Assembly: GCF_014230085.1 (NCBI RefSeq) | Contig: NZ_JACHVB010000052.1 | Coordinates: 62,001-126,000 of the forward strand | From: Ruficoccus amylovorans | GTDB taxonomy: Bacteria; Verrucomicrobiota; Verrucomicrobiia; Opitutales; Cerasicoccaceae | Length of the DNA stretch: 64,000 nt | Reading direction: 5' to 3' | Part shown: in pieces, positions 1 to 64,000 of the stretch | Position numbering within the stretch: the first letter of the stretch is position 1 | Layout: each line of letters begins with the position of its first letter | The notes under the pieces: model-generated | Told to the model about the DNA's origin: nothing | Database searches by the model: none | Seen by the model: the letters and a program-made list of their open reading frames with translations, nothing else | Made by a program: the position numbers and the translations under genes

Positions 1-944
1 TCATCGGCTCTCCCAACTGCCACCACGCCAACCAGGCCATAGCCGCCCTCCAAAGCGGCAAACACGTCTTCTGCGAAAAGCCGCTGGCCACGACACTTGA
101 GGATTGCATACAGCTCCAGCAGGCACTGGCCCAAGCTCCCGATCGATCATTCTTTTTCGGCCTCGTCCTGCGCTACACCCCCTTGTACGCGAAAATCAAG
201 GAGATCATCGACAGCGGCGAACTGGGCCGCATCCTATCCTTCGAGTTCAACGAAACGCTCGACTTTAATCACGGCGGGGGCATCCATGGCAACTGGCGTC
301 GCAATCGCTCACTGGCTGGCACTCACCTGCTGGAAAAATGCTGCCACGACATCGACATCGCCAACTGGCTGACCGGCAGCCTCCCCCTCCGCGTCGCCAG
401 CTTCGGCGACCGGGACTTTTTCACCCCGGCCAACAAAGCCTTCGCCGAAAGCCTGCCCAGAAATGCCCAGAATCAAAAAGCCTACCACAAATGGGGCCAC
501 CTCACACAAGTCGATCCATTCAGCGAAGGAGCCAGCATCGTAGATAATCAGGTTGCGATCATCGAATACGCGAATGGCACACGAGCCAGCTTCCACACGA
601 ACTGTAACGCAGCCATCCACGAAAGACGCATCTACATCATCGGCGCCCACGGAACCATTCGCGCCAATGCCGTGACCAACATCATTGAATTCCGCAAGAT
701 CGGGTACGAGACCGAAGTCCAGACAATCAACCTCGAAAACACAGGCAGCCACTACGGCGGCGACTCAATCATGGGGGCCGCCCTGAGCAAAACTATCCTG
801 GAAAACACGATTCCCCTCGCCGGACTTGACGACGGCATCCGCGCCTCCGTTTCCTGCTTCGGAGTCGACGAAGCCCTCGACACAGGCCATGTAGTCAACC
901 TCTCTACACGCTGGAAACAAGTCGGCCTCAGCACTGTAGCGTAA
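1..944 (+). CDS. Gfo/Idh/MocA-family oxidoreductase, 5' truncated by window edge
   Basis: The reading frame is open from base 3 to the stop at 944, so the gene enters from outside the window. The first visible residues (IGSPNCHHANQAI, then GKHVFCEKPLA) are the end of the Rossmann NAD(P)-binding domain with the family EKP lysine-proline motif. The C-terminal half is the alpha/beta substrate domain, with HxxDIANW-like (CCHDIDIANW) supplying the usual Asp/His region. Such enzymes oxidise or epimerise sugars and cyclitols in the cytoplasm. Substrate is not deducible. The nearby secreted sugar-binding-like proteins suggest carbohydrate catabolism. The internal ATG at 183 is not the start, because the family motif lies upstream of it. 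Confidence 0.9.
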   Translation, partial: IGSPNCHHANQAIAALQSGKHVFCEKPLATTLEDCIQLQQALAQAPDRSFFFGLVLRYTPLYAKIKEIIDSGELGRILSFEFNETLDFNHGGGIHGNWRRNRSLAGTHLLEKCCHDIDIANWLTGSLPLRVASFGDRDFFTPANKAFAESLPRNAQNQKAYHKWGHLTQVDPFSEGASIVDNQVAIIEYANGTRASFHTNCNAAIHERRIYIIGAHGTIRANAVTNIIEFRKIGYETEVQTINLENTGSHYGGDSIMGAALSKTILENTIPLAGLDDGIRASVSCFGVDEALDTGHVVNLSTRWKQVGLSTVA

Positions 945-1201
945 CGCCCACTCAGAAATCCTGGCAGCGACCGCCCCACCCATGCGTTTCAAATACCCAG
1001 ACAAAAAAACCAATCAGTTACAAACACACCAACAGCCATTCCATCGATTTCACATAAATAATCGAGCGGTCCAGTTTTGATTCCAATGGGCAAATTGACC
1101 TCTTGATTATTATATTTTTAATTCTTTAACTAATCGGACACCGGCTAAAACAAGCACCGATCCGTTTCTCATTCCTTTAATCAATTTAAAAACTAATAAC
1201 C

Positions 1202-1951
1202 ATGAAGACACTTAAAACAACCAAACAACTTTTGTTGGCAGCCCTATCCGTTATCTCCTGCGCAACCGCCGCGATCGGCTCCTACCAGGAAAATCTCAGC
1301 AGCTACAAAGTCGGCAGTTCCCTCTATTCGTCCAATGGACCGTGGATAAAATTCGGAAGCGGCAAGACTAAACAGCCCGCCGCCAATACCGCAACCGTTC
1401 GAGAGCAGGATGGCATTCGCTACATATCTCTGGTAGCCGTCGGCGATAACAGCATCAACGCTCGAGCCTTCCGCAAGGTCTCGCTCCCGGTCTCAGCCAC
1501 GACCAACAATGAAATCTCCGCCGATATCCGCTACGACAGTCCAGGCACCCCATCCGATGTAAAATCGCTCAGTACAATCACACTGCAGGCCCAAAAAGAC
1601 GGAACGTATGATGCCGCCAGTTCGTTGACCTTCGGGCTCTCCAAAGAAGGTTTTCTGGTCCGGCTAGGCCACGGCAATCGGCTCGAGTCCAAGGCCGGTG
1701 GAATCAAAGTCGATCCCAATGCCTGGTACCGTTTTGTCATCCGCCTGACTCCTGAGACCGGTAAGGCCAGCTTCTCAGTCTACAAGCTTAACGCAGGCCA
1801 GCAGGAGCTAGTCTGGGAAGGCGACAACCTTGGTTTACCCAAATTCTCGCCCAAGGAGTTCTTCTCGATAAACCTGAACGTTGCCCGCCCCGGAAGATCT
1901 CCGGATCAAAAGAAAAGCTCTGACTTTGCCAACATCACCGTCGGCCCCTAG
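1202..1951 (+). CDS. Secreted hypothetical protein, lectin-like beta-sandwich
   Basis: A 249-residue protein with an N-terminal signal peptide (MKTLKTTKQLLLAALSVISC, cleavage near ATA-AIG). The mature part is rich in short beta strands and Ser/Thr/Asn. Its C-terminal half (WYRFVIRLTPETGKASFSVY, then SINLNVARPG) has the rhythm of concanavalin-like LamG/DUF-type sandwich domains of polysaccharide-degrading bacteria. No catalytic residues are recognisable. It is preceded by a 257-base AT-rich intergenic stretch and followed 86 bases later by another sandwich protein on the same strand. Family assignment is an inference from pattern only. A carbohydrate-binding role is plausible but unproven. Confidence 0.65.
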   Translation: MKTLKTTKQLLLAALSVISCATAAIGSYQENLSSYKVGSSLYSSNGPWIKFGSGKTKQPAANTATVREQDGIRYISLVAVGDNSINARAFRKVSLPVSATTNNEISADIRYDSPGTPSDVKSLSTITLQAQKDGTYDAASSLTFGLSKEGFLVRLGHGNRLESKAGGIKVDPNAWYRFVIRLTPETGKASFSVYKLNAGQQELVWEGDNLGLPKFSPKEFFSINLNVARPGRSPDQKKSSDFANITVGP

Positions 1952-2037
1952 TCAGCCCGCATATACGACCTGCGACACTAAAACGAGTGCCCTCAAACGG
2001 ACATTGCCAGAACGCGCTTCTAAATGCCTGCTAGCCG

Positions 2038-2781
2038 ATGCAAACTACGCATAACATCGTCGCCACTTCATTGTGGTTTTTGAGTTCTCTTGCCGTGACA
2101 ACCATATGTCTCGCCGAGACGAAAAACCCATCGGAAAAAGTCTTGCTCGAAGAGTCTTTCGACCACGGTCTGGATGACTGGTGGGTAGAAGGCGGTGTCA
2201 AAACGTGGGTCGAAGACGGCAGGCTATACGTCGATGCCGATCCGGAAACACCTGAAGCGGGGCCGTATGTAGCTACGGTCTGGTACCGCCATGAAATGCC
2301 TGGTGATCTACGTATCGAGTTCGATGCGCACGTGGTTTCTTCCAGTATCGATGCAAACAATATTAACTTCTTTCTGAATTACACAGATCCGTCCGGGTTG
2401 TCGCTATACGAGACAAGAAGCTCGAGGGAGGATGCCGCCTACCCGAAATACCATGACCTCAACGGACATATCGTTACCTTTTTGAATGACTACAGGGCGG
2501 AAAACGGAAGACTCGAAGACGGCTCCACCAGTGCTCGCATACGGCTTAGAAGATGTCCGGGATTTGAACTGATGAGCGAAGTATTCAATGGGAAGTGCGA
2601 GGCTGGCGTCACCTATCGATGCAAGATTGAGAAAAAAGGTAAGACGCTCAGCTTCTATATAGACGGGGTTGAGATTTTAAGTGCAGAGGATGAAAGAGAA
2701 CCGCTTGGCCCTGGATATATCGGGATGAGAACATTCCGGACTTTCATGTGGTGGGATAATATCAAGGTGACTGAAATATAG
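2038..2781 (+). CDS. Secreted beta-sandwich protein resembling DUF1961/DUF6250 sugar-locus proteins
   Basis: A 247-residue protein starting with a signal peptide (hydrophobic LWFLSSLAVTTICLA, cleavage after LAETKN or nearby). The body begins LLEESFDHGLDDWWVEGG and ends with GPGYIGMRTFRTFMWWDNIK. This opening 'F-dd-l-dW' and closing 'G-iG-R-wDn' pattern is typical of the DUF1961/DUF6250 group of concanavalin-like proteins that accompany polysaccharide lyases and sulfatases. Exact family is uncertain. It is convergent with the esterase at 2885-4786 and probably extracellular or periplasmic. It may bind or cleave a glycan. No catalytic residue was assigned. Confidence 0.65.
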   Translation: MQTTHNIVATSLWFLSSLAVTTICLAETKNPSEKVLLEESFDHGLDDWWVEGGVKTWVEDGRLYVDADPETPEAGPYVATVWYRHEMPGDLRIEFDAHVVSSSIDANNINFFLNYTDPSGLSLYETRSSREDAAYPKYHDLNGHIVTFLNDYRAENGRLEDGSTSARIRLRRCPGFELMSEVFNGKCEAGVTYRCKIEKKGKTLSFYIDGVEILSAEDEREPLGPGYIGMRTFRTFMWWDNIKVTEI

Positions 2782-2884
2782 TCATGCCGGGCCTGTGCCT
2801 CTGCGACTGGACAGGATGCGATTGCCGTGCCTGGGCCGAGATTGTTTTTGGCCTCATGTTCTCAGCTCAAGCCCCCACGGCGGC

Positions 2885-4786
2885 TCAGAAATGTAGCCGG
2901 TAAAATCGCCGTTCGCCCTCGCTTAAAACCTCCACTGTCGGCGCGCAATAGTCGGAAGCCCGGGTCCAGACGGTGCCGAGTTTATCAGCCGTTTCTAGCA
3001 GGCCCGGCCCGGCCCAGTCGATCATCAGGGTATTGCCCATCCTGACTGGCGGGTATACCTGCGGGGCCACATCGGCGGTGCTGACGGAGATTTTAACCGC
3101 TCCAAGATAGTAGTAACCTTTATTGCTCGTGTTGGCACTCCCGGCACTGACCTGGAGCGTAATCACCCCGGAGGCGGATGGGGCAATCCCTGCCACGCAG
3201 GCGACCGAGTCCTCGTTGTTGGCCGTGTCGAGACTGGCGCTGTGGCTCGTGGTGCCGACGACAGTGTAAAGGGTTTCCCGGTTGTCACTGACGCCGGTGC
3301 GCGAGGCGTAAAAGGTAAAGCTGTAGCGTTTCTGCGGATCGAGGTTGCGCAGTTCAAAGCATCCCTGGCCATTATCGGAAAAGCCGAGGTGATCGCCCGT
3401 TTGCCCATAAAAGGAGTCCGAAGTCGCCTCCACCGGAAGGGTCCCCGCCGAGGTGCCGTTCACGTTGTTGCCACCCATCGCGTCGGTCATCACCAGGCTG
3501 ATTCCGGTAGCCCGCCCGTCGGCGTCGGCGAGGTCGCCGGCCAGAAGGTAAGGCGTCCGCTCCCCGTTTCCCACCGAGTCGCGGATCGAGTCGGAGATCC
3601 CCACACCGTTCCAGGTAACGGCCCCCGCACTGACCGTCCGGTAGGTGCTGAAGTCGATGAACACGTCGTAGGCATCGCCCACGTTTCCCGCGACCTGACC
3701 GCTTCCGTAGCCGGTTCCCAGCCCGGAGTAATCCACCAGAAAATTCCCGCTCAGATCCTCCGCCAGCGTCAGGATGAGCGTGCGTCCGTTAACGTCCGTC
3801 CGCGCGCCAGTCACAGCCACCAGCCGCCCCCGGTTACCAACCAGAAAGCCCTCGCTCGCCGCGACGACGGACGCATCGATTTCCCTGCTGAAGACGAGCG
3901 CGAGCTGATTGGCCCCGAGTACTAAAGTGCCGGTCAGCACAGGCGCTTGCGGTTGGCCCTGCACCGTATCCCAGGCGGCCTGTTCGAGCGCGAAAGCCTC
4001 ATCGGCCGTGATGTCCAGTCCCAGCGCGGCCACGGACGGCTGGCCAAACAGCCCGACCGGGCTGCCCGCGTAGATGCACGCGTAATGGACACAGGCCGAC
4101 AGGTAATAGCCCCGGTCATTGCCGTGGTAATCGTCCGTGTAGTATAAGTCTATGTAGCCGGGTTCACCGGCGGACAGATTGCCTCCGGCATTCCACCAGG
4201 CTTCGCCCACCGGGTTAACGGTTACGGCGGGCGCGAAGGGGTGCGCCACGTTCAAGCGGTCCGCCAGCCCCTGATAGTTCGTCTTGAGTTCATCCAGCAT
4301 CTGCGCGGGCGAATCAAAGCTCCCGTCCGCGTAGAACGCGTGCTCGGAGGCCCGCGCCCAGGTTTGGTAGAGGTGGATTCGCGTGCCCGCCCGGTTGGCC
4401 ATGACCGCCTCATAAAGCAATCCCCCGTAGAGGTAGTGCTCGCTGAGATTCCCGACATGGGTCGGCTCGGTAGAGTAGTTCTGGAGCACGACATGGGTCC
4501 ACGGCTCCTGGCTGATGACATCGAGGCTGTTCTCGTAGTGGTACTTGAAATCCTGCCCCATGACCGCCCGCATCTGCACAAGCGGGCTCCCCTGCCCGCC
4601 CGCCTTGGCCATCGCCTCAAAGATCGCCGGCACCGAAGCGGTCCCGCCGAGGCCGAGCGTGTAGCTGTTGCCGATAAAGAGAATCTTCTCCTCCGCGCGC
4701 AAGACATCCACGGTCCCGGACAGGCAAAGCGCGCCTACTCCGGCGGCGAACAAAATCCTGGCTAAACGGACGAACGAAGTGCTCAT
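2885..4786 (-). CDS. SGNH/GDSL-type hydrolase with C-terminal beta-sandwich domain, secreted
   Basis: A 633-residue protein with a signal peptide (LFAAGVGALCLSGTVDVLRA). The N-terminal domain starts EEKILFIGNSYTLGLGG, where GNSYT is the block I serine of DUF4886-like SGNH hydrolases. Further blocks include VVLQNYS and, near residue 215, DDYHGNDRGYYLSA, where the Asp/His of the catalytic triad would lie. Residues ~290-370 look like an Ig-like domain. Residues ~380-570 form a second sandwich with DFSTYRTVSAGAVTWNGVG and LDPQKRYSFTFYASR, which resembles the PEP-CTERM protein at 5716-6486. The likely role is removal of acyl groups from a polysaccharide outside the cytoplasm. It is the last gene of the minus-strand catabolic operon. 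Confidence 0.8.
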   Translation of the reverse strand: MSTSFVRLARILFAAGVGALCLSGTVDVLRAEEKILFIGNSYTLGLGGTASVPAIFEAMAKAGGQGSPLVQMRAVMGQDFKYHYENSLDVISQEPWTHVVLQNYSTEPTHVGNLSEHYLYGGLLYEAVMANRAGTRIHLYQTWARASEHAFYADGSFDSPAQMLDELKTNYQGLADRLNVAHPFAPAVTVNPVGEAWWNAGGNLSAGEPGYIDLYYTDDYHGNDRGYYLSACVHYACIYAGSPVGLFGQPSVAALGLDITADEAFALEQAAWDTVQGQPQAPVLTGTLVLGANQLALVFSREIDASVVAASEGFLVGNRGRLVAVTGARTDVNGRTLILTLAEDLSGNFLVDYSGLGTGYGSGQVAGNVGDAYDVFIDFSTYRTVSAGAVTWNGVGISDSIRDSVGNGERTPYLLAGDLADADGRATGISLVMTDAMGGNNVNGTSAGTLPVEATSDSFYGQTGDHLGFSDNGQGCFELRNLDPQKRYSFTFYASRTGVSDNRETLYTVVGTTSHSASLDTANNEDSVACVAGIAPSASGVITLQVSAGSANTSNKGYYYLGAVKISVSTADVAPQVYPPVRMGNTLMIDWAGPGLLETADKLGTVWTRASDYCAPTVEVLSEGERRFYRLHF

Positions 4787-4818
4787 GGGTCAGGCTTTCT
4801 CCCAAAACATCGCAGCCC

Positions 4819-5568
4819 TCAGTTCGCCGACGACTCGTAGGCCAACTCGGACTCCAAGAGCACCGGCAGAAGCGTTTCTCGCCAGCCGACATAGCCCTTG
4901 CGGTTCATGTGAAGACGGTCCGACTGGAAGATGTCGGCCTTCAACGAACCGTCATCATTGAACATCCCGGCAGATACGTCCACATAGGTCAAAAGCGGAT
5001 CGGCGGCACAGCGTTCCTGAAGGAACGCATTGGTCGCCTCCATCTTGGGCCAGAGTGCCTGACGCAACGGGCTCGGCTTGAGCGAAAGCACGTAGAAGCG
5101 GCACTGCGGGTACTGCGCGTGCACCTTGTCCACGAAGCGGTCGAAAGTCTCCGCCACCAGTTGCGGGGAGACGCCCTCGGCGATGTCGTTTTCGCCCTCG
5201 TAGAAGACAATCGCCCGGGGAGCCAGCGGCAGGACGATACGGTCGGCGTAAGTGAGCGCGTCGTTCGTGTTGCTGCCTCCGAAGCCACGCGTGACGAGAG
5301 TCAACGGCGCCAGGTCAAAGCCGATCAGCTCATGCCAGCCGACCATGCTGGAGCTTCCCAGACAGACGATAGCCCCCTTCGGCGGCGGGTTCGCGGCGTC
5401 CTGTTTTTCGTAGCTGGCGATCCAACCTTCCCAGCGTTCGGGGCTGCGATAAGGCGTCTGCGCCCCGGCGTTACAGGCAAGCGCAACCAGCCCCGCAAAC
5501 AGGCACCATCCCGAGTGACGCAGCCGCGAAACCAACTGTGCGCGTAAGAACATCTTGTTTATTTTCAT
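4819..5568 (-). CDS. SGNH/GDSL-family esterase, secreted
   Basis: A roughly 249-residue protein with a signal peptide (LRHSGWCLFAGLVALACNAGA). All four SGNH blocks are visible: GAIVCLGSSSMVGW (Ser nucleophile), TRGFGGSNTND (Gly), FYEGENDIAEG (Asn) and SDRLHMNRKGY (Asp/His). This is the layout of small GDSL lipases/acylhydrolases related to acetylxylan and rhamnogalacturonan acetylesterases. The start is set at the ATG whose codon lies at 5566-5568, which gives a compact signal peptide. A longer frame to 5616 exists but adds an atypical N-terminus. Only 32 bases separate it from the next esterase, so the pair is co-transcribed. Probable role: deacetylation of the locus substrate. Confidence 0.85.
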   Translation of the reverse strand: MKINKMFLRAQLVSRLRHSGWCLFAGLVALACNAGAQTPYRSPERWEGWIASYEKQDAANPPPKGAIVCLGSSSMVGWHELIGFDLAPLTLVTRGFGGSNTNDALTYADRIVLPLAPRAIVFYEGENDIAEGVSPQLVAETFDRFVDKVHAQYPQCRFYVLSLKPSPLRQALWPKMEATNAFLQERCAADPLLTYVDVSAGMFNDDGSLKADIFQSDRLHMNRKGYVGWRETLLPVLLESELAYESSAN

Positions 5569-5649
5569 GCTAAAAAAAATCTCGAATAAAAGACACGCCA
5601 AGCGCCCGTCCCTCACCAGTGGCAGGGATAAGCGTGGGGCTAATCACCC

Positions 5650-5687
5650 CGCTCCCGCGCCCCGACCAAGGTCGTTTGCGGGAGCGG
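5650..5687 (-). terminator. GC-rich hairpin after the PEP-CTERM gene
   Basis: CGCTCCCGC at 5650-5658 pairs with GCGGGAGCG at 5679-5687 in the 147-base gap between two operon genes. There is no T tract on either strand, so this is more likely an RNA-processing or partial attenuation element than a full terminator. Confidence 0.35.
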
Positions 5688-5715
5688 CGTTACCGACTCG
5701 ATTGATTTATACAGT

Positions 5716-6486
5716 TCAGGCCGCGGCGCGGCGGTGACGGCGGCGCAGGTACACGATCAGCAACACGCTCAGTCCGAGCATACCGGCAGTCGTGGCGGGC
5801 TCGGGAATCACCGTGATCTGCATACCGCCCAGGTAAGCAAAGTTGACGGAATTGTCGGCGGACTGGACCATCTCGAAGGTAATCGTATTCGAGCCGTCCG
5901 GCGTGATCGCAACCGTCGTCGCCACGTTGGTGGCATTCTGGGCGGCATCCAGTTTGACCGTATCTGTATTGGCACCCGTCAGCGTATAGTCGGCGGTACG
6001 CACACCAGCGGAATCACGTGATGCAAACATGGTGAAGACGTACTGCTTCGTCGGGTCCAGACCGGTGAGCGTAAAACCAGCCGACGCGCTGACCCCGGAG
6101 ATATAGAGCGAGTCGAGTCCGAGGTTGGTGTAATTAAACGCGTCCACACTGGTTGTCGGGCTGTTCGTGCCCGTATGGTTCTCGTTGGCGAACAAGCCCG
6201 TCACGGTCAGCGTGATGCCCGAGTTGGAGTTGTCATCAGTCACGAGGACGGTGGAGTACCCCACGGAAGCACCTCCGCCGGAACTGGCCATCGTGTTGTC
6301 GATGTTGTTCCAGTAGGTTGAGCCGTTGGGGGAAGGCATTTGCAGAGTGTTTTGCCCGAAGTCGATGTAGAGCGTCTGGGCGGAGGCAACAGAGGCCAGG
6401 GCAAAACAGGCCACAGCCAGGGCGGCCGCGCCGATGGAACGGCCAGCCAGGAAGGCCGGACGGTTGATGAGTCGGGTTGATTTCAT
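5716..6486 (-). CDS. PEP-CTERM sorting-domain protein
   Basis: A 256-residue exported protein with a long signal peptide ending ASVASAQT and a C-terminal PEP-CTERM tail: VIPEPATTAG, then a hydrophobic helix LSVLLIVYL, then the basic cluster RRRHRRAAA. The family role is surface retention or processing by an exosortase, usually coupled to extracellular polysaccharide. The mature domain opens TLYIDFGQNTLQ and contains LDPTKQYVFTMFASRD and a late NFAYLGGMQITV strand. This is the same domain that forms the C-terminus of the esterase at 2885-4786. It sits inside the nine-gene minus-strand operon, so it probably presents or binds the sulfated glycan at the cell surface. No enzymatic residues are visible. 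Confidence 0.85.
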   Translation of the reverse strand: MKSTRLINRPAFLAGRSIGAAALAVACFALASVASAQTLYIDFGQNTLQMPSPNGSTYWNNIDNTMASSGGGASVGYSTVLVTDDNSNSGITLTVTGLFANENHTGTNSPTTSVDAFNYTNLGLDSLYISGVSASAGFTLTGLDPTKQYVFTMFASRDSAGVRTADYTLTGANTDTVKLDAAQNATNVATTVAITPDGSNTITFEMVQSADNSVNFAYLGGMQITVIPEPATTAGMLGLSVLLIVYLRRRHRRAAA

Positions 6487-6538
6487 GGTATCGAGTTTTT
6501 TGGGTTGGATAGAAAAGATAAGCCGGGGGAAACAGTGC

Positions 6539-7165
6539 TTATGACTGATCGCGTTCGATCACGAGGTCGTCGATCAGGATGCGCGTGGCCGGGGAGACCG
6601 AGTGGGGTTTGCCATCCGGGTTAGTCTTAAAAACGATGGTCGGGGCGATGGTCGCGATATTGTCCTCGGGGCGGATGTCGAAGTAAAAGGTGCTCTCCAT
6701 CCACTCGCCGTCGGTGAGCTTTTTGTCGTTGAGATACTCGCTGCGCTGGACCTTGTCGCTGCGCTTGCCATCGGCGCTGAAACCTACGGCCGAGACCCAC
6801 AGGTGAAAGCCCGGCTCCACCCCGCTGACCTTGATCCAGAACGTGCAGCGGTACAGTCCCGGCTCCACCGGCATGCCCGCGTACTTCGGGTCGCACATCC
6901 AGACCGCCTGGACCACTTCCTGCCCGGCAGGGAAATAAAACTGCAAGGCGTTCTCGCCCGTGCGGGCCGATGCGTCCGCCGTCCCGGCGTTGACGAAGAA
7001 CTCGCCCGGCAGCTTGTCCGGCGTGGTGAAGACAGCCCAGCCCACTGGACGATTCCCGTCGGGCGCATTCTCAAATGAGCTGTTGGGCAACAAGCCGGGC
7101 TGTTCGGCAGCCTGAGCGATGAAGCAGGCGCACGCGGCGCAGATGGTAACGATAAGACCTTTCAT
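6539..7165 (-). CDS. Secreted carbohydrate-binding-module-like protein
   Basis: A 208-residue protein with a short signal peptide (LIVTICAACACFIAQAAEQ). The mature start LLPNSSFENAPDGNRPVGW is the classic opening of CBM4/9/16-like jelly-roll modules ('npsFE-g--gWt'), and it ends with a strand RILIDDLVIERD. No catalytic domain is attached, so this is a free-standing binding module or a surface glycan-binding protein. It lies 41 bases downstream of the GH110-like beta-helix gene and 52 bases upstream of the PEP-CTERM gene, in the same operon. Specificity cannot be read. By context the ligand is the galactan-like substrate. Confidence 0.7.
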   Translation of the reverse strand: MKGLIVTICAACACFIAQAAEQPGLLPNSSFENAPDGNRPVGWAVFTTPDKLPGEFFVNAGTADASARTGENALQFYFPAGQEVVQAVWMCDPKYAGMPVEPGLYRCTFWIKVSGVEPGFHLWVSAVGFSADGKRSDKVQRSEYLNDKKLTDGEWMESTFYFDIRPEDNIATIAPTIVFKTNPDGKPHSVSPATRILIDDLVIERDQS

Positions 7166-7206
7166 GGGTATTTCTGTTGTTTGTTAATGAGCGTTAAAAA
7201 CAGGAT

Positions 7207-8850
7207 CTAGTGTGTCCACACAGGGTTATCGACGGGTGATCCGTCGAGCCGATGGAAGGAGTTACCCTCCACGATGCCGTCGTCGAGTCCCTGAATCTCG
7301 ATGCAGGGGAAAACGTCGGAAACGATGGTGTTGTTAATAATGTCGATCGCGCGGTGAATCGGCCACGGACCGAACGCACCGATGAGAATCGCCTGGGCGC
7401 CGGGGCGCTCGATGATATTGTCGCGGATAATCAGGTCCTCGCTGTATCCGGACTCCAGCCAGATGTATTCCGGGGCTACCTTGATCGCCTGCATGCGACT
7501 GTCGGTGAGCCGGTTGCCGCTGATCTCCCCATCGCTGGCCTTGACCAGAATGCCCCGCGAACGGTTGTGCCCGAAGGTGCAGTCGCGGATGGTAAAGCCA
7601 TTCCCCATGCGGCTGGATGAGCCGATCACGCCACCGAAGGCCATCTCGGGAGCCACATCGAGCGTGATGAGGTAGGACCTTTTCAGGAGCTCGCGAACCG
7701 GGGGCAGGATATTGAGTTCCTCAAGGCCGCGCGTGTCAGCATCGGTCCGCGTGCCGTCCGACTCGATAGCAAGCACGGTCGCTTCGGGCAGACGACGGCC
7801 GTCGCGGTCGAGCAGTTGCACGGTGTCGCCGACCTCGATGTCGAGACTGCGCTTGGCCAGCACCCGCACCCGGTCTCCCTCTACCCCGGTGACGACGTGG
7901 TAGCTGCCGCAGATGTTCACCGCGTCGTCGCCCATCCAGCCCGCCGAGCACGACAGGATCTGCGGTCCCACGCGGGCGAACTTACTGTGAAAGGCGTCGG
8001 CGTTGAGCGAGTGCAGTCGGCCCGGTTTGCGGTCGATCACACAGCGGCGGTAAACCGACCCGCTGCTGCGCTCCTCGTAAAAGCCGAAGCACGGCGAGGC
8101 GTAGAGCGTGACGTCCTCGATCACCGTTCCGGTACAGCCATCGAGGTGAACCGCGTGCGGGTCGTAGCGCCCGGTCAGGTGCTCGCTGGAAATGACCACC
8201 GTGTCGCCAAGCTGTTCGCCCCCGTCCTTGTTCGGGTGCAGGTCAAAAATACGCAGCCGGTTGCCGGGCAGGACTTCCAGTTGCAGGTTGTGGTATTCGC
8301 CGTAGCGCAGTTCACCCTCGGGGGTGTAGATGCTGTGCTTGAAAGTCGTCGCGCTCTCCGCCGGAGGGAAGCCCGCCTGAATCTCAACCGTGTGGCTCTT
8401 CCTATCCGGGGAAATCTCCACAATCGTCCCCTGCGTGAAGGGCAACGGATCGTAATCGATGGTGAAGCCCTTGAGCTTGAGGTCGGTGCAGTTCTCGGCC
8501 AGGATGGCGCGTGTCGTCTCGGTACAGATAAAGGTGACACCCGTCCCGTCCAGAGTGACGCCGTGCAGGTTCTCCAGCCGCAGGTGCGTGCCGTTATCAG
8601 GCACGACGCGGTACTCGCCCGCCGGGATGCGAATTGTCTTCTCCCCCGCCTCCAGCCGACAGTAGATGAAGTCCGGCAGCGACTCAGGTTGGGCGGATCG
8701 AACGGCAGGCGCAGGCTCCGCCGCATCCACGGCGGACGCCCGCGGCAGCCCGACGGCCACCGCGACGAGCGCCAGTATCCCGGTACCGGCCTTACGAAGC
8801 GTCGGCCATTGAAGCGCCCCGGCGGGCCTCCAGTTGCTGGCGGATTGCAT
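7207..8850 (-). CDS. Secreted right-handed beta-helix protein, GH110-like
   Basis: A 547-residue protein with a Tat/Sec-like hydrophobic leader (AGTGILALVAVAVGLPRASA), so it is probably exported. The body is a right-handed parallel beta-helix: LHGVTLDGTGVTFIC, NCTDLKLKGFTIDYD and successive strand turns. It keeps the same three acidic positions as its operon neighbour at 10225-11934: D285 (LNADAFHS) and D308/D309 (GWMGDDAVNI), spaced 23 and 24 residues apart. These match, as I recall, the general acid and paired base aspartates of GH110 exo-alpha-1,3-galactosidases. The start overlaps the end of the symporter gene by 59 bases. If a later start is used, the signal peptide would be shortened. 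Probable role: external release of alpha-linked galactose or a related sugar. Confidence 0.7.
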   Translation of the reverse strand: MQSASNWRPAGALQWPTLRKAGTGILALVAVAVGLPRASAVDAAEPAPAVRSAQPESLPDFIYCRLEAGEKTIRIPAGEYRVVPDNGTHLRLENLHGVTLDGTGVTFICTETTRAILAENCTDLKLKGFTIDYDPLPFTQGTIVEISPDRKSHTVEIQAGFPPAESATTFKHSIYTPEGELRYGEYHNLQLEVLPGNRLRIFDLHPNKDGGEQLGDTVVISSEHLTGRYDPHAVHLDGCTGTVIEDVTLYASPCFGFYEERSSGSVYRRCVIDRKPGRLHSLNADAFHSKFARVGPQILSCSAGWMGDDAVNICGSYHVVTGVEGDRVRVLAKRSLDIEVGDTVQLLDRDGRRLPEATVLAIESDGTRTDADTRGLEELNILPPVRELLKRSYLITLDVAPEMAFGGVIGSSSRMGNGFTIRDCTFGHNRSRGILVKASDGEISGNRLTDSRMQAIKVAPEYIWLESGYSEDLIIRDNIIERPGAQAILIGAFGPWPIHRAIDIINNTIVSDVFPCIEIQGLDDGIVEGNSFHRLDGSPVDNPVWTH

Positions 8851-10228
8851 AAGCTTTTTCCTCGGTTATGGGGTAAAGGTAGGCCAACACGATGGTGGCG
8901 GCCAGGGCGATGGCGGGAATGCCGGTGAAGCAGACCCTCATCCAGAAAATCGTATCGGCAGGCTGCGGGCCTTCCAGCGCGGCATCGAAGCCCGTGCCCG
9001 AGAGCACGTAACCGGCCAGCAGCAGGGCCACCGCCGCGCCGATCTTGAACATCCAGCTATAGACCGCGCTGAACATGCCCTCGCGGCGCTCGCCGGTCCT
9101 GAGCTCGTCCTCGTCCACCGCGTCGGGGATCATCGCGTTGACGAACACATAGGCCGCCGCGCTGCCGACCCCGAGCAGGACGGAGGGAATGATCGACAAG
9201 TAGGGATTGACCGGGGTGTAGCAGGGCCACTTAAGCAGCGTGCCCACCAGCGCGACCGCGAAGGCAGCGATCATTGTCTTGCGCTTGCCCAGGCGTACGG
9301 ACAGGCGTTGCAGCAGCGGCACCGCCACCACCGTCGAGACCGGAATGGTGTAATTGACAAGTGTCATCAGGCTGCCGGAAGTCTGCCCCTTGTCGCCATC
9401 GAACATGTGGTAAATCGTCACGTAGTAGCCCAGCGAGCCGACCATCATCAACCCGAGCAGGCTCACGATAGTAATAAGCGAGAGCAGTAGAAAAGGCCAG
9501 CAAGAAAGCGTCTCTTTCATACTGCGCCACAGCGGGATTTTCTTCTGAACCCCGTTGGCAGCCGCCGTGTTGGACGTCTGCTGCTCGCGCGAGAAAAACG
9601 CCGGGATCAGAATGACCACCACGATCAACGCGCCGACCCACAGGCTGTTCCATTTCATGCCCTCGGCGCGGTCGTCGAAACAGTCCATACTCGTCAGCCA
9701 ATAGAGGCTTGAGATGATGAAAAAGCCCCCTTGCTGCAAGACGGTGCGAATCGCCATGATGCTGCCGCGCTCGTGGTAGTCTGGTGACAATTCCATCCCC
9801 AGCGCGATGTAGGGCACGGAATAGATCGTAAAGGCCACGTAGAAAATGAGCGAAGTCACCAGCAGCCACCCGAAGTAAAAGTTTTCACTGCGCCCCTCCG
9901 GGAACCACCAGATCAGCACGAAACTCAGCCCGCACAACACCGCCCCCAGGGCAATCCACGGGCGGCGGCGACCCCACTTCGAGCGCGTGTTGTCGCTAAT
10001 GCTCCCCATAAACGGGTCCGTCACCGCATCCCACAGGCGCGTAATGGCGATCACCCACCCGATCATGACCGGGCTGAGCCCGAGCGTGTCGTTAAAGACC
10101 GGGTTGTAAAACTGCATATAGCCCTGGATCAGCAGCGCGTAGCCGATCATGCCCGTGCCGTAGGCGAGCTTCCGCGGCATGGGTACGCGGTCACGGGCCG
10201 CTGTCGTATGGTGGGAAAGTGCGTTCAT
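8792..10228 (-). CDS. MFS transporter, GPH (glycoside-pentoside-hexuronide:cation symporter) family
   Basis: A ~478-residue, twelve-helix inner-membrane protein. The N-terminus KLAYGTGMIGYALL and the loop RLWDAVTDPFMGSISDNTRS followed by KWGRRRPWI are hallmark GPH motifs (D-P--G--sD rtr--GrrrP). The family imports melibiose, lactose, xylosides or glucuronides with Na+ or H+. The start is the ATG at 10226-10228, which overlaps the stop of the GH110 gene in an ATGA arrangement, implying translational coupling. It therefore probably imports the (desulfated) galactose-containing oligosaccharide that the cytoplasmic-looking GH110 enzyme hydrolyses. The C-terminal tail ends EKAYAIRQQLEARRG. Confidence 0.88.
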   Translation of the reverse strand: MNALSHHTTAARDRVPMPRKLAYGTGMIGYALLIQGYMQFYNPVFNDTLGLSPVMIGWVIAITRLWDAVTDPFMGSISDNTRSKWGRRRPWIALGAVLCGLSFVLIWWFPEGRSENFYFGWLLVTSLIFYVAFTIYSVPYIALGMELSPDYHERGSIMAIRTVLQQGGFFIISSLYWLTSMDCFDDRAEGMKWNSLWVGALIVVVILIPAFFSREQQTSNTAAANGVQKKIPLWRSMKETLSCWPFLLLSLITIVSLLGLMMVGSLGYYVTIYHMFDGDKGQTSGSLMTLVNYTIPVSTVVAVPLLQRLSVRLGKRKTMIAAFAVALVGTLLKWPCYTPVNPYLSIIPSVLLGVGSAAAYVFVNAMIPDAVDEDELRTGERREGMFSAVYSWMFKIGAAVALLLAGYVLSGTGFDAALEGPQPADTIFWMRVCFTGIPAIALAATIVLAYLYPITEEKAYAIRQQLEARRGASMADAS

Positions 10229-11934
10229 GAGCGGATGGCTTCCACGGGCAGGCAAGCGTCGGCGGTCACTTCAACCGGGGTTCCATTGAGGGTGTTGTTG
10301 GCGATCTCGACGTTGTCGCAGCCTTGCAGGCGTACCGGCGGCGCATCGGGCGAGACGCTTGGATAGGTCGTCGTGCGGACGATGCTGTTCCCGCTGAAGG
10401 TGAGCCCGTCCACCGAACGCGCCAGCAACAGCGAGGGGTCAAAGGTGGCGAAGGAGTTGTCCACGATACGGATGTTGCGATGAAAGCGCGGCTGCCCCAG
10501 ATGGCATTCCTCGATTTCCGGGTCGATACTGATCACGCTGCGGCCCCAGGGCTCGGCCCCGAAGCAGCAGTCGCCGAAACGGTTCCCGCGGATGAGCACA
10601 TCACGCACCGCGCCGGACTCGAACCAGTAGTTGGCATCGCCGCTGATCTTGATCGCGGAGCCGGGCGCAGCGATGTCGTTGTCCTCAAGCACCACCCGGC
10701 CCGGCGTGGAGATGAGAAAGCTCCGCGCACGGTTCCGGCGGGCCGTGCATCCCCGGGCGGTAAAGTCCGCCGTCCAGCTCGTGTTGTCCATCACGTGGCC
10801 GGGAACCAGGCTCAGCGGCAGGGCACGGGAGAGGCGCACGAGCGCGAAGCGGGCGTTGACCGCCTCGACCGCCGCGATTTCGTTGTCCGCGTAGGACAGC
10901 AAGGTGGTGTTATCCGCGAAGACCACGCGGTCGCCGGGCAGACCGATCTCGACTCCGTGCTGCTCGTGGTGCACGCGCTCCGTCAGCACGGTGCGAGCAT
11001 CCAGGACTTTCCGGATGCGGCTGTTGATCCCGTGGACGTTGCACGCGTCGTCCAACTGGTTCTCGAAAAGGCAGTCCTCCAGCCGTATCCGGCCCCGGCA
11101 ATTCACGAAGTGCGAGGCGTCGGCAGCCACGGAAAACACGCGCTGCCCCGAGGGAGTCACGCGGCATCGGCGCAGGATAACATCCTCGCAGAACTGCGCG
11201 ATCACGCCCATGGCCCCGGCATGGTGCAGGGTCACGTCCTCCAGCAGAACCCGCTGGCTGCGCGAGAGCGCGATCGCGGGGCAGTTGCGTTTATAGTGAC
11301 GGAAGACGAGATAATCGCCCGACGATGGCAAAACCGGAAAGGACGCCAACAGACGCACCGTGTGCTCGTCCACCGCCTCGACATCAATGGCAGGCGGGAA
11401 CCCGAGCCCGAGGGAATCTCCGCTCAGGTAGGCCGGAGCGCGGGTCTGGGCGTCAAAGGCAAACACGCCCTCGGTCAGCGGGCTCTCCCACCCTTCCCCG
11501 ACAAAAACAATCCTGCCGTTATCGACCCGGTACGGGTAGCGCTCACGGTCGATCCGAACATCCACGCCACCGGCATCCGCCGCGACCACCTGCCCCTGCG
11601 AATAGAAAGGCCGCACCCAGTCAACCGCCAGATTCCGGATCACAATATCCGCGCAGTTCTCCGCGAAAAACGGGATGATTTCCCCGTGGAAGATCAGTCG
11701 CGCTCCGTTGCCCTCGATCGTGAGCTTGTGCTGGTCGAAGAGCGGGAAGGCGATTCGCCTGAGCCCGTGCTGGTTGTTCGAAATAAAGCAATAGTGCTCG
11801 GACGCCTCATCGGGCCAGAAATGGTACTCGCCCGACTCCAGCACGATCACGCTGTCACGCGAACACTTCTTCAGGCACTCGCGCACACGCGGAGTCGCGT
11901 CGCCCTTGGTCAGTGGCAGTATGATTTTTTTCAT
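10225..11934 (-). CDS. GH110-family alpha-1,3-galactosidase (predicted)
   Basis: A 569-residue beta-helix protein starting at the ATG at 11932-11934. The longer open frame to 12084 lacks family similarity and overlaps the prepilin gene. The N-terminal block (EYHFWPDEASEHYCFISNN, then LIFHGEIIPFF and LAVDWVRPFYSQG) is the signature opening of GH110 exo-alpha-1,3-galactosidases. Putative catalytic residues are D272 (AADASHF) and D295/D296 (NQLDDACNVHG), with the 23/24-residue spacing known for this family. There is no signal peptide, so the enzyme is probably cytoplasmic, acting after uptake through the coupled GPH symporter. GH110 members cleave terminal alpha-1,3-galactose from blood-group B structures or carrageenan fragments. 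The substrate here is inferred from two esterases and a sulfatase in the operon. Confidence 0.82.
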   Translation of the reverse strand: MKKIILPLTKGDATPRVRECLKKCSRDSVIVLESGEYHFWPDEASEHYCFISNNQHGLRRIAFPLFDQHKLTIEGNGARLIFHGEIIPFFAENCADIVIRNLAVDWVRPFYSQGQVVAADAGGVDVRIDRERYPYRVDNGRIVFVGEGWESPLTEGVFAFDAQTRAPAYLSGDSLGLGFPPAIDVEAVDEHTVRLLASFPVLPSSGDYLVFRHYKRNCPAIALSRSQRVLLEDVTLHHAGAMGVIAQFCEDVILRRCRVTPSGQRVFSVAADASHFVNCRGRIRLEDCLFENQLDDACNVHGINSRIRKVLDARTVLTERVHHEQHGVEIGLPGDRVVFADNTTLLSYADNEIAAVEAVNARFALVRLSRALPLSLVPGHVMDNTSWTADFTARGCTARRNRARSFLISTPGRVVLEDNDIAAPGSAIKISGDANYWFESGAVRDVLIRGNRFGDCCFGAEPWGRSVISIDPEIEECHLGQPRFHRNIRIVDNSFATFDPSLLLARSVDGLTFSGNSIVRTTTYPSVSPDAPPVRLQGCDNVEIANNTLNGTPVEVTADACLPVEAIRS

Positions 11935-11981
11935 TGCTCCGGAAATTGGGTTGGCGTGAAGGTGAGCTCGGTGAGCGCGGA

Positions 11982-12677
11982 TTATTGGCGTTTGCCCGTG
12001 ACGAAATTCACGCTGCCGCCCCGGGCGGCAACACTGGCCATCAGCTCTTCGTAGGTCGGCGAGGTGAGATGCCCGTCGAGCCACAAAACATGCCCCTGCC
12101 CGTCGAAGCGCGGATCGTATGCCTGGTCGTTACCGCTGCCCGGCTCCAGGTCGAAGCACCAGTACACGAAATTGTTCTGCCGGGCGATGGTGTAGATCAG
12201 TGGCAGGCTCTCCTTATCGACATCGGCATAGACGTTGGCCGGGCCGGTCAGGTAGGGCCAGGTCGCCAACTGGCATTCCGGCAGCGTGTTGACATGCGAG
12301 TTGTAGCCGTAGTCGAAGGGCAGCGTCTCGCCATCGGAGAAGTTCACCCAACTGTTGTACTCGTGCTGATTCGCGGCATCGGAGAAAACCTCCGTCTTGT
12401 TGTCCACATAGTCATAGACCTGATCGTGCCACTTGGCGGGCCAGCCCCCTTGCGGGTAATCGCCCTGGTGGTCGCTGGCGTAGAGCAGGGCCGCTGTCCC
12501 GAGCTGACGCAGGTTCCCGGCCGAGTGAGCCATAGCGGCGCGGTCGCGCACGCGGTTGACAGCCGGAACGATAATCGCCGCCAACAGCCCGATCACAGCG
12601 ATGACCGAGAGCAGCTCGATCAGGGAAAAGCCACGGTAGGCGTTCAGGCGTCTTGTGGGGGAAAGGGGCAGTTTCAT
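11982..12677 (-). CDS. Prepilin-type protein of the H-X9-DG kind
   Basis: A 231-residue protein with a type IV/type II prepilin leader: RGFSLIELLSVIAVIGLLAAII, cleaved after Gly with Glu at position 5, followed by one membrane helix. The globular part ends with GHVLWLDGHLTSPTYEEL, the 'DGH' block of prepilin-processing-associated H-X9-DG proteins. The first His of that motif is Phe here. Such proteins are abundant in Verrucomicrobiota, Planctomycetota and Lentisphaerota and commonly sit in sulfatase loci, with unknown function. It lies 7 bases downstream of the sulfatase and 47 upstream of the GH110 gene. It may assemble into a short pseudopilus on which the degradation machinery depends, which is speculative. 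Confidence 0.85.
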   Translation of the reverse strand: MKLPLSPTRRLNAYRGFSLIELLSVIAVIGLLAAIIVPAVNRVRDRAAMAHSAGNLRQLGTAALLYASDHQGDYPQGGWPAKWHDQVYDYVDNKTEVFSDAANQHEYNSWVNFSDGETLPFDYGYNSHVNTLPECQLATWPYLTGPANVYADVDKESLPLIYTIARQNNFVYWCFDLEPGSGNDQAYDPRFDGQGHVLWLDGHLTSPTYEELMASVAARGGSVNFVTGKRQ

Positions 12678-12684
12678 GGTACGC

Positions 12685-14361
12685 TCACTTGGGGGTGTCG
12701 GTTCCGGTGCGCTTGAGCATAGCCTCGTAATCGGCTTGCTGGCTGGTGAGGGGTTCTTGCCGGGCGGAAAGCCACTGGTGGATGCCCGCGCTCATGGCCT
12801 GGACCCGGTCGGGGTGCTCCTCGGCCAGGTTCTGAAGCTGACGCGGGTCAGACTTGATGTCGTAGAGCAGAGTCTGGGCGGCATAGCCGTCGGGTAGTTT
12901 CTGGTAAAGTCCGGGCTTGATCGGCGCGACGAGCATGAGTTGGTAGTCCCCGTCGATCAGCCAGGCATAGAGCGGAGCCTCGGTGGCGTCCTGCTTGTTG
13001 TTCTCGCCGTCGGCCTCATAGGAGTAGGACCAGCGCGAGGAGTGGATGCCGGAGGAGCCCAGTGACTCGCGGGGACCGCGTGCGGCCTGCCCCCGCAGAT
13101 AGGGCAAGAGGGTGCGCCCGTCGATATCGCCGGGGATGTCCGCCCCCGCGGCGTCCAACACGGTGGGCATGAGGTCGGCCAGACTAACCAGTTCGTCGCT
13201 TTCGCCGCCGGTGGTAAGACCGGGCTGCCAGACGATTAAGGGCACGTTCAGGCCGCCGTTCCAGCCGGTGCCTTTTCCGCCCCGGTTTGGGGCGTTGTAG
13301 GGCGGCACGTAGTACAGCGTGCATCCGTTGTCGGCGGTGAAGATGAACAGCGTGTTGTCGAGCTGTCCGTACTCGGCCAGCACAGCCAGCATCATCTCGA
13401 TCCCGTGGTCGAGCGCGAGCAGATGCCCGGCATATTCGTCGGTGAACTGGTTGCCGCTGGAGAATTGTTCGGTGTAGTGGCCGGGCGGCGCGCTGATCGG
13501 GCCATGAAGGGTTTTCGGCGCGTAGTAGAGGAAAAACGGGTCACCGGCCTGAAGCGAGTCGCGGATAAAGGCGCAGGCTTTTTCGTTGAACAGATCGGTC
13601 AAAAACTCACCCTCCGGGCGCTTCGGCACGAGTTCGTGGTTTTCCCACAGCGTGGCCGATCCGTAGTCCACATCGTCGTGGCTGTTGTAGCCGTAGTAGT
13701 AGTCGAACCCACGGTCCAACGGATGAAACCCCGGCTGCGAGGACGAGCGCCAGGCGGTGTCGCGCAGACGCTTGTCAATTTCCGGCCACAAACCGTTGTA
13801 ATACCTGGCCACCGGGAGTTCCTGGCCGAGATCCTCGACCCAGATTTTTTCAATATAAGCCGGGTCGTGCGGAGCCACGTGCCACTTGCCGACCACGCCG
13901 GTGCGGTAACCGGCCCGAGCCAGCGGCTCGGCGATCACGGTACGCTCAGGCGGGATCCCGAAGTCGTCCACATCCTTGTTCCAGTAGGCGCCCCAGTCCT
14001 GCTGAAAGCTTCCGGTGAGCAGTCCGGCCCGGCTCGGCGAGCACAAGGCGGCGGTGGCGTAAGCCTGGTTAAATACCGTCCCCTCACTGGCCAGGCGAGA
14101 CAGCGTCGGCATGCACGCCTGCGCGGCCTCGATGTGCTTTTGCTTGTCCACCGCCCCCTGATGGCCGTGCACCTGCACGTAGCGGGCGTAGATTTCCGGC
14201 TCGATATCGTCCGCGCTCAGATGGTCGGCATAAGGCGGTATCCAGCCCTTGCCCACGTCGTCGAGCAGGAGCACGATAACGTTCGGCCGGTCCGCCGCCG
14301 ACAGGCTCGCCAATCCAACGAGCGAGAACAGCCAGGGCAGTGTTTTGTGGGGAAATTTCAC
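12685..14361 (-). CDS. Secreted formylglycine-dependent sulfatase
   Basis: A type I sulfatase of about 558 residues. RPNVIVLLLDDVGKG gives the first metal-binding Asp pair. ATAALCSPSRAGLLTG carries the C-x-P-S-R motif whose Cys (about residue 107) is converted to formylglycine by an anaerobic or FGE maturase. VVGKWHV and FTADNGC are further conserved blocks. I place the start at the GTG at 14361, which gives a clean signal peptide (FPHKTLPWLFSLVGLASLSA). The longer frame to 14520 would run through the LacI-type operator and has a non-signal N-terminus. It removes sulfate esters from a polysaccharide in the periplasm or outside. First gene of the nine-gene operon. Confidence 0.88.
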   Translation of the reverse strand: MKFPHKTLPWLFSLVGLASLSAADRPNVIVLLLDDVGKGWIPPYADHLSADDIEPEIYARYVQVHGHQGAVDKQKHIEAAQACMPTLSRLASEGTVFNQAYATAALCSPSRAGLLTGSFQQDWGAYWNKDVDDFGIPPERTVIAEPLARAGYRTGVVGKWHVAPHDPAYIEKIWVEDLGQELPVARYYNGLWPEIDKRLRDTAWRSSSQPGFHPLDRGFDYYYGYNSHDDVDYGSATLWENHELVPKRPEGEFLTDLFNEKACAFIRDSLQAGDPFFLYYAPKTLHGPISAPPGHYTEQFSSGNQFTDEYAGHLLALDHGIEMMLAVLAEYGQLDNTLFIFTADNGCTLYYVPPYNAPNRGGKGTGWNGGLNVPLIVWQPGLTTGGESDELVSLADLMPTVLDAAGADIPGDIDGRTLLPYLRGQAARGPRESLGSSGIHSSRWSYSYEADGENNKQDATEAPLYAWLIDGDYQLMLVAPIKPGLYQKLPDGYAAQTLLYDIKSDPRQLQNLAEEHPDRVQAMSAGIHQWLSARQEPLTSQQADYEAMLKRTGTDTPK

Positions 14362-14476
14362 AGTGTGCGAATGAATGGGGTTGGGCCGGGCGCAAAGCCA
14401 CGGGATGCAACGCTTGCTATGTCTTCTAAAATGCGCCGCTTTATCCGACGGATCAAGCGCGACAAATGACTTCAGA

Positions 14477-14490
14477 GGTAAACGTTTACC
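14477..14490. promoter_or_regulatory. Predicted LacI-family operator
   Basis: A perfect 14-bp palindrome GGTAAACGTTTACC with the central CG typical of LacI/GalR-family sites. It lies in the 174-base gap between the divergent sulfatase operon and the LacI-family regulator gene. A TTGACC element follows at 14496-14501. The site is placed to control both directions. Confidence 0.8.
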
Positions 14491-14535
14491 AGCACTTGAC
14501 CTCTGGCCGGAAAGCGGCATAACGTGGGCTTGCCG

Positions 14536-15645
14536 ATGAGTTCACAGCCCCGCCCTACGGTCAGCGAAATCGCCCGCCAGTCCGGCTTCTCCAAAGCCAC
14601 GGTCTCGCTCGCGCTACGCGGTCACCCGAAGATCTCCGCCAGCACACGCAACCAGATATCGACCCTGGCCGAACAACTCGGCTACCGCCCGGACCCGCAG
14701 CGCTCCAAGCTCATGGCCTCGATCAGCTCCCCACAGATCAAGGGGGCCTCGCTGGGCTTCATCCGCAGCGGCCTCACCCTCGAATGGGACCCGCTCGAAA
14801 AGTTCTTCTACGACGAACTCCGGCACCACTCCGACGTTAACGGCTACAACCTTGAGCCGTTCTGGCTTTTCAACCCGCGCAGCACCCCGGAAAAGGTCAA
14901 CGCCACCATGTGGAACCGCGGTATCGAGGGACTCATCATCCCCATGATCCACCCCGACCAGTATCAACAAAAACAGCGCACGCTTCCAATCCTGTGGGAA
15001 AAATTCTGCGTCGTGGAAATCGCCGACACGCTGCACCAGCCCAAGCTCAACGGCATTCGCCACAATCACTTCGGCGGCATGCTGCGGACATTGAGCGAAC
15101 TGGAGGCGCTGCGCTACAAACGCATCGGCCTGTACATGATGTCGGATCTCCAACTGCGCACCCACCACCGCTGGACCGCCGCCTACCTGCTCTGGAAAAC
15201 CATGCGCGGGCTGACCGACGACTTGCCCATGCTCTTTCCCGAGACCCTGGACGGAGCCCAACTGGCCGACTGGGTGAAACGCTACCGTGTCGACGTCGTT
15301 GTCAGCCCCGGGATCGAAGTGCTCGCAGCCCTGCGCGAGCACGGGCTGCGGGTGCCGCAGGACGTTGGCTTCGCCACCCTGCACCAGTGGGGCGAAGGCT
15401 CGGAAGAAGTCACTGGTATCAACCAGAACATGTCCGCTCAGGCCAAGATCGCCATCGACATGCTGATCAGCCAGATCTACCGCCAGGCCCTGGGCGTGCC
15501 GGAGCTCCCGATCATCGCCACGGACCCCGGCTACTGGCATGCGGGCTCAACCACGCGCCGCCCCCGGCGCGGACACCAAGTCAACGACCTCGACAGTGAG
15601 CGACTGACCACCTTGTCTTGCTCCGAACCATCTCCCTCGGCCTGA
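14536..15645 (+). CDS. LacI-family transcriptional regulator
   Basis: A 369-residue regulator. The N-terminal helix-turn-helix TVSEIARQSGFSKATVSLAL followed by the hinge region (QISTLAEQLGYRPD) is a textbook LacI DNA-binding domain. The remainder is a periplasmic-binding-protein-like effector domain (ending in the NQNMSAQAKIAIDMLISQIY block) that would bind a sugar. The start is the ATG at 14536. An upstream in-frame GTG at 14524 is possible. It is divergent from the nine-gene catabolic operon, with the palindrome GGTAAACGTTTACC between them, so it probably represses that operon and itself until the degradation product appears. Confidence 0.92.
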   Translation: MSSQPRPTVSEIARQSGFSKATVSLALRGHPKISASTRNQISTLAEQLGYRPDPQRSKLMASISSPQIKGASLGFIRSGLTLEWDPLEKFFYDELRHHSDVNGYNLEPFWLFNPRSTPEKVNATMWNRGIEGLIIPMIHPDQYQQKQRTLPILWEKFCVVEIADTLHQPKLNGIRHNHFGGMLRTLSELEALRYKRIGLYMMSDLQLRTHHRWTAAYLLWKTMRGLTDDLPMLFPETLDGAQLADWVKRYRVDVVVSPGIEVLAALREHGLRVPQDVGFATLHQWGEGSEEVTGINQNMSAQAKIAIDMLISQIYRQALGVPELPIIATDPGYWHAGSTTRRPRRGHQVNDLDSERLTTLSCSEPSPSA

Positions 15646-15716
15646 CCCAAATGCCACAGATTCGCTTGGTCGCCCTCGCTTGACGACGGTCGAAAGCCGG
15701 TATATCATCCGCTATC

Positions 15717-16163
15717 ATGACCCAAAAGCTTTGCCTGCTCATCGTCGGACTCTTTCTCTTCACGCTCACCGGCTCGGCCACGACCAGCTACCTGATCGAT
15801 GTCCTCGTCCTCGACGATGACGGTGACCGCGAGACACAGATTTCCGCCACCTGCGTGCCCAATGAGAATTTCGCCGCCACAGTCGGGCAAGAGGTCGGAG
15901 AAGGTCTGCCCCTGGGGCCGCTCATCAACGGTAACACGCTTAAGGGCCAACTCACGGTCACTAACGGCCAGGCCAGCTACGCCGTCCACCTCATCGTCCG
16001 CAAACTCGAAGAAAGCAGCTACACCAAAGACGCCTTTTACTTTGAAGCCGACGAGTTCCTGCTCAATGGCACCGCCGCCCTCGGCCAGACCAAGACCTTT
16101 GACCTCGACGACAAAAAAGTCGTGGTGACGGTGAGCGAAAGCAAGACCTTCCCTCCTCAATAA
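15717..16163 (+). CDS. Small secreted hypothetical protein
   Basis: A 148-residue protein with a signal peptide (LCLLIVGLFLFTLTGSATT). The mature part is acidic and strand-rich (YLIDVLVLDDDGDRETQ, FDLDDKKVVVTVSESK). I do not recognise a family. The frame stays open after the TAA at 16161-16163 for another ~54 codons containing a strand-like YPPGNYTLSLTLRPVNG before the next stop at 16326-16328, which may be a remnant of a longer or second protein. It is convergent with the lipoprotein gene at 16387-17298. A role in the envelope is all that can be inferred. Confidence 0.6.
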   Translation: MTQKLCLLIVGLFLFTLTGSATTSYLIDVLVLDDDGDRETQISATCVPNENFAATVGQEVGEGLPLGPLINGNTLKGQLTVTNGQASYAVHLIVRKLEESSYTKDAFYFEADEFLLNGTAALGQTKTFDLDDKKVVVTVSESKTFPPQ

Positions 16164-16386
16164 GTACCCGTCTCTCGCCCCGACGCAAACAACTCCCGCC
16201 ACCTAGAGCATATTCGCTCCAAAGACACGGAAGTTCCTGATTTCCAAAAACTGCCCCTTGATTCTCCACAGGTGTATCCGCCGGGCAACTACACGCTGAG
16301 CCTCACGCTCCGCCCGGTAAACGGGTAAATCGTCCCCGCCACAGGTATTGTCACCGCAGATGGGCAGCGCGTTCGCCCCGGTTCCG

Positions 16387-17298
16387 CTACTGAACCTCAA
16401 TCAAGTCCGTCACGGGAATGACGTACATGGAGCCCTCCTCGTTCGTCACGAGCAGGGTGTCGGCGTCGATAAAGCAGATGCCCTCACACTGGCCCAGCCG
16501 GTAGGGGCGCCAGTAGATTTTACCCTCCGTCAACCGGTTCACATCGCCCGAGGGCGGTTCAAAGAGCCACACATTGTCATAGACGAGCACGGCGACGCGA
16601 CTGCCATCTGCCAGCGAGTCGGCCCCGGTCACCATTCCGCGTGCGCCAAAGCTGCACACCAGTTCCAGCGGGTTGGAAATATCCTCACGGTAGCTGTTAA
16701 AACGGTACAGGCAGGTGTCGGCATCGGCCCGGTGCTTGGTCAGGACATACCAGGTGTCGTTGGCCACAAAGATCGCCTCGACGTCGTAGTTTCTCGCCGC
16801 CGGGGGGAACTCCTTTTGCTCGGGGAAGTGAAAAGGGATGGCGCGCTTGGCGATAGCCTGTGCCGCATGGCTCGGGTCGGGCTCGGGCACGACATAGACG
16901 AGCAGGTCCTTGCGGCGGTTGGCGTTGTTCCCGAAATCACCGATCAGCAGGTTACCCTTATGGTCGGAAGCGATGTCTTCCCAGTCCTTGTTCTCAGCCA
17001 TCTTGACCGGGATTCCCAGGCCGTCGCCCATCGCCACAGTTTCGCCCTGCAGGGTGACGGGAAAAATCCGGGCACGATCGCCGCTGTCATTGTGAGTCCA
17101 ATACACGCCCTCGTAGCGTGTGCTCTTGGCGATACCGGAACCTTCATTAATCAGCGCGGAGCGCATGGTCGCCGCCGGTTCGATTTTGCGCGGCCCGGTA
17201 GGCGGGACCTCGATGCTCGTATAGGAAACATGGGGACTTGCGCAGCCCGCCACCAGAAGTGCGGCCGCAACGCCGAGAATGGGGAATAGTCTTGTCAT
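16387..17298 (-). CDS. Lipoprotein with beta-propeller-like domain
   Basis: A 303-residue lipoprotein. The lipobox LLVAGC follows a short hydrophobic leader, so it is anchored to a membrane. The body has repeating blade-like strands with acidic turns: YEGVYWTHNDSGDRARIFPV, GNLLIGDFGNNANRRKDLL, YDVEAIFVANDTWYVLTKH, GQCEGICFIDADTLLVTNEE. This resembles the 'DUF/SdiA-like' propellers used as esterase-like or sensor domains. The 'HNDSGD' and 'DFGNN' loops are typical. No catalytic residues were identified. It is a single-gene unit, convergent with the gene to its left and divergent from the HTH-MBL gene at 17329. Confidence 0.7.
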   Translation of the reverse strand: MTRLFPILGVAAALLVAGCASPHVSYTSIEVPPTGPRKIEPAATMRSALINEGSGIAKSTRYEGVYWTHNDSGDRARIFPVTLQGETVAMGDGLGIPVKMAENKDWEDIASDHKGNLLIGDFGNNANRRKDLLVYVVPEPDPSHAAQAIAKRAIPFHFPEQKEFPPAARNYDVEAIFVANDTWYVLTKHRADADTCLYRFNSYREDISNPLELVCSFGARGMVTGADSLADGSRVAVLVYDNVWLFEPPSGDVNRLTEGKIYWRPYRLGQCEGICFIDADTLLVTNEEGSMYVIPVTDLIEVQ

Positions 17299-17328
17299 TT
17301 TTTATGCGAATTTGCATGATCTGTGACC

Positions 17329-18165
17329 ATGCGCCTACACCTCGAAGACAACTCGGAGGACGTCATTGGCAAGGCACAAAGCGGTCTTGGTCTCACGGAC
17401 GAACAGCTAGCCGAAAAATCCGGCTTGGGCAAGGAGCGTATTGACGCTTTGAAAAATGGTGAAGCCGATGAAGACGCCCTGAGGGCCGTCGCCCCCGTGC
17501 TGCACCTCAACGCCAACGCCCTGATCGATCTGGCGCAGGGCAAATACCAGCCCGCCGACGTCGAACTGGAGGGGCTGCTGGCCTTCTCGACTCCCTACCC
17601 CGAGGGCTACGAAGGGATGCGCGTCAACGCCTACCTCGCCTACGATCCGCAATCCCGCGACGCCGTGGTCTTCGACAGCGGGGCCGACGCCTCCCCCATT
17701 CTGGAGGCCGTCCGCGAGCACGGCCTGTCCGTCAAGCTGATCCTCCTCACGCACGCGCATGGGGATCACATCAAGGCCCTGCCCCGCCTGCAAAAAGAAA
17801 CCGGCAACCCGCCGACCTACATTTCGTGCAACGAACCCTCGGTCAAAGGTGCCCAGTCAATTGAGGAAGGGGCCAGCTTCAACCTGTCGTCCCTTTCCAT
17901 TCTTGCGCTGAATACCTCCGGCCACTCCCCCGGCGGCATGACTTTTGTCGTCCAGGGCTTGAAAAAGACTGTCGCCATCGTCGGCGACTCGCTCTTCGCC
18001 GGTTCGGCCGGTGGCGCAGCCAACGCCTGGGAGCAGGCTCTGCGCAACAACCACGAAAAGATTCTCACCCTGCCGCCGGAGACTATCCTCTGCCCCGGCC
18101 ACGGCCCCATGACCACCGTAGCCGAGGAGCGCGTGCACAACCCGTTCTTCGCCCCCGCACAGTGA
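17329..18165 (+). CDS. Metallo-beta-lactamase-fold hydrolase with N-terminal HTH-like segment
   Basis: A 278-residue protein. Residues ~12-70 (GLTDEQLAEKSGLGKERIDA, then NGEADEDALRAVAPVLHL) resemble an XRE-type helix-turn-helix. Residues ~82-275 form a metallo-beta-lactamase domain with the THAHGDH zinc motif (H142, H144, D146, H147), a later GHSPGG histidine, the IVGDSLF Asp and the terminal PGHGP histidine. This is the glyoxalase II/hydroxyacylglutathione hydrolase type of MBL fold. The ATG at 17329 is chosen over a GTG six bases upstream. The HTH-MBL fusion suggests either a DNA-bound enzyme or an oligomerisation helix bundle. Substrate is unknown. Confidence 0.8.
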   Translation: MRLHLEDNSEDVIGKAQSGLGLTDEQLAEKSGLGKERIDALKNGEADEDALRAVAPVLHLNANALIDLAQGKYQPADVELEGLLAFSTPYPEGYEGMRVNAYLAYDPQSRDAVVFDSGADASPILEAVREHGLSVKLILLTHAHGDHIKALPRLQKETGNPPTYISCNEPSVKGAQSIEEGASFNLSSLSILALNTSGHSPGGMTFVVQGLKKTVAIVGDSLFAGSAGGAANAWEQALRNNHEKILTLPPETILCPGHGPMTTVAEERVHNPFFAPAQ

Positions 18166-18295
18166 AGCAGCCGGATTGAACCGGACGCTCCTTCTCCGAC
18201 GGCGAAACACCGACCGCCACTGAACCCTTTTCCCGATACAGCCGCTTTTGTGAGCCATACGGTTGCGCTCCGGCGTTATAGTTGTACTCCTGATT

Positions 18296-19519
18296 ATGCC
18301 TAGAAAAAAGACCCGTAATACCAAACCGTCCGTCGCCTTCGTTGGCGTCGGGCGCATGGGCGCCAACATGGCGCGACGACTGGCCGACTGCGGCTACACC
18401 GTGAACGCCGTTTACGATGTCAACCGCTCCGGCGCCGAGGCCCTCGCCGCCGAACTCGGCTGCGCCGCCCCCCGGAAGCTGAGCGAAGTCACCGCCTCTG
18501 CCGACATCATCGTGACCGTCGTCACCAACGATGCCGCCATGCGGAAGATCTTCACCGCCAAGCGCGACAACCTGCTCGAAAAAGCCGCGGGAAAGATTTT
18601 TATCAACTGCGCCACGGTCACACCCGACCTTCACCGCCAGATCCACACACTCGCACGCCGCCGCCGGGCCAACTCGCTGGAGGGCTGCATGGCCTCGTCG
18701 ATCACCCAGGCGCGCGATGGCACGCTCTACCTCATGATCGGTGGCGAAAAGAAGATTTTTTCCAAAGTCGAACCCCTGCTCGCCGATCTGAGCAAGGAAC
18801 TCATCTATGTCGGCGCGGCAGGCAAGGCCGCCGAAGTCAAGGCCTTGGTCAACATGGTCATGAACATCAACACCGCCGGCCTGGCCGAAGGTCTCGGCCT
18901 GGGCAAGGCGCTCGGCCTCGACCTCAAGGTGCTCTGCCAGGTCTTCTCGCAGACCGGCGCGAACAGCCGCGTGCTTGAGACCGACGCTGAGGACATGATC
19001 AAGCGCGACCACGACTGCTTCTTCTCAGCCGCGCATGCGGCCAAGGACTCCGGCATCGCGCTCAAGCTCGGAAGCAAAAAACGTCTCAAACTCCCCGTCG
19101 CCACCGCCACCAAGGCGCAATACGACCTCATGGTGAAAAACGGCCTGGGTGAGCTGGACAAATCCGGCGTAGCCGAGCTCACCTTCCCCGGTCGCCAGGG
19201 CGCGAAAAAGAAAACCGTCCGCAAGGCCGCCAAAAAGACCGCTCGCAAGGCAGTAGCCAAGAAGGCCGCCAAGCGTACCGCCAGAAAAGCGACGACCGAT
19301 AAAACCGCCGCCAAGAAGGCCGTGAGCAAAAAGACTGCGACCAAGAAAACAGCCCGCAAGGCGGCGAAGAAAACCGTCGCAAAAAAAGCCACTAAGCGTG
19401 TGGCCAAGAAGGCAACGGCCCGCAAAGTCGCCCGCAAGGCAGCCGTAAAAAAAACGACCGCGAAAAAAGTCGCCCGTAAGACAACCAGAAAGGCGACCAA
19501 ACGCACCCGCAAGGGCTGA
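18296..19519 (+). CDS. Beta-hydroxyacid dehydrogenase fused to a histone-like basic tail
   Basis: A 407-residue protein in two parts. Residues 10-300 are a 6-phosphogluconate/3-hydroxyisobutyrate dehydrogenase-type enzyme: VAFVGVGRMGANMARRLA (dinucleotide fold), DGTLYLMIGG, and GAAGKAAEVKALVN with the catalytic Lys (K182) and Asn (N186) present. Residues 303-407 are a low-complexity Lys/Ala/Thr/Arg tail of repeated KKTARKA- and AKKA-type units, just like histone H1/HctB-type DNA-binding proteins. The start is the ATG at 18296. The TTG start at 18263 adds an unlikely hydrophobic stretch. The substrate-binding block reads GCMASSITQARDG rather than the usual S-G-G. A rho-independent terminator follows. 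The enzyme may be tethered to the nucleoid. Confidence 0.88.
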   Translation: MPRKKTRNTKPSVAFVGVGRMGANMARRLADCGYTVNAVYDVNRSGAEALAAELGCAAPRKLSEVTASADIIVTVVTNDAAMRKIFTAKRDNLLEKAAGKIFINCATVTPDLHRQIHTLARRRRANSLEGCMASSITQARDGTLYLMIGGEKKIFSKVEPLLADLSKELIYVGAAGKAAEVKALVNMVMNINTAGLAEGLGLGKALGLDLKVLCQVFSQTGANSRVLETDAEDMIKRDHDCFFSAAHAAKDSGIALKLGSKKRLKLPVATATKAQYDLMVKNGLGELDKSGVAELTFPGRQGAKKKTVRKAAKKTARKAVAKKAAKRTARKATTDKTAAKKAVSKKTATKKTARKAAKKTVAKKATKRVAKKATARKVARKAAVKKTTAKKVARKTTRKATKRTRKG

Positions 19520-19547
19520 GGACGGAACTCAAGCCCCATTCATTTAC

Positions 19548-19583
19548 CAGGCCGGCGGAAATTATCCGTCGGCCTGTTTTTTT
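19548..19583 (+). terminator. Rho-independent terminator after the dehydrogenase-histone fusion
   Basis: CAGGCCGGCGGA at 19548-19559 pairs (with one G-T) with TCCGTCGGCCTG at 19565-19576 and is followed by seven T residues. Confidence 0.9.
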
Positions 19584-19647
19584 GTGTCAGAGCCGACGCC
19601 TCGAAAACGTTGCTCCCCTTCGCGTAACCTCGCGGGAAAGCCCCCGG

Positions 19648-20481
19648 TCAGGAGATTTCGATCACAAGCGCGGTCAGGTTGTCGCGTCCGGAGTTGAACA
19701 TCGCCTCGTCGATCAGGCGGCGGGAGATGCTCCGCTCGTCCTTGGCCGAGCGCTCGAACACGCTCTGAATGCCACGTGTAGACAGCCCGTCGGTGATCCC
19801 GTCGGTGGTCAGGACAAAGCGGTCGCCCGGTTCGTATTCGACGGAGCCGATCTGCGGATCAATGTTGCCGACGTTTCCGCCGAGCACTTGTTGCAGCCCG
19901 CTCTTGGCCGGGTGGAAGCGGGCCTGCGACTCGGTAATCTGCCCGGTGCGCACCAGCCAGCCCACGTGCGTGTGGTCGTGGCTGATCTGCCGAAGCTCCC
20001 CCCCGCCGGGCCAGTAGTAGATACGGCTGTCGCCGATGTGGGCGAAGTTCATTTTCCCGGGAGCGAACCAGCACAGGCTCAGCGTCGCCCCCATGCCGCT
20101 GCACTCGGGGTAGGAGTGGCTCATACGGCTCATCTCGGTGTGAATTTCCTCAAAAAGGTGCTCCAGCCACTCTCCTGCCCCGCGGCGCATTCCCATCGCC
20201 CCGAGCCAGAAACTGCGCGGAAGCGTATGCGAGATGCGGTCGATGGCGATGCGGCTGGCGTATTCCCCGGCATTGGCCCCGCCCATGCCGTCGCTGACCG
20301 CGAAAATAAAGTCGCTGCCCTCCATCGGGGAAGTGCCGTCCTTGCCCAGCAGGCGCATTTCCTCTGCATCGACGGTCAGGGCCAGGAATGCGTCCTCGTT
20401 GTTTTTGCGGAACCGGCCCGGATGGGTCATGCCGGACCAGGTGACTTTTATTGGTGGCGCGGGATCGTCGTTCTCGCTCAT
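19648..20481 (-). CDS. PP2C-family serine/threonine phosphatase
   Basis: A 277-residue PPM/PP2C phosphatase. The ordered motifs are NNEDAF (metal), AVSDGMGGANAGEYAS (two metal Asp/Gly), GMGATLSL, HIGDSRIYYW, LTTDGITDGL and GRDNLTALV with the final metal Asp-Asn. All Mn/Mg-binding aspartates appear intact, so it should dephosphorylate Ser/Thr residues in the cytoplasm. The gene ends at 19648 (ISSE-like tail LVIEIS). It starts only 9 bases after the kinase-like gene at 20491-20943, so the two form a kinase/phosphatase operon transcribed divergently from glnII. Confidence 0.92.
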   Translation of the reverse strand: MSENDDPAPPIKVTWSGMTHPGRFRKNNEDAFLALTVDAEEMRLLGKDGTSPMEGSDFIFAVSDGMGGANAGEYASRIAIDRISHTLPRSFWLGAMGMRRGAGEWLEHLFEEIHTEMSRMSHSYPECSGMGATLSLCWFAPGKMNFAHIGDSRIYYWPGGGELRQISHDHTHVGWLVRTGQITESQARFHPAKSGLQQVLGGNVGNIDPQIGSVEYEPGDRFVLTTDGITDGLSTRGIQSVFERSAKDERSISRRLIDEAMFNSGRDNLTALVIEIS

Positions 20482-20490
20482 GAATCAATC

Positions 20491-20943
20491 TTATTGCTTG
20501 TTTTCCCAGCCCGTCTCGCGGCGGTTTTCCTCGATTTCGCCCAGGGTCAGCCCCTCGCCGGTCTCCAGAATTGTGGCGAATTCGAAATCAATGACATTGA
20601 ACCGGCCCGTCCAATCGTTATACGTGATGTTCCGGGGGAACGCGTCGTCGTGACGGACGCCGTATTTCTCCTCCAGTTCCTTGAACAGAGCGTCGGCCTT
20701 ATCCCGACCGATCTTGTCCACGACTTTCCCGCAGTTGGTGGTGACGATGTAGCCGTCTCCCTCCTCCGGGTCGGCGTGAAGCAGTTTCGGGACAAAATCA
20801 CAGCCTTTTTCCTCCAGATAACGCAGGACGCGAACCTCATTTTCGAACCGTTGGCGGGCCATCGGACCACGATAACGCTTGTGAACTTTCCCATCCCATG
20901 CGATTCTGACGCTCGCCTGCTTCGTATCCTTAATATCGTGCAT
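20491..20943 (-). CDS. Compact protein-kinase-like protein
   Basis: A 150-residue protein, far shorter than usual kinases. It retains kinase-like residues: a Lys in VHKRY (K22), Glu in RFENEVRVL, a catalytic-loop block HDDAFPRN (H98, D100, N105) and a metal-binding IDFEF (D119) in place of DFG. This matches the minimal lipopolysaccharide-kinase/RIO/ABC1-like fold (the N-lobe is reduced to about 45 residues). The start is the ATG at 20941-20943. The longer frame to 21075 overlaps glnII and its promoter. It is 9 bases upstream of the PP2C phosphatase, so a reversible-phosphorylation pair is likely. The substrate is unknown, and catalytic activity is unproven. Confidence 0.7.
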   Translation of the reverse strand: MHDIKDTKQASVRIAWDGKVHKRYRGPMARQRFENEVRVLRYLEEKGCDFVPKLLHADPEEGDGYIVTTNCGKVVDKIGRDKADALFKELEEKYGVRHDDAFPRNITYNDWTGRFNVIDFEFATILETGEGLTLGEIEENRRETGWENKQ

Positions 20944-20968
20944 GAAATTTTTTACCAAATTGACAAAC

Positions 20969-20984
20969 TGGCACCGCTTCTGCT
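20969..20984 (+). promoter_or_regulatory. Predicted sigma-54 promoter of glnII
   Basis: TGGCAC at 20969-20974 and CTGCT at 20980-20984 give the diagnostic GG-N10-GC spacing of a -24/-12 sigma-54 promoter. Transcription would begin near 20995, about 75 bases ahead of glnII. A sigma-70-like TTGACA at 20960-20965 overlaps it. Confidence 0.75.
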
Positions 20985-21068
20985 GAAAAGAATTCTGACC
21001 CTGACTTATCAGAGAAAGGGGCGGCAAGGCTGTCCCGGTCAACAACTGCTTCGAACACATAACAACCC

Positions 21069-22082
21069 ATGACAAAATACAAGCTAGAATACATTTGGCT
21101 CGACGGCTACCAGCCCGTGCCGAATCTCCGTGGAAAGACTCGCATTGCCAGCGAAGCGCCCAAGAGCGTTGAAGACTGCCCTGAGTGGGGTTTTGACGGA
21201 AGTTCGACGCAGCAGGCCGAAGGGCACAGCTCCGACTGTATCCTCAAGCCGGTCGCCCTCTATCCCGATGCCGGCCGTCCCAACGGCTTCATCGTGATGT
21301 GCGAAGTCATGCTCCCGGACGGCACCCCGCATCCCTCCAACATGCGCGCCACCATCATCGACGATGAAAACGCATGGTTCGGTCTTGAGCAGGAGTACTT
21401 CCTTTTCCGCGACGGTCGCCCTCTGGGCTGGCCCAAGGACGGTGGTTTCCCGAGCCCGCAGGGCCCGTACTACACCGGCGTCGGCTACCAGAATGTCGGT
21501 GACATCGCCCGTAAAATCGTGGACGAACACCTCGACCTCTGCCTCGCCGCCGGTATCAACCACGAAGGCATCAACGCTGAAGTGGCCAAGGGCCAGTGGG
21601 AATTCCAGGTCTTCGCCAAGGGCTCCAAGAAGTGCGCTGACGACATCTGGGTCGCCCGCTACCTGCTCTCCCGCCTGTGCGAAAAGTACTGCATCGACGT
21701 GGAATGGCACTGCAAGCCCTTCAAGGGCGACTGGAACGGCTCCGGCATGCACTGCAACTTCTCGACCGAGTACCTGCGCACCGTCGGCGGCAAGGAATAC
21801 TTCCTCAAGCTCATGGACGCCTTCGAGAAGAACAAGGACGAGCACATCGCCGCTTACGGCCCGGACAACCACCTGCGTCTGACCGGCCTGCACGAAACCC
21901 AGTCGATCGACAAGTTCTCCTGGGGTGTGGCCGACCGTGGCGCTTCCATCCGCGTCCCCCACAGCTTCGTCAAGAACGACTACAAAGGCTACCTGGAAGA
22001 CCGTCGTCCGAACTCGCAGGGCGATCCCTACCGGATCTGCTCCCGCGTGCTTCAGACCATCGCGGAAGTCCCCACCGAGTAA
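21069..22082 (+). CDS. glnII: Type II (eukaryote-like) glutamine synthetase
   Basis: A 337-residue glutamine synthetase, the short GSII form rather than the ~470-residue GSI. Diagnostic blocks are WGFDGSSTQQAEGHSSDC near the N-terminus, NAWFGLEQEYFLF, GVGYQNVGDIARKIVDEHL, NHEGINAEVAKGQWEFQV, GSGMHCNFS, GPDNHLRLTGLHET and RGASIRVPHSF, including metal-binding Glu/His and ammonium-site residues. It makes glutamine from glutamate, ammonia and ATP in the cytoplasm. Expression is probably nitrogen-responsive through the sigma-54 site at 20969-20984. A strong terminator follows at 22138. Confidence 0.96.
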   Translation: MTKYKLEYIWLDGYQPVPNLRGKTRIASEAPKSVEDCPEWGFDGSSTQQAEGHSSDCILKPVALYPDAGRPNGFIVMCEVMLPDGTPHPSNMRATIIDDENAWFGLEQEYFLFRDGRPLGWPKDGGFPSPQGPYYTGVGYQNVGDIARKIVDEHLDLCLAAGINHEGINAEVAKGQWEFQVFAKGSKKCADDIWVARYLLSRLCEKYCIDVEWHCKPFKGDWNGSGMHCNFSTEYLRTVGGKEYFLKLMDAFEKNKDEHIAAYGPDNHLRLTGLHETQSIDKFSWGVADRGASIRVPHSFVKNDYKGYLEDRRPNSQGDPYRICSRVLQTIAEVPTE

Positions 22083-22137
22083 CCCTCGGTCCGGCACGAA
22101 ACAGCCGCCTGGCGGCCGTTTATTCCCTTCCTTTCCA

Positions 22138-22168
22138 ACGGCGCTCCCACCCGGAGCGCCGTTTTTTT
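22138..22168 (+). terminator. Rho-independent terminator of glnII
   Basis: ACGGCGCTCC at 22138-22147 pairs perfectly with GGAGCGCCGT at 22153-22162, followed by T residues to 22168. Confidence 0.92.
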
Positions 22169-22700
22169 TATGGCCGCAACCCCCAACGCCCCTGCCATCC
22201 TCCACCCGCCTCAAGCAGAGTCATCAGTCGGCTTGATCGACAAAGCCCGATCGGATTCTTTTTCAACAGGAAAGCCGGTAAGAACTAAAGCCTCCTGCTG
22301 GCAGCTTTTTTCGTCCTCGTCCTGCCCGCCCTTCCTCGAAAATGCTTGATTTCCGGAAGACGGATGAAAGGCATAAGCCTTTCCACAACAGTATTTTTTG
22401 AAAAAAGGAAGCGCCGGACACCCCTGTCCGGCGCTTTTTGCTTACTAGCTCAATGATAACCGCCATCCCCTTACGAGGATGGCGGCATCTGTTTCTACCC
22501 CAAAACGTTCCGGATAGGCCGGAACTCCTTGCTAAAAATGCTGTTCTGGAAGGATTTGACGTGAACGTGCGGCGAAAGTTCCACTAAAAAAAAGTTTTTT
22601 CTAAAAACGTAAAAACTATCATTTGCAAAATGAACTCTAGCCTCCCGTACCAGGATTACACCCAGGGCACTGACCTCAGCCGGTACCTTAGTAGTATCAC
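22169..22700. other. Long intergenic region, no convincing gene
   Basis: Between the glnII terminator and the prepilin gene there is no credible protein gene. The stretch holds an AACAGGAAAGCCGG motif (22266-22279) related to the palindromic repeats at 37.8 and 59.3 kb, a bidirectional terminator-like hairpin at 22410-22435, a hairpin CCGCCATCC/GGATGGCGG at 22460-22485 and an AT-rich tract at 22585-22630. A 24-codon frame (22630-22704, + strand) is too short to trust. Confidence 0.6.
22410..22440. terminator. Terminator-like hairpin, possibly bidirectional
   Basis: AGCGCCGGACA at 22410-22420 pairs with TGTCCGGCGCT at 22425-22435, followed by TTTTT on the + strand and preceded by AAAAAA, so it could act on either strand. 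No + strand gene lies just upstream. On the minus strand it would terminate the prepilin transcript about 260 bases after its stop. Confidence 0.75.
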
Positions 22701-23573
22701 CTAGTTTTGCTTAAAATCGGCAAAATTCGGGTCATTGGCGATAATCGCCTGATTAGACCAGTGACGCATGTCGCGCAGCTCATCCTCGCCCATCATCCGC
22801 ACGCTTCCGTCCAGCATGGCGACCACGGCCTCGTTGTTATGGCGCAGGTGAACGTGCCCCATGCTGGAGGGGATGCTTTCGGTATAGCTTCCCCAGCGCA
22901 TACCATCAGGGGAAATCGGGGGAACCGCGCTGTAGAAGCCGACATCTTCCCAGCCCTCCGCGTAATCGCTGAAGGCCGAGACAAAAACGATGATGTCGCT
23001 CGGCTTGTAGGCGATGTCCGGGCGCGTCACACAGTAGTCGTAGGCATAGATCGCCTTCCGATTGCCACGGCCCTGGGTCTTCGCATCGGGGGCAAGCGTG
23101 CTGCTGCGGTAATTGCCGCCCACGAAGACGAGATTCATGGCCATCGAGGGCGTCAGGCTGAGATTGTAGTTGTCGTGACGGCTTTGCAGGTACTGGTAGT
23201 AGTCCTGGTGCTCGGAGGTAAAGAGCCCGCTGGCTCCGTCCGTCATCAGGTTGGCCAGCTTCCAGGGCCAGCGCATGGCTTCTTCTTTGTCAGCAGAGAT
23301 CGTCGCCCCACCGAAGCCCTTCAACTCCCCTTTGGGCTCCTCGCCGCTGCCCCGCATGAAGGTCCCGTTGTTGTCATTCGGGTAGAGCAGGAATGTCGAG
23401 ACCAACTGCCGGGCAGTGGCGCATTCGTTCGTTTTGGCGGCGTAGTCCTTGACCTTCACACTGACGGCGAAGGCCATGCTGCTGAGCACGCCGACCACCG
23501 CGATGGCGGTCAGAAGTTCGATAAGCGTCAGGCCACGGCGGGCCTGGTTACGCGAGTGCGTATTGTTACTCAT
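22701..23573 (-). CDS. Prepilin-type H-X9-DG protein
   Basis: A 290-residue protein with a prepilin leader: RRGLTLIELLTAIAVVGVL, cleaved after Gly with Glu5 retained, followed by a single helix. The C-terminal region contains RHNNEAVVAMLDGSVRMM, an exact H-X9-DG motif. The family belongs to the prepilin-like proteins that are greatly expanded in Planctomycetota and Verrucomicrobiota. Their partner and function are unknown. The gene is downstream of the secreted InlB-repeat protein on the same strand (21 bases apart), so the two are probably co-expressed. It ends close to an AT-rich tract. Confidence 0.85.
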   Translation of the reverse strand: MSNNTHSRNQARRGLTLIELLTAIAVVGVLSSMAFAVSVKVKDYAAKTNECATARQLVSTFLLYPNDNNGTFMRGSGEEPKGELKGFGGATISADKEEAMRWPWKLANLMTDGASGLFTSEHQDYYQYLQSRHDNYNLSLTPSMAMNLVFVGGNYRSSTLAPDAKTQGRGNRKAIYAYDYCVTRPDIAYKPSDIIVFVSAFSDYAEGWEDVGFYSAVPPISPDGMRWGSYTESIPSSMGHVHLRHNNEAVVAMLDGSVRMMGEDELRDMRHWSNQAIIANDPNFADFKQN

Positions 23574-23594
23574 GATTCGTTTGTGTTTGCTTCC

Positions 23595-24983
23595 TTAATC
23601 GAGGCTAATTTGCAGGCGCATCTGCCGGACGGTTCCTGCCGGCAAGGTGCTGAGGTCGGTCATATCGGTAACAATAACGTTCTGGGTCCCATCTTCGTTG
23701 ATGGTAGGGGAAATTTCACTGGTGGTGTAGATCTGGCCGGAGCCGTCGGTGTTGTGGTTCCACACCGTCATGTCGTTGGAGACGAGGACGGTGTACTCCA
23801 GGTCGGTCGCGACAGGCTGGCGGCGGTAGGTCAGCGTCAGGTGCTTGCCATCCTCGCTCACTCCGGCCACGGGAAGGGCTTCGGGGCTGCTCCACTCTTC
23901 CGGCAGGCCGCCAAAGGCGTACTCCAGGACATTGATCAGGCCGTTCTGGTTCGGGTCGGCATCACGCGCGCCATTGACGACTGGATTACCACCGGTAAAG
24001 GCCGGCAGGATAATGTCCGACGCCCACGCGTCATAGGTCATGGGGGCGAAAATCGCCTCGGCCGTGATGCTGCCGTCCACCGTCATGGTCAGCGTGGGAT
24101 TGGTGACATCAGCCTCGGGCACATTGCCCACCCACCGCACGAACGCCCAGCCAGGTTCGGCCACGGCTTCGAGCACAACCGTGTCGCCGTCCTCATAGGT
24201 CAGACTGGCGTAGGTCTCACCGGAGAGGTGGTGGTCAACACTACCGCGGTTACCAAAAGATGTATTAGTGGAAACAAAGAGCGCACTGGCCAACTCGGCT
24301 GAATAACCGACCCAAGTGTCAAGCGTGGCCCCCCAAAGGCTCATGCTCGTGCCAGAAGCTTCGAAAGCGATGTAATACTCGGCGACATTATAAGCGCTCA
24401 AGTCCCATTCCCAGGCCATGATCCCCTGTCCGCCACCGCCGGTGTTGGAATCTCCGCCCATCAGGAATCCAACGTGTGTGTACGGCACAGGACCAAACAG
24501 TTCACCGTTTTCGACTTCCCGGTAGTAGATCACGGCCTCCGTGGCGGGCAAACGGCCCACTGTGTTGACCTGAAAAATAACCTGGCCAGGATTGTAGGAC
24601 GGGTTGTCGTACACGACAAAGGACAGCACGCCTTCATTGCTGTAAATCCCCGGGTGCCCGGTAACCCGGACCGCATCCGTACCGATTTGTGCCAGCACCG
24701 CGTCTTCATTCGTGCTCTGCCCCCCGTCGGCAGCCGGAGTCGGCGTATTAACGTCGGAGGGCACAGGGGTTAAAAAGGGATTTTCCCATTCGGTGTAGCC
24801 ATGCTGCACCCGGTCAAATATCGCCACTTCACTGTCAGGCTCCCCTTCAAAGCCCGGCCAACAGCTATTCTGCCAGAAGAACTCGCTCAGGGCATAAGAA
24901 TCTGCCGCAGACACTCCCATCAGCGCAATCGCGACGCTCGCCAGCTTTCTTAATTGCATTTTTTTTGAAAAAATCTCTTGCAT
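23595..24983 (-). CDS. Secreted protein with InlB-type repeat domain
   Basis: A 462-residue exported protein (hydrophobic LASVAIALMGVSAADSYALS). Residues ~45-215 form a sandwich domain ending GGDSNTGGGGQGIMAWEWDL, a domain also found in the PEP-CTERM protein transcribed divergently at 25053. Then comes a ~70-residue bacterial InlB-like repeat (YEDGDTVVLEAVAEPGWAFV, W-G-plus-TMTVDGSITAEAIFAP). Residues ~320-460 are an Ig-like C-terminal region of the kind ending 'TDLEYTVLVSNDMTVWN' found in Verrucomicrobiota secreted proteins. A second start at 24959 would also give a signal peptide. Adhesion or glycan binding is inferred. It is upstream of the prepilin gene. Confidence 0.78.
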   Translation of the reverse strand: MQEIFSKKMQLRKLASVAIALMGVSAADSYALSEFFWQNSCWPGFEGEPDSEVAIFDRVQHGYTEWENPFLTPVPSDVNTPTPAADGGQSTNEDAVLAQIGTDAVRVTGHPGIYSNEGVLSFVVYDNPSYNPGQVIFQVNTVGRLPATEAVIYYREVENGELFGPVPYTHVGFLMGGDSNTGGGGQGIMAWEWDLSAYNVAEYYIAFEASGTSMSLWGATLDTWVGYSAELASALFVSTNTSFGNRGSVDHHLSGETYASLTYEDGDTVVLEAVAEPGWAFVRWVGNVPEADVTNPTLTMTVDGSITAEAIFAPMTYDAWASDIILPAFTGGNPVVNGARDADPNQNGLINVLEYAFGGLPEEWSSPEALPVAGVSEDGKHLTLTYRRQPVATDLEYTVLVSNDMTVWNHNTDGSGQIYTTSEISPTINEDGTQNVIVTDMTDLSTLPAGTVRQMRLQISLD

Positions 24984-25052
24984 TTGAAACTCAGTCTCAG
25001 TTTTATGCGTCTATTGTTATCGAGTCTCATTACCACAGTCAATAAAGAACCT

Positions 25053-25754
25053 ATGAAAACTATGCAACGCATCGCACTGGCCGCCGCTCTGCTGGCCCCG
25101 GTGTTCTCCCACGCTGATCTGCTCAATATCACCCTGCCCGGTACGACAGCCCAAGGCACTTGGGTCTTCAACGACACATACTACACCGGCTATGCCTATG
25201 GAGCCGCTTGGCCGAGCGCGATGGCGCCCATCACCAGCGCCCCGTACAGCAGCGACATCAACGCCTCCCTCAACCGCCTTTCGGGTGACGGCTACATCAC
25301 CGCGGGGACAGACGGCATGCTCTATACCGCCGGATTCTACCCTGGCGCCCCGGGTACCGTCCTGGAAATCAGCGCGACTCCCTCGCTTGACCTGAACAAC
25401 CTCATCTTTGAGATGGATTTCAGCGAGACGTCTCCCGTAACCGTATCGTTGACTTATAACGGCGGAACGATCCTCGCTCCCACCTACACATACAGCGGCC
25501 CCGGCAGCAGCTCCTCTGAAATGGGCGGAGACAGCGACATGCTCGCCCTGCAGTGGGACCTGACCGGCATCACCGTCACCGACTACACGATCACGATTGA
25601 TGCGCCGATCCATACCGGGATATACGCCATCAGCGTTGTCGAAGGTGACACTTTTGACGGCAAGGCCATCCCCGAGCCCTCCACCTACGCCGCCTTGGCT
25701 GGCCTGGGTGTCCTCGGACTCGCGCTGCTGCGCCGCAAGCTTTCCCAGAAGTAA
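25053..25754 (+). CDS. PEP-CTERM sorting-domain protein
   Basis: A ~233-residue exported protein starting at the ATG at 25053 (AAAGAA upstream). The signal peptide (MQRIALAAALLAPVFSHA) is followed by a beta-rich body and a C-terminal AIPEPSTYAALAGLGVLG, LALLRRK tail: PEP motif, hydrophobic helix and basic residues. The body contains GGDSDMLALQWDLTGITV, matching the domain of the divergent protein at 23595. Probably held at the cell surface through exosortase processing. Followed by a clear terminator. Confidence 0.85.
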   Translation: MKTMQRIALAAALLAPVFSHADLLNITLPGTTAQGTWVFNDTYYTGYAYGAAWPSAMAPITSAPYSSDINASLNRLSGDGYITAGTDGMLYTAGFYPGAPGTVLEISATPSLDLNNLIFEMDFSETSPVTVSLTYNGGTILAPTYTYSGPGSSSSEMGGDSDMLALQWDLTGITVTDYTITIDAPIHTGIYAISVVEGDTFDGKAIPEPSTYAALAGLGVLGLALLRRKLSQK

Positions 25755-25790
25755 AGTCATACAGTCATAGATCCCTCATAAGAAACCAGA

Positions 25791-25818
25791 AGGCCGGTCG
25801 TTCGCGACCGGCCTTTTT
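25791..25818 (+). terminator. Rho-independent terminator of the PEP-CTERM gene
   Basis: AGGCCGGTCG at 25791-25800 pairs with CGACCGGCCT at 25805-25814, followed by TTTTT. Confidence 0.92.
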
Positions 25819-26059
25819 GTGCTGTGCGGGGCCGCACTGGGCACTGAGAGGCTCTGCCCCTTGCTACGGATCCGGAAAGGGCGCTACCCCCTCCTCCTCC
25901 CGGGAGAGTGCCAGCGTGGATGAGCTGGCACTCGCTCCCTACCGGGGCGGTCAGTACACTTACGGGGCAGGAGCCTTTCTGGCTCCGATGGGGCAGCGCC
26001 CCATCACGGTGCGAAGCACCGAGGGTGCAGGGCATGCCCTGCATGCCCTGCTGCCCAGC
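25819..26059. repeat. Array of small palindromes in a non-coding stretch
   Basis: The 240-base gap contains no credible gene but a row of separate hairpins: GTGCCAGC..GCTGGCAC at 25909-25932, a GGAGCC..GGCTCC unit near 25970, GGGGCAGCGCCCC, GGTGCGAAGCACC, and GCAGGGCATGCCCTGC with a following GCATGCCCTGC copy. It also carries a copy of the dispersed GAGGCTCTGCCCC element at 25822-25870. Confidence 0.7.
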
Positions 26060-26093
26060 AAAAAGCCGCGGCCCGAAGAACGGAACCGCGGCT
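26060..26093 (-). terminator. Terminator of the heme-degrading factor gene
   Basis: On the minus strand AGCCGCGG (26086-26093) pairs with CCGCGGCT (26064-26071) and is followed by TTTTT (26060-26064). Confidence 0.8.
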
Positions 26094-26129
26094 CAAACCA
26101 CCGGGGAAAACAAAAACCCGGAGTCTCGC

Positions 26130-27200
26130 TTAATCAATGGCACTGAGAAGCTCGCGCCAGTCCTCCAGCTCGGGGCTGCCGGGCTTGCGCTCGCCAAAGA
26201 ACTGCACAATCACCTCGCCGTCCTTATCGAAGACTTCGAGCGAGTTGACTTCGCCGTCCGTGGTCGGCTTGCGAACCAACCAGCAGGAGACAATGCCGGA
26301 TTCCTTCAGGTGCAGGTTGAAGCCGGGGTCCATGACATTGTACCAGTCCTGATACTCCATCACCTTCTTGACCGGGCCGGTGTGGATCTGGATGCAGTGG
26401 TCGTTGCCCACAAAAACCATGATCGAGGTGCCGCGTTCGCTGGCGAGGTCGAGCACCTTGCGGGCGGCGGTGTTGCTCACTTTCTTGGTGAAAACGCCTT
26501 CGGCCAGGCGCAACGCCTGCTCGCGGCCGGTGCGGCACTTCATCAGCAGAGGGAAGAAGTCGTGCGTATCCTTGAGCGCTTTCCAACCGGCCAGGAGCGC
26601 GTCCTTGTCCACCTGCGCGTCGGGCATTTCCGGGCGCTTGGGCTCGGGGGCTTCGGCGGCGAAAGCCTTGGACTGGTCTTCGGCGCGGTGCTGTTCCACA
26701 AGCTTGTGGAAGGGCTCGATCCCGGCTTCGCTCTTGACGTAAATCTTGTGGATGGCCGTGCCGGTCGGGTCAAACACCTGGATCGAACGGCTGTGGCCGC
26801 CGGGGATGGAGAGGTCTTCAACCGCGAAGGCATGCTTCCAGCCACCCATGAACAGGCGCAGGTCGATGTCCTTGCCCGTGGTCAGGCCGATCTTGCCGCC
26901 GTGCATCAGCGGGTGGATCTGCTCGTATTCGCCGGTCTTTTCATGGACGCAATTCTCGTTGCGGGTCAGCACCATGACCTTGCCCAGGCTCTTCCATGTC
27001 TGCATGAAAGCTTCCCAGTCCGACACCGCCAGGCGCGTGACCGTTTCCCCGCATTGGGTGGCCAGCAGCGCGGCCTCGCTCACGCCAAGCTCTTCGGCGG
27101 CGTTACGGATGCGCAGCTTCGGGTTCGCCTCCAGCAGCTCCGCCCAGCGGGCTTTGAGTTCCTCGGGCGTTGAAGTAGCTTCAGTAATCGTCGTGTTCAT
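26130..27200 (-). CDS. hmuS: Heme-degrading/carrier protein of the HemS/HmuS family
   Basis: A 356-residue cytoplasmic protein made of two tandem HemS-type domains of about 170 residues each: N-terminal GETVTRLAVSDWEAFMQTW.. with NENCVHEKTGEYEQI, and C-terminal GTSIMVFVGNDHCIQIHTGP with VMDPGFNLHL. The repeated 'H-K-G-Y / CIQIHTG' pattern is the HemS fold. Family members accept heme from HmuTUV and either release iron or act as carriers. It is divergent from hmuTUV at 27277, with a 76-base intergenic control region. The N-terminal 20 residues are a helical extension. The helix EELKARWAELLEANPKLRIR opens the first domain as in the family. Confidence 0.93.
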   Translation of the reverse strand: MNTTITEATSTPEELKARWAELLEANPKLRIRNAAEELGVSEAALLATQCGETVTRLAVSDWEAFMQTWKSLGKVMVLTRNENCVHEKTGEYEQIHPLMHGGKIGLTTGKDIDLRLFMGGWKHAFAVEDLSIPGGHSRSIQVFDPTGTAIHKIYVKSEAGIEPFHKLVEQHRAEDQSKAFAAEAPEPKRPEMPDAQVDKDALLAGWKALKDTHDFFPLLMKCRTGREQALRLAEGVFTKKVSNTAARKVLDLASERGTSIMVFVGNDHCIQIHTGPVKKVMEYQDWYNVMDPGFNLHLKESGIVSCWLVRKPTTDGEVNSLEVFDKDGEVIVQFFGERKPGSPELEDWRELLSAID

Positions 27201-27276
27201 TAGATCTTTTTTGTAAACTTTGAGATTGAGTCACAAATACACGCGCCTTTAGCTTTCAGGTCAACATCGGAAAACC

Positions 27277-28152
27277 GTGAAAAAGTCTTATCAGATCCTC
27301 TTTACGCACGCCACCGCCCTGGCTGCCCTGCTAACCGCTCCTCTGCTCCGTGCCGACGAGCCCGCCCCGCGCATCATCAGCATCGGAGGAGCCTCCACCG
27401 AAATCGTCTTCGCGCTGGGCCGGGGGGATGAGGTCGTCGCGGTCGATCTTTCCAGCACCTATCCGCCCGAGGCCGCCCAACTGCCCAAGGTCGGCTACAT
27501 CCGGCAGATTTCCCCCGAAGGAGTGCTCTCCATGAACCCGAGCCTCATCGTGACCTCCGAGTCGATGGGCCCGCCCGCCGCCAAGGCGGCCATGAAGCAG
27601 GTCAGCATCCCGGTGGTGTGGTGCCCCGAGCCCGAGAGCCCGGAAGCCCTTTACGCCTCGCTGGAAACTGTCGGCAAGGAGCTGGACAAGGAAGCCGAAG
27701 CCGCTGCCCTCATCACGGAAATCCAGGGCCAGCTCGCGGAAGTCTCCGCCCGCACCGCGCAGTGGGAAACGAAGCCGCGCGTCCTGTTTTTCATGCAGCC
27801 GCCGAGCAAAAGCCGCGCCGGCATGGTGGCCGGGAGCCAGACCCGCGCCGATGAGCTGATCGTGCTCGCCGGCGGGGAAAACGCCGCCTCCGACGTGACC
27901 CGCTACCAGCCCTACGCGCTGGAGTCGATCCTCGCCGCCCAGCCGGACGTGATCCTGCTCGGCACGAGCATCGGGCACGGAGCCGGTCCCGGCGACGCCG
28001 ATTTCCTGCTCGGCCTGCCCGAACTGAGCCAGGTGCCCGCCGTCAAAAACGGCCGCGTGGTCACCGTCCCGATGGACAACCTCAACTTCGGCCCCCGCCT
28101 CGGGGAAGCCGCCCTGAGCTGGTCGGAAATTATCGCCCCCGGCGAAAAGTAA
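27277..28152 (+). CDS. hmuT: Heme ABC transporter substrate-binding protein
   Basis: A 291-residue periplasmic binding protein of the FecB/TroA class with a signal peptide (ALAALLTAPLLRADEPA). RIISIGGASTEIVFALG is the family start. The sugar-free FecB fold continues with IRQISPEGVLSMNPSLIVTS and VVWCPEP. Start is GTG at 27277 (the ATG codons downstream would truncate the signal peptide). It binds heme in the periplasm and hands it to HmuU/HmuV. First of three collinear genes, divergent from hmuS. Confidence 0.9.
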   Translation: MKKSYQILFTHATALAALLTAPLLRADEPAPRIISIGGASTEIVFALGRGDEVVAVDLSSTYPPEAAQLPKVGYIRQISPEGVLSMNPSLIVTSESMGPPAAKAAMKQVSIPVVWCPEPESPEALYASLETVGKELDKEAEAAALITEIQGQLAEVSARTAQWETKPRVLFFMQPPSKSRAGMVAGSQTRADELIVLAGGENAASDVTRYQPYALESILAAQPDVILLGTSIGHGAGPGDADFLLGLPELSQVPAVKNGRVVTVPMDNLNFGPRLGEAALSWSEIIAPGEK

Positions 28153-28165
28153 CCCGTCGCAGATG

Positions 28166-28222
28166 AGGCGTTTTTCGGGATTCGGGCGGAATCCTTTCTT
28201 GTTCCGTGCCCCCGAAACGCCT
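28166..28222 (+). other. Inverted repeat between hmuT and hmuU
   Basis: AGGCGTTTTTCGGG at 28166-28179 pairs imperfectly with CCCGAAACGCCTT at 28210-28222 and is followed by AACTGAGTTTTTT. It could be an attenuator that lowers hmuUV expression relative to hmuT. Confidence 0.45.
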
Positions 28223-28291
28223 TAACTGAGTTTTTTAGCATTTACTGGCCGCAGGCACCCGCAAGCCGACCGGCCCGCCACGCAACCGAGG

Positions 28292-29350
28292 ATGAATCCC
28301 GCCCGCTCCCACTCGATTAAAACAGTTCTGCTCGTGCTGATCGGCCTGTGTACCCTGGCGATCTCGCTGGTCAGCCTGAACACCGGAACGGTCGAACTCA
28401 CCACCAGCGAAACCACCAGTGTGCTCGCCTACCGTCTCGGGCTTTCCTCTGAAAAACCGGGCATCCTGGCCGACACCGTGGTCTGGGACCTGCGCCTGCC
28501 TCGCATCGTGCTCGCCCTCGCCGTGGGCGCGGGGATTTCACTGGCAGGCGCGGCCATGCAGGGGCTTTTCCGAAACCCGCTGGCTGATCCGGGCATTATC
28601 GGCGTTTCCAGCGGGGCCGCCACCGGCGGGGTCATTGCCATCCTTTTTGGCGGGCTGTTTGCCGCCAGTTGGCCCGGCTTTACCCAGTACGCCCTTCCCA
28701 TCTGCGCCATGGCCGGAGGCGTTGGCACGACCTTTCTCATCTACCGGCTGTCCAACATCGGCGGGCGCACCCACATCGCCACCATGCTGCTGACCGGGAT
28801 CGCTGTGAACGCCATTTCCGGGGCACTCATCGGCTTTGTCGTGACCCGTTTCGCCGACGACACGCAGATCCGCACCATCACCTTCTGGACCCTCGGCAGC
28901 CTGGCCGGGGCCAACTGGCACAGCGCCCTGCTCGTCTCCGGACTGACCCTGCTCGGGGCCATCTGGGTGCTCAGCCAGTGGCGCTCCCTGAACGCCTTCC
29001 TGCTGGGCGAGGCCGAAGCCTTCCAGCTCGGCATTTCCGTGCAGCGTGTCAAAAGCGGGCTGATCTTCGTCACGGCGGCAATGGTGGGCATCACCGTGGC
29101 CGCCTGCGGGATCATCGGCTTTGTCGGGCTGGTCGTCCCGCACATGATCCGGCTCAGCCTCGGCCCGGACCACCGCTGGCTCCTGCCCGGATCGGTCATC
29201 CTGGGCGGCGCGGTCATGGTCCTGGCCGACCTCGGTGCGCGCACGCTCGTTGCTCCGGCGGAGCTTCAGATCGGCATACTCACCGCGCTGATCGGCGGTC
29301 CGTTCTTCCTCGGCCTGCTCCTGTCGGCCAAACGCAAACTCTCCATCTAG
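28292..29350 (+). CDS. hmuU: Heme ABC transporter permease (FecCD family)
   Basis: A 352-residue polytopic permease. RLPRIVLALAVGAGISLAGA, followed by the QGLFRNPLADPGIIGVSSGA coupling-helix block, is the strong signature of FecCD/BtuC permeases. Later IGFVGLVVPHMIRL and GAVMVLADLGARTLVAPAEL are also diagnostic. It forms the inner-membrane channel for heme with HmuT and HmuV. A 139-base gap with an inverted repeat separates it from hmuT. Twelve base pairs separate it from hmuV, which is typical of a single transcript. Confidence 0.94.
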   Translation: MNPARSHSIKTVLLVLIGLCTLAISLVSLNTGTVELTTSETTSVLAYRLGLSSEKPGILADTVVWDLRLPRIVLALAVGAGISLAGAAMQGLFRNPLADPGIIGVSSGAATGGVIAILFGGLFAASWPGFTQYALPICAMAGGVGTTFLIYRLSNIGGRTHIATMLLTGIAVNAISGALIGFVVTRFADDTQIRTITFWTLGSLAGANWHSALLVSGLTLLGAIWVLSQWRSLNAFLLGEAEAFQLGISVQRVKSGLIFVTAAMVGITVAACGIIGFVGLVVPHMIRLSLGPDHRWLLPGSVILGGAVMVLADLGARTLVAPAELQIGILTALIGGPFFLGLLLSAKRKLSI

Positions 29351-29362
29351 GGAACCGGCACC

Positions 29363-30148
29363 ATGCTCGAAGCGCGGCAACTCAGTTTCTCCTACGGCAG
29401 GCACCCGGTCCTCAGCGGAGTCTCGCTCAAACTCACCCCCGGCAAGCTTGTCGCCCTCCTGGGCACCAACGGCGCGGGCAAGTCCACCCTGCTGAAAATC
29501 CTCACCGGCGAACTCGACCCCGACCAGGGCCAGGTGTTGCTGGAGGACAAACCGCTCTCGGCCTGGCCCACCCGCGAGCTTGCCCAGGCCCGAGCCGTGC
29601 TCCCGCAGGAACCGCGGCTGGCCTTTAACTTTACCGTGCGCGACGTCGTCCTGATGGGCCGCACGCCGCACATCCACCGCGGCGAGACGCCCCGCGACCA
29701 CGAAATATGCCGCCTGGCCCTGCGCCGGGTGGACTTGCAGGACTTTGCCCACCGCTACTACCTCGAACTCTCCGGCGGCGAACGCCAGCGCGTCCATCTG
29801 GCGCGCGTGCTGGCCCAGATTTGGGAACCACTGGAGCAGCAATCCCGCTACCTGCTGATGGATGAGCCCGTCGCCGGGCTCGACCTGGCCCACCAGCACG
29901 GCACGCTCCGCATCGCCCGTGAGCTGGCCTCCGAGGGCGTCGGCGTGCTCGCCATCCTCCACGACATCAACCTCGCCCTGGCCTACGCCGATGAGACGAT
30001 TCTCATCAGCGGGGGCGGTGTCTCCGCCGACGGCCCCACCGCCGAGGTGCTGACCGAGGAGCGCGTGGCCGAGGTCTTTAACGTGCAGGCCATTCTCCAC
30101 CGCAACGGCGACCGCACCCCCTTCATGCAGACGCTTCCGCGGGACTGA
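29363..30148 (+). CDS. hmuV: Heme ABC transporter ATP-binding protein
   Basis: A 261-residue ABC ATPase. GTNGAGKST (Walker A), LSGGERQRVHLARVLAQ (signature), YLLMDEPVAGLD (Walker B) and the switch His in AILHDINL are all present. The close match to HmuV/BtuD-type proteins and the position 12 bases after hmuU identify it as the energising subunit of heme import. Downstream lies a hairpin AACCGCCATTC/GAATGGCGGTT (30230-30258) that could end the transcript. No TonB-dependent receptor is visible nearby. Confidence 0.95.
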   Translation: MLEARQLSFSYGRHPVLSGVSLKLTPGKLVALLGTNGAGKSTLLKILTGELDPDQGQVLLEDKPLSAWPTRELAQARAVLPQEPRLAFNFTVRDVVLMGRTPHIHRGETPRDHEICRLALRRVDLQDFAHRYYLELSGGERQRVHLARVLAQIWEPLEQQSRYLLMDEPVAGLDLAHQHGTLRIARELASEGVGVLAILHDINLALAYADETILISGGGVSADGPTAEVLTEERVAEVFNVQAILHRNGDRTPFMQTLPRD

Positions 30149-30229
30149 TTATTCCCGGACATCCCTGAGGCGACACTGGCAAGTGTGGGTACAGGAACTC
30201 CGGGCTCCAGCCCTCCAAGACGGGCTATC

Positions 30230-30258
30230 AACCGCCATTCTCCCTAAGAATGGCGGTT
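30230..30258. terminator. Hairpin between convergent hmuV and symporter genes
   Basis: AACCGCCATTC at 30230-30240 pairs perfectly with GAATGGCGGTT at 30248-30258, in the 119-base gap between genes that face each other. No long T tract follows, so it is at best a weak or factor-assisted terminator. A related hairpin occurs at 22458-22485. Confidence 0.55.
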
Positions 30259-30267
30259 GGCCCCTAC

Positions 30268-32004
30268 TTACCAGAAGACCACGTATAAAGCGATAGTCGC
30301 AAGAATGACGCATCCGCCGAGGAATTTAGCGCCCTTGGAGGATTCCAGGCTGATCTGGTGATTAACCGGCATCTCAATCGGCGTCCTCATCGGTCTGAAA
30401 ACAGTGAGCAAGAGCCCAGCCAGAATCACAATGAAGAAACAAATCGCCATCCGGTCAAGGAAGGCCATCTGGTCAGCGTACCACCAACCACGTGCAACCA
30501 TCCACGGGCCAATCAGCCATTTGAATGAGCCGTAGGCAACGACGTTCAAGCCAATGCCGACGGCACCGAAATAACGGGGAGTGCGAGGAGAGAAAAAGCC
30601 AAAGATAAACACCGCCAGAATCCCCGGCGAGATAAAGCCCTGAAACTCCTGAATGTAGGCGAAGATACTGCTGAAGTTATCCAGCTTCGGGGCAACCAGC
30701 CCGGCCAGGATCACAAACAAAACCACGAAAAAGCGGCCAACCCGAACCAGTTTGGCGGAGTCTTCTTGCTTGGTGAACTTTGCATATAGATCCATCGTGG
30801 CCAGAGTTGAGGCCGAGTTGAGCATGGAGGCCAGCGAACTGATCACCGCACCGCACAGGGCCGCCAACACAAACCACGAGATCATCGGGTACGGCTTGAC
30901 CAGGTTCCGTACCAGGACCGGGAACGCCCTGTCGTAATCATAGTTCCCGGTTTGCGCGTTGAACAAATCACCACTGAAAAGATTGTACGCCAACACCCCC
31001 GGAATGACCACGAGAAATGGAACCAACAGCTTCAGAAATGCCGCAAAAACGATCCCCTTCTGCCCTTCGGCGAGCGACTTCGAGCCAAGCGTCCGCTGGA
31101 CAATGTATTGATTCAGGCCCCAATAGAAGAAATTCGGGATCCACAGACCGATCAGCAAAGCGGTCCAGGGCAAGTCCGTGTCTTCCTTCGGACGCACCAT
31201 GTGTACTTTTCCGCCACTGCCATTTTCACCGTTGCGTACGACAGCCTCTCCCTCGACACCGTCATTCAGCAGCATAAAGCGTTCCCACGCCCCTGCGGCC
31301 TCCAACTGCTCGACTGTCGCGTTAGAGTTAGCCACTTTCGTCTGGATAAGCTCTTCGGCCGGTTTGTTCGCCAAATGCTCAAAGGCGAGCACCATCACGA
31401 TGGCTCCTCCCAGGATTAACGCGCCACCCCAGACCAGATCCGTCCACGCACAAGCCTTCAGGCCACCAATAAAGACATACACGGCCGCGAAAAACGCAAT
31501 CAGCCAGCACATAGCCGTCAGGTTATTCAGCACGGGGACCGTATTATAATACTCCGAAACAAACTTCGCCCCGGAGAAAATAACCGAAGAGGTGGCGACA
31601 AAAACCAGTGTCACGATAGCCGGGATCGCCATCGCCAACCGCGCCACCCCATCGAAACGATACTGCAAAAATTCCGGAATGGTATAAAGCCCCGCTTTGA
31701 GGAATTTTGGCAAAAACCAAAAGCCAACTAAAACGAGCGTCACCGCCGCCATCCATTCATAAGAGGCGATCGCCATGCCCAACCAGTCAGCTGCTGACCC
31801 CGACATCCCCACGAACTGCTCCGTCGAGATGTTCGCCGCAATGAGCGAAAATCCCACCAGCCACCAGGACAATCCGCGCCCGGCCAGGAAATAATCTGAA
31901 GCCCCCTTGTCGCCATCGAGATCCTCATCCCGACTCATCCAAATACCAAGTGCGATGACACCAATCACCGCTGTGAGAAACAAAGCAACTTCCAGTACAT
32001 TCAT
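30268..32004 (-). CDS. Sodium:solute symporter (SSS/SGLT family)
   Basis: A 578-residue inner-membrane transporter with about 14 helices. SDYFLAGRGLSWWLVGFSLIAA and NISTEQFVGMSGSA are the hallmark first-helix and loop motifs of SSS family sugar symporters; AYIQEFQGFISPGILAVFIFG belongs to the later GF-segment. A ~70-residue loop (residues ~215-285) lies between helices, as in SGLT-type proteins. It probably imports a monosaccharide with Na+. It lies 184 AT-rich bases downstream of the sulfatase gene at 32189, same strand, forming a sulfatase/transporter locus. Confidence 0.9.
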   Translation of the reverse strand: MNVLEVALFLTAVIGVIALGIWMSRDEDLDGDKGASDYFLAGRGLSWWLVGFSLIAANISTEQFVGMSGSAADWLGMAIASYEWMAAVTLVLVGFWFLPKFLKAGLYTIPEFLQYRFDGVARLAMAIPAIVTLVFVATSSVIFSGAKFVSEYYNTVPVLNNLTAMCWLIAFFAAVYVFIGGLKACAWTDLVWGGALILGGAIVMVLAFEHLANKPAEELIQTKVANSNATVEQLEAAGAWERFMLLNDGVEGEAVVRNGENGSGGKVHMVRPKEDTDLPWTALLIGLWIPNFFYWGLNQYIVQRTLGSKSLAEGQKGIVFAAFLKLLVPFLVVIPGVLAYNLFSGDLFNAQTGNYDYDRAFPVLVRNLVKPYPMISWFVLAALCGAVISSLASMLNSASTLATMDLYAKFTKQEDSAKLVRVGRFFVVLFVILAGLVAPKLDNFSSIFAYIQEFQGFISPGILAVFIFGFFSPRTPRYFGAVGIGLNVVAYGSFKWLIGPWMVARGWWYADQMAFLDRMAICFFIVILAGLLLTVFRPMRTPIEMPVNHQISLESSKGAKFLGGCVILATIALYVVFW

Positions 32005-32188
32005 ATACTTACACTTTCACCAAACAATCACTACAACTTAAAAAGAATCAGATACTATATGTCTATTTTTAATATATAAGCCCAACTCCAGGACCAGGCT
32101 CACTCCAAAAAGGCAAACACTATACCGGCCACAGTATCCATCACCGCGCAGCATAAATATCTATCGTATCTGGAAAGGTATAGTATGG

Positions 32189-33718
32189 TCAGACATTCCG
32201 ATTATAGCCCACTGCGATTTCCTCTCGGCACCGCATCTCGGTTACTTCCGGGTTTTCTCCGACTTCCTCAACCAAAGCAGCGAACATGTCCTCCTTGATC
32301 TGTTTATACTGGGGTAGCCCGGCGAGGTTATTCAGTTCCTGCGGATCCGTGCTCAGGTCGTAGAGCTCTTCCTCGGCAGGGTGATCGGCATCGGCCGTAT
32401 TGTGATAGACGTACTTGTATTTGCCCATACGGATCATGTTGATGCCGCTGGCGATACAGTGGGCGTAGTATTGGCTGACTGCCATATCTTTCCAGGGGGC
32501 CTGTGGATTATCGAGCCAGTCCACCAGGCTGTCACCGTCCCAGTCGGAGGGAGGCTCGACTCCGGCCAGCTCGGCAATCGTCTGCACCACATCGACCAGC
32601 GAACACGCTTCAAGCCTGCGCTGGTCTCCACGCCAACGCTCCGGCCAACTGATAATCAACGGAACGCGCGTAGAGGAATCGTAGCCGGAATTCTTCCACC
32701 ACAGGCCATGCTCTCCCATATTCTCGCCATGATCGCTGGTGTAGATGATTACGGTATTATTCAGTTCATCGTTCTTGCGCAACGCATCGAGCACTTTACC
32801 GACCTGTTTGTCATGCCAGGTCACATAACCATAGTATAATTCACGGCCTTTTTTCACCAGATCATCCGGCACTCCCTCAAGCTTGAACATATTCCGCATG
32901 ACCTGGTAATTTGTCGGCAGAGCCTCCAGGTACCCCTCAGGTATTTCCGGCATGGGGACCTTCCCCTCGTAGGGCTTCCAATACTGTTCGGGAATGATCA
33001 AGGGATAGTGGGGAGCAAGAAACCCCACTAGCATGAAAAACGGCTTATCAGCACCTTTGCGGTTTTCCAGATACCTGGTAGCGGCTCTGGTCACACGCTT
33101 GTCGAAGCGCATACCTCCATTATCCTCTTCGTTGCCGACTCGGAATTCGTCAAACCGCTTGGAGTAGCGTTTTACTTCATCGAGTTTCGCGGGGTTACAA
33201 CGCCGGTCTTTACCGTCCTTGTTGGATTCATTGCCCGGCCCGATATCTTTTTCGAAACCGTAACGGCGAGTCGTGTCATAGTGCATCTTCCCGCACAGCA
33301 CAGTCTCGTAACCAGCCTCATCCAGCAGGCGAGGCAGTGAGGGATAATCGTCCGAAGGTAGCCATGAAGAATTATTCCATGCCCCGGTGCGGGAGATGTA
33401 CTTGCCCGAGGTAAAGGAAAGACGACTGGGCACGCACAGAGGGGAATTGCAGTACGCATTCTCAAAGAGCACCCCGTTTCGAGCCAGCGCATCGAGATTT
33501 GGTGTTTTGACAACCGGATTCCCGGCAGCGCTCAGGATGTCGCCATTGTATTCGTCCGACATAATGACGAGGATATTGGGCTTACCTGAGGACGCTGGTG
33601 ATGAGGGGGCGGCCAAGCCGATGCGATGGGCCATCAGTGCTGCTGAGCCGGCAGCAAGCGACTTCAAGAAGTCGCGCCGGGCAAATGAGGAGGCTTTAAC
33701 GGTCTTGATGGGGTTCAT
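32189..33718 (-). CDS. Tat-exported sulfatase
   Basis: A 509-residue type I sulfatase. The N-terminus SSFARRDFLKSLAAGSAALM is a twin-arginine signal, so export of the folded protein is predicted. PNILVIMSDEYNGD supplies metal-binding Asp residues, NSPLCVPSRLSFTSGKY carries the formylglycine Cys (C95), and GKMHYD and YTSDHGENMGEHGLWWK are later conserved blocks. The substrate is an organic sulfate ester, probably sulfated polysaccharide or glycosaminoglycan-like sugar. It lies between a decayed glycoside-hydrolase-like pseudogene and the SSS symporter, all on the minus strand. Confidence 0.92.
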   Translation of the reverse strand: MNPIKTVKASSFARRDFLKSLAAGSAALMAHRIGLAAPSSPASSGKPNILVIMSDEYNGDILSAAGNPVVKTPNLDALARNGVLFENAYCNSPLCVPSRLSFTSGKYISRTGAWNNSSWLPSDDYPSLPRLLDEAGYETVLCGKMHYDTTRRYGFEKDIGPGNESNKDGKDRRCNPAKLDEVKRYSKRFDEFRVGNEEDNGGMRFDKRVTRAATRYLENRKGADKPFFMLVGFLAPHYPLIIPEQYWKPYEGKVPMPEIPEGYLEALPTNYQVMRNMFKLEGVPDDLVKKGRELYYGYVTWHDKQVGKVLDALRKNDELNNTVIIYTSDHGENMGEHGLWWKNSGYDSSTRVPLIISWPERWRGDQRRLEACSLVDVVQTIAELAGVEPPSDWDGDSLVDWLDNPQAPWKDMAVSQYYAHCIASGINMIRMGKYKYVYHNTADADHPAEEELYDLSTDPQELNNLAGLPQYKQIKEDMFAALVEEVGENPEVTEMRCREEIAVGYNRNV

Positions 33719-33729
33719 GGGGTTAGAAG

Positions 33730-34275
33730 TTATTCGGGATTCAAAGGAATAACATTAATCGAGAATGGCGGTAAGGAGAACTCACCCGTACCCGCATTGT
33801 AGAGGAAATCAGGGTCTTCATCCAGCGCATACCATTCGTCAGTATAGAGGGCGGCGTCCGTATAGCTTTGCAGGTGGCAGAAACCGGCCGGACGAACATC
33901 CAGCTTGCCGAGAAACGGAAGCTTATTGACGCAAAGCACCCGGGTGCGGTCTTCAGCCATCTCGAATGCCAACGCATTGAAGGCCGGGAAATCTCCAAAG
34001 CGCTCGTCATAGGGGTCGCTGTAGTCGCACACTCCATGTCAGATCCCAATATGGTTGAATCAACTAGGTTCCCCCAAAGCAATTCATAAAGTACGCCACC
34101 TGACGTTTGAAGACATCCTGGCGAACAAGCGAGTACAGCCCATTTGACTCTTTCCGGGAATCTATCAGTCGATGAGCAGAAGCTAAATCGACCGTGCCAT
34201 CCAGCGATTCCCCAATCAGGGCGAAAATCAACCCGACCGTCCGCGGATAATGCCCAAAGTTGTCGAAAAGGCATT
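33730..34275 (-). pseudogene. Frame-disrupted remnant, glycoside-hydrolase-like C-terminus
   Basis: A last segment (33730-34032) reads DEWYALDEDPDFLYNAGTG to PPFSINVIPLNPE, a typical C-terminal beta-domain of a glycoside hydrolase. Upstream, another minus-strand frame encodes FDNFGHYPRTVGLIFALI, then LIDSRKESNGLYSLVRQ and VFKRQVAYFMNCFGGT, and stops at a TAG near 34064. The two pieces are in different frames and the beginning is missing. It was probably the first gene of the sulfatase/symporter locus. The GH family could not be identified. Confidence 0.65.
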
Positions 34276-34334
34276 GACAGCCCCCGCATCACCCGGTTGT
34301 TTACCGGCTTTATTGACCGAATAAATTTCCGGTT

Positions 34335-34425
34335 GGAGAGGTGGCAGAGTGGCCGAATGCACATCTTTGCTAAAGATGCGTGCCCCAAAAGGGTACCGAG
34401 GGTTCAAATCCCTCCCTCTCCGCCA
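34335..34425 (+). tRNA. tRNA-Ser (GCU)
   Basis: GGAGAGG at the 5' end pairs with CCTCTCC at 34415-34421, with a following discriminator G and encoded CCA. The anticodon stem-loop around ATCTTTGCTAAAGAT shows anticodon GCT. A long variable arm (TGCCCCAAAAGGGTA) marks it as a class II serine tRNA. The T arm is GAGGGTTCAAATCCCTC. Confidence 0.97.
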
Positions 34426-34466
34426 CTGTGTGACCACAGGGGACTTTGAGGGCTCTGCCCTACGCT
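34425..34466 (+). repeat. Dispersed GC-rich repeat copy A
   Basis: Right after the tRNA: TGTGTGACCACAGGGGACTT, then GAGGGCTCTGCCC and TACGC. The same order of blocks occurs at 36676-36740 and in part at 25822-25870. The central GGGCTCTGCCC can form a small hairpin. Confidence 0.6.
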
Positions 34467-34579
34467 CACTGCGTTCGCTACCCGTCCCGGAGCTGACTAT
34501 CGCGCAACGAAAGTTCGTAATACACCGCCCCATGTCTCCGACGAATCTCCCCGCCCCCACCGCACCGGAGAACCGTGCG

Positions 34580-35695
34580 ATGCCGCGCATCTACCTGCTC
34601 CACAAATCCCTCGGTCTGGGTGGAGCCGAACTCGCCCTGCTCCAGATCGCCCGCGCCTACCGAGAAAAGGGCTGCCCCGTGACCTGGATTTACGACCGCG
34701 ACGGGCACCTTGGCCCGCGCGTCGCCGAGGCCACCGGCACCGCACCCGTCCATTTGCGCCTCCCCTTCCCCCGCAGCCCGTTGTCGCTGCGCCATTTACC
34801 GGGATTCGTTTTAAAGATGCGGGCCATACTCAATCAGAGTCCCCGCCCGGCATTGCTTGTTGCCGGAGACTTTCTCACCCTGCCCGCCGCGCTCTGGGCG
34901 CGGCGCAAACAGGACAAGGTCGTCGGGCTCTGGCAGGGCGAATACCGCTTCAGCGACGACTCCTGCCTGCGCAAGTGGGTCCGCCACGGGGCGCTCCGCG
35001 CCGACCGCCTGCTGGCCAGCGAACCGGTCCTGGCCCACCTGACCGCGCAAGGCCCGCTCGCCGTCCCGCTGCGCCCACTCAACCCGTGCGTCGAGACCGG
35101 AGCCTTTCTCGGGCTTCGCGACTCGCCCTTGCGCGAGCAGGTCCGCCAGGAGTGGGGCGTCGAGAAGAACGAGCGCGTCGCGCTCTGCGTGGGCCGCATC
35201 GGCGAGGGCAAAGGCCAGCCCTGGCTGCTGCGCAAGTTCATTGAAACACCCGATTTGCGCCGTGACTGGCGGTTGTTTTTCGTCGGCCCCGCCGATCCCA
35301 AAGAAACGCCCTCCTGGGAAAAGCTCGTCGCCCAGGCCGGAAACGGTTGCCGCTGGCTCGGCCCCAGCGACGATGTTGCCCGGCTGATGGCCGGGGCGAA
35401 TTGCCTGTTGTTTCCCGGCACGGTCAACGAAAGCTTCGGGATGACCATGCTGGAGGCCGCTCTGACCCGCCTGCCCATGCTCTGCTACCCTGTCGGTGCC
35501 CTCCCCCATCTTTTCGGTGATGACTTCCGGGGCTTCGTACGTCCCACCGGCGATCAGGACGCCTTTATTGACGCCTGGCGCCACATCGACCAGCGCCCGG
35601 CCGAACCGGACGGCTTCGCCGACGCGCTCCACCAACGCTTTAATAAAGGCCGCTGGCAGGAAAACCTTGCCGAAGTGCTCCAGCTGCTCGCATAA
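34580..35695 (+). CDS. Glycosyltransferase, GT4-like (GT-B fold)
   Basis: A 371-residue GT-B glycosyltransferase. The N-terminus PRIYLLHKSLGLGGAELALL is the typical acceptor-domain opening with the GGAE loop. The C-terminal part has LCVGRIGEGKGQPWLLRKFI and FPGTVNESFGMTMLEAAL, the E-x7-E nucleotide-sugar block of GT4. I use the ATG at 34580, which has a GGAG Shine-Dalgarno 9 bases upstream. An in-frame ATG at 34532 is also possible. It probably builds a surface glycan or LPS core. Followed 48 bases later by a fucosyltransferase gene. Confidence 0.85.
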   Translation: MPRIYLLHKSLGLGGAELALLQIARAYREKGCPVTWIYDRDGHLGPRVAEATGTAPVHLRLPFPRSPLSLRHLPGFVLKMRAILNQSPRPALLVAGDFLTLPAALWARRKQDKVVGLWQGEYRFSDDSCLRKWVRHGALRADRLLASEPVLAHLTAQGPLAVPLRPLNPCVETGAFLGLRDSPLREQVRQEWGVEKNERVALCVGRIGEGKGQPWLLRKFIETPDLRRDWRLFFVGPADPKETPSWEKLVAQAGNGCRWLGPSDDVARLMAGANCLLFPGTVNESFGMTMLEAALTRLPMLCYPVGALPHLFGDDFRGFVRPTGDQDAFIDAWRHIDQRPAEPDGFADALHQRFNKGRWQENLAEVLQLLA

Positions 35696-35743
35696 AGATG
35701 CTCGCGCCACCGGCGGCGCGCCCGCCTTTCAAAGCTAGCATCC

Positions 35744-36676
35744 ATGTCCAAGCCCAAGCTCAAACTCGATTTCTGCGACTTCAACGGCGTTGACAAGCTC
35801 AACAACCCGTTCACGCGGCTACTTTCCCAGCGCTACGAGATCGAGATTTCCGACCGGCCCGATCTGCTCATTTTCCAGGAAGGCGGGCACATGAACCGGC
35901 TCTACACCTGCAAGAAGCTCTTCTGGACCGGCGAATCCGTCCTGCCCGACTGGGACCGCACGGACTACGCCATGACCTGCCACTACCTCGATGACGCCCG
36001 GCACCTGCGTATGCCTTTCTACGTCTGGGGATCTGCCGCGCCCGCCGAAGACCTCGTCCGCCGCGACGACGAGGACATCGCCGCCCTCATGCGCAGCAAG
36101 ACCCGCTTTTGCTCCTTCCTCGTCACCAACAGCAACCGCCGCCGTACCGGCCCCCGGATCGACTTCTTTGAAAAACTGACCGCCCACCGCCAGGTCGATT
36201 CCGGCGGCCCCTACCGCAACAACATCGGGCGCGTCATCCCGCGCGGCGGCGAATTCAAACGCGAGTTCAACGCCCCCTGCAAATTTCATCTGTGCTGGGA
36301 AAACAAGTCCCTGCCCGGCTACACCACCGAAAAGCTGGTTGACGCCATGTGGGCCCGCTGCATCCCCATCTACTGGGGCAGCCCGCGCGTGGCCGAGGAG
36401 TTCAACCCGAAAAGCTTCCTCGACCGTAGCCAGTTCGCCTCCGACGAGGCCATGATCGAGCGCATCCTCGAAATCGACGCCGACAACGCCCAGTGGGAAG
36501 CCATGCTGCGCGAACCCTGCTTCAACGACAACACTCCCAACCAGTACTATAGCGACTCGTACGCCCTGGACTTTCTCCAGCGCGTCATTGACGACCCGGC
36601 CCCGCCCGTCTCCCGACGTCGCAAGTTCTTCCGCCTCGGCCGCTGGAAACTCGCCAAGCGCCAGCACTTCTATTAG
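35744..36676 (+). CDS. GT10-family alpha-1,3/1,4-fucosyltransferase
   Basis: A 310-residue protein whose C-terminal half has the GT10 signature: CKFHLCWENKSLPGYTTEKL, then DAMWARCIPIYWGSPRVAEE and FNPKSFLDRSQF. The family transfers fucose from GDP-fucose to GlcNAc or related acceptors, building Lewis-type or LPS side-chain structures. There is no transmembrane anchor, as is usual for bacterial GT10 enzymes. The C-terminus ends with a basic stretch (RRRKFFRLGRWKLAKRQ) that could contact the membrane. It belongs to the same transcription direction as the GT4-like gene. Confidence 0.9.
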   Translation: MSKPKLKLDFCDFNGVDKLNNPFTRLLSQRYEIEISDRPDLLIFQEGGHMNRLYTCKKLFWTGESVLPDWDRTDYAMTCHYLDDARHLRMPFYVWGSAAPAEDLVRRDDEDIAALMRSKTRFCSFLVTNSNRRRTGPRIDFFEKLTAHRQVDSGGPYRNNIGRVIPRGGEFKREFNAPCKFHLCWENKSLPGYTTEKLVDAMWARCIPIYWGSPRVAEEFNPKSFLDRSQFASDEAMIERILEIDADNAQWEAMLREPCFNDNTPNQYYSDSYALDFLQRVIDDPAPPVSRRRKFFRLGRWKLAKRQHFY

Positions 36677-36740
36677 TGCGTGGCCACACAGGACGTGCGT
36701 GGCCGCACAGGACATTGAGGGGGCGCTGCCCCCTACGCCG
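36676..36740 (+). repeat. Dispersed GC-rich repeat copy B with tandem duplication
   Basis: Two copies of GTGCGTGGCC(A/G)CACAGGAC in tandem (36676-36694 and 36695-36713, one mismatch) lead into ATTGAGGGGGCGCTGCCCCC. The first copy overlaps the last base of the fucosyltransferase stop codon. The order of blocks matches 34425-34466. Confidence 0.65.
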
Positions 36741-36958
36741 TCAGAAAGGCGGCTACCCCAATGCGTGACCGCCCTGGACGGACATAACAAGGAGTCCGAC
36801 TATCCCGGTACGTGGCGTTGCCGGGATGGGATATGGCTGCGCAGGCAGGACGATGCCGGCCAAAAAAGATGGAAAGACGCGCCCAACTGCAACTGACGGG
36901 CGCGGGGCGGGTTTAACCTGGTAAATCTTTTCCACTCCCCGCCCGACAGCCGCCAGCC

Positions 36959-37102
36959 ATGCACCACGACCGCCCAACCTCTTCCAGCCTGCTGGAACCG
37001 CCGCCGCGCGAAGGGCTGAAGCTGGTCTTGATTGGCCTGCTCACGTTCGGAGCGACCCTGTTGCTGATCTTGCTTTCGCTGGCGCCAGCGGCCCAGCCTT
37101 GA
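36959..37102 (+). CDS. Small single-pass membrane protein
   Basis: A 47-residue frame: Met-His-His-Asp start, a proline-rich segment (LLEPPPREGL), then one hydrophobic helix (KLVLIGLLTFGATLLLILLS) and the end LAPAAQP. Just after the stop are two hairpins, TTTCCCCCTC/GAGGGGGAAA (37106-37127) and a terminator at 37151, which supports a real short transcript. There is no clear Shine-Dalgarno. I do not recognise a family. Topology would place the N-terminus in the cytoplasm or periplasm with equal ease. Confidence 0.45.
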   Translation: MHHDRPTSSSLLEPPPREGLKLVLIGLLTFGATLLLILLSLAPAAQP

Positions 37103-37150
37103 ACCTTTCCCCCTCCCGAGGGGGAAAACCAAACAGGGGAGTTAAACGGA

Positions 37151-37181
37151 AGGCGGGGCATGTTGCCCCGCCTCACTTTTT
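37151..37181 (+). terminator. Rho-independent terminator after the small membrane protein
   Basis: AGGCGGGGCA at 37151-37160 pairs with TGCCCCGCCT at 37164-37173, followed by CAC and TTTTT. It overlaps the end of the acetyltransferase gene on the other strand. Confidence 0.75.
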
Positions 37182-37790
37182 GCCCGTAATCGAAACCACT
37201 TCGCGGGGCAGGACGTAGAAAACGGCCTCCTCGGTTCGCCCGGACTTCCACGGCACGGAGCGCGCCTCCACCCGAGTCATACCGGCTTTTATCATCACCC
37301 GTCCCGAGGCGGGATTACGTGCGAGATGGTGGCTGGTGATTTTTTCCACCGTCCAGCACTCAAAAACGCAGGGCAGAAAAGCCCGCACGGCCTCGGTCAT
37401 GTATCCGTGTTTCCAATACGCCACGCCCAGCCAATACCCCAGCTCGGCGCTGGCTCCCCCAGCCCTCCGGCCAACGCTGATCGCCCCGATAATCGCGCTT
37501 CCATGCGCCCCCGGAACCTCGTTTTCCGTCGCCTCTGGCAGCTTCTGGCTCTTCTCGTCAGAGGCGGCCTTGAGGGTCAGAGCCAGACAAAGGCTGTTAC
37601 CCGCGCGGAACTCCGGCTCATGGCGCGCGATCCAGTCCCGCGCCATCTCCAGCGTGTAGGGGTACGGGACGTTCAAGGTCGTTTCCGCCACTTCCTCCGC
37701 CCCCGCCAACCGCGCGACCTCCGCCGCATCCACCGGGGCAAAGGGACGCAGGACAAGCCTTTCTGTTTCAATCACAGGCGCAACACGCAT
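37173..37790 (-). CDS. GNAT-family N-acetyltransferase, RimJ/RimL type
   Basis: A 205-residue protein that begins ETERLVLRPFAPVDAAEVAR, the usual start of the RimJ/RimL branch. ELGYWLGVAYWKHGYMTEAV is motif A (acetyl-CoA binding with the G-x-x-h-Y pattern), followed by KITSHHLARNPASGRVMIKAG in motif B. The family acetylates ribosomal proteins or small amines using acetyl-CoA. Its gene ends in the hairpin shared with the neighbouring small membrane protein gene. Substrate is unknown. An imperfect palindromic repeat lies between it and the SYLF gene. Confidence 0.88.
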   Translation of the reverse strand: MRVAPVIETERLVLRPFAPVDAAEVARLAGAEEVAETTLNVPYPYTLEMARDWIARHEPEFRAGNSLCLALTLKAASDEKSQKLPEATENEVPGAHGSAIIGAISVGRRAGGASAELGYWLGVAYWKHGYMTEAVRAFLPCVFECWTVEKITSHHLARNPASGRVMIKAGMTRVEARSVPWKSGRTEEAVFYVLPREVVSITGKK

Positions 37791-37799
37791 CGGGCAAAC

Positions 37800-37878
37800 A
37801 AAATTACGAGCAGGCCGGAAAGCGCGGGAACGGACACCTTCGGTCGTTCTTTTCGCTCTTTCCGGCCTTCCTGTTAAA
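37800..37878. repeat. Imperfect palindromic intergenic repeat (copy 1)
   Basis: On the minus strand the element begins TTTAACAGGAAGGCCGGAAA and its left end at 37800 carries the partner arm AGCAGGCCGGAAAGCGCGGG. A related palindrome at 59270-59347 shares AACAGGAAGGCC, and a half copy is at 22266-22279. Confidence 0.6.
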
Positions 37879-37927
37879 TGTCTTGCTCACGATGCACGGT
37901 CAGGAAGGGGTATCCCCCCGACAGCAA

Positions 37928-38647
37928 TCACTGACCGGCGGCGAAGCGGTTCAGCAGGGCGACAAACGAACCCGCGTTTTCGGGCATTTTCACCGCGTGG
38001 CCGAAGACGGCCTCACGGGTCAGGCCGCTTTTGTTGTAATACAGGTCGGTGGCGGCCTGGTCGTAGTTGGACTCGGTACCCTTGACCGCGGCGGAGGCTT
38101 CGAGCCCGGAGGCGGTCACGTAGTAGAAAATGTCCGCCGCGCCGTACTTGCTGTTCTGCTTCGAGGTCGCATCACCCGACCAGTCGGACGAGGCCGAGGC
38201 CGAGCTGGGGCCGCCGATCGCCTTGGCCGTGCCGCTCCAGGTCGTCTGGTCCTTCTTCAGGATGTCCAGGCCCTCATCGTTCATCAGAAACATGAGCACG
38301 GTCGTCTGCCCGCCGCCGATCTGGGCTCCGAAGCTGCCCGAGCCGACATTGAAAAATACCGGCGGGGACCAATCGCCCCCCTCCTCGCGGATCATGGCGA
38401 AGCCCTCACCGCCTTGCGCTCCGATGATGAAGCTGCCCCCCACCACCTGATAGAAAAAGATGCCCCGCGCCTTTTCAAAGACATCGGTCGGTATAGCCTT
38501 TTTCGGGTTCGACTGGTAGTCGAGCAGCCAGCCCTTGGCGCTGTTGATGAGGCCGTTGAGGTCGCTGAGGCTTTGGTCCGCGCGGACAGCCGCCGTGGCG
38601 GCGAAAAGACTGAGAGCAAAGAAAAATGAAGTACGGAGATTTTTCAT
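37928..38647 (-). CDS. SYLF (YSC84-like) lipid-binding domain protein, secreted
   Basis: A ~239-residue exported protein with signal peptide (FFFALSLFAATAAVRA). The SYLF domain includes NPKKAIPTDVFEKARGIFFY, VVGGSFIIGAQGGEGFAMIR, and FFNVGSGSFGAQIGGGQTTV. In the family these residues bind lipids/phosphoinositide-type membranes. The start is the ATG at 38645-38647. Upstream in-frame Met at 38686 adds non-signal residues. It is likely periplasmic. It lies downstream of rny with 94 bases between. Confidence 0.88.
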   Translation of the reverse strand: MKNLRTSFFFALSLFAATAAVRADQSLSDLNGLINSAKGWLLDYQSNPKKAIPTDVFEKARGIFFYQVVGGSFIIGAQGGEGFAMIREEGGDWSPPVFFNVGSGSFGAQIGGGQTTVLMFLMNDEGLDILKKDQTTWSGTAKAIGGPSSASASSDWSGDATSKQNSKYGAADIFYYVTASGLEASAAVKGTESNYDQAATDLYYNKSGLTREAVFGHAVKMPENAGSFVALLNRFAAGQ

Positions 38648-38741
38648 AAGGTCCGTAATAATAACCGACTTACCGGCAAATGCCAAGCCGGATCAGCGAC
38701 TCGAAGGATCGCCGGGGCCGGAGCATTTTTGGGCAACGGCC

Positions 38742-40271
38742 CTACTTGGCCGTCTCGGTGAAGCGCTGCTCGCGCACGAGCGTGATCTTGATCGAACCGG
38801 GGTATTGCAGGTCGTCCTCGACCTGCTGACGAATGCGGCGCACCAGCGAGCGGGCTTCGACATCGTCCACCTGGTCAGGATTAACAATGATGCGAATTTC
38901 GCGCCCGGCCTGGACCGCGTAGGCCTCCGCCACGCCGTCGAAGGACAGGGCCATATCTTCCAGGCTTTTCACGCGCTGGACGTAGCCGTCCATCGAATCC
39001 GTCCGCACGCCGGGCCGGGTGGCCGAAAGCGAATCGGCGACCTTGAGCAGGCCGGCGTAAACGCTGGTCGCATCGACTTCGTCGTGGGAGCAGGCCACCG
39101 CGTTGACCACGACCGGGTCTTCGCCGTGACGCTGGAGCAGACGCGAGGCCGACGAGGCATGACTGCCCTCGTACTCGTGGTCGATGGCTTTGCCAAGGTC
39201 GTGAAAAAGGCCGCAACGCTTGGCAATGTCCGGGTCAAGCCCGAGTTCAGAGGCCAGCAACGAGCACAGGAAAGCCACCTCGACGGAGTGTTCGAGCGTG
39301 TTCTGGTTGTTGGAAAGCCGGTAGTTGAGCTTGCCCAGCAGGCGGACGATCTCCGGGTGCACGCCTCCCATACGCAGCCTGACCAGGGCATCCTCACCGA
39401 GCTGGATCACGTGGTCGGCCATCTCGTGCTCGACCCGCTCAACCGTCTCCTCGATGGAAACCGGATGGATGCGCCCGTCGCGGATCAGGTGCTCCAGGGC
39501 CAGGCGGGCAACTTCGCGGCGCACCGGGTCGAAAGACGAGACGAGGATCGAGCCGGGCGTCTCGTCAATCATCAGAGTGACGCCGGTGGCGCGCTCGAAG
39601 GCCTTGATGTTACGACCCTCGCGACCGATGATGCGGCCCTTCATCTCCTCATTGGGAATGTCCACAATGGTCGCGCTCAACTCGTGCGACGGGGTGCTGG
39701 TCATGCGCTGCATGACATCGACCAGGATACGGGTGCCCTCGTCGCGGGCTTCCTCCTCGTTGCGGAGGATCATCTCGCGCTTGATCTGGCGGATCTCGTC
39801 GGCCGACTGGGCGCGGGCCTCCTCGCGGAGCAGTTCACGGGCTTCCTCGTTGGAAATATCGGCAATACGCTTGAGCAGGGTCTGGTAATTATCCGCCATC
39901 GTCTCGTAGCGGGTCTGCTCCTCCCTGGCCTCGATGCGGATTTTCTCGATTTCGGCCTCCTTGTGACTGAGCCGCTGGCGCATGCGGTCCACCTCGCGGC
40001 GGCGTTCCTGAAGTTCCTCCTCCTCTCGCTGGATTTTCTGGCGGCGCTCCTGGAGCACGGTTTCACGCTCGACGCGCTCTTTCTCGAACTGGAGCTGAGA
40101 GTTGTTACGGATTTCGCGGGCACTCAGCTCCGCCTCCTTGCGGGCGTGTTCGACGATGTCCCGAGCCTTTTCACGTACTGCGCCGAGCCAGCGTTTGGCG
40201 ACAATCCAGTCGAACGCCATAGCGACAAGTGCCCCGACAAACAGAGCGATAAAAATCTCCCACGAGAACAT
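38742..40271 (-). CDS. rny: Ribonuclease Y
   Basis: A 509-residue protein with an N-terminal membrane helix (MFSWEIFIALFVGALVAMAF), a long coiled coil (~residues 30-185, heavy in E/R/K), a KH domain (GRIIGREGRNI, residues ~215-260) and an HD domain (CGLFHDLGKAIDHE, with H-D residues). This is the full domain order of RNase Y, an endonuclease that initiates mRNA decay at the membrane. All metal-binding HD residues appear intact. It is divergent from rodA with a 243-base intergenic region between. An RNase E/G gene lies two genes away. Confidence 0.96.
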   Translation of the reverse strand: MFSWEIFIALFVGALVAMAFDWIVAKRWLGAVREKARDIVEHARKEAELSAREIRNNSQLQFEKERVERETVLQERRQKIQREEEELQERRREVDRMRQRLSHKEAEIEKIRIEAREEQTRYETMADNYQTLLKRIADISNEEARELLREEARAQSADEIRQIKREMILRNEEEARDEGTRILVDVMQRMTSTPSHELSATIVDIPNEEMKGRIIGREGRNIKAFERATGVTLMIDETPGSILVSSFDPVRREVARLALEHLIRDGRIHPVSIEETVERVEHEMADHVIQLGEDALVRLRMGGVHPEIVRLLGKLNYRLSNNQNTLEHSVEVAFLCSLLASELGLDPDIAKRCGLFHDLGKAIDHEYEGSHASSASRLLQRHGEDPVVVNAVACSHDEVDATSVYAGLLKVADSLSATRPGVRTDSMDGYVQRVKSLEDMALSFDGVAEAYAVQAGREIRIIVNPDQVDDVEARSLVRRIRQQVEDDLQYPGSIKITLVREQRFTETAK

Positions 40272-40514
40272 AAACTCAGCTCAATCCCCTATACTCGTAA
40301 AACCCCTATCCAAGGCGAAGTTTCGGCCCCTGTCAATGGGGAACGCACCCTCAGCCCGCTGGCGTTAGGGGTAGCATGAGCCAGAAAATCTCTGGCACAA
40401 GTCCTTCCTTCGCGGTACTACTTTAGAAAAACACCTCCAGCCCTGTGGGCGCCCCATCTGGCGATGCTGTAAATCAGCCCTTGTCAGGCGGCGCCGGCCT
40501 GCTAAAAGCCTCCC

Positions 40515-41822
40515 ATGACCACGCTCACCGAAATCCTCAAGCGCCTGCCGCTGCGCCGGTTCGTCCGGATCAGCGACGAGCACCGCAGCGACTGGGTTTC
40601 GCCGGTGTGCCTGCTGCTGCTGGGGATGATCGGGGTGTTCTTCATCTACTCGGCACAGAGTTACAGCGGTGGCAGTTCGTGGAAGATGCAGATCGTCTGG
40701 CTGGTGGCGGGACTTGGCGTCTATGGGGTGATCTCCCTGATCAATTACAAATTTTTCCTCGAAAACGCGCACCTGTTTTACCTCCTGTGCGTGGTGCTGC
40801 TGGTGCCCCTGGCGATCCAGGCCCTGCTGATCGAGCTGGGATCGCAGCTCGACATCCGCGCACTGAAGGGCTTCCGGCTGCCCTTTGTGAAGACGCAGTT
40901 CGGCTCGACCCGGTGGCTGGACTTCGGGCCGTTCCTGCTCCAACCCTCCGAAACGGCCAAGATCGGCACCCTCCTGATGGCCGCCAGCGTGCTGGCCCGC
41001 TCCGAGATCGGCACCCTCAAAGAATCCATAAAGGTCTTGCTAAAAGTGGGTTTTACATTTTTTATCCCGGTGTTACTGATTTTTCTGGAGCCGGATCTGG
41101 GCTCCTCGTTGGTCTTCCCACCCATGGCCTTCGCTCTCCTTTACGTTTCCAATCTCTCCAAGAAGTTTTTCCTGACCGTTTTTGGGGTTTTTCTGCTAGC
41201 CACCCTGGTAATCAGTGTGGACGTGTTTCGTTATAAGCAGTTTATGGAAAGCCAGGAGTTGTCGTTCATGGACGACAAGGGGGCCTACGAGGACCACTCC
41301 ATCATCCCGCTCCGGGACTACCAGCGCAACCGCATCCTGGCTTTTGCCGCCCCGCAGGTCGTGGACCCCAAGGGCAACGGCGTGGCCTGGAACCTGAACC
41401 AGTCGCTCATCGGCGTATCCAGCGGCGGGCTTTCCGGTAAAGGTCTCGGCGAAGGCACCCAGGCCAAACTGGGCTACCTGCCGCCGACGGTCGCGCCCAA
41501 CGACTTCATTTTCTCCGTCCTGGCCGAGGAATCCGGTTTCCTCGGCTCGATGGTTGTCATCATCCTTTTTGCCATCCTGGTGTGCAACGGTATCCGCATC
41601 GCGGGTATCGCGCGCGACCGGTTCGGCATGTTGCTGGCCGTCGGCGTCAGCATTATTTTCATGGTCCACATCTTCGTAAATATTGGCATGACGATAGGCC
41701 TGATGCCGATTACAGGCCTTCCCCTGCCCTTCCTTAGTTATGGTGGCTCCTTTGTTTTAAGCTGTTGTGTCCTCCAAGGTTTTGTCCAAAGCGTTTACCG
41801 CTTCCGCAAAGACTTCTCATGA
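40515..41822 (+). CDS. rodA: RodA-type SEDS peptidoglycan polymerase
   Basis: A 435-residue, roughly ten-helix SEDS-family protein. It has PSETAKIGTLLMAAS with the preceding STRWLDFGPFLLQ, the LEPDLGSSLVF catalytic Asp block, NRILAFAAP and GLSGKGLGEGTQAKLGYLPP, and the end LPITGLPLPFLSYGGSFVL. Length and the GLGEGTQ block fit RodA rather than FtsW. It polymerises glycan strands with a class B PBP for rod or ovoid cell growth. It is followed by the RNase E/G gene 105 bases downstream. Confidence 0.94.
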   Translation: MTTLTEILKRLPLRRFVRISDEHRSDWVSPVCLLLLGMIGVFFIYSAQSYSGGSSWKMQIVWLVAGLGVYGVISLINYKFFLENAHLFYLLCVVLLVPLAIQALLIELGSQLDIRALKGFRLPFVKTQFGSTRWLDFGPFLLQPSETAKIGTLLMAASVLARSEIGTLKESIKVLLKVGFTFFIPVLLIFLEPDLGSSLVFPPMAFALLYVSNLSKKFFLTVFGVFLLATLVISVDVFRYKQFMESQELSFMDDKGAYEDHSIIPLRDYQRNRILAFAAPQVVDPKGNGVAWNLNQSLIGVSSGGLSGKGLGEGTQAKLGYLPPTVAPNDFIFSVLAEESGFLGSMVVIILFAILVCNGIRIAGIARDRFGMLLAVGVSIIFMVHIFVNIGMTIGLMPITGLPLPFLSYGGSFVLSCCVLQGFVQSVYRFRKDFS

Positions 41823-41927
41823 GAAGCACGACCCCAGACCCGCTGCGTAACCCCGGACCGGAATCCGCGCGGGCCGCACTCCAGCTCAGCAAAGGGCGCC
41901 GCCGCCAACCCTCAGGCCATACGCCCA

Positions 41928-43667
<1,740 letters not shown>

Positions 43668-43682
43668 GAAGGATTACCGATT

Positions 43683-44030
43683 ATGCGACCTCGCAACTTG
43701 CGCCACCGTCTGGAAAAAGCCGCTAAACTGCTCGTCATCGTGCAGAAGTACTTTCCGGAGGTCGATTGCCAGTTCGCCGATGAAAAGGGCGCTCATGGGC
43801 ACCTCATGTTGAGGCTGCCCATGGGCGGCGACCCCGCCCGGCTCGGCCGTGACCTGGAGAGCAAGGGCTTCGGCTTCACCCGCACCCGCAACCCCTGGCT
43901 GGGCGCCATCACCTACCGCGCCAGCAAGGAAGACCAGCCAGACGTGCTCATCGAAGTCGAGATCCACGCCAACCGGCTCAATCCCGCCCGGGAAATCGTT
44001 CCGGAGCCTTTCACGTTCAAGGAGGGTTAA
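43683..44030 (+). CDS. Small hypothetical protein, arginine-rich
   Basis: A 115-residue cytoplasmic protein (MRPRNLRHRLEKAAKLLVIV). It contains a MLRLPMGGDPARLGRDLESK segment and an acidic strand (DVLIEVEIHANRLNP). I recognise no family. A short gap of 15 bases after rng and a GGAAGGATT Shine-Dalgarno-like block upstream suggest coexpression with it. It could be an RNase accessory factor or simply a conserved protein of unknown function. Confidence 0.6.
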   Translation: MRPRNLRHRLEKAAKLLVIVQKYFPEVDCQFADEKGAHGHLMLRLPMGGDPARLGRDLESKGFGFTRTRNPWLGAITYRASKEDQPDVLIEVEIHANRLNPAREIVPEPFTFKEG

Positions 44031-44136
44031 TCCCCCTATGCGGCGCGGAATCTGAACCGAGTTCCGCCATCAAGTGCTTAACGGCCTTGCACTTAAGTAC
44101 CTCAGGTGATGTCTTTACGCCTGTAGTCTCTTATCT

Positions 44137-45231
44137 ATGGCCAGGCCGACCGTACTCGTAGTTGATGACATCCCGGGCGTCCACGACATGTTGGACATCA
44201 TTTTCGGCGATGCCGGGTACCTCGTCGAGCACGCCCTCCGGGGGAAAGAAGCTCTCGACATCTATCGCCGGGGCGGGGTTGACGTGGTTTTTACCGATAT
44301 CCAAATGCCCGGTATGGACGGACTGGAGCTGCTGCGCGCCCTGCGCGAGCTGGACGAGGATGTCACCGTCATCATGACCACGGCGATTGATTCCAAGAAC
44401 TACGCCATTGAGTCCCTGCGACTGGGCGCTTTCGACTACGTGGAAAAACCCTACGACGAGGACGCGCTCACCCGTACCATCAACCGCGCCCTGCGCCACC
44501 GCCACAAGCGCCTGGAGCAGCGCGAAAGCCGTCCCGGCGATCCCGCTCTGCACCGGGAGGTTGAGCGGTTGCGTCAGGATATTCAGGCCCGGGACAACGC
44601 CCTTTCCGCCCTCGCCCGCAAGGCCGGGGAACTGGAAAAAAGCCTCCGCCACCGGGAAGAGGAACTGGAACAGCAAAAGCTTTCTCAGCACTCTCTGCGC
44701 AAGCGGCAGCAAGACCTCGAACTGCGTGAAGACGCCCTCAAGACGATGGACGACACCCTGCGCGAGCGCATGCAGGCCCTCAAGCTGATGCAGCAACAGC
44801 GCCGTTCCGGTGGCGAACTGACGCCCGAGGCCGAGGAGACGCTCAACCGACTGCGCCAGGAGCTTCAGACCCGCGAGAGCGAGCTGGCCGAAATCCAGCT
44901 CAGCATGGAGGAACGGGAGCAGTTTCTGCGTGAGAGCGAGGAGTCGCTCATGGCCAAAGGCCAGCGCCTGAGTGAGCTTGAAGCGGAGCTGGAACAGATG
45001 CGTGAGGACCTCGACCGCCGCCAGCAGGCCAAGGGGCTTTCGCCGGAGGAACTTCAGGAGATTGAAACGCTCAAAAACCAGTTGGGTGCCAAAGAGAACG
45101 CGCTACGGGAAGCCGAGGACGACCTCTCACGGCGGGAGGAAGCCGTCAGACGGGCCGCGTCACTCCTCAAGGCCCGCGAACAATTCCTGCAGGAAAGCGA
45201 GAATATCCTCTTCGGAGGGGATAAAGAATGA
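44137..45231 (+). CDS. Response-regulator receiver domain with long coiled-coil tail
   Basis: A 364-residue protein. Residues 5-120 are a receiver domain: VLVVDDIPGVHDML (acidic pair D10/D11), VVFTDIQMPGMDGLELL (phosphoacceptor D54), VIMTTAID and FDYVEKPYDEDAL (K104). Residues ~125-355 are almost unbroken coiled coil (Q/E/R/L heptads such as ELEKSLRHREEELEQQKLSQ). No DNA-binding or enzymatic output domain exists. This suggests a phosphorylation-controlled scaffold, perhaps at the pole or in cell-shape control, comparable to FrzS-like proteins. No histidine kinase gene adjoins it. Confidence 0.88.
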   Translation: MARPTVLVVDDIPGVHDMLDIIFGDAGYLVEHALRGKEALDIYRRGGVDVVFTDIQMPGMDGLELLRALRELDEDVTVIMTTAIDSKNYAIESLRLGAFDYVEKPYDEDALTRTINRALRHRHKRLEQRESRPGDPALHREVERLRQDIQARDNALSALARKAGELEKSLRHREEELEQQKLSQHSLRKRQQDLELREDALKTMDDTLRERMQALKLMQQQRRSGGELTPEAEETLNRLRQELQTRESELAEIQLSMEEREQFLRESEESLMAKGQRLSELEAELEQMREDLDRRQQAKGLSPEELQEIETLKNQLGAKENALREAEDDLSRREEAVRRAASLLKAREQFLQESENILFGGDKE

Positions 45232-45313
45232 GAGACTGACCCCGTTTCGGTTTGACCTCAGCCCCCCGCTTCCCCGCAATAGCCGGGTAGCTCCAATCCC
45301 AGCTTTCCTCCAG

Positions 45314-46471
45314 ATGCATATCCTGATCGCGTTCGATAAGTTCAAAGACTGTATGACGGCCTCAGAGGCCTGTCAAATCGCCCAGGAAGTCATCCTCAAG
45401 CTCCACCCGAACTGGCAGGTCACCATCGCCCCCTTCAGCGACGGCGGAGAAGGATTTTGTGAGATACTGACCCGCTCGGCTTACGGAAAAATCGAGCGCG
45501 TGCCAGTGCTTGGCCCGCAGCTAACACCGCAGACTTCGCAAATCGGCTACGTGGACATCGGGCGGCTCGGCCACCGGGTCCGTGAAATCCTCCACCTGCC
45601 CTCCGAGGGCACCCTGGCCGTGATCGAAATGGCCCAGGCCAGCGGCTTGCAATCCATCCCGACCGACAAGCGCGACCCCTGGATCGCCTCCACCTACGGT
45701 ACGGGCCAGCTCATCGCCGAGGCCGCCGACGCCGGGGCTCAGGAAATCCTGCTGGGCATCGGCGGCAGCGCCACTAACGACCTCGGGCTGGGAGCCCTGG
45801 AGGCCATCGGCTTGCAACTCATGGACCGGGACGGCCAACTCATCGACCACGCCACCCCGCGCGACTGGCCCCGCGTGGCCCGGCTCGACGGTGAAATCTG
45901 GCCCAACATCCCGCACATCAACATCGCCTGCGACGTGGAAAACCCGCTGCTCGGCCCCCACGGCGCGACCGCCACCTACGGCCCCCAGAAGGGTATGCGC
46001 TACGATGATTATTCCGCTTTTGAAAGCACCGTCTCCACTATGGCCAAACGCGTGTGCAGCTACTTCGAGCAGTCCGAATCCCTCATGTCCGCCCCGGGGG
46101 CCGGGGCCGCCGGGGGGATTGGCTTCGGCCTGCAGGCCGCCTGCGAAGCCCGCATGGTCAAGGGCTTCGACCTGGTGGAGTCCTGGCTCCAGTTAAAGGA
46201 GAAAGTCGCCGCCGCCGACCTTATCATCACCGGCGAGGGGAAGTTCGACCACAGTTCTCTCCAGGGCAAAGGCCCCGGCTCGCTCCTGCGCGAAGCCGCC
46301 CGCCAGCACAAACACGCCAAGATCGTGGCCGGCCTGGTCGAAAGCCGCCTGGAGCTTCCACCCAAAACCACCGCCGACAGCATGGCCCCCGAGGGCTACA
46401 CCCGCGAACGCTCCATCGCAGAAGGAAAGAAACTCCTGGCCCGCAAGCTGGTCCAAATCTTCTCCAAGTAG
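45314..46471 (+). CDS. Glycerate kinase
   Basis: A 385-residue type I glycerate kinase. Blocks are AFDKFKDCMTA, PFSDGGEGF, EILLGIGGSATNDLGLGALE, APGAGAAGGIGFG and LIITGEGKFDHSSLQGKGP, in the usual order. It phosphorylates D-glycerate to 2- or 3-phosphoglycerate with ATP in the cytoplasm. The start is the ATG at 45314, 82 bases after the receiver/coiled-coil gene. The longer frame upstream is a shadow of that gene. It is followed 12 bases later by the DUF2062 gene. Confidence 0.93.
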   Translation: MHILIAFDKFKDCMTASEACQIAQEVILKLHPNWQVTIAPFSDGGEGFCEILTRSAYGKIERVPVLGPQLTPQTSQIGYVDIGRLGHRVREILHLPSEGTLAVIEMAQASGLQSIPTDKRDPWIASTYGTGQLIAEAADAGAQEILLGIGGSATNDLGLGALEAIGLQLMDRDGQLIDHATPRDWPRVARLDGEIWPNIPHINIACDVENPLLGPHGATATYGPQKGMRYDDYSAFESTVSTMAKRVCSYFEQSESLMSAPGAGAAGGIGFGLQAACEARMVKGFDLVESWLQLKEKVAAADLIITGEGKFDHSSLQGKGPGSLLREAARQHKHAKIVAGLVESRLELPPKTTADSMAPEGYTRERSIAEGKKLLARKLVQIFSK

Positions 46472-46483
46472 GAGATCACTGCC

Positions 46484-47236
46484 ATGACAACGGAGGAGCG
46501 GCACGAACAGCTCAAGCGCAAGCTGCATGAACGCATCCGGCGGGTAAAGCGCCTGATGCGCCCCCTGCCCCGCCGCGCCACCGTGCACCGATACCCGTTC
46601 CTGAAATGGTTCGCGCAGACGGCCCGCAAGCGGTCGTACCTGTGGTCGTTTCGCCGCCAGCATGTGCTGCCCGCGATTTATGTCGGCTGCATTCTTTCGA
46701 TGATGCCGATCTACGGCATCCAGATACCCTGCGCCTTTGCCGTCGCCCTGCTTATCCGTGGCAATCTCATGATTATGGTGGCCACGCAGTTCATCACCAA
46801 TCCGGTCACCTTCGTCCCACTCTACACTGCCGCCTGCTTCATCGGGCTGGAGATCATGTACCTGTTCGGCATGCCTATCCCCGGCGGGTCGGTCTGGGAC
46901 TTTTCCGCTAACATCGCCCTGCACCTCAAGGAAATGGTCACCGACCTGATGGGGGCCTCCACCCCCCGCGCCTCGCTGGCCGCGCTGGTACAGTCCACCG
47001 GCATGAGTGGACACGCCCTCGTCGCCCTCGCGCTCAAGGCCACCATCCTCGGCGGGGCCATCATGGGCTATCTGATCGGCTTCGTCATCAGCCTGGTCTA
47101 TCAGATCATGGCCCGCTATTACGAGCGTAGCGGACGAGCCATCCGGCAGCAGTTCGAGGAGTTCGCCCGTCAGGCCAAGTTGAAAATCCACCTCCCCGGA
47201 AAAAACGCCGATCCGAAAGATTCCACCGGCTCATGA
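46484..47236 (+). CDS. DUF2062-domain membrane protein
   Basis: A 250-residue protein with a basic N-terminus (KRKLHERIRRVKRLMRPLPR) and three to four membrane helices. The block YVGCILSMMPIYGIQIPCAF followed by NLMIMVATQFITNPVTFVPLY is the DUF2062 core. The family is found in cell-envelope gene clusters and often near glycosyltransferases, but function is unknown. It starts 12 bases after the glycerate kinase stop, and its stop overlaps the next start in an ATGA arrangement, indicating coupled translation with the muramidase gene. Confidence 0.9.
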   Translation: MTTEERHEQLKRKLHERIRRVKRLMRPLPRRATVHRYPFLKWFAQTARKRSYLWSFRRQHVLPAIYVGCILSMMPIYGIQIPCAFAVALLIRGNLMIMVATQFITNPVTFVPLYTAACFIGLEIMYLFGMPIPGGSVWDFSANIALHLKEMVTDLMGASTPRASLAALVQSTGMSGHALVALALKATILGGAIMGYLIGFVISLVYQIMARYYERSGRAIRQQFEEFARQAKLKIHLPGKNADPKDSTGS

Positions 47237-48486
47237 TCTCTGTGTCCAAGTATTTCCCGAAACTCTCCATCCTCCTCTGCTCTGTCCTCCTGACTGCCGT
47301 TGGCACGCAAGCGGCCCCGAAAGTCATGCTCGGGATCGACGTGCTGGAGGCCCGGAACTTCGCGCCTCTCAACGGGCTGCGGGTCGGCCTGCTCACGCAC
47401 GGAGCCGGGGTTAACGGCCGGGGCATCCCGACCTGGAAAGTTCTCTACGACCACCCGAACGTCAACCTGACCGCCCTCTACGGCCCCGAACACGGGATCG
47501 ACGGCAAGGCCAAGGCCGAGGTTTACGTCCCCAGCACCACGCATGCTGAGACCGGCCTGCCCGCTTACTCGCTCTACGGCCCCACCCGCAAGCCCTCCCC
47601 GGACATGCTCAGCGGGATCGATATCCTCGTGGTTGATCTCCAGGACGTGGGCGTGCGCAGCTACACCTACGTCAGCGCCATGCGCCTGGCGATGGAGGCG
47701 TGTTTCGAGCAGGGCATCCCGGTCATGGTGCTGGACCGCCCGAACCCGCTGGGCGGGCTCAAGGTGGACGGTCCGCCACTGGACAAGGACTTGATGTCTT
47801 ATGTCGGTTCTTTCCGCGTGCCCTACGTGCACGGCCTGACCATTGGCGAACTCGCCCTCATGGCCAAAAACGTCCCCGGCTGGATGGATGTCTCCCCGGA
47901 AGTCCAGCAGAACGGCACGCTCTACGTCGTACCGATGCGGGGCTGGCGGCGCGACATGCTCTGGCCCGACACCGGGCTGCGCTGGACTCCGACCTCACCG
48001 GCGATTCCGGACTTTTCCGCCGCCGTCGGCTACGCCATGACGGGGCTGGGCTGCCAGATCGGCGGCTTCCGGCACGGCTACGGCGAGGGCTACCCCTTTC
48101 GCCTGCTCAACTATTACCAGAAAGACCCGATCTACGTCGCCCGCGCCCTTAACGCGCTCAACCTCCCGGGCGTGAAAATCCAGCTCATGCCCGAGGGCAA
48201 ACAACCCGGCGGCTACGTCGTCGTGACCGACTGGGACAAACTCCGCCCGACCGAGATCAGCTTTTACATGATGCGCCTGACCTGCGCCTGGGGCGACGGC
48301 AACCCCTTCGCCGAAGCCACCTCCGGCAAGCAGCGCCTCTACAACATCCACGTCGGCTCGAACGCCTGGTGGAAGGAAATTTCCACCCGCGGCAGCCAGG
48401 CCCGCGTGGACGAGTTCATCCGCCAGTGGGAGGCCGACGCCAAGCTTTTCCAGAAGTGGAGCCGCCGCTACTGGCAGTACCAGTGA
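47233..48486 (+). CDS. DUF1343 / NamZ-type exo-beta-N-acetylmuramidase, secreted
   Basis: A 417-residue protein with signal peptide (LSILLCSVLLTAVGTQAAPK). GLRVGLLTHGAGVNGRGIPT, YGPEHGIDG, VDLQDVGVRSYTYVSAM, DRPNPLGGLKVDG and SFRVPYVHGLTIGELALMA are the blocks of the DUF1343 family, now glycoside hydrolase GH171 (NamZ), which releases MurNAc from peptidoglycan fragments. His and Glu of YGPEHG would be at the active site. Exported, so acting in the periplasm. Translationally coupled to the DUF2062 gene by the four-base overlap at 47233-47236. Confidence 0.88.
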   Translation: MISVSKYFPKLSILLCSVLLTAVGTQAAPKVMLGIDVLEARNFAPLNGLRVGLLTHGAGVNGRGIPTWKVLYDHPNVNLTALYGPEHGIDGKAKAEVYVPSTTHAETGLPAYSLYGPTRKPSPDMLSGIDILVVDLQDVGVRSYTYVSAMRLAMEACFEQGIPVMVLDRPNPLGGLKVDGPPLDKDLMSYVGSFRVPYVHGLTIGELALMAKNVPGWMDVSPEVQQNGTLYVVPMRGWRRDMLWPDTGLRWTPTSPAIPDFSAAVGYAMTGLGCQIGGFRHGYGEGYPFRLLNYYQKDPIYVARALNALNLPGVKIQLMPEGKQPGGYVVVTDWDKLRPTEISFYMMRLTCAWGDGNPFAEATSGKQRLYNIHVGSNAWWKEISTRGSQARVDEFIRQWEADAKLFQKWSRRYWQYQ

Positions 48487-48626
48487 GGGTTCCGGCCTGC
48501 CAGCCACACACAGGTGTGGGAAGCAGAGTTGCCCGCGAAGTCACGCCAAGAGGCGCGAAATAAAGCTCATTAGGCAGTCCTTGTCTGTCTCAAATCACTT
48601 GACATCACAAAGCCCTCCGCCATCCA

Positions 48627-48652
48627 TTATTGTGTCCCACAAGGCACAATAA
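48627..48652. promoter_or_regulatory. Operator-like inverted repeat upstream of the lipoprotein gene
   Basis: TTATTGTG at 48627-48634 is mirrored by CACAATAA at 48645-48652 with a 10-base spacer. A TTGACA lies at 48599-48604. The gene begins at 48671. Probable binding site for an unidentified regulator. Confidence 0.45.
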
Positions 48653-48670
48653 CCCACTCTCTACCAAGCA

Positions 48671-49048
48671 ATGAAGCTGCCCCCCATCCTGCTCGTTTGC
48701 ATCGCTCTTCTGGGCGGATGCGTGACCCAACGCCAGTTTACCGCCGATGGAATCCCGGACCCGAGCTACCAGATTGGCGGGGGTGATTTCTTTGTCACGC
48801 AAGCACCTTCCGACGGCACCTTCTACATAGTGGAGGAAACCACCAAACGCATCCTGATCAGTGCCACCACTCTCGAGGCAAGCCCCATTACCTTCAACGT
48901 GAATGAATCTGAAATCGCCGCCAATGAAGACGATTTCGAAGAGAAATACGGTATCCGCCGGGATCAGGTCAGAATTGTCCTGTATTTCATTCCCCATCGT
49001 GTCGAGTACTACAGGGGAGAACGACCCGACTTCAACACGGAGGGATAA
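48671..49048 (+). CDS. Small lipoprotein of unknown function
   Basis: A 125-residue lipoprotein with lipobox LLGGC after a short hydrophobic start (MKLPPILLVCIALLGGC). The mature part is small and mixed, acidic in the middle (NESEIAANEDDFEEKYGIRR). I recognise no family. A promoter-like TTGACA and an inverted repeat lie upstream. It is convergent with the MutM-like glycosylase. Confidence 0.6.
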   Translation: MKLPPILLVCIALLGGCVTQRQFTADGIPDPSYQIGGGDFFVTQAPSDGTFYIVEETTKRILISATTLEASPITFNVNESEIAANEDDFEEKYGIRRDQVRIVLYFIPHRVEYYRGERPDFNTEG

Positions 49049-49120
49049 CAATCCTCATTTTGTCCGCGTGGTCTGACCTTCCTTGCCGAAGGGCATCTTC
49101 TTCGCCGAATAAAGGCCGCA

Positions 49121-49936
49121 TCAGGCGGGCGGAGCGGGCGGCAGTACCTGCCGGGCGGGGCTGTAACAGGTCGTGCGGCCTCCGATGGTTTCGCGCACGA
49201 GCGGCTGGCCGGTTTTCGGGCAAGTGCCGCCGTCCTCCCACCGGTGCGGGAAAAGCCAGTCCGGCGGCGGGTCGCCCCAATCGGTCCCGATGACTTCCAT
49301 CGCGTCCGCGCAAACTTCGCGCACCGTCCGGTAAAGGCGGCTCTGCGTCCGCGCGTCGAGCGATCCGGCCGGGGTGGCCGGATGCAGCGCGGCGCGCCAA
49401 AGGATTTCGTCCGCCATCCAGTTGCCGATGCCGGGGAAGCACTCCTGCATGAGCAGCACCGCCTTGAGCGGCGAACGCTTGCGGCGCTGGAGAAAGGCCC
49501 GCATCAGCGACAGCGTAAAGTCCTCCGAAAGTACCTGCGGCGGGAGTTCCCGCCACCACGGCGGTGGTTCCGCCCCGGTCTCGAATCGCACCCGCCCGAA
49601 GAGGCGCGGGTCGTTAAACACCAGCACCCGTCCGGCCTGCACCAGCACGAGGTGGTCGTGCCTGTCGGGCACATAGGGAACCGGCGAGGAAAACAGCTTG
49701 CCCGTCATCCCGAGGTGTACCCCGAGCCAGCCCCCGCCGCCGAAGCCAAAGAGCATCTGCTTGCCGTGCGCCCATGAGCGCTCGAGCACCGCGCCCCGCA
49801 GCGCCTTATCCAGCGCGCCGGTATCGCACTCGCGGAAAATCCGCGCCTGCGGATGCAGCCGTACCTCGCGGACGGATTCGCCCAGACCGGGGTTCCACTG
49901 CTTGCGGTAAAATTCGACTTCGGCCAGTTCCGGCAT
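49121..49936 (-). CDS. mutM: Fpg/Nei-family DNA glycosylase with incomplete zinc finger
   Basis: A 271-residue base-excision glycosylase. The catalytic N-terminus PELAEVEFY (P2, E3), K59 in AHGKQMLFGF, LGMTGK and the helix-two-turn-helix FPGIGNWMADEILWRA are all present, so it should recognise oxidised purines and nick abasic sites. The C-terminal zinc finger region reads TCPKTGQPL (C239) and GGRTTCYSPARQ (C257): the two partner cysteines are Thr and Pro, so only half of the usual zinc ligands remain, although the DNA-contacting Arg (R254) is kept. A zincless finger or substitution by His (H231) is possible. Confidence 0.88.
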   Translation of the reverse strand: MPELAEVEFYRKQWNPGLGESVREVRLHPQARIFRECDTGALDKALRGAVLERSWAHGKQMLFGFGGGGWLGVHLGMTGKLFSSPVPYVPDRHDHLVLVQAGRVLVFNDPRLFGRVRFETGAEPPPWWRELPPQVLSEDFTLSLMRAFLQRRKRSPLKAVLLMQECFPGIGNWMADEILWRAALHPATPAGSLDARTQSRLYRTVREVCADAMEVIGTDWGDPPPDWLFPHRWEDGGTCPKTGQPLVRETIGGRTTCYSPARQVLPPAPPA

Positions 49937-49977
49937 GGCAAAACGGTGTACGGCTCAGCCCTCAACCACAAGAATCC

Positions 49978-51045
49978 TCAGGACGACACTTCCTTTTGTC
50001 CGGACAGATTTGACGAATCTGCGAGACGGACGGCTTCTTTGCACGACTCGCCCAACTCTACTTGTAATTCGCGCCGGCGATAACCGGAACGCCGCCACAA
50101 CGGGATTTTCCACCTCAGTATCCGGAGCACCTTGCGGTCTCCGTCGTTCCGGAACGAGACGAGGTTCTCCATCGTTTTGCAGGCGAGCAACCGCAGCAAA
50201 ACGAGCCGCTGAGAGGGGCTCAGCCCGAGGAAAACGTCGCAGAGGTTATAGCTGTAGTAGCCGTCCGAACTGAGAAAAGCCTTCATCGAGAAACAGAACG
50301 GCTTCCCCAGGCATAGCACGTCGCAGCACTGCTTGCGCAGCTTCTTGTCAGCGATCATCTGGTAGGAGTTGATGTAGCCGGACAGGAGATTCACGTTGCG
50401 GATGCGGTGGTGCAGGTCCTGCGAGTCGGACTTGATGGAAATGCCCGAAAAAATCGTCTGCTCCACCACCTTGTGCTCGGGCACATAAATGCGTTTGTTG
50501 TTGTTGATCAACGCGCAGGCCACCGCCAGATGGGGAAACGAATACATGATATTCGCCGAGATGCTGGTCATCACCTCTGTGGTCAGGATCTCGGTCTTGT
50601 AAATCGTCGAGGGCAGGAAGGCCATCGTGTTGAGAATGTACGGAGTGGGGTTGTCCGCCGGAAACTCAATCTTCCGCTCGGTCAGGACCGCATCATAATC
50701 ATGCTCCAGGCCGTACTCGATCTCGTCCCAGTGGGTCCAGTCGTATTCGTCATCGTCACTGAGAATCCACACGTATTTCTTTGACGAGACCTCGAAGGCG
50801 CGTGCGATATTGGCATTACCCCCGATATTGCGCTTGTGCACGGTGTGCGTGAGGTTGGGAAACCTCTCCTGGTAACGCTCGACGAGACGGGCGGTATTGT
50901 CCGTCGAGTGGTTATTCAGGATCTTGATATCGAAGTCGCGGATCGGGCTATCCTCCGCGAAAATCTGCCTGAAGGTCGCCTCCAGTTTTTCGCTCCGGTT
51001 GTACGTGATGAGGATGATCTCAAGAATGTCTTTAGTCGATGGCAT
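49978..51045 (-). CDS. Glycosyltransferase family 2 protein
   Basis: A ~355-residue GT-A enzyme. EIILITYNRSEKLEATFRQI is the start of the nucleotide-sugar binding domain, followed by DFDIKILNNHSTDNTARLVE and the DxD-like YVWILSDDDEYDW. The C-terminal part is Leu/Arg-rich (RWKIPLWRRSGYRRREL) and may touch the membrane. The start is the ATG at 51043-51045. The longer frame to 51123 begins with an unrelated hydrophobic segment. It is downstream of the ABC exporter gene by about 100 bases, so both may serve export and assembly of a surface glycan. Confidence 0.88.
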   Translation of the reverse strand: MPSTKDILEIILITYNRSEKLEATFRQIFAEDSPIRDFDIKILNNHSTDNTARLVERYQERFPNLTHTVHKRNIGGNANIARAFEVSSKKYVWILSDDDEYDWTHWDEIEYGLEHDYDAVLTERKIEFPADNPTPYILNTMAFLPSTIYKTEILTTEVMTSISANIMYSFPHLAVACALINNNKRIYVPEHKVVEQTIFSGISIKSDSQDLHHRIRNVNLLSGYINSYQMIADKKLRKQCCDVLCLGKPFCFSMKAFLSSDGYYSYNLCDVFLGLSPSQRLVLLRLLACKTMENLVSFRNDGDRKVLRILRWKIPLWRRSGYRRRELQVELGESCKEAVRLADSSNLSGQKEVSS

Positions 51046-51147
51046 AGAAGTATTACCGGGGCTGGGTAACAAAATCGTAACAGAACATAATATGGCAAAA
51101 CGAAAGCGCAAAACAAAAGACACCCATATCGTCTTTCATTTTCGGGC

Positions 51148-52896
51148 CTAATGATGTCCGACGGCCTGCTTCTGGTAAAGGTGCTTGTAGTGCGGACAGC
51201 GCTCCATTAGCTCGGCGTGGGAGCCGTAGTCGATGATCCGCCCCTGCTCGAACACGATGATCTTGCGCACGTTCTTGATCGTGCTGAAACGGTGCGCAAT
51301 GATGAGCACCGTCCGGTCGTCCATCAGTTTGTCGAGCGCCTTCTGGATAAAGGCTTCGCTGTTGCTGTCGAGGGCGCTGGTGGCCTCGTCGAGGATGATG
51401 ATGGGGGGATTTTTCAGGAACACTCGCGCGATCGCGATCCGCTGCTTCTGACCGCCCGAAAGCTTGTCCCCACGCTCGCCGACAATGGTGTCGTACCCGG
51501 CCTCCAGCGACATAATGAAGTCGTGGGCATAGGCGCTGCGGGTCGCCTCGTACACCTCCTCCGGGGTGGCGTCGGGCTTGGCGATGAGGATGTTATTGTA
51601 AACGGTGTCGTTGAAGAGGACGGGGTACTGCGGGACCGAGCCGATATTGGCGGCGTAGTCGCGCGAGGCGATGTCGTGCAGCGGGATGCCGTCGGCCTTG
51701 ATCACGCCCGAAACCGGGTCGTAGAGGCGCATGGAAAGCTTGGCGAAGGTGCTCTTGCCCGCGCCGCTCTCACCGACCAGCGCGCAGCCGGTCCCGGCCG
51801 GGATAACGATATTGGCATCCATCAGCACCGGCTTGTCCTTGTAGGCGAAGTTCACGCCTTCGAAGCGGATTTCGCCCTTCAGGCGGTCGATGGGGACGGG
51901 ATTTTCGGGCTCGGGTACGGTTGACTCGTATTCCAGGATCTCGTTGATCCGCTCGAACATCGGGGTCGCCTTGATCAGGTCGGAGCACATCCGCATGATG
52001 CGCTTGATCGGGTCGATGGTGAAGTACAGCGCGATGCCGACCGCCGAGAAGGTCGGGAAGTCGATATTCGTCTCGTAGGCGTACACAAAGGTCACCGCCA
52101 CCATGGTCGCCGCAAGCATTTCCATGATCGGCTGCTGCATGAGCTCGTACTTGGCGATCTTCATGCAGAAGTTCTGAAACGAGCGGTTGAGGTCGCGGAA
52201 AAGCCCCTTCTGGGCCTCCTGCATGTTAAAGAGCCGGACTTCGTGGGCGGCGTCGAGGTTCTCGTTAAAAAGCTGGGCCACACGGCTCAATTCGCCCTGC
52301 GAGCGGGCCATGTACATCTTCAGCTTCTTGCGCATCATCTGCACAGGCAGGATGCAGAACGGCACCGCCGCGATGAAGACCAGCAGAAAGACGATCTCGC
52401 CGTTGGTGAACGAGAGGTAGATCAGGAACGACACCGCGCCGATCACCTGCAAGGGTTGGCGGAAGATTTCCGAGGAAAACGAGGTCAGGATGGCCTGAAT
52501 GGCGTTCGTATCGTTGTTGAGCCGCACGATCAGGTCGCCCGTCGTGTACTTGTCGAAAAACGCGATCGGGCTGTCCTGGATTTTCGAAAAAATGTCCTGC
52601 TTGATGTTTCTCAGGACCTCCAGAGAGACCTTGGTCGTGAAATACCCGCTGACATAACCGGCGATGGCCCTCACCCCGAAGATCAACGGCAGCAGCAGCG
52701 CCACCCCGATGACGTAATTGGCCGAGTACTCGTGCTCACCGGCTCGCTCCATGAATATCTTGCGCAGCACCTTGTCGAAAATGACCGGCATCCCGAAACC
52801 GCTGGACGCGCCGAAGATAATCCCGGCCCCGACCGCGATAATCAGCAGGTGCAGGCTTTGCCGAATGTATTTGAAATAGCGCTTGTACTTGTTCAT
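51148..52896 (-). CDS. MsbA-like ABC exporter (fused membrane and ATPase domains)
   Basis: A 582-residue half-transporter. Six-helix membrane domain (first helix LLIIAVGAGIIFGASSGFG) followed from about residue 330 by an ABC ATPase with GESGAGKSTFAKL (Walker A), LSGGQKQRIAIARVF (signature), IIILDEATSALDS (Walker B) and IAHRFSTI (switch His). Type IV ABC exporters of this kind flip lipid A, lipid-linked sugars or peptides. The adjacent glycosyltransferase, epimerase and methyltransferase favour a glycolipid. Function as a dimer. Confidence 0.92.
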   Translation of the reverse strand: MNKYKRYFKYIRQSLHLLIIAVGAGIIFGASSGFGMPVIFDKVLRKIFMERAGEHEYSANYVIGVALLLPLIFGVRAIAGYVSGYFTTKVSLEVLRNIKQDIFSKIQDSPIAFFDKYTTGDLIVRLNNDTNAIQAILTSFSSEIFRQPLQVIGAVSFLIYLSFTNGEIVFLLVFIAAVPFCILPVQMMRKKLKMYMARSQGELSRVAQLFNENLDAAHEVRLFNMQEAQKGLFRDLNRSFQNFCMKIAKYELMQQPIMEMLAATMVAVTFVYAYETNIDFPTFSAVGIALYFTIDPIKRIMRMCSDLIKATPMFERINEILEYESTVPEPENPVPIDRLKGEIRFEGVNFAYKDKPVLMDANIVIPAGTGCALVGESGAGKSTFAKLSMRLYDPVSGVIKADGIPLHDIASRDYAANIGSVPQYPVLFNDTVYNNILIAKPDATPEEVYEATRSAYAHDFIMSLEAGYDTIVGERGDKLSGGQKQRIAIARVFLKNPPIIILDEATSALDSNSEAFIQKALDKLMDDRTVLIIAHRFSTIKNVRKIIVFEQGRIIDYGSHAELMERCPHYKHLYQKQAVGHH

Positions 52897-53187
52897 CTCG
52901 CAGTCGATTCCCGCTGCCCCGACGAGGCTGGCTGTTCACGCATGGGCAGGTGTTTTTATCAGAAAAGCTAGTGTTGGTCCCCCGAGGGGGTATTTCGATG
53001 GCGTGGGCGGCAGCCCCGGAGGGTGCCACTGTGAAGCCGTTCATCTTGACCCAAGCCCCCGCCCTGGGCAAGTCTGGAGAACAGAAATGAACCGCCTCGC
53101 AATCCGCGTACATGAGCCGCTTTTTCATTGCCTGCGCCCCGCCAGGCGGAAACATTTCCCCCTGACCGCCCGCCCCAAGAACGACTT

Positions 53188-54069
53188 ATGAAAAACATCC
53201 TGTTGACCGGAGGTAGCGGCTTTATCGGGAAAAACATCCTCGAAAGCCCCCTCGCCTCCCGCTACGAGATCACCGCCCCCGCCCGTGCCGAACTCGACCT
53301 GACCGACACCGGCAGCGTGGACGCCTTTTTCCACGGCAAAAGCTTCGACTGCGTGCTCCACGCCGGGGTCAAGCCCGGCCACCGCAACGCCCCCGACCAC
53401 TCCCGGCTCCTTTACAGCAACCTCCGGATGTTCGAAAACCTCGAACGCCACCGCGACCACTACGGGCGGTTCCTGAACTTCGGCTCGGGCGCGATCTACG
53501 GCACTGCCGGGGACATCTCCGGCGCGACCGAAGCGGATATTTTTACCCGCATCCCCGAGGACGAGCACGGCTTCTGCAAGCACATCGTGGGCAAACGGAT
53601 AGAGCAACTCCCCGGCTTCATCGACCTGGTCATTTTTGGTATCTTCGGCCGTTACGAGGACTTCGAGATCCGCTTCATCTCCAACGCCATCTGCAAGGCC
53701 ATCCACGGCCTGCCCATCACCTTGCGCCAGAATCGCCGCTTCAGCTACATCGACGTGGCCGACCTCATGCCCGTGCTGGAGTTTTTCATCGAGGGCGAGC
53801 CCCGACACCGCTTTTACAATATCGTCGGCTCCCGCCACCTGGAGCTGGCCCGCATCGCCGAAATCGTCCGTGAAACAGCCGGTGCCAAGGCGGAGGTGCA
53901 GATCCAGACCCCCGGCTACGGCAAGGACTACTACGGCAGCAACGCCCGTCTCCTGGCCGAGCACGCCCTGCGCGAGACCCCGATCGAGGAATCCATCGCC
54001 CGGCTCTACCGCCACTACTACGACAATCGCAACCGCATTGACCCCACCCTGCTCGCAGCGGACAAGTAA
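53188..54069 (+). CDS. NAD-dependent epimerase/dehydratase-type extended SDR
   Basis: A 293-residue protein. NILLTGGSGFIGKNIL is the NAD-binding start; LNFGSGAIYG supplies the catalytic Ser (S100) and the active-site helix reads DEHGFCKHIVGKRIE. In extended SDRs the motif is Y-x-x-x-K: here the Tyr is His (H127), while K131 is retained. The C-terminal half (FYNIVGSRHLELARIA) is that of GDP-sugar epimerases/reductases. Start at ATG 53188. The family modifies nucleotide sugars. A role in the neighbouring glycan genes is likely, but with the substituted residue, activity may be altered. Confidence 0.85.
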   Translation: MKNILLTGGSGFIGKNILESPLASRYEITAPARAELDLTDTGSVDAFFHGKSFDCVLHAGVKPGHRNAPDHSRLLYSNLRMFENLERHRDHYGRFLNFGSGAIYGTAGDISGATEADIFTRIPEDEHGFCKHIVGKRIEQLPGFIDLVIFGIFGRYEDFEIRFISNAICKAIHGLPITLRQNRRFSYIDVADLMPVLEFFIEGEPRHRFYNIVGSRHLELARIAEIVRETAGAKAEVQIQTPGYGKDYYGSNARLLAEHALRETPIEESIARLYRHYYDNRNRIDPTLLAADK

Positions 54070-54147
54070 GCCACACCCGCCAAACGTTACCGACATTTTC
54101 CACTGGCGCTTGCCAACGGTGGCAGTCCGGTTAATGATACCACCACG

Positions 54148-54744
54148 ATGTGGGACGAACGCTACAGCGAATCCGGCTATGCCTACGGCACCGAGCCAAA
54201 CGACTTCCTTCGCGCCGAGTACACGCGCATCGCTCCCGGCGGGCGCGTGCTCTGTCTGGCCGAGGGCCAGGGACGCAACGCCGTTTTCCTCGCCCGGCAA
54301 GGCTACGCCGTCACCGCGCTGGACCAGTCCCCCGTCGGCCTCCAACGGGCCGAGGAACTGGCGCGCACCCACGGAGTTAACATCGAAACCGTCACCGCCG
54401 ACCTGGCCGACTACGACCTGGGCCACGGCTGGGACGGCATCGTCTCGATCTTCGGGCACACCCCGCCGCCCATCCGCAAGCGCATCCACGAGGCCATCCC
54501 GCTCGCGCTAAAAGAAGGCGGCGCCTACATCCTCGAAGCCTACACCCCGCGCCAGCTCGACATGCCCGGCAAGGGCGGCCCGCCCGCCGCCCAGCGCGAG
54601 TTTTTCATGTCACTGGATGTCCTGCGGCGAGAGCTGCCCGCACTCGATTTTGTCATCGGCCGGGAGGTCGAGCGCGAGGTCAACGAAGGCTCCTGCCATC
54701 AGGGCCTGTCCTCCGTTGTCCAACTCGTCGCGGTCAAAAGCTGA
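54148..54744 (+). CDS. SAM-dependent class I methyltransferase
   Basis: A 198-residue Rossmann-fold methyltransferase of the TehB/UbiE-like small group. RVLCLAEGQGRNAVFLARQGY is motif I (SAM binding with G-x-G), followed by VTALDQSPVGLQRAEELA (motif II, acidic Asp) and VTADLADYDLG (motif III), and then the post-motif block LKEGGAYILEAYTP. Substrate unknown, possibly a small molecule or nucleotide sugar product. It is separated by 78 bases from the epimerase gene on the same strand and is convergent with the secreted sialidase-like gene. Confidence 0.88.
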   Translation: MWDERYSESGYAYGTEPNDFLRAEYTRIAPGGRVLCLAEGQGRNAVFLARQGYAVTALDQSPVGLQRAEELARTHGVNIETVTADLADYDLGHGWDGIVSIFGHTPPPIRKRIHEAIPLALKEGGAYILEAYTPRQLDMPGKGGPPAAQREFFMSLDVLRRELPALDFVIGREVEREVNEGSCHQGLSSVVQLVAVKS

Positions 54745-54809
54745 CCCCCAAGCGAGGTGCGCGGTGGCGTGGCGCGTGTCGCCGCAGCGGACAGCAAGGC
54801 GGGCGCGGA

Positions 54810-57059
54810 CTACCTCGCGACGTCGGCGTCTTCCGAGCGGGCTTCCCCGGAGTGGACGACGCGGATTTCGCCGCTCGGATAGAGCTTGGATCGGTCCCAG
54901 CTCAGCCCCTTGGGGAGCCGGGGCAGGGTTATTTCCTTGAATTTCCCCGCCAGTGGTCCCGCCGCCTGCCAGAGCCGGGACGTCTCCCCGGCAGCCCATT
55001 CAGTCACATTCGACGGCTCAAAAACCAGCTCACAGCCCGGCTTTAACGTCGCCCCCGACGCGAAGCTCAGCAGTGACGATCCGCGCACCACCAGCCGCCC
55101 GCCCGCCGGGATAATTTCGCCCGCCACGGTGAGTGTCCCCTCGCCGTCAACCGTCAGTGTGTGCCCGGCCAGATCAAGAGGCCCGGCAAGCGTCAGATCG
55201 CACCCTGCCGCCACCGCGCACACGGTATCCGCCGCCAGCGTGACGGGCACATTGATCCGGTGCGCGCCCTCCACAACCCGAAGCTCACCACCACGTTCCC
55301 CGCCGATGCTCAGTGCCCCAGCGCCCTCAATGACATAGGCGTGGGGATTCCTAAAGTTAATCCCGCCCACCGCGAACAGCGTATCCATTTTAACACTACA
55401 CTGTTCGCCGCTGGCACTTCCCAGCCAGACGGTCTCCTCCAGGGTGTCGGGGCGCCCCCAGTAAAACCAGTTGTCCAGCTCGGCCCAATCCCCTGAGCCC
55501 GCTCGCGTCCACGCTCGCTGGCCGGGCTCGGGTGGTTCAACCTCCAATGGCCCTGTCCCGAGCTTGACCGGGGCGCTGTCCACGACTGCCAAAAAGTTCC
55601 CCATTCGGTCAAAACGCAGCGTGCGCCCGCCGTCCTCGCACAGATAAACCGAGCCGTCATCCGCCGCGCCCATCGCGACGACCTTCCCCAACGGCTCTTC
55701 CGCAAAATCCTCCCCGAGCGCATAAGCGCCTAAAGGGGCGTCCATGTATTGCGTCTTTTCGTAGCGGTTGACGCGCCCGGTCGCCGGGTCGAGCACAAGC
55801 ACGAACTCCGGTTTGAGTTGGCGAAAATTCGCGATCCGGTGAAAGGTCATCAGGTTGCTGTCGTGCCCGCGCGGGGGCTTGCGTTCGCCGTCGCCGACAT
55901 CGAAAGCCGTGCGCGAGGCCACCACCATGTCGTCGCCGTCGAAATCGAAGTTGAAATACTGGAAGCCCTCGCCGAACTCGGCGCTGTCGATATTGGGCGT
56001 GTAGAGAAACAGCTTTTCCACGTCCCAGTGAATGAGATCGTGCGAGCTGACCACCGCGGCCCCCGTACGGGTCAGGGCGGCAGTCGTCACCCCTTCATGA
56101 ATTTTCAATACAGGGTTGGTCAGCGCGTAGAACTTGTCTGAAACTTCATCGTAGCCGACTCCGAATTTCTTGTCCGCACCCGGCAGCGACGGGAAGGCAT
56201 CGGGGGCCGACGCGTCAAAGTCCACCCGCTTCGGATTTTGAGCGCGGATCAACGCCGTGTTCTGAAGGTTGCGGATCATGGGCAGGACATACACCTGCGT
56301 TCGCGGCGCGGCCACCACTTGTCCTTCGCCCCATTTGTTGAGCCAGCGATCGCCGAAAGGCTGGCCCTTGTTGCCATCAGCCATGTTGCTGCCCGTCCAC
56401 GAGTCGGCGCGCATGAGGTCGGCATCGACCGGGGCCGAAATAAACCCGCGCCCCGCTCCGATCCAGATTCTCCCGCCGTGGACTACCGGCGTGCCGGGCG
56501 TCCCCACCCGCCCCAACCCGAGTTTGCCCGTGAACTCATCAATAGGCTCGGTCCAGGTTTCGCCATTGTCGGTGGATTTGCGGATGTTGGCAGCTTTGCC
56601 CTCGGCCTCAGGCCCAAGCAGATAGAGATCGCCGTCATGTACAAACAGGCTGGCCCGCAAAATCCCCTCCAACCGGGTCAGCAGCGTCCAGGTCTCCCCC
56701 TTGTCGGACGAGCGGTAAACCCAGGTCGTACCACTCGTTTTGGCCGACGAGCCCCAGTCGAAACAGGCGTGCGTGGCCACGTAGTCGCCGTTGGGCAGCA
56801 CCACAATGCACGGGTCACACACATAGACCGGGAACATCGGTTCGTTAAACACCCGGCGTGGAGCCTCAATATAGCCAATCACCGTCCCCGGCACCCGCTC
56901 GAAATCCTGCCCGCACAGAGCTACCGGCAATCCAGCCCCTGCGAGCCCAACCGCCAATACCAACAGACGTGTATTCAAAATCCACGACAGGGAAAAAGTC
57001 GGCAACAGTCGCCGGGTAAAACGGCAAACATCACGCCAAAGCGGAAAGGGGGTAACCAT
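54810..57059 (-). CDS. Secreted sialidase-like protein with C-terminal beta-helix/passenger-like region
   Basis: A ~749-residue exported protein. Signal peptide WILNTRLLVLAVGLAGAGLP, starting at the ATG at 57057-57059, which has a GGAG Shine-Dalgarno. The open frame upstream to 57239 is unlikely. Residues ~40-480 resemble a six-bladed sialidase/BNR propeller: DPCIVVLPNGDYVATHACFD, then Asp-box-like YRSSDKGETWTLL and RKSTDNGETWTEP. Residues ~540-740 form short repetitive strands (GALSIGGERGGELRVVEG, LAGHTLTVDGEGTLTVAGE) as in autotransporter-type passenger or filament regions. Possibly a glycoside hydrolase or lectin. Substrate is unknown. Confidence 0.72.
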   Translation of the reverse strand: MVTPFPLWRDVCRFTRRLLPTFSLSWILNTRLLVLAVGLAGAGLPVALCGQDFERVPGTVIGYIEAPRRVFNEPMFPVYVCDPCIVVLPNGDYVATHACFDWGSSAKTSGTTWVYRSSDKGETWTLLTRLEGILRASLFVHDGDLYLLGPEAEGKAANIRKSTDNGETWTEPIDEFTGKLGLGRVGTPGTPVVHGGRIWIGAGRGFISAPVDADLMRADSWTGSNMADGNKGQPFGDRWLNKWGEGQVVAAPRTQVYVLPMIRNLQNTALIRAQNPKRVDFDASAPDAFPSLPGADKKFGVGYDEVSDKFYALTNPVLKIHEGVTTAALTRTGAAVVSSHDLIHWDVEKLFLYTPNIDSAEFGEGFQYFNFDFDGDDMVVASRTAFDVGDGERKPPRGHDSNLMTFHRIANFRQLKPEFVLVLDPATGRVNRYEKTQYMDAPLGAYALGEDFAEEPLGKVVAMGAADDGSVYLCEDGGRTLRFDRMGNFLAVVDSAPVKLGTGPLEVEPPEPGQRAWTRAGSGDWAELDNWFYWGRPDTLEETVWLGSASGEQCSVKMDTLFAVGGINFRNPHAYVIEGAGALSIGGERGGELRVVEGAHRINVPVTLAADTVCAVAAGCDLTLAGPLDLAGHTLTVDGEGTLTVAGEIIPAGGRLVVRGSSLLSFASGATLKPGCELVFEPSNVTEWAAGETSRLWQAAGPLAGKFKEITLPRLPKGLSWDRSKLYPSGEIRVVHSGEARSEDADVAR

Positions 57060-57207
57060 GCGCTCCATACCGATGGAGCATGCCAGCCGCACCCCACACA
57101 GCAAGCCCGGAGTCCTCCGCCCCACCGGTCGACATGCAAGATCCGTTTCGGCAAAATAAGGAGCGTTAGAAAATTTGAGGACACGAGCTAATCTCGATAA
57201 GCGGACG

Positions 57208-58152
57208 CTAAAGCGCGTCATCGCTGCGGACGCGGGCATTGGCCCAGTGACGGAAGGCTTCCAGTTCGGCAGGGAGCGTGCCCGAAACCATCACCCAGGA
57301 AAACGTCCGCCGCACGCGCAGTCCCGGTTTTTCCAGCACGGCCAGACGGCCCAGCGCCAACTCCTGCCCGATGGTGCGCCGGGGCAGGAAGGCGACCCCC
57401 AGTCCGGCCAGCGCCGCACCGCGCAGGGCCAGCGTCCCCCCGAGCACGAAGTCGGTCCTCAGTTCCGAAACCGGAACGCCCCGGCGACGGAAAGCGTCCT
57501 CGACGACCCGGCGCGTCCCCGACCCAGGCTCACGCCATAGAAGGGGGAGACCCGCCAGGTCGCGGACACGGGTCACTTTTTGCAGCTTTTTCTGAAGGTC
57601 GCGCGGCAACCGGTCCGGGGAGTACACCGGGATAATCTCGTCGTTAGCAAAGGGCTCCAGGTGAAGGCCCGCCGCCCGCCTCAGCCCCTCGACCGCGCCC
57701 AGCGCAACGCGTCCGCTGCGCACGGCCCCAAGGACTTCGTCGGTGTTGCCGACGCGCAACTCCAGCCCCGGCACGCCCCGCGTGCGGGCATACTCGGCCA
57801 GAAGTTGCGGCAACACGAAATCCGCCAGCGTCGTGCTGGCCGATAGCCGCAGAGGCCCGGCCAGGCGCATCCCCGCCGCCGGATCGACCGCCTCGACCGC
57901 TTCACGCAGGACCTTGGGCAACTTTCGCGCCACCGGCAGCAGACGCCGCCCCGCCTCGGTCAATGTCATCCCCTGCGCCGAGCGGTCAAACAGCGCCTGC
58001 CCGACGGCATCCTCCAACCGCCGCAGCCGGGCCGAGAGCGCAGGCTGGGAAACGTGCATGGCACGTGAAGCGGCCAGCACACCACCACACTCGGCGATGG
58101 TCAGGAATGTGACCAGCCACTCCGGATCGACCTTGGGGAGGGAATTTACCAT
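57208..58152 (-). CDS. LysR-family transcriptional regulator
   Basis: A 314-residue LysR protein. The N-terminal HTH is VTFLTIAECGGVLAASRAMH, then VSQPALSARLRRLEDAVGQA and LFDRSAQGMTLTEAGRRLL, the canonical LysR sequence. The rest is the effector-binding domain (LRLSASTTLADFVLPQLLAE). Start at the ATG at 58150-58152, with a short 76-base AT-rich intergenic region to the divergent YeiH-type transporter. Such a pair is typical of CysB/YeiE-like control, so it probably regulates the transporter in response to sulfur or an anion. Confidence 0.92.
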   Translation of the reverse strand: MVNSLPKVDPEWLVTFLTIAECGGVLAASRAMHVSQPALSARLRRLEDAVGQALFDRSAQGMTLTEAGRRLLPVARKLPKVLREAVEAVDPAAGMRLAGPLRLSASTTLADFVLPQLLAEYARTRGVPGLELRVGNTDEVLGAVRSGRVALGAVEGLRRAAGLHLEPFANDEIIPVYSPDRLPRDLQKKLQKVTRVRDLAGLPLLWREPGSGTRRVVEDAFRRRGVPVSELRTDFVLGGTLALRGAALAGLGVAFLPRRTIGQELALGRLAVLEKPGLRVRRTFSWVMVSGTLPAELEAFRHWANARVRSDDAL

Positions 58153-58228
58153 GATTATAAATGATTCAAATAGCTTATCGAAATTTACGATTACCACCTC
58201 CGGCTGGCAAGCGGATATACTCCCGCTC

Positions 58229-59215
58229 ATGCCAGAAGACACAGACGCACCGGGACACATGCCCCGCACAGCTTGGTTGCTGCCCGTCGGGACATTGGCC
58301 TGCGCCGGGTTCGGCGCTCCGGCGGCGCTCGCTCTGGCGCTCGGGATCGGGGCGGCCTTCGCGGGGGCCAACACCGCCCCGGAGCGCTGGCATCACCGCG
58401 CCCACTGGCTGCTTCAGCTCTCGGTCATCGCACTGGGAGCCGGAATCGAACTGCCAGCGGTGGCACGAGCCGGGCTGGACGGGCTGGGCGTCACCCTGGT
58501 CAGCATCAGCGCCATCCTCGTGATCGGGAACCTGGTCGGGCGAGCGTTGGGCGTCCCCCGTCACACCCGGCTATTAATCAGCGCCGGGACGGCCATCTGC
58601 GGCGGGAGCGCCATCGCCGCTGTCGCCGGCGTGCTCAAGCCCCGCCAGCACGAGACAGCCGCCGCGCTGGGGATTGTGTTTATCCTGAACGCCGTGGCGC
58701 TGGTACTTTTTCCCTTTATCGGGCGCCTCCTGCACATGAGCGAACCGGCCTTTGGCTGGTGGGCGGCACTGGCCATTCACGACACCAGCTCGGTCGTCGG
58801 GGCGGGCTTGGCCTACGGCCCGCAGGCGCTGACCCTGGCGACAACGATCAAACTCGCCCGCGCCCTGTGGATCGTCCCGGTGGCGTTTTTCATCGCGCAC
58901 CTGGAAAACCGCCAGAACCGTGCCGACAACCGCGAACCCGCTTCGGGCACAGCGGCCGGGAGCAAGTTCCCGTGGTTCATCCTCGGCTTTATCGCGCTGG
59001 CCGCCCTGCGTTGGACGCTGCCGGGGTTCGCGCCCGCCGGAGACTGGATCGCGCTGGCCGGACGCCATTGCCTGAGCGCCTCACTCTTTCTCATCGGCGC
59101 GGGCCTGAGCCCGCTCGCCCTGCGCAAAGTCGGCTGGTCCCCCGCGCTGCTCGGCCTCGGCATCTGGATACCCACCGCCGCCATCGCCCTGCTCTTCGCT
59201 GTGCTCTGGAAATGA
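58229..59215 (+). CDS. YeiH/UPF0324-family membrane protein
   Basis: A 328-residue membrane protein with ten or so helices. LLQLSVIALGAGIELPAVAR, the GTAICGGSAIAAVAGVL block and AIHDTSSVVGAGLAYG are the conserved segments of the UPF0324 (YeiH) family, suggested as sulfate or anion exporters. The start is the ATG at 58229 (an alternative ATG is at 58259). It is divergent from the LysR gene, an arrangement also known in enterobacteria (yeiE-yeiH). With two sulfatases in this window, sulfate export after desulfation is an attractive inference. Confidence 0.9.
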   Translation: MPEDTDAPGHMPRTAWLLPVGTLACAGFGAPAALALALGIGAAFAGANTAPERWHHRAHWLLQLSVIALGAGIELPAVARAGLDGLGVTLVSISAILVIGNLVGRALGVPRHTRLLISAGTAICGGSAIAAVAGVLKPRQHETAAALGIVFILNAVALVLFPFIGRLLHMSEPAFGWWAALAIHDTSSVVGAGLAYGPQALTLATTIKLARALWIVPVAFFIAHLENRQNRADNREPASGTAAGSKFPWFILGFIALAALRWTLPGFAPAGDWIALAGRHCLSASLFLIGAGLSPLALRKVGWSPALLGLGIWIPTAAIALLFAVLWK

Positions 59216-59269
59216 CTCAGGCTGGAGCAGTTCTGATCCCACTTTAAAACGGCCTTGCCCTGTCGGGGA

Positions 59270-59347
59270 TTTTAACAGGAAGGCCAGAAAGAACGCCAAG
59301 TCCGCTCGGAAACGCAGCCTTTCTCACTTCCCGCCCTTTCTGTTAAA
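59270..59347. repeat. Imperfect palindromic intergenic repeat (copy 2)
   Basis: TTTTAACAGGAAGGCCAGAA at 59270-59289 is mirrored by CGCCCTTTCTGTTAAAA at 59331-59347. The 78-base element forms a long imperfect hairpin between the YeiH and argA genes. A related element lies at 37800-37878. Confidence 0.65.
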
Positions 59348-59357
59348 AAAAGTAAAA

Positions 59358-60701
59358 TCAGGCCCGGCGGGCGCGTTTTTTGCGGGCGGGAGCGAGACGT
59401 TTGACGTAAACCTTCGAGTGGCGGGAGTTGCCGATGTAGTCCTCGCGGCGGGCCTTGGGGAGGTCGTCCTGCGTGCCTTCGGCGAATCCGGCCGAATCGC
59501 GGAAGAAATTCCCCGCCTGCGTACTGAGCGCGACGACGCGGTCGGCCTTCATGCGGCGGGCTTCGAGGCAGGCAAACTCGACCAGCTTTTTGCCCACGCC
59601 CCGGCCCTGGTAAAAGGGCTGCACGAGGACGGCCCCAAGCTCGACCGTCTTGCCATCGAGCGGGACAAGGCTGAAGCAGCCCACGATGCTCTCGTCGATT
59701 TCGTACACATAAAAGTTGCCGATGGCCTCTTCGATGGCGTGGCGGGTGCGGGTGCGCAGGGTTTCGCTTTTGGCGGCATTGCGGGTGATGGCAAAGATGC
59801 TGGCGGCGTCTTTTTTGCGGGCGGCACGGATCTGCTGGTAATCGTTGGCGTGGATCATGGTGCCGAGGCCGACCTTGTCGAAAATCTCGGTCAAAAGTCC
59901 GCCGAAGATGCGCCCGTCGAGGATGTGGGCGCGCGGGGTGCCCGCCTCAAGCGTCCGGGCTGCGTAGGCGGCCTTGGAAAGCAGGCGCTCGTCGAGGCTC
60001 TTTTTGTGCTTGGTGATGAGCGACTGAAGCTCGTCCAGCGGGATGTTCATGACCGGCTCCCCGTCCACCACGAGACCTGGGAAAGGCGTCAGGTAAATAA
60101 GCTTGGAGGCTTTCAGGCGGATGGCCAGTTCGCTGGCGAGTTGGTCGGAGTTGAGCCGGTAGGGCTGCCCGTCGCGGTCACAGGCCAGCGGAGAAAAAAC
60201 CGGTACGACCCCTTCGGAAAGCATGAGCCGGATGAGCTTTTCATCGAGTTTCTCAATCTTGCCGGTATAGCCGAGATCCTTGCCCCGGATGACGCCCGTC
60301 TCGGTGGCGCGCACGGCGTTGGTGACGACGTAGCGCAGGCCGTTCTGGGTCAACGCGCGGGTGAGCACCTCCAGCACCTCGGAGCTGGCCGCCGTCGCCA
60401 TCTCCAGCGTCGGGCCGTCGGTGGCTCCGCTGCCGTGGGCGTCGCTGATCGGGATGCCGCACTCCTCAGACAGACGCTTGATCTGCCGCCCGATCCCGTG
60501 CACCAGCACGATGTCGATGTTCAGGCTGCGCAGCACGGCGATGTCCGTAATGACGTTGGAGAAGTTCTCGTCGTCGATGATCGAGCCGTCCAGCGCGATC
60601 ACAAACACGTGGTCGCGGAACTGCGGCACGTATTCGAGGATGCCGCGCAAGTCGGTCGGCTTGAGGGTGGTCTTCGTGTCCGAAGGCATGGTTAACATCA
60701 T
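59358..60701 (-). CDS. argA: N-acetylglutamate synthase (amino-acid N-acetyltransferase)
   Basis: A 447-residue enzyme with an amino-acid kinase-like domain (residues ~20-290; IDIVLVHGIGRQIKRL, GSGATDGPTLEM, KDLGYTGKIE, RLNSDQLASELA) and a C-terminal GNAT domain (~295-435; LGAVLVQPFYQGRGVGKKLV with the acetyl-CoA loop). This is the ArgA arrangement, first step of arginine synthesis. The C-terminus carries a strongly basic tail (RLAPARKKRARRA). Start chosen at ATG 60701, with AGAGGAAG upstream. It is divergent from the Xer recombinase gene. Confidence 0.93.
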   Translation of the reverse strand: MMLTMPSDTKTTLKPTDLRGILEYVPQFRDHVFVIALDGSIIDDENFSNVITDIAVLRSLNIDIVLVHGIGRQIKRLSEECGIPISDAHGSGATDGPTLEMATAASSEVLEVLTRALTQNGLRYVVTNAVRATETGVIRGKDLGYTGKIEKLDEKLIRLMLSEGVVPVFSPLACDRDGQPYRLNSDQLASELAIRLKASKLIYLTPFPGLVVDGEPVMNIPLDELQSLITKHKKSLDERLLSKAAYAARTLEAGTPRAHILDGRIFGGLLTEIFDKVGLGTMIHANDYQQIRAARKKDAASIFAITRNAAKSETLRTRTRHAIEEAIGNFYVYEIDESIVGCFSLVPLDGKTVELGAVLVQPFYQGRGVGKKLVEFACLEARRMKADRVVALSTQAGNFFRDSAGFAEGTQDDLPKARREDYIGNSRHSKVYVKRLAPARKKRARRA

Positions 60702-60787
60702 CAATATGGCCTACTTCCTCTGGGGTAAATTCAAAAAATCCTGATTGGCTTGCGGTGCGGGCGGGCACGCTTTTTATTGGTCGCTTC

Positions 60788-61714
60788 ATGCCGACGAAAG
60801 CCCCGTTCGTGAGCGACCCGGTGGTCGATGACTTTCTGCTCTACCTGCAGACTGAGCGCGGCTTGTCGGCCAACACGGTGGAGGCCTACGGCAACGACCT
60901 CGCGCACGCCTGGGATTACCTCAAAGCACAGGGCGTGGGGGACTGGTCGGGGGTGGACCGGGAACACCTGGAGGGGTGGTTGAGCGAACTCTCGAAGCTC
61001 GACTACGAGCCGGCCACCGTCGCCCGCAAGCTCTCGGCACTGCGCATGTTCGCCAAATTCCTCGTACGCGAACGCGTCTGCGCGAAGGACTTCTGCGAAC
61101 TGCTGGACACGCCCAAGCTGCACCGCAAGCTCCCCGGCACGCTCAGTGCCAACGAGGTCGAGCGCCTGCTCGACGCCCCCGACGAAGAGAGCCCGCAGGG
61201 CATCCGCGACCGCGCCATGCTGGAGCTGATGTACTCCAGCGGGCTTCGCGTTTCCGAACTATGCGAGTTACCCTTGCAGGCGGTGGACCTCGACCACGGC
61301 TTTGTGCGCATCTTCGGCAAGGGTTCAAAGGAGCGCATCGTGCCCGTCGGCTCCAAAGCCATTGAGGCCCTCGAACGCTACCTCTCCGTGGCCCGGCCGA
61401 AGCTGGTCAAACCCCGCACCGGGAGCGACCTTTTTCTTAGCCAGTGGGGGCGCGCCCTCTCGCGGAAAACCTTCTGGGTCAACCTGCGCCAACACGCCGC
61501 CACCGCCGGGATCACCAAGCCCGTCAAACCCCACCTGCTGCGCCACTCCTTCGCCACCCACCTGCTCGAAAACGGGGCCGACCTGCGCGCCATCCAGGAA
61601 ATGCTCGGCCACGCCGACATCTCCACCACCCAGATTTACACCGCCGTCAAAACCGAATCCCTCGCCACCCAGCACGCCCAGTTCCACCCCCGCCGCAAGC
61701 AGGTGCGCGAGTGA
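60788..61714 (+). CDS. xerD: Xer-type tyrosine recombinase
   Basis: A 308-residue tyrosine recombinase. The N-terminal SAM-like DNA-binding domain has [20 protein letters not shown]; the catalytic domain has [14 protein letters not shown] (Arg), [11 protein letters not shown] (Lys), [18 protein letters not shown] (His-x-x-Arg), [13 protein letters not shown] (His and Tyr nucleophile). The length and motifs fit XerC/XerD, which resolve chromosome dimers at dif. Choosing between XerC and XerD by eye is uncertain. No dif site was found nearby. Followed by a hairpin-rich non-coding region. Confidence 0.9.
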
Positions 61715-62031
61715 GCCGGGCCGGGAGGGAGAGCTGGTAGAAGAAGGGAAGCGTGGGGCTCCGCGCCCCCACACCCCGCGGCAGGTCCGGCTGGACCAGC
61801 TTTTTAGCTGCACCCCCGGTCCGGCGTCCGGGCTTCGCCCAAACGCCGGACCGACATTGAAGCCATCACTGACACGGGCCCGCCAATGGTGGTTTGGGGC
61901 TTGTAGGTTGCCGTTCTCACGAAGGAACGAAGTCCCGTCTCAAAAGTTTTTTAGAGAGAGCGCGAGAGGGTGTTTTTTTCAAAAAACACCCTCTCACATA
62001 ATCCTCAAAGCTACTTAGGGTCGGTATAAAA
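61715..62031. other. Hairpin-rich intergenic region between convergent xer and mpl genes
   Basis: No gene is visible. GTGGGGCTCCGCGCCCCCAC occurs near 61752, a GGTCCGGCGT/ACGCCGGACC hairpin at 61818-61852 contains a nested GGGCTTCGCCC, and a long GAGAGGGTGTTTTTT/AAAAAACACCCTCTC hairpin lies at 61964-61995. The last could stop transcription from both sides. Confidence 0.6.
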
Positions 62032-63462
62032 TCACTCCACCCGGCTCAGGTACTCGGGCAGTTTGCCGCCGAAGGCTCCATTGGAGAAGACCACGACGCA
62101 GCGCGGGCGGGATGTGTCCTGGAGGGTGGCGGTGGTAAGGGAATCCAGCAGGTCGTCGAAGGAGGTGCAGGCGCGGGTTTGCGTGCCCTGTGCGCTGAGG
62201 TCGCGGGCCATGCGGTCGGTGTCGAGCCGGTTGTCCTCGGCGTAGCGGTCGGGACGGTGCACGGGCGCGAGGAAGCACTCGTCGGCCCCGGCGAGGGCCT
62301 CGGTAAAGGCGCTCTGGAAATGCGCGGTGCAGGCGGTGTTGCTGCGGGGCTCGAAGCAGGCGGTCAATTGCCAGCCAGGGTAGCGCGCCCGCAGAGAAAC
62401 CAGGGTCTGGGCGATAGCGGTCGGGTGGTGCCCGAAGTCCTCCAGCACGGTCAGGCCGGGACGGGCCAGCCGGACCTCCTGACGACGCTTGACGCCGAGG
62501 AAGTCTCTCAGTGGGGAAAGGTCGAGCGAGGCGGGTTTGAGCGGATCGAGGATCAGCCCGGCGGCGAGCGCGGCCATAGCGGCGTTGCGGGCGTTGAAGA
62601 GACCGGGCAGGCTCCAGGCGACGGGGGTGGTTTCACCGCCGGGCCAGCGCAGGGTGAAGCGCGAGCCTTCGGCGTCCTCGGAAAAATCCACTATCCGGCA
62701 GTCGGCGTTTTCACCCGTGCCGACGGAGAGGCAACGCGTCCACGGCACGGGCATCATGGCGGCGAGCGTCGGCTCGTCGGCGTTGTAGAGGATGGCCCCG
62801 CCCTGCGGCACGAGCCGGGTCAGGTGCCGAAAGCTGCGGATAATGTCCTCCAGGTCGCGGAAGATGTCCCCGTGGTCGAACTCCAGGTTGTTCATCACGA
62901 GCACGCGCGGCTGGTAGTGGATGAACTTGCTGCGCTTGTCAAAAAAGGCCGAGTCGTACTCGTCGCCCTCGATGACGAAGGGGCCGCCGGCCTCCCCCAG
63001 TTCCGCGCCGGTGGGCAGATCGCGGGGCACGCCGCCGATCATCCAGCCGGGTCTGGGCGCGTGCGCCGGGGTGTTCCTGGTCAGCAAGGTGGCGGCCAGC
63101 GAAGTGGTGGTGGTCTTGCCGTGTGTACCGGAAACCACGATATTGCGTCGGGCCGAGAGGATTTCCCGGCTGACCAGCTCCGGCAGCGAGACGAAGGGGA
63201 TTTTGCGCGTTTCCAGCAGCCACTCGACTTCGGGGTTGCCGCGGCTCATGGCGTTGCCAATGACCACGGTGTCTGGGGCCAGGGCCTCCAGCCGTTGCGG
63301 GTCGAAGCCCTCCATGACCTCAATCCCGGCCCCGGCCAGCAGGTCGGACATCGGCGGGTAAATGCCAGTATCGGAGCCGCTGACCGCGTGCCCCTGGCGT
63401 TTCATCAGGACCGCAACGTTGCCCATCGCGGTTCCGCAGATTCCCATGAAGTAGATTTTCAA
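62032..63462 (-). CDS. mpl: UDP-MurNAc:L-alanyl-gamma-D-glutamyl-meso-DAP ligase
   Basis: A 476-residue Mur-ligase family enzyme. IYFMGICGTAMGNVAVLMK is the characteristic Mpl/MurC start; VVSGTHGKTTTTSL is the ATP-binding loop; VIEGDEYDSAFFDKRSKF, LEFDHGDIF and VLEDFGHHPTAI follow. Mpl attaches the recycled murein tripeptide to UDP-MurNAc in the cytoplasm. The length and the FGHHPTAI block fit Mpl rather than MurC. It points to peptidoglycan recycling, in line with the NamZ-type muramidase at 47233. Confidence 0.93.
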   Translation of the reverse strand: MKIYFMGICGTAMGNVAVLMKRQGHAVSGSDTGIYPPMSDLLAGAGIEVMEGFDPQRLEALAPDTVVIGNAMSRGNPEVEWLLETRKIPFVSLPELVSREILSARRNIVVSGTHGKTTTTSLAATLLTRNTPAHAPRPGWMIGGVPRDLPTGAELGEAGGPFVIEGDEYDSAFFDKRSKFIHYQPRVLVMNNLEFDHGDIFRDLEDIIRSFRHLTRLVPQGGAILYNADEPTLAAMMPVPWTRCLSVGTGENADCRIVDFSEDAEGSRFTLRWPGGETTPVAWSLPGLFNARNAAMAALAAGLILDPLKPASLDLSPLRDFLGVKRRQEVRLARPGLTVLEDFGHHPTAIAQTLVSLRARYPGWQLTACFEPRSNTACTAHFQSAFTEALAGADECFLAPVHRPDRYAEDNRLDTDRMARDLSAQGTQTRACTSFDDLLDSLTTATLQDTSRPRCVVVFSNGAFGGKLPEYLSRVE

Positions 63463-63490
63463 AGCGTTTGAAGAATAAAGAGAATTTTAC

Positions 63491-63573
63491 TCACACGGAG
63501 GCACAGAGGCACGGAGATAAATATTGAAGCGTCATCCATGAAATACTTTTTAATCCTCCGTGGCTCCGTGCGA
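63491..63573. repeat. Palindromic intergenic repeat upstream of purD
   Basis: TCACACGGAGGCACAGAGG (63491-63509) is followed by another GCACGGAG, and mirrored by CCTCCGTGGCTCCGTGCGA at 63555-63573. It forms a long imperfect hairpin. The CGGAGGCACGGAG core is of a type seen scattered in many bacterial genomes. Confidence 0.65.
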
Positions 63574-63697
63574 GATGAATATAAAAAAGAGTCTTTCCAC
63601 CGCCCCCGAGTTTTTCCGAGAAACGGCCTAGACAAGGCTTATTCCGATAAGCACGATGGCGGGAAGCAAAAATAACCCTTTTAGCGATTTGTTTGTT

Positions 63698-64000
63698 ATG
63701 AAAGTGATGATTATCGGTTCCGGCGGGCGCGAACATACCCTGCTCAAGAGCTGCTTGGCCAGCGATCTGGTGGACGAGGTTTTCGCCGCCCCCGGCAACG
63801 GCGGGATGCAGGCCGAAGCCCGTTGCGTGCCCCTGAACGTCGAGGACATCCCCGCCACCGTCAAGCTGGCGCAGGCCGAAGGGGTTGACTTCGTCATCGT
63901 CGGGCCGGAAGTGCCGCTCAGCCTCGGCGTCGTCGATGCCCTGGAGGCCGTCGGCATCCCCGCCTACGGCCCGAACAAGGCCGCTGCCCGCCTGGAGGCC
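63698..64000 (+). CDS. purD: Phosphoribosylamine--glycine ligase, 3' truncated by window edge
   Basis: The first 101 codons of a gene that leaves the window. KVMIIGSGGREHTLL is the diagnostic GARS N-terminus, followed by VFAAPGNGGMQAEARCV, VDFVIVGPEVPLSLGVVDAL and GIPAYGPNKAAARLEA. The enzyme makes glycinamide ribonucleotide from phosphoribosylamine, glycine and ATP in purine synthesis. The start is the ATG at 63698. The upstream region holds the palindromic repeat at 63491-63573 and a putative AT-rich leader. Confidence 0.93.
   Translation, partial: MKVMIIGSGGREHTLLKSCLASDLVDEVFAAPGNGGMQAEARCVPLNVEDIPATVKLAQAEGVDFVIVGPEVPLSLGVVDALEAVGIPAYGPNKAAARLEA

Follow-up and report, generated by a model that had tools for sequence, protein, structure and literature searches.

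NPAC (GLYR1) is a eukaryotic protein in which a dehydrogenase fold (2uyy) is joined to a nucleic-acid-binding part. Its dehydrogenase domain, in which Met takes the place of the Lys that is catalytic in beta-hydroxyacid dehydrogenases, forms a tetramer and serves as an inert scaffold, and chromatin is bound via N-terminally located PWWP and AT-hook modules (PMC13144531, in part). In Pseudomonas, the proteins PhaF and AlgP combine a helical N-terminal part with an H1-like Lys/Ala tail of KPAA-type repeats. These tails are known or presumed to bind DNA and contribute to the placing of granules, the H1-like AlgP being associated with polyphosphate granules and PhaF being located on PHA granules (PMC9239181, in part). 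More generally, lysine-rich low-complexity regions are enriched among DNA-binding proteins (PMC6821194, in part). Hc2/HctB, a histone H1-like protein, is a stand-alone nucleoprotein of Lys/Ala-rich composition. Judged by PDB titles and names, mt-SAF21, which has the dehydrogenase fold too, occurs in a nucleic-acid context, namely in structures of trypanosome mitoribosome assembly (6sga, 7pua, 9hny).

The gene described here lies in a 64,000-nucleotide stretch of DNA from Ruficoccus amylovorans (the window). Like NPAC, its product joins the dehydrogenase fold to a putative nucleic-acid-binding part, but the catalytic Lys (K182) is kept, and the joined part is an H1-like C-terminal tail. With PhaF and AlgP the window protein shares an H1-like tail on another domain; this domain, however, is a dehydrogenase, and KPAA-type repeats were not found in the tail, which is devoid of proline. 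The Lys/Ala-rich composition recalls Hc2/HctB, but the match to the curated family (NCBIfam NF038052) is weak, with 23.6 bits against a cut-off of 135, and the stretch is the tail of an enzyme. Finally, the two-domain fold, the glycine-rich loop and the active-site Lys and Asn are those of 3-hydroxyisobutyrate (HIBADH), tartronate-semialdehyde and gamma-hydroxybutyrate dehydrogenases (structural Z about 33-37), from which the protein differs in its substrate loop, its polycationic tail and its sub-cut-off NCBIfam scores. A known kind of tail is found on a known kind of enzyme, in an unusual combination; no earlier description of such a fusion was found among the titles and abstract beginnings listed from an open-licence library. 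The protein is probably an active beta-hydroxyacid dehydrogenase, dependent on NAD(H), that its polycationic tail tethers to a polyanion, with nucleoid DNA as the first candidate.

The gene and its dehydrogenase core

The gene and the features of its product are located in the window as follows.

18296-19519, + strand: dehydrogenase-like gene with polycationic C-terminal tail (ATG start, 407 aa)
18332-18814, + strand: Rossmann domain NAD_binding_2, residues 13-173 (Pfam; G17, G19, G22 and D41 invariant in 40 of 40 sequences)
18680-18703, + strand: substrate-loop motif EGCMASSI, residues 129-136 (M132, A133, S134, S135 and I136 invariant in 40 of 40)
18821-19180, + strand: C-terminal helical domain NAD_binding_11, residues 176-295 (Pfam; helices in the predicted model)
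18839-18853, + strand: predicted catalytic K182 and N186 (KALVN; 105 of 106 alignment rows, one gap)
19202-19516, + strand: Lys/Ala/Thr/Arg tail, residues 303-407, net charge +47 (composition; same-frame tails in congeners)

The gene forms a single intact frame with a stop-free translation of 407 residues. Its start codon is backed by two congeners (L003 and L004) that share an MP[RK]KK start, the N-termini reading MPRKKTRNTKP in the window protein and MPKKKSRKTKP and MPKKKSRNTKP in the congeners.

The original prediction had ascribed to the protein the dinucleotide fold and the catalytic Lys and Asn of beta-hydroxyacid dehydrogenases, and both were confirmed. In Pfam the protein belongs to NAD_binding_2 (E 1.3e-28, 100.5 bits, cut-off 21) as well as to NAD_binding_11 (E 3e-19, 69.9 bits, cut-off 30). 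G17, G19, G22, D41, K182 and N186, the last of which we take to be the catalytic Asn, are invariant in all 40 rows of alignment A1. Many further core positions are invariant too, and invariance across the core is as expected of a live active site, so that enzyme activity is predicted. Of the 106 rows of a larger alignment, 105 have D41, K182 and N186, and the remaining row, which may be a relative that was read short (L070), has a gap; A133, S134 and S135 likewise occur in 105 of these rows. An Asp that ends the second strand of the Rossmann fold favours NAD over NADP, and D41, which is found at this place, suggests that NAD is preferred.

The substrate loop is not of the DAPVSGG type, as residues 129-136 read EGCMASSI where 3obb has DAPVSGG. 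Scores also stay far from the NCBIfam equivalog cut-offs for HIBADH (TIGR01692, 129.9 against 291.6) and tartronate semialdehyde reductase (TIGR01505, 134.6 against 340.75). On account of these two differences the core is, judged by its sequence, a distinct beta-hydroxyacid dehydrogenase subfamily, a family found in Verrucomicrobiota. The unusual motif also weakens the prediction of activity, since 3obb is the best-matching solved relative.

In a sequence comparison with the PDB, enzymes of the 3-hydroxyisobutyrate dehydrogenase type rank first (3obb, 118 bits), and N-PAC (2uyy) occupies the 19th row of the list with 73 bits. An AlphaFold2 model built with 40 family sequences had a mean pLDDT of 82.7 overall and a pTM of 0.70. 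The core was modelled with confidence (pLDDT >90 in 22 of the 29 ten-residue blocks between residues 11 and 300). The tail was modelled as one long helix at low confidence (pLDDT 41-73 over 10-residue blocks), and because of the composition of the tail this predicted helix is not reliable as structure. Top structural matches of the model were the gamma-hydroxybutyrate dehydrogenases 3pdu (Z 37.5) and 3pef (Z 37.4), Arabidopsis GLYR1 (3doj, Z 37.4), tartronate semialdehyde reductase (1vpd, Z 36.7) and N-PAC (2uyy, Z 36.6), matches that differ by a Z of 1 or less being counted as tied. Foldseek recovered the same enzyme group. The superposition on chain A of 2uyy (2uyy_A) has an rmsd of 1.5 over 286 aligned residues with 23% identity.

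The parallel with NPAC/GLYR1 that had been drawn originally holds at the level of the fold, where N-PAC comes close to the best match (Z 36.6 against 37.5), and ends there, the catalytic Lys being kept. Pfam searches up to E 0.01 gave no match to the PWWP domain in the window protein. By analogy, it may work a little like NPAC, with a dehydrogenase fold placed at DNA, but it is not a member of the NPAC group. A closer correspondence would make it the redox- or metabolite-linked chromatin factor that had been raised originally, with a dehydrogenase that responds to redox state or to a metabolite by altering DNA packaging or transcription via the tail. The shared fold, the histone-like tail and the SET-domain and ribbon-helix-helix (RHH) proteins with similar tails that the genome also encodes (see below) would suit such a regulator; the retained Lys, unlike in NPAC, and the lack of a listed PWWP match do not, and we consider it very improbable.

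The tail and its distribution among relatives

The tail (residues 303-407) consists of 36 Lys, 28 Ala, 18 Thr, 12 Arg and 8 Val plus one residue each of Asp, Ser and Gly, and the spacing of Lys and Arg favours 4 to 5 and 9 residues. At 105 residues it is the long Lys/Ala-rich low-complexity tail that characterizes H1-like tailed proteins, and its original likening to bacterial H1-type proteins was correct. Exact 15-bp repeats do not occur inside the tail DNA, Tandem Repeats Finder listed no array in the tail, and the Lys codons are mixed (16 AAA and 20 AAG); the low complexity therefore resides at the protein level.

A frameshift, which had been named beforehand as an outcome that would undo the prediction, or a misassembly is practically excluded as the source of the tail. 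Lys-rich ends can indeed trouble assemblies: the contig of one congener (G003, in which L005 and L032 are one sequence) stops four residues past residue 300, and another relative (L045) reads N within its Lys-rich end. Yet two further assemblies, from congeners with cores 83% identical to that of the window protein, carry Lys/Arg-rich tails that are read in this same frame, and the tail DNA has stops in each of its two other forward frames.

Relatives were compared in two sets. The first comprised 105 distinct cores of more than 55% identity, made up of the best 80 of 571 relatives (not a random choice) plus further relatives. Of these cores, 24 extended past residue 300 with a Lys/Arg-rich end of 10 or more residues, and five of the 24 ends reached 30 or more residues (107, 92, 42, 36 and 36). 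The rest had a shorter end with at least four Lys/Arg (7 cores) or none (70, with L070 counted here), were cut (2; L005 and L027) or read N after the core (2; L044 and L045). L001 is a duplicate of the window, and L028-L031 are distant or without match. On a tree of 103 rows, from which L070 was left out, the fewest changes were 8 for any Lys-rich end and 9 for ends of at least 10 residues, so that Lys-rich ends came and went repeatedly. The N run of L044 need not hide a tail, since its nearest rows in the tree have none. Tail lengths may be under-counted in draft genomes, as is suggested by the contig of G003, which breaks off four residues into the tail region, and by the N runs of L044 and L045.

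The second set was drawn evenly from the order and carries less bias than the first. Matches were found in 106 of 273 genomes, and 106 loci were read from 105 genomes, with G146 and four secondary matches left out; L002-L027 are common to both sets. Among the 104 readable loci, 96 had no Lys-rich end, two had at least four Lys/Arg in fewer than 10 residues, two had an end of 10-29 residues and four an end of at least 30. Three of the last four belong to the genus of the window, with 107, 92 and 42 residues after residue 300 that include 48, 43 and 21 Lys/Arg, respectively, and the fourth (L195, 38 residues) belongs to another family of the order. The pairing of domains, sought across Verrucomicrobiota relatives as the original prediction had proposed, is hence not phylum-wide: most of the orthologs read lack it, and the tail is a variable add-on, not a family trait. 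As 96 of the 104 loci do without a Lys-rich end, a tether is not needed for the function of the core.

In the fourth member of the genus (G003, the source of L032), core residue 13 is preceded by 90 residues, where the window protein has 12, and 39 of the 90 are Lys or Arg. Its ATG sits 19 bases past the stop of the upstream hydrolase gene, and its C-terminus is cut, the contig ending four residues after residue 300. Short Lys-rich N-termini are also present in several relatives with Lys-rich C-termini, e.g., L036, L038 and L071. In view of these N-terminal arms, the charge seems, as far as sequences can tell, to matter more than which end carries it. That charge is kept across the genus while the arm changes in length (42, 92 and 107 residues) and position (N-terminal in G003) speaks for a tether.

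The main true rival is a Lys/Ala-rich extension that arose on the terminus of a soluble enzyme and does little, being tolerated as a harmless, disordered and charged end. It would account for a tail that varies from 42 to 107 residues among congeners with 83% identical cores, for ends that appear and vanish at least 8 to 9 times across the family, for the many relatives without any, and for the abundance of related Lys-rich stretches in the genomes of the family. Such a near-neutral tail is less easily reconciled with the strong positive charge kept in all four genus members despite its differing position, or with mixed codons and the absence of a DNA repeat that could drive the tail. We regard it as unlikely, though deserving serious weight.

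In the core tree, the ten rows of the family to which the window belongs do not come together, the genus (L002-L005) being apart from L010, L014, L015, L019, L020 and L024. A single clade for this family was not rejected (AU p 0.085), which bears on horizontal transfer into the genus.

Lys-rich stretches elsewhere in the genome and family

When the tail was used as a protein query, it found only itself at E 0.01 or better, and a PF07382 search of the genome did not report it. Both query types were judged unsuited to low complexity, and Lys-codon patterns were therefore used. One pattern cannot catch every Lys/Arg-rich tail, and the first does not match that of the window. A KKxxxKK codon pattern does, yet the reversed control is likewise high (41+10 against 25+9), notably for scattered matches, for which reason only clusters of matches were read.

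Dense clusters of KKxxxKK matches lie at four places in the genome of the window (G000): in the dehydrogenase gene, in the genes for a SET-domain and an RHH protein, and in that for a small protein whose arm is N-terminal (two KKxxxKK matches and four of the first pattern). The remaining matches are scattered single or overlapping ones. In 464 kb, composed of the window and 20 hand-picked 20-kb stretches, a Lys-rich stretch was found in one of 1890 stop-to-stop frames of at least 100 residues, namely the dehydrogenase gene, and in none of those in the 400 kb outside the window; the three other known tailed genes fell outside these stretches. A proteome-wide drift towards Lys-rich tails is not supported, because clusters are confined to four places by this pattern and the 400 kb sampled held none, and the same figures count against a near-neutral tail.

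The first pattern gave 10 to 47 matches per genome in all 10 family genomes (reversed control, 0 to 1), so that H1-like stretches are not special to the genome of the window. The raw material for Lys-rich arms is regional, and such arms arise easily in this family.

The SET-domain protein (L113:982-1794; G000:C12, about 187910-188720) carries a Lys-rich C-terminal tail. Homologs with at least 63% identity are present in all 10 family genomes searched (L182-L191), each with a Lys-rich end of about 20 to 85 residues. Such a protein, in which a lysine methyltransferase-type domain bears an H1-like tail, could act on itself or on the other tails. The RHH protein (L123:1018-1638; G000:C14, about 52100-52720) has 206 residues, with an RHH_1 match (26.8 bits, cut-off 20.5) followed by a Lys/Ala-rich tail of ~90 residues, and is a candidate nucleoid protein of this genome. 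The small protein (L126:1242-1637, minus strand; G000:C34) combines its Lys-rich N-terminal arm with a conserved C-terminal domain that has a GWGNxLYxRGEGG-like motif; Pfam gave no match for this copy. Similar proteins are encoded in L114-L117, L119 and L120, i.e., in seven family genomes in all. In G003, a long Lys-rich N-terminal arm was also seen on a DksA/TraR zinc-finger protein (L118:1498-2466).

These proteins invite a more far-reaching scheme, in which a live dehydrogenase, kept on the nucleoid by its histone-like tail, would couple DNA packaging or transcription to NAD(H) or to a beta-hydroxyacid/semialdehyde, the SET and RHH proteins with their tails forming a small chromatin-like set with it and the tails perhaps being methylated. 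We hold this scheme to be very improbable. Methylation of the tails is less favoured because a chlamydial SET protein is reported to methylate host histones and not the chlamydial Hc1/Hc2 (PMC6426960, in part). A SWIB search prompted by the same source was empty and says nothing, as its control was empty as well.

Proposed role of the tail and neighbouring genes

The preferred reading, a dehydrogenase with a polycationic tether, can be put as follows, with activity, NAD preference, oligomeric state, polyanion binding, the polyanion concerned and any benefit all being putative. In one genus, an active NAD(H)-dependent core would have gained a polycationic arm that is long and either disordered or helix-prone. 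As relatives with the beta-hydroxyacid dehydrogenase fold form dimers or tetramers, an oligomer would expose between two and four such arms, each with a charge of about +47. Their binding to polyanions would not depend on sequence, nucleoid DNA being the most likely partner and RNA or polyphosphate possible ones, and the arms would act as a tether or retention tag rather than as a catalytic part. The nearest tested precedents are the tails of AlgP and PhaF (PMC9239181, in part). Besides the unusual substrate motif and the many loci that do without a Lys-rich end, the ease with which Lys-rich arms arise in this family and the failure of both the NCBIfam score and the PF07382 search to place the tail in the curated Hc2 family count against this reading.

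Overlapping with this reading is one in which the tail anchors the enzyme to a polyanion other than DNA, i.e., to RNA or ribosomes, polyphosphate or storage granules. The granule-bound AlgP (polyphosphate) and PhaF (PHA) offer precedents (PMC9239181, in part), as does the presence of the same fold, as mt-SAF21, in the mitoribosome assembly structures named above. Against these stand the seven window proteins scanned, which include no granule or ribosome gene, and the RHH (DNA-binding) or SET domains of two other Lys-tailed proteins of the genome. Such an anchor is judged to be quite unlikely.

If the tail does hold a live enzyme on DNA, a bacterial oxidoreductase would have been brought to the nucleoid with its catalysis intact, a state reached independently of eukaryotic NPAC, in which catalysis was lost. 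Should the tail prove near-neutral, it would show how easily ordinary enzymes acquire H1-like arms. The natural series of 42, 92 and 107 residues after residue 300, an N-terminal arm and tail-less relatives makes the question directly testable.

The dehydrogenase gene is flanked in the window by the following genes.

17323-18165, + strand: MBL-fold hydrolase, glyoxalase II-like, upstream (Lactamase_B, 60 bits; probable operon partner)
19648-20481, - strand: Stp1-like PP2C phosphatase, downstream (177 bits, cut-off 230)
20491-21075, - strand: small kinase-like protein, downstream (APH, 25.8 bits, cut-off 23.2; Kdo below cut-off)
21069-22082, + strand: GlnII-type glutamine synthetase, downstream (382 bits, cut-off 500)

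The MBL hydrolase scores 77.6 bits with GSH_gloB (NCBIfam), below the cut-off of 200.8, and has a weak N-terminal HTH match, also below cut-off. The neighbourhood of orthologous loci yields no clue to the substrate. The most recurrent neighbours, with shadow frames opposite the dehydrogenase ignored, are the MBL hydrolase and a DUF5069-type gene. Of 99 orthologous loci that have 1 kb or more of sequence ahead of the gene, 29 carry an MBL homolog upstream in the same orientation, at a distance of up to 300 bases from where the core match starts in 27 of these 29, and all four genomes of the genus have it. A possible and chemically sensible two-step pathway would run from a thioester/glyoxalase-type hydrolase to a hydroxyacid dehydrogenase. 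The second neighbour, in which DUF5069 was identified in a scanned member (L107:7019-7516, minus strand), is found near the dehydrogenase gene in 23 of 81 loci, on either side and either strand.
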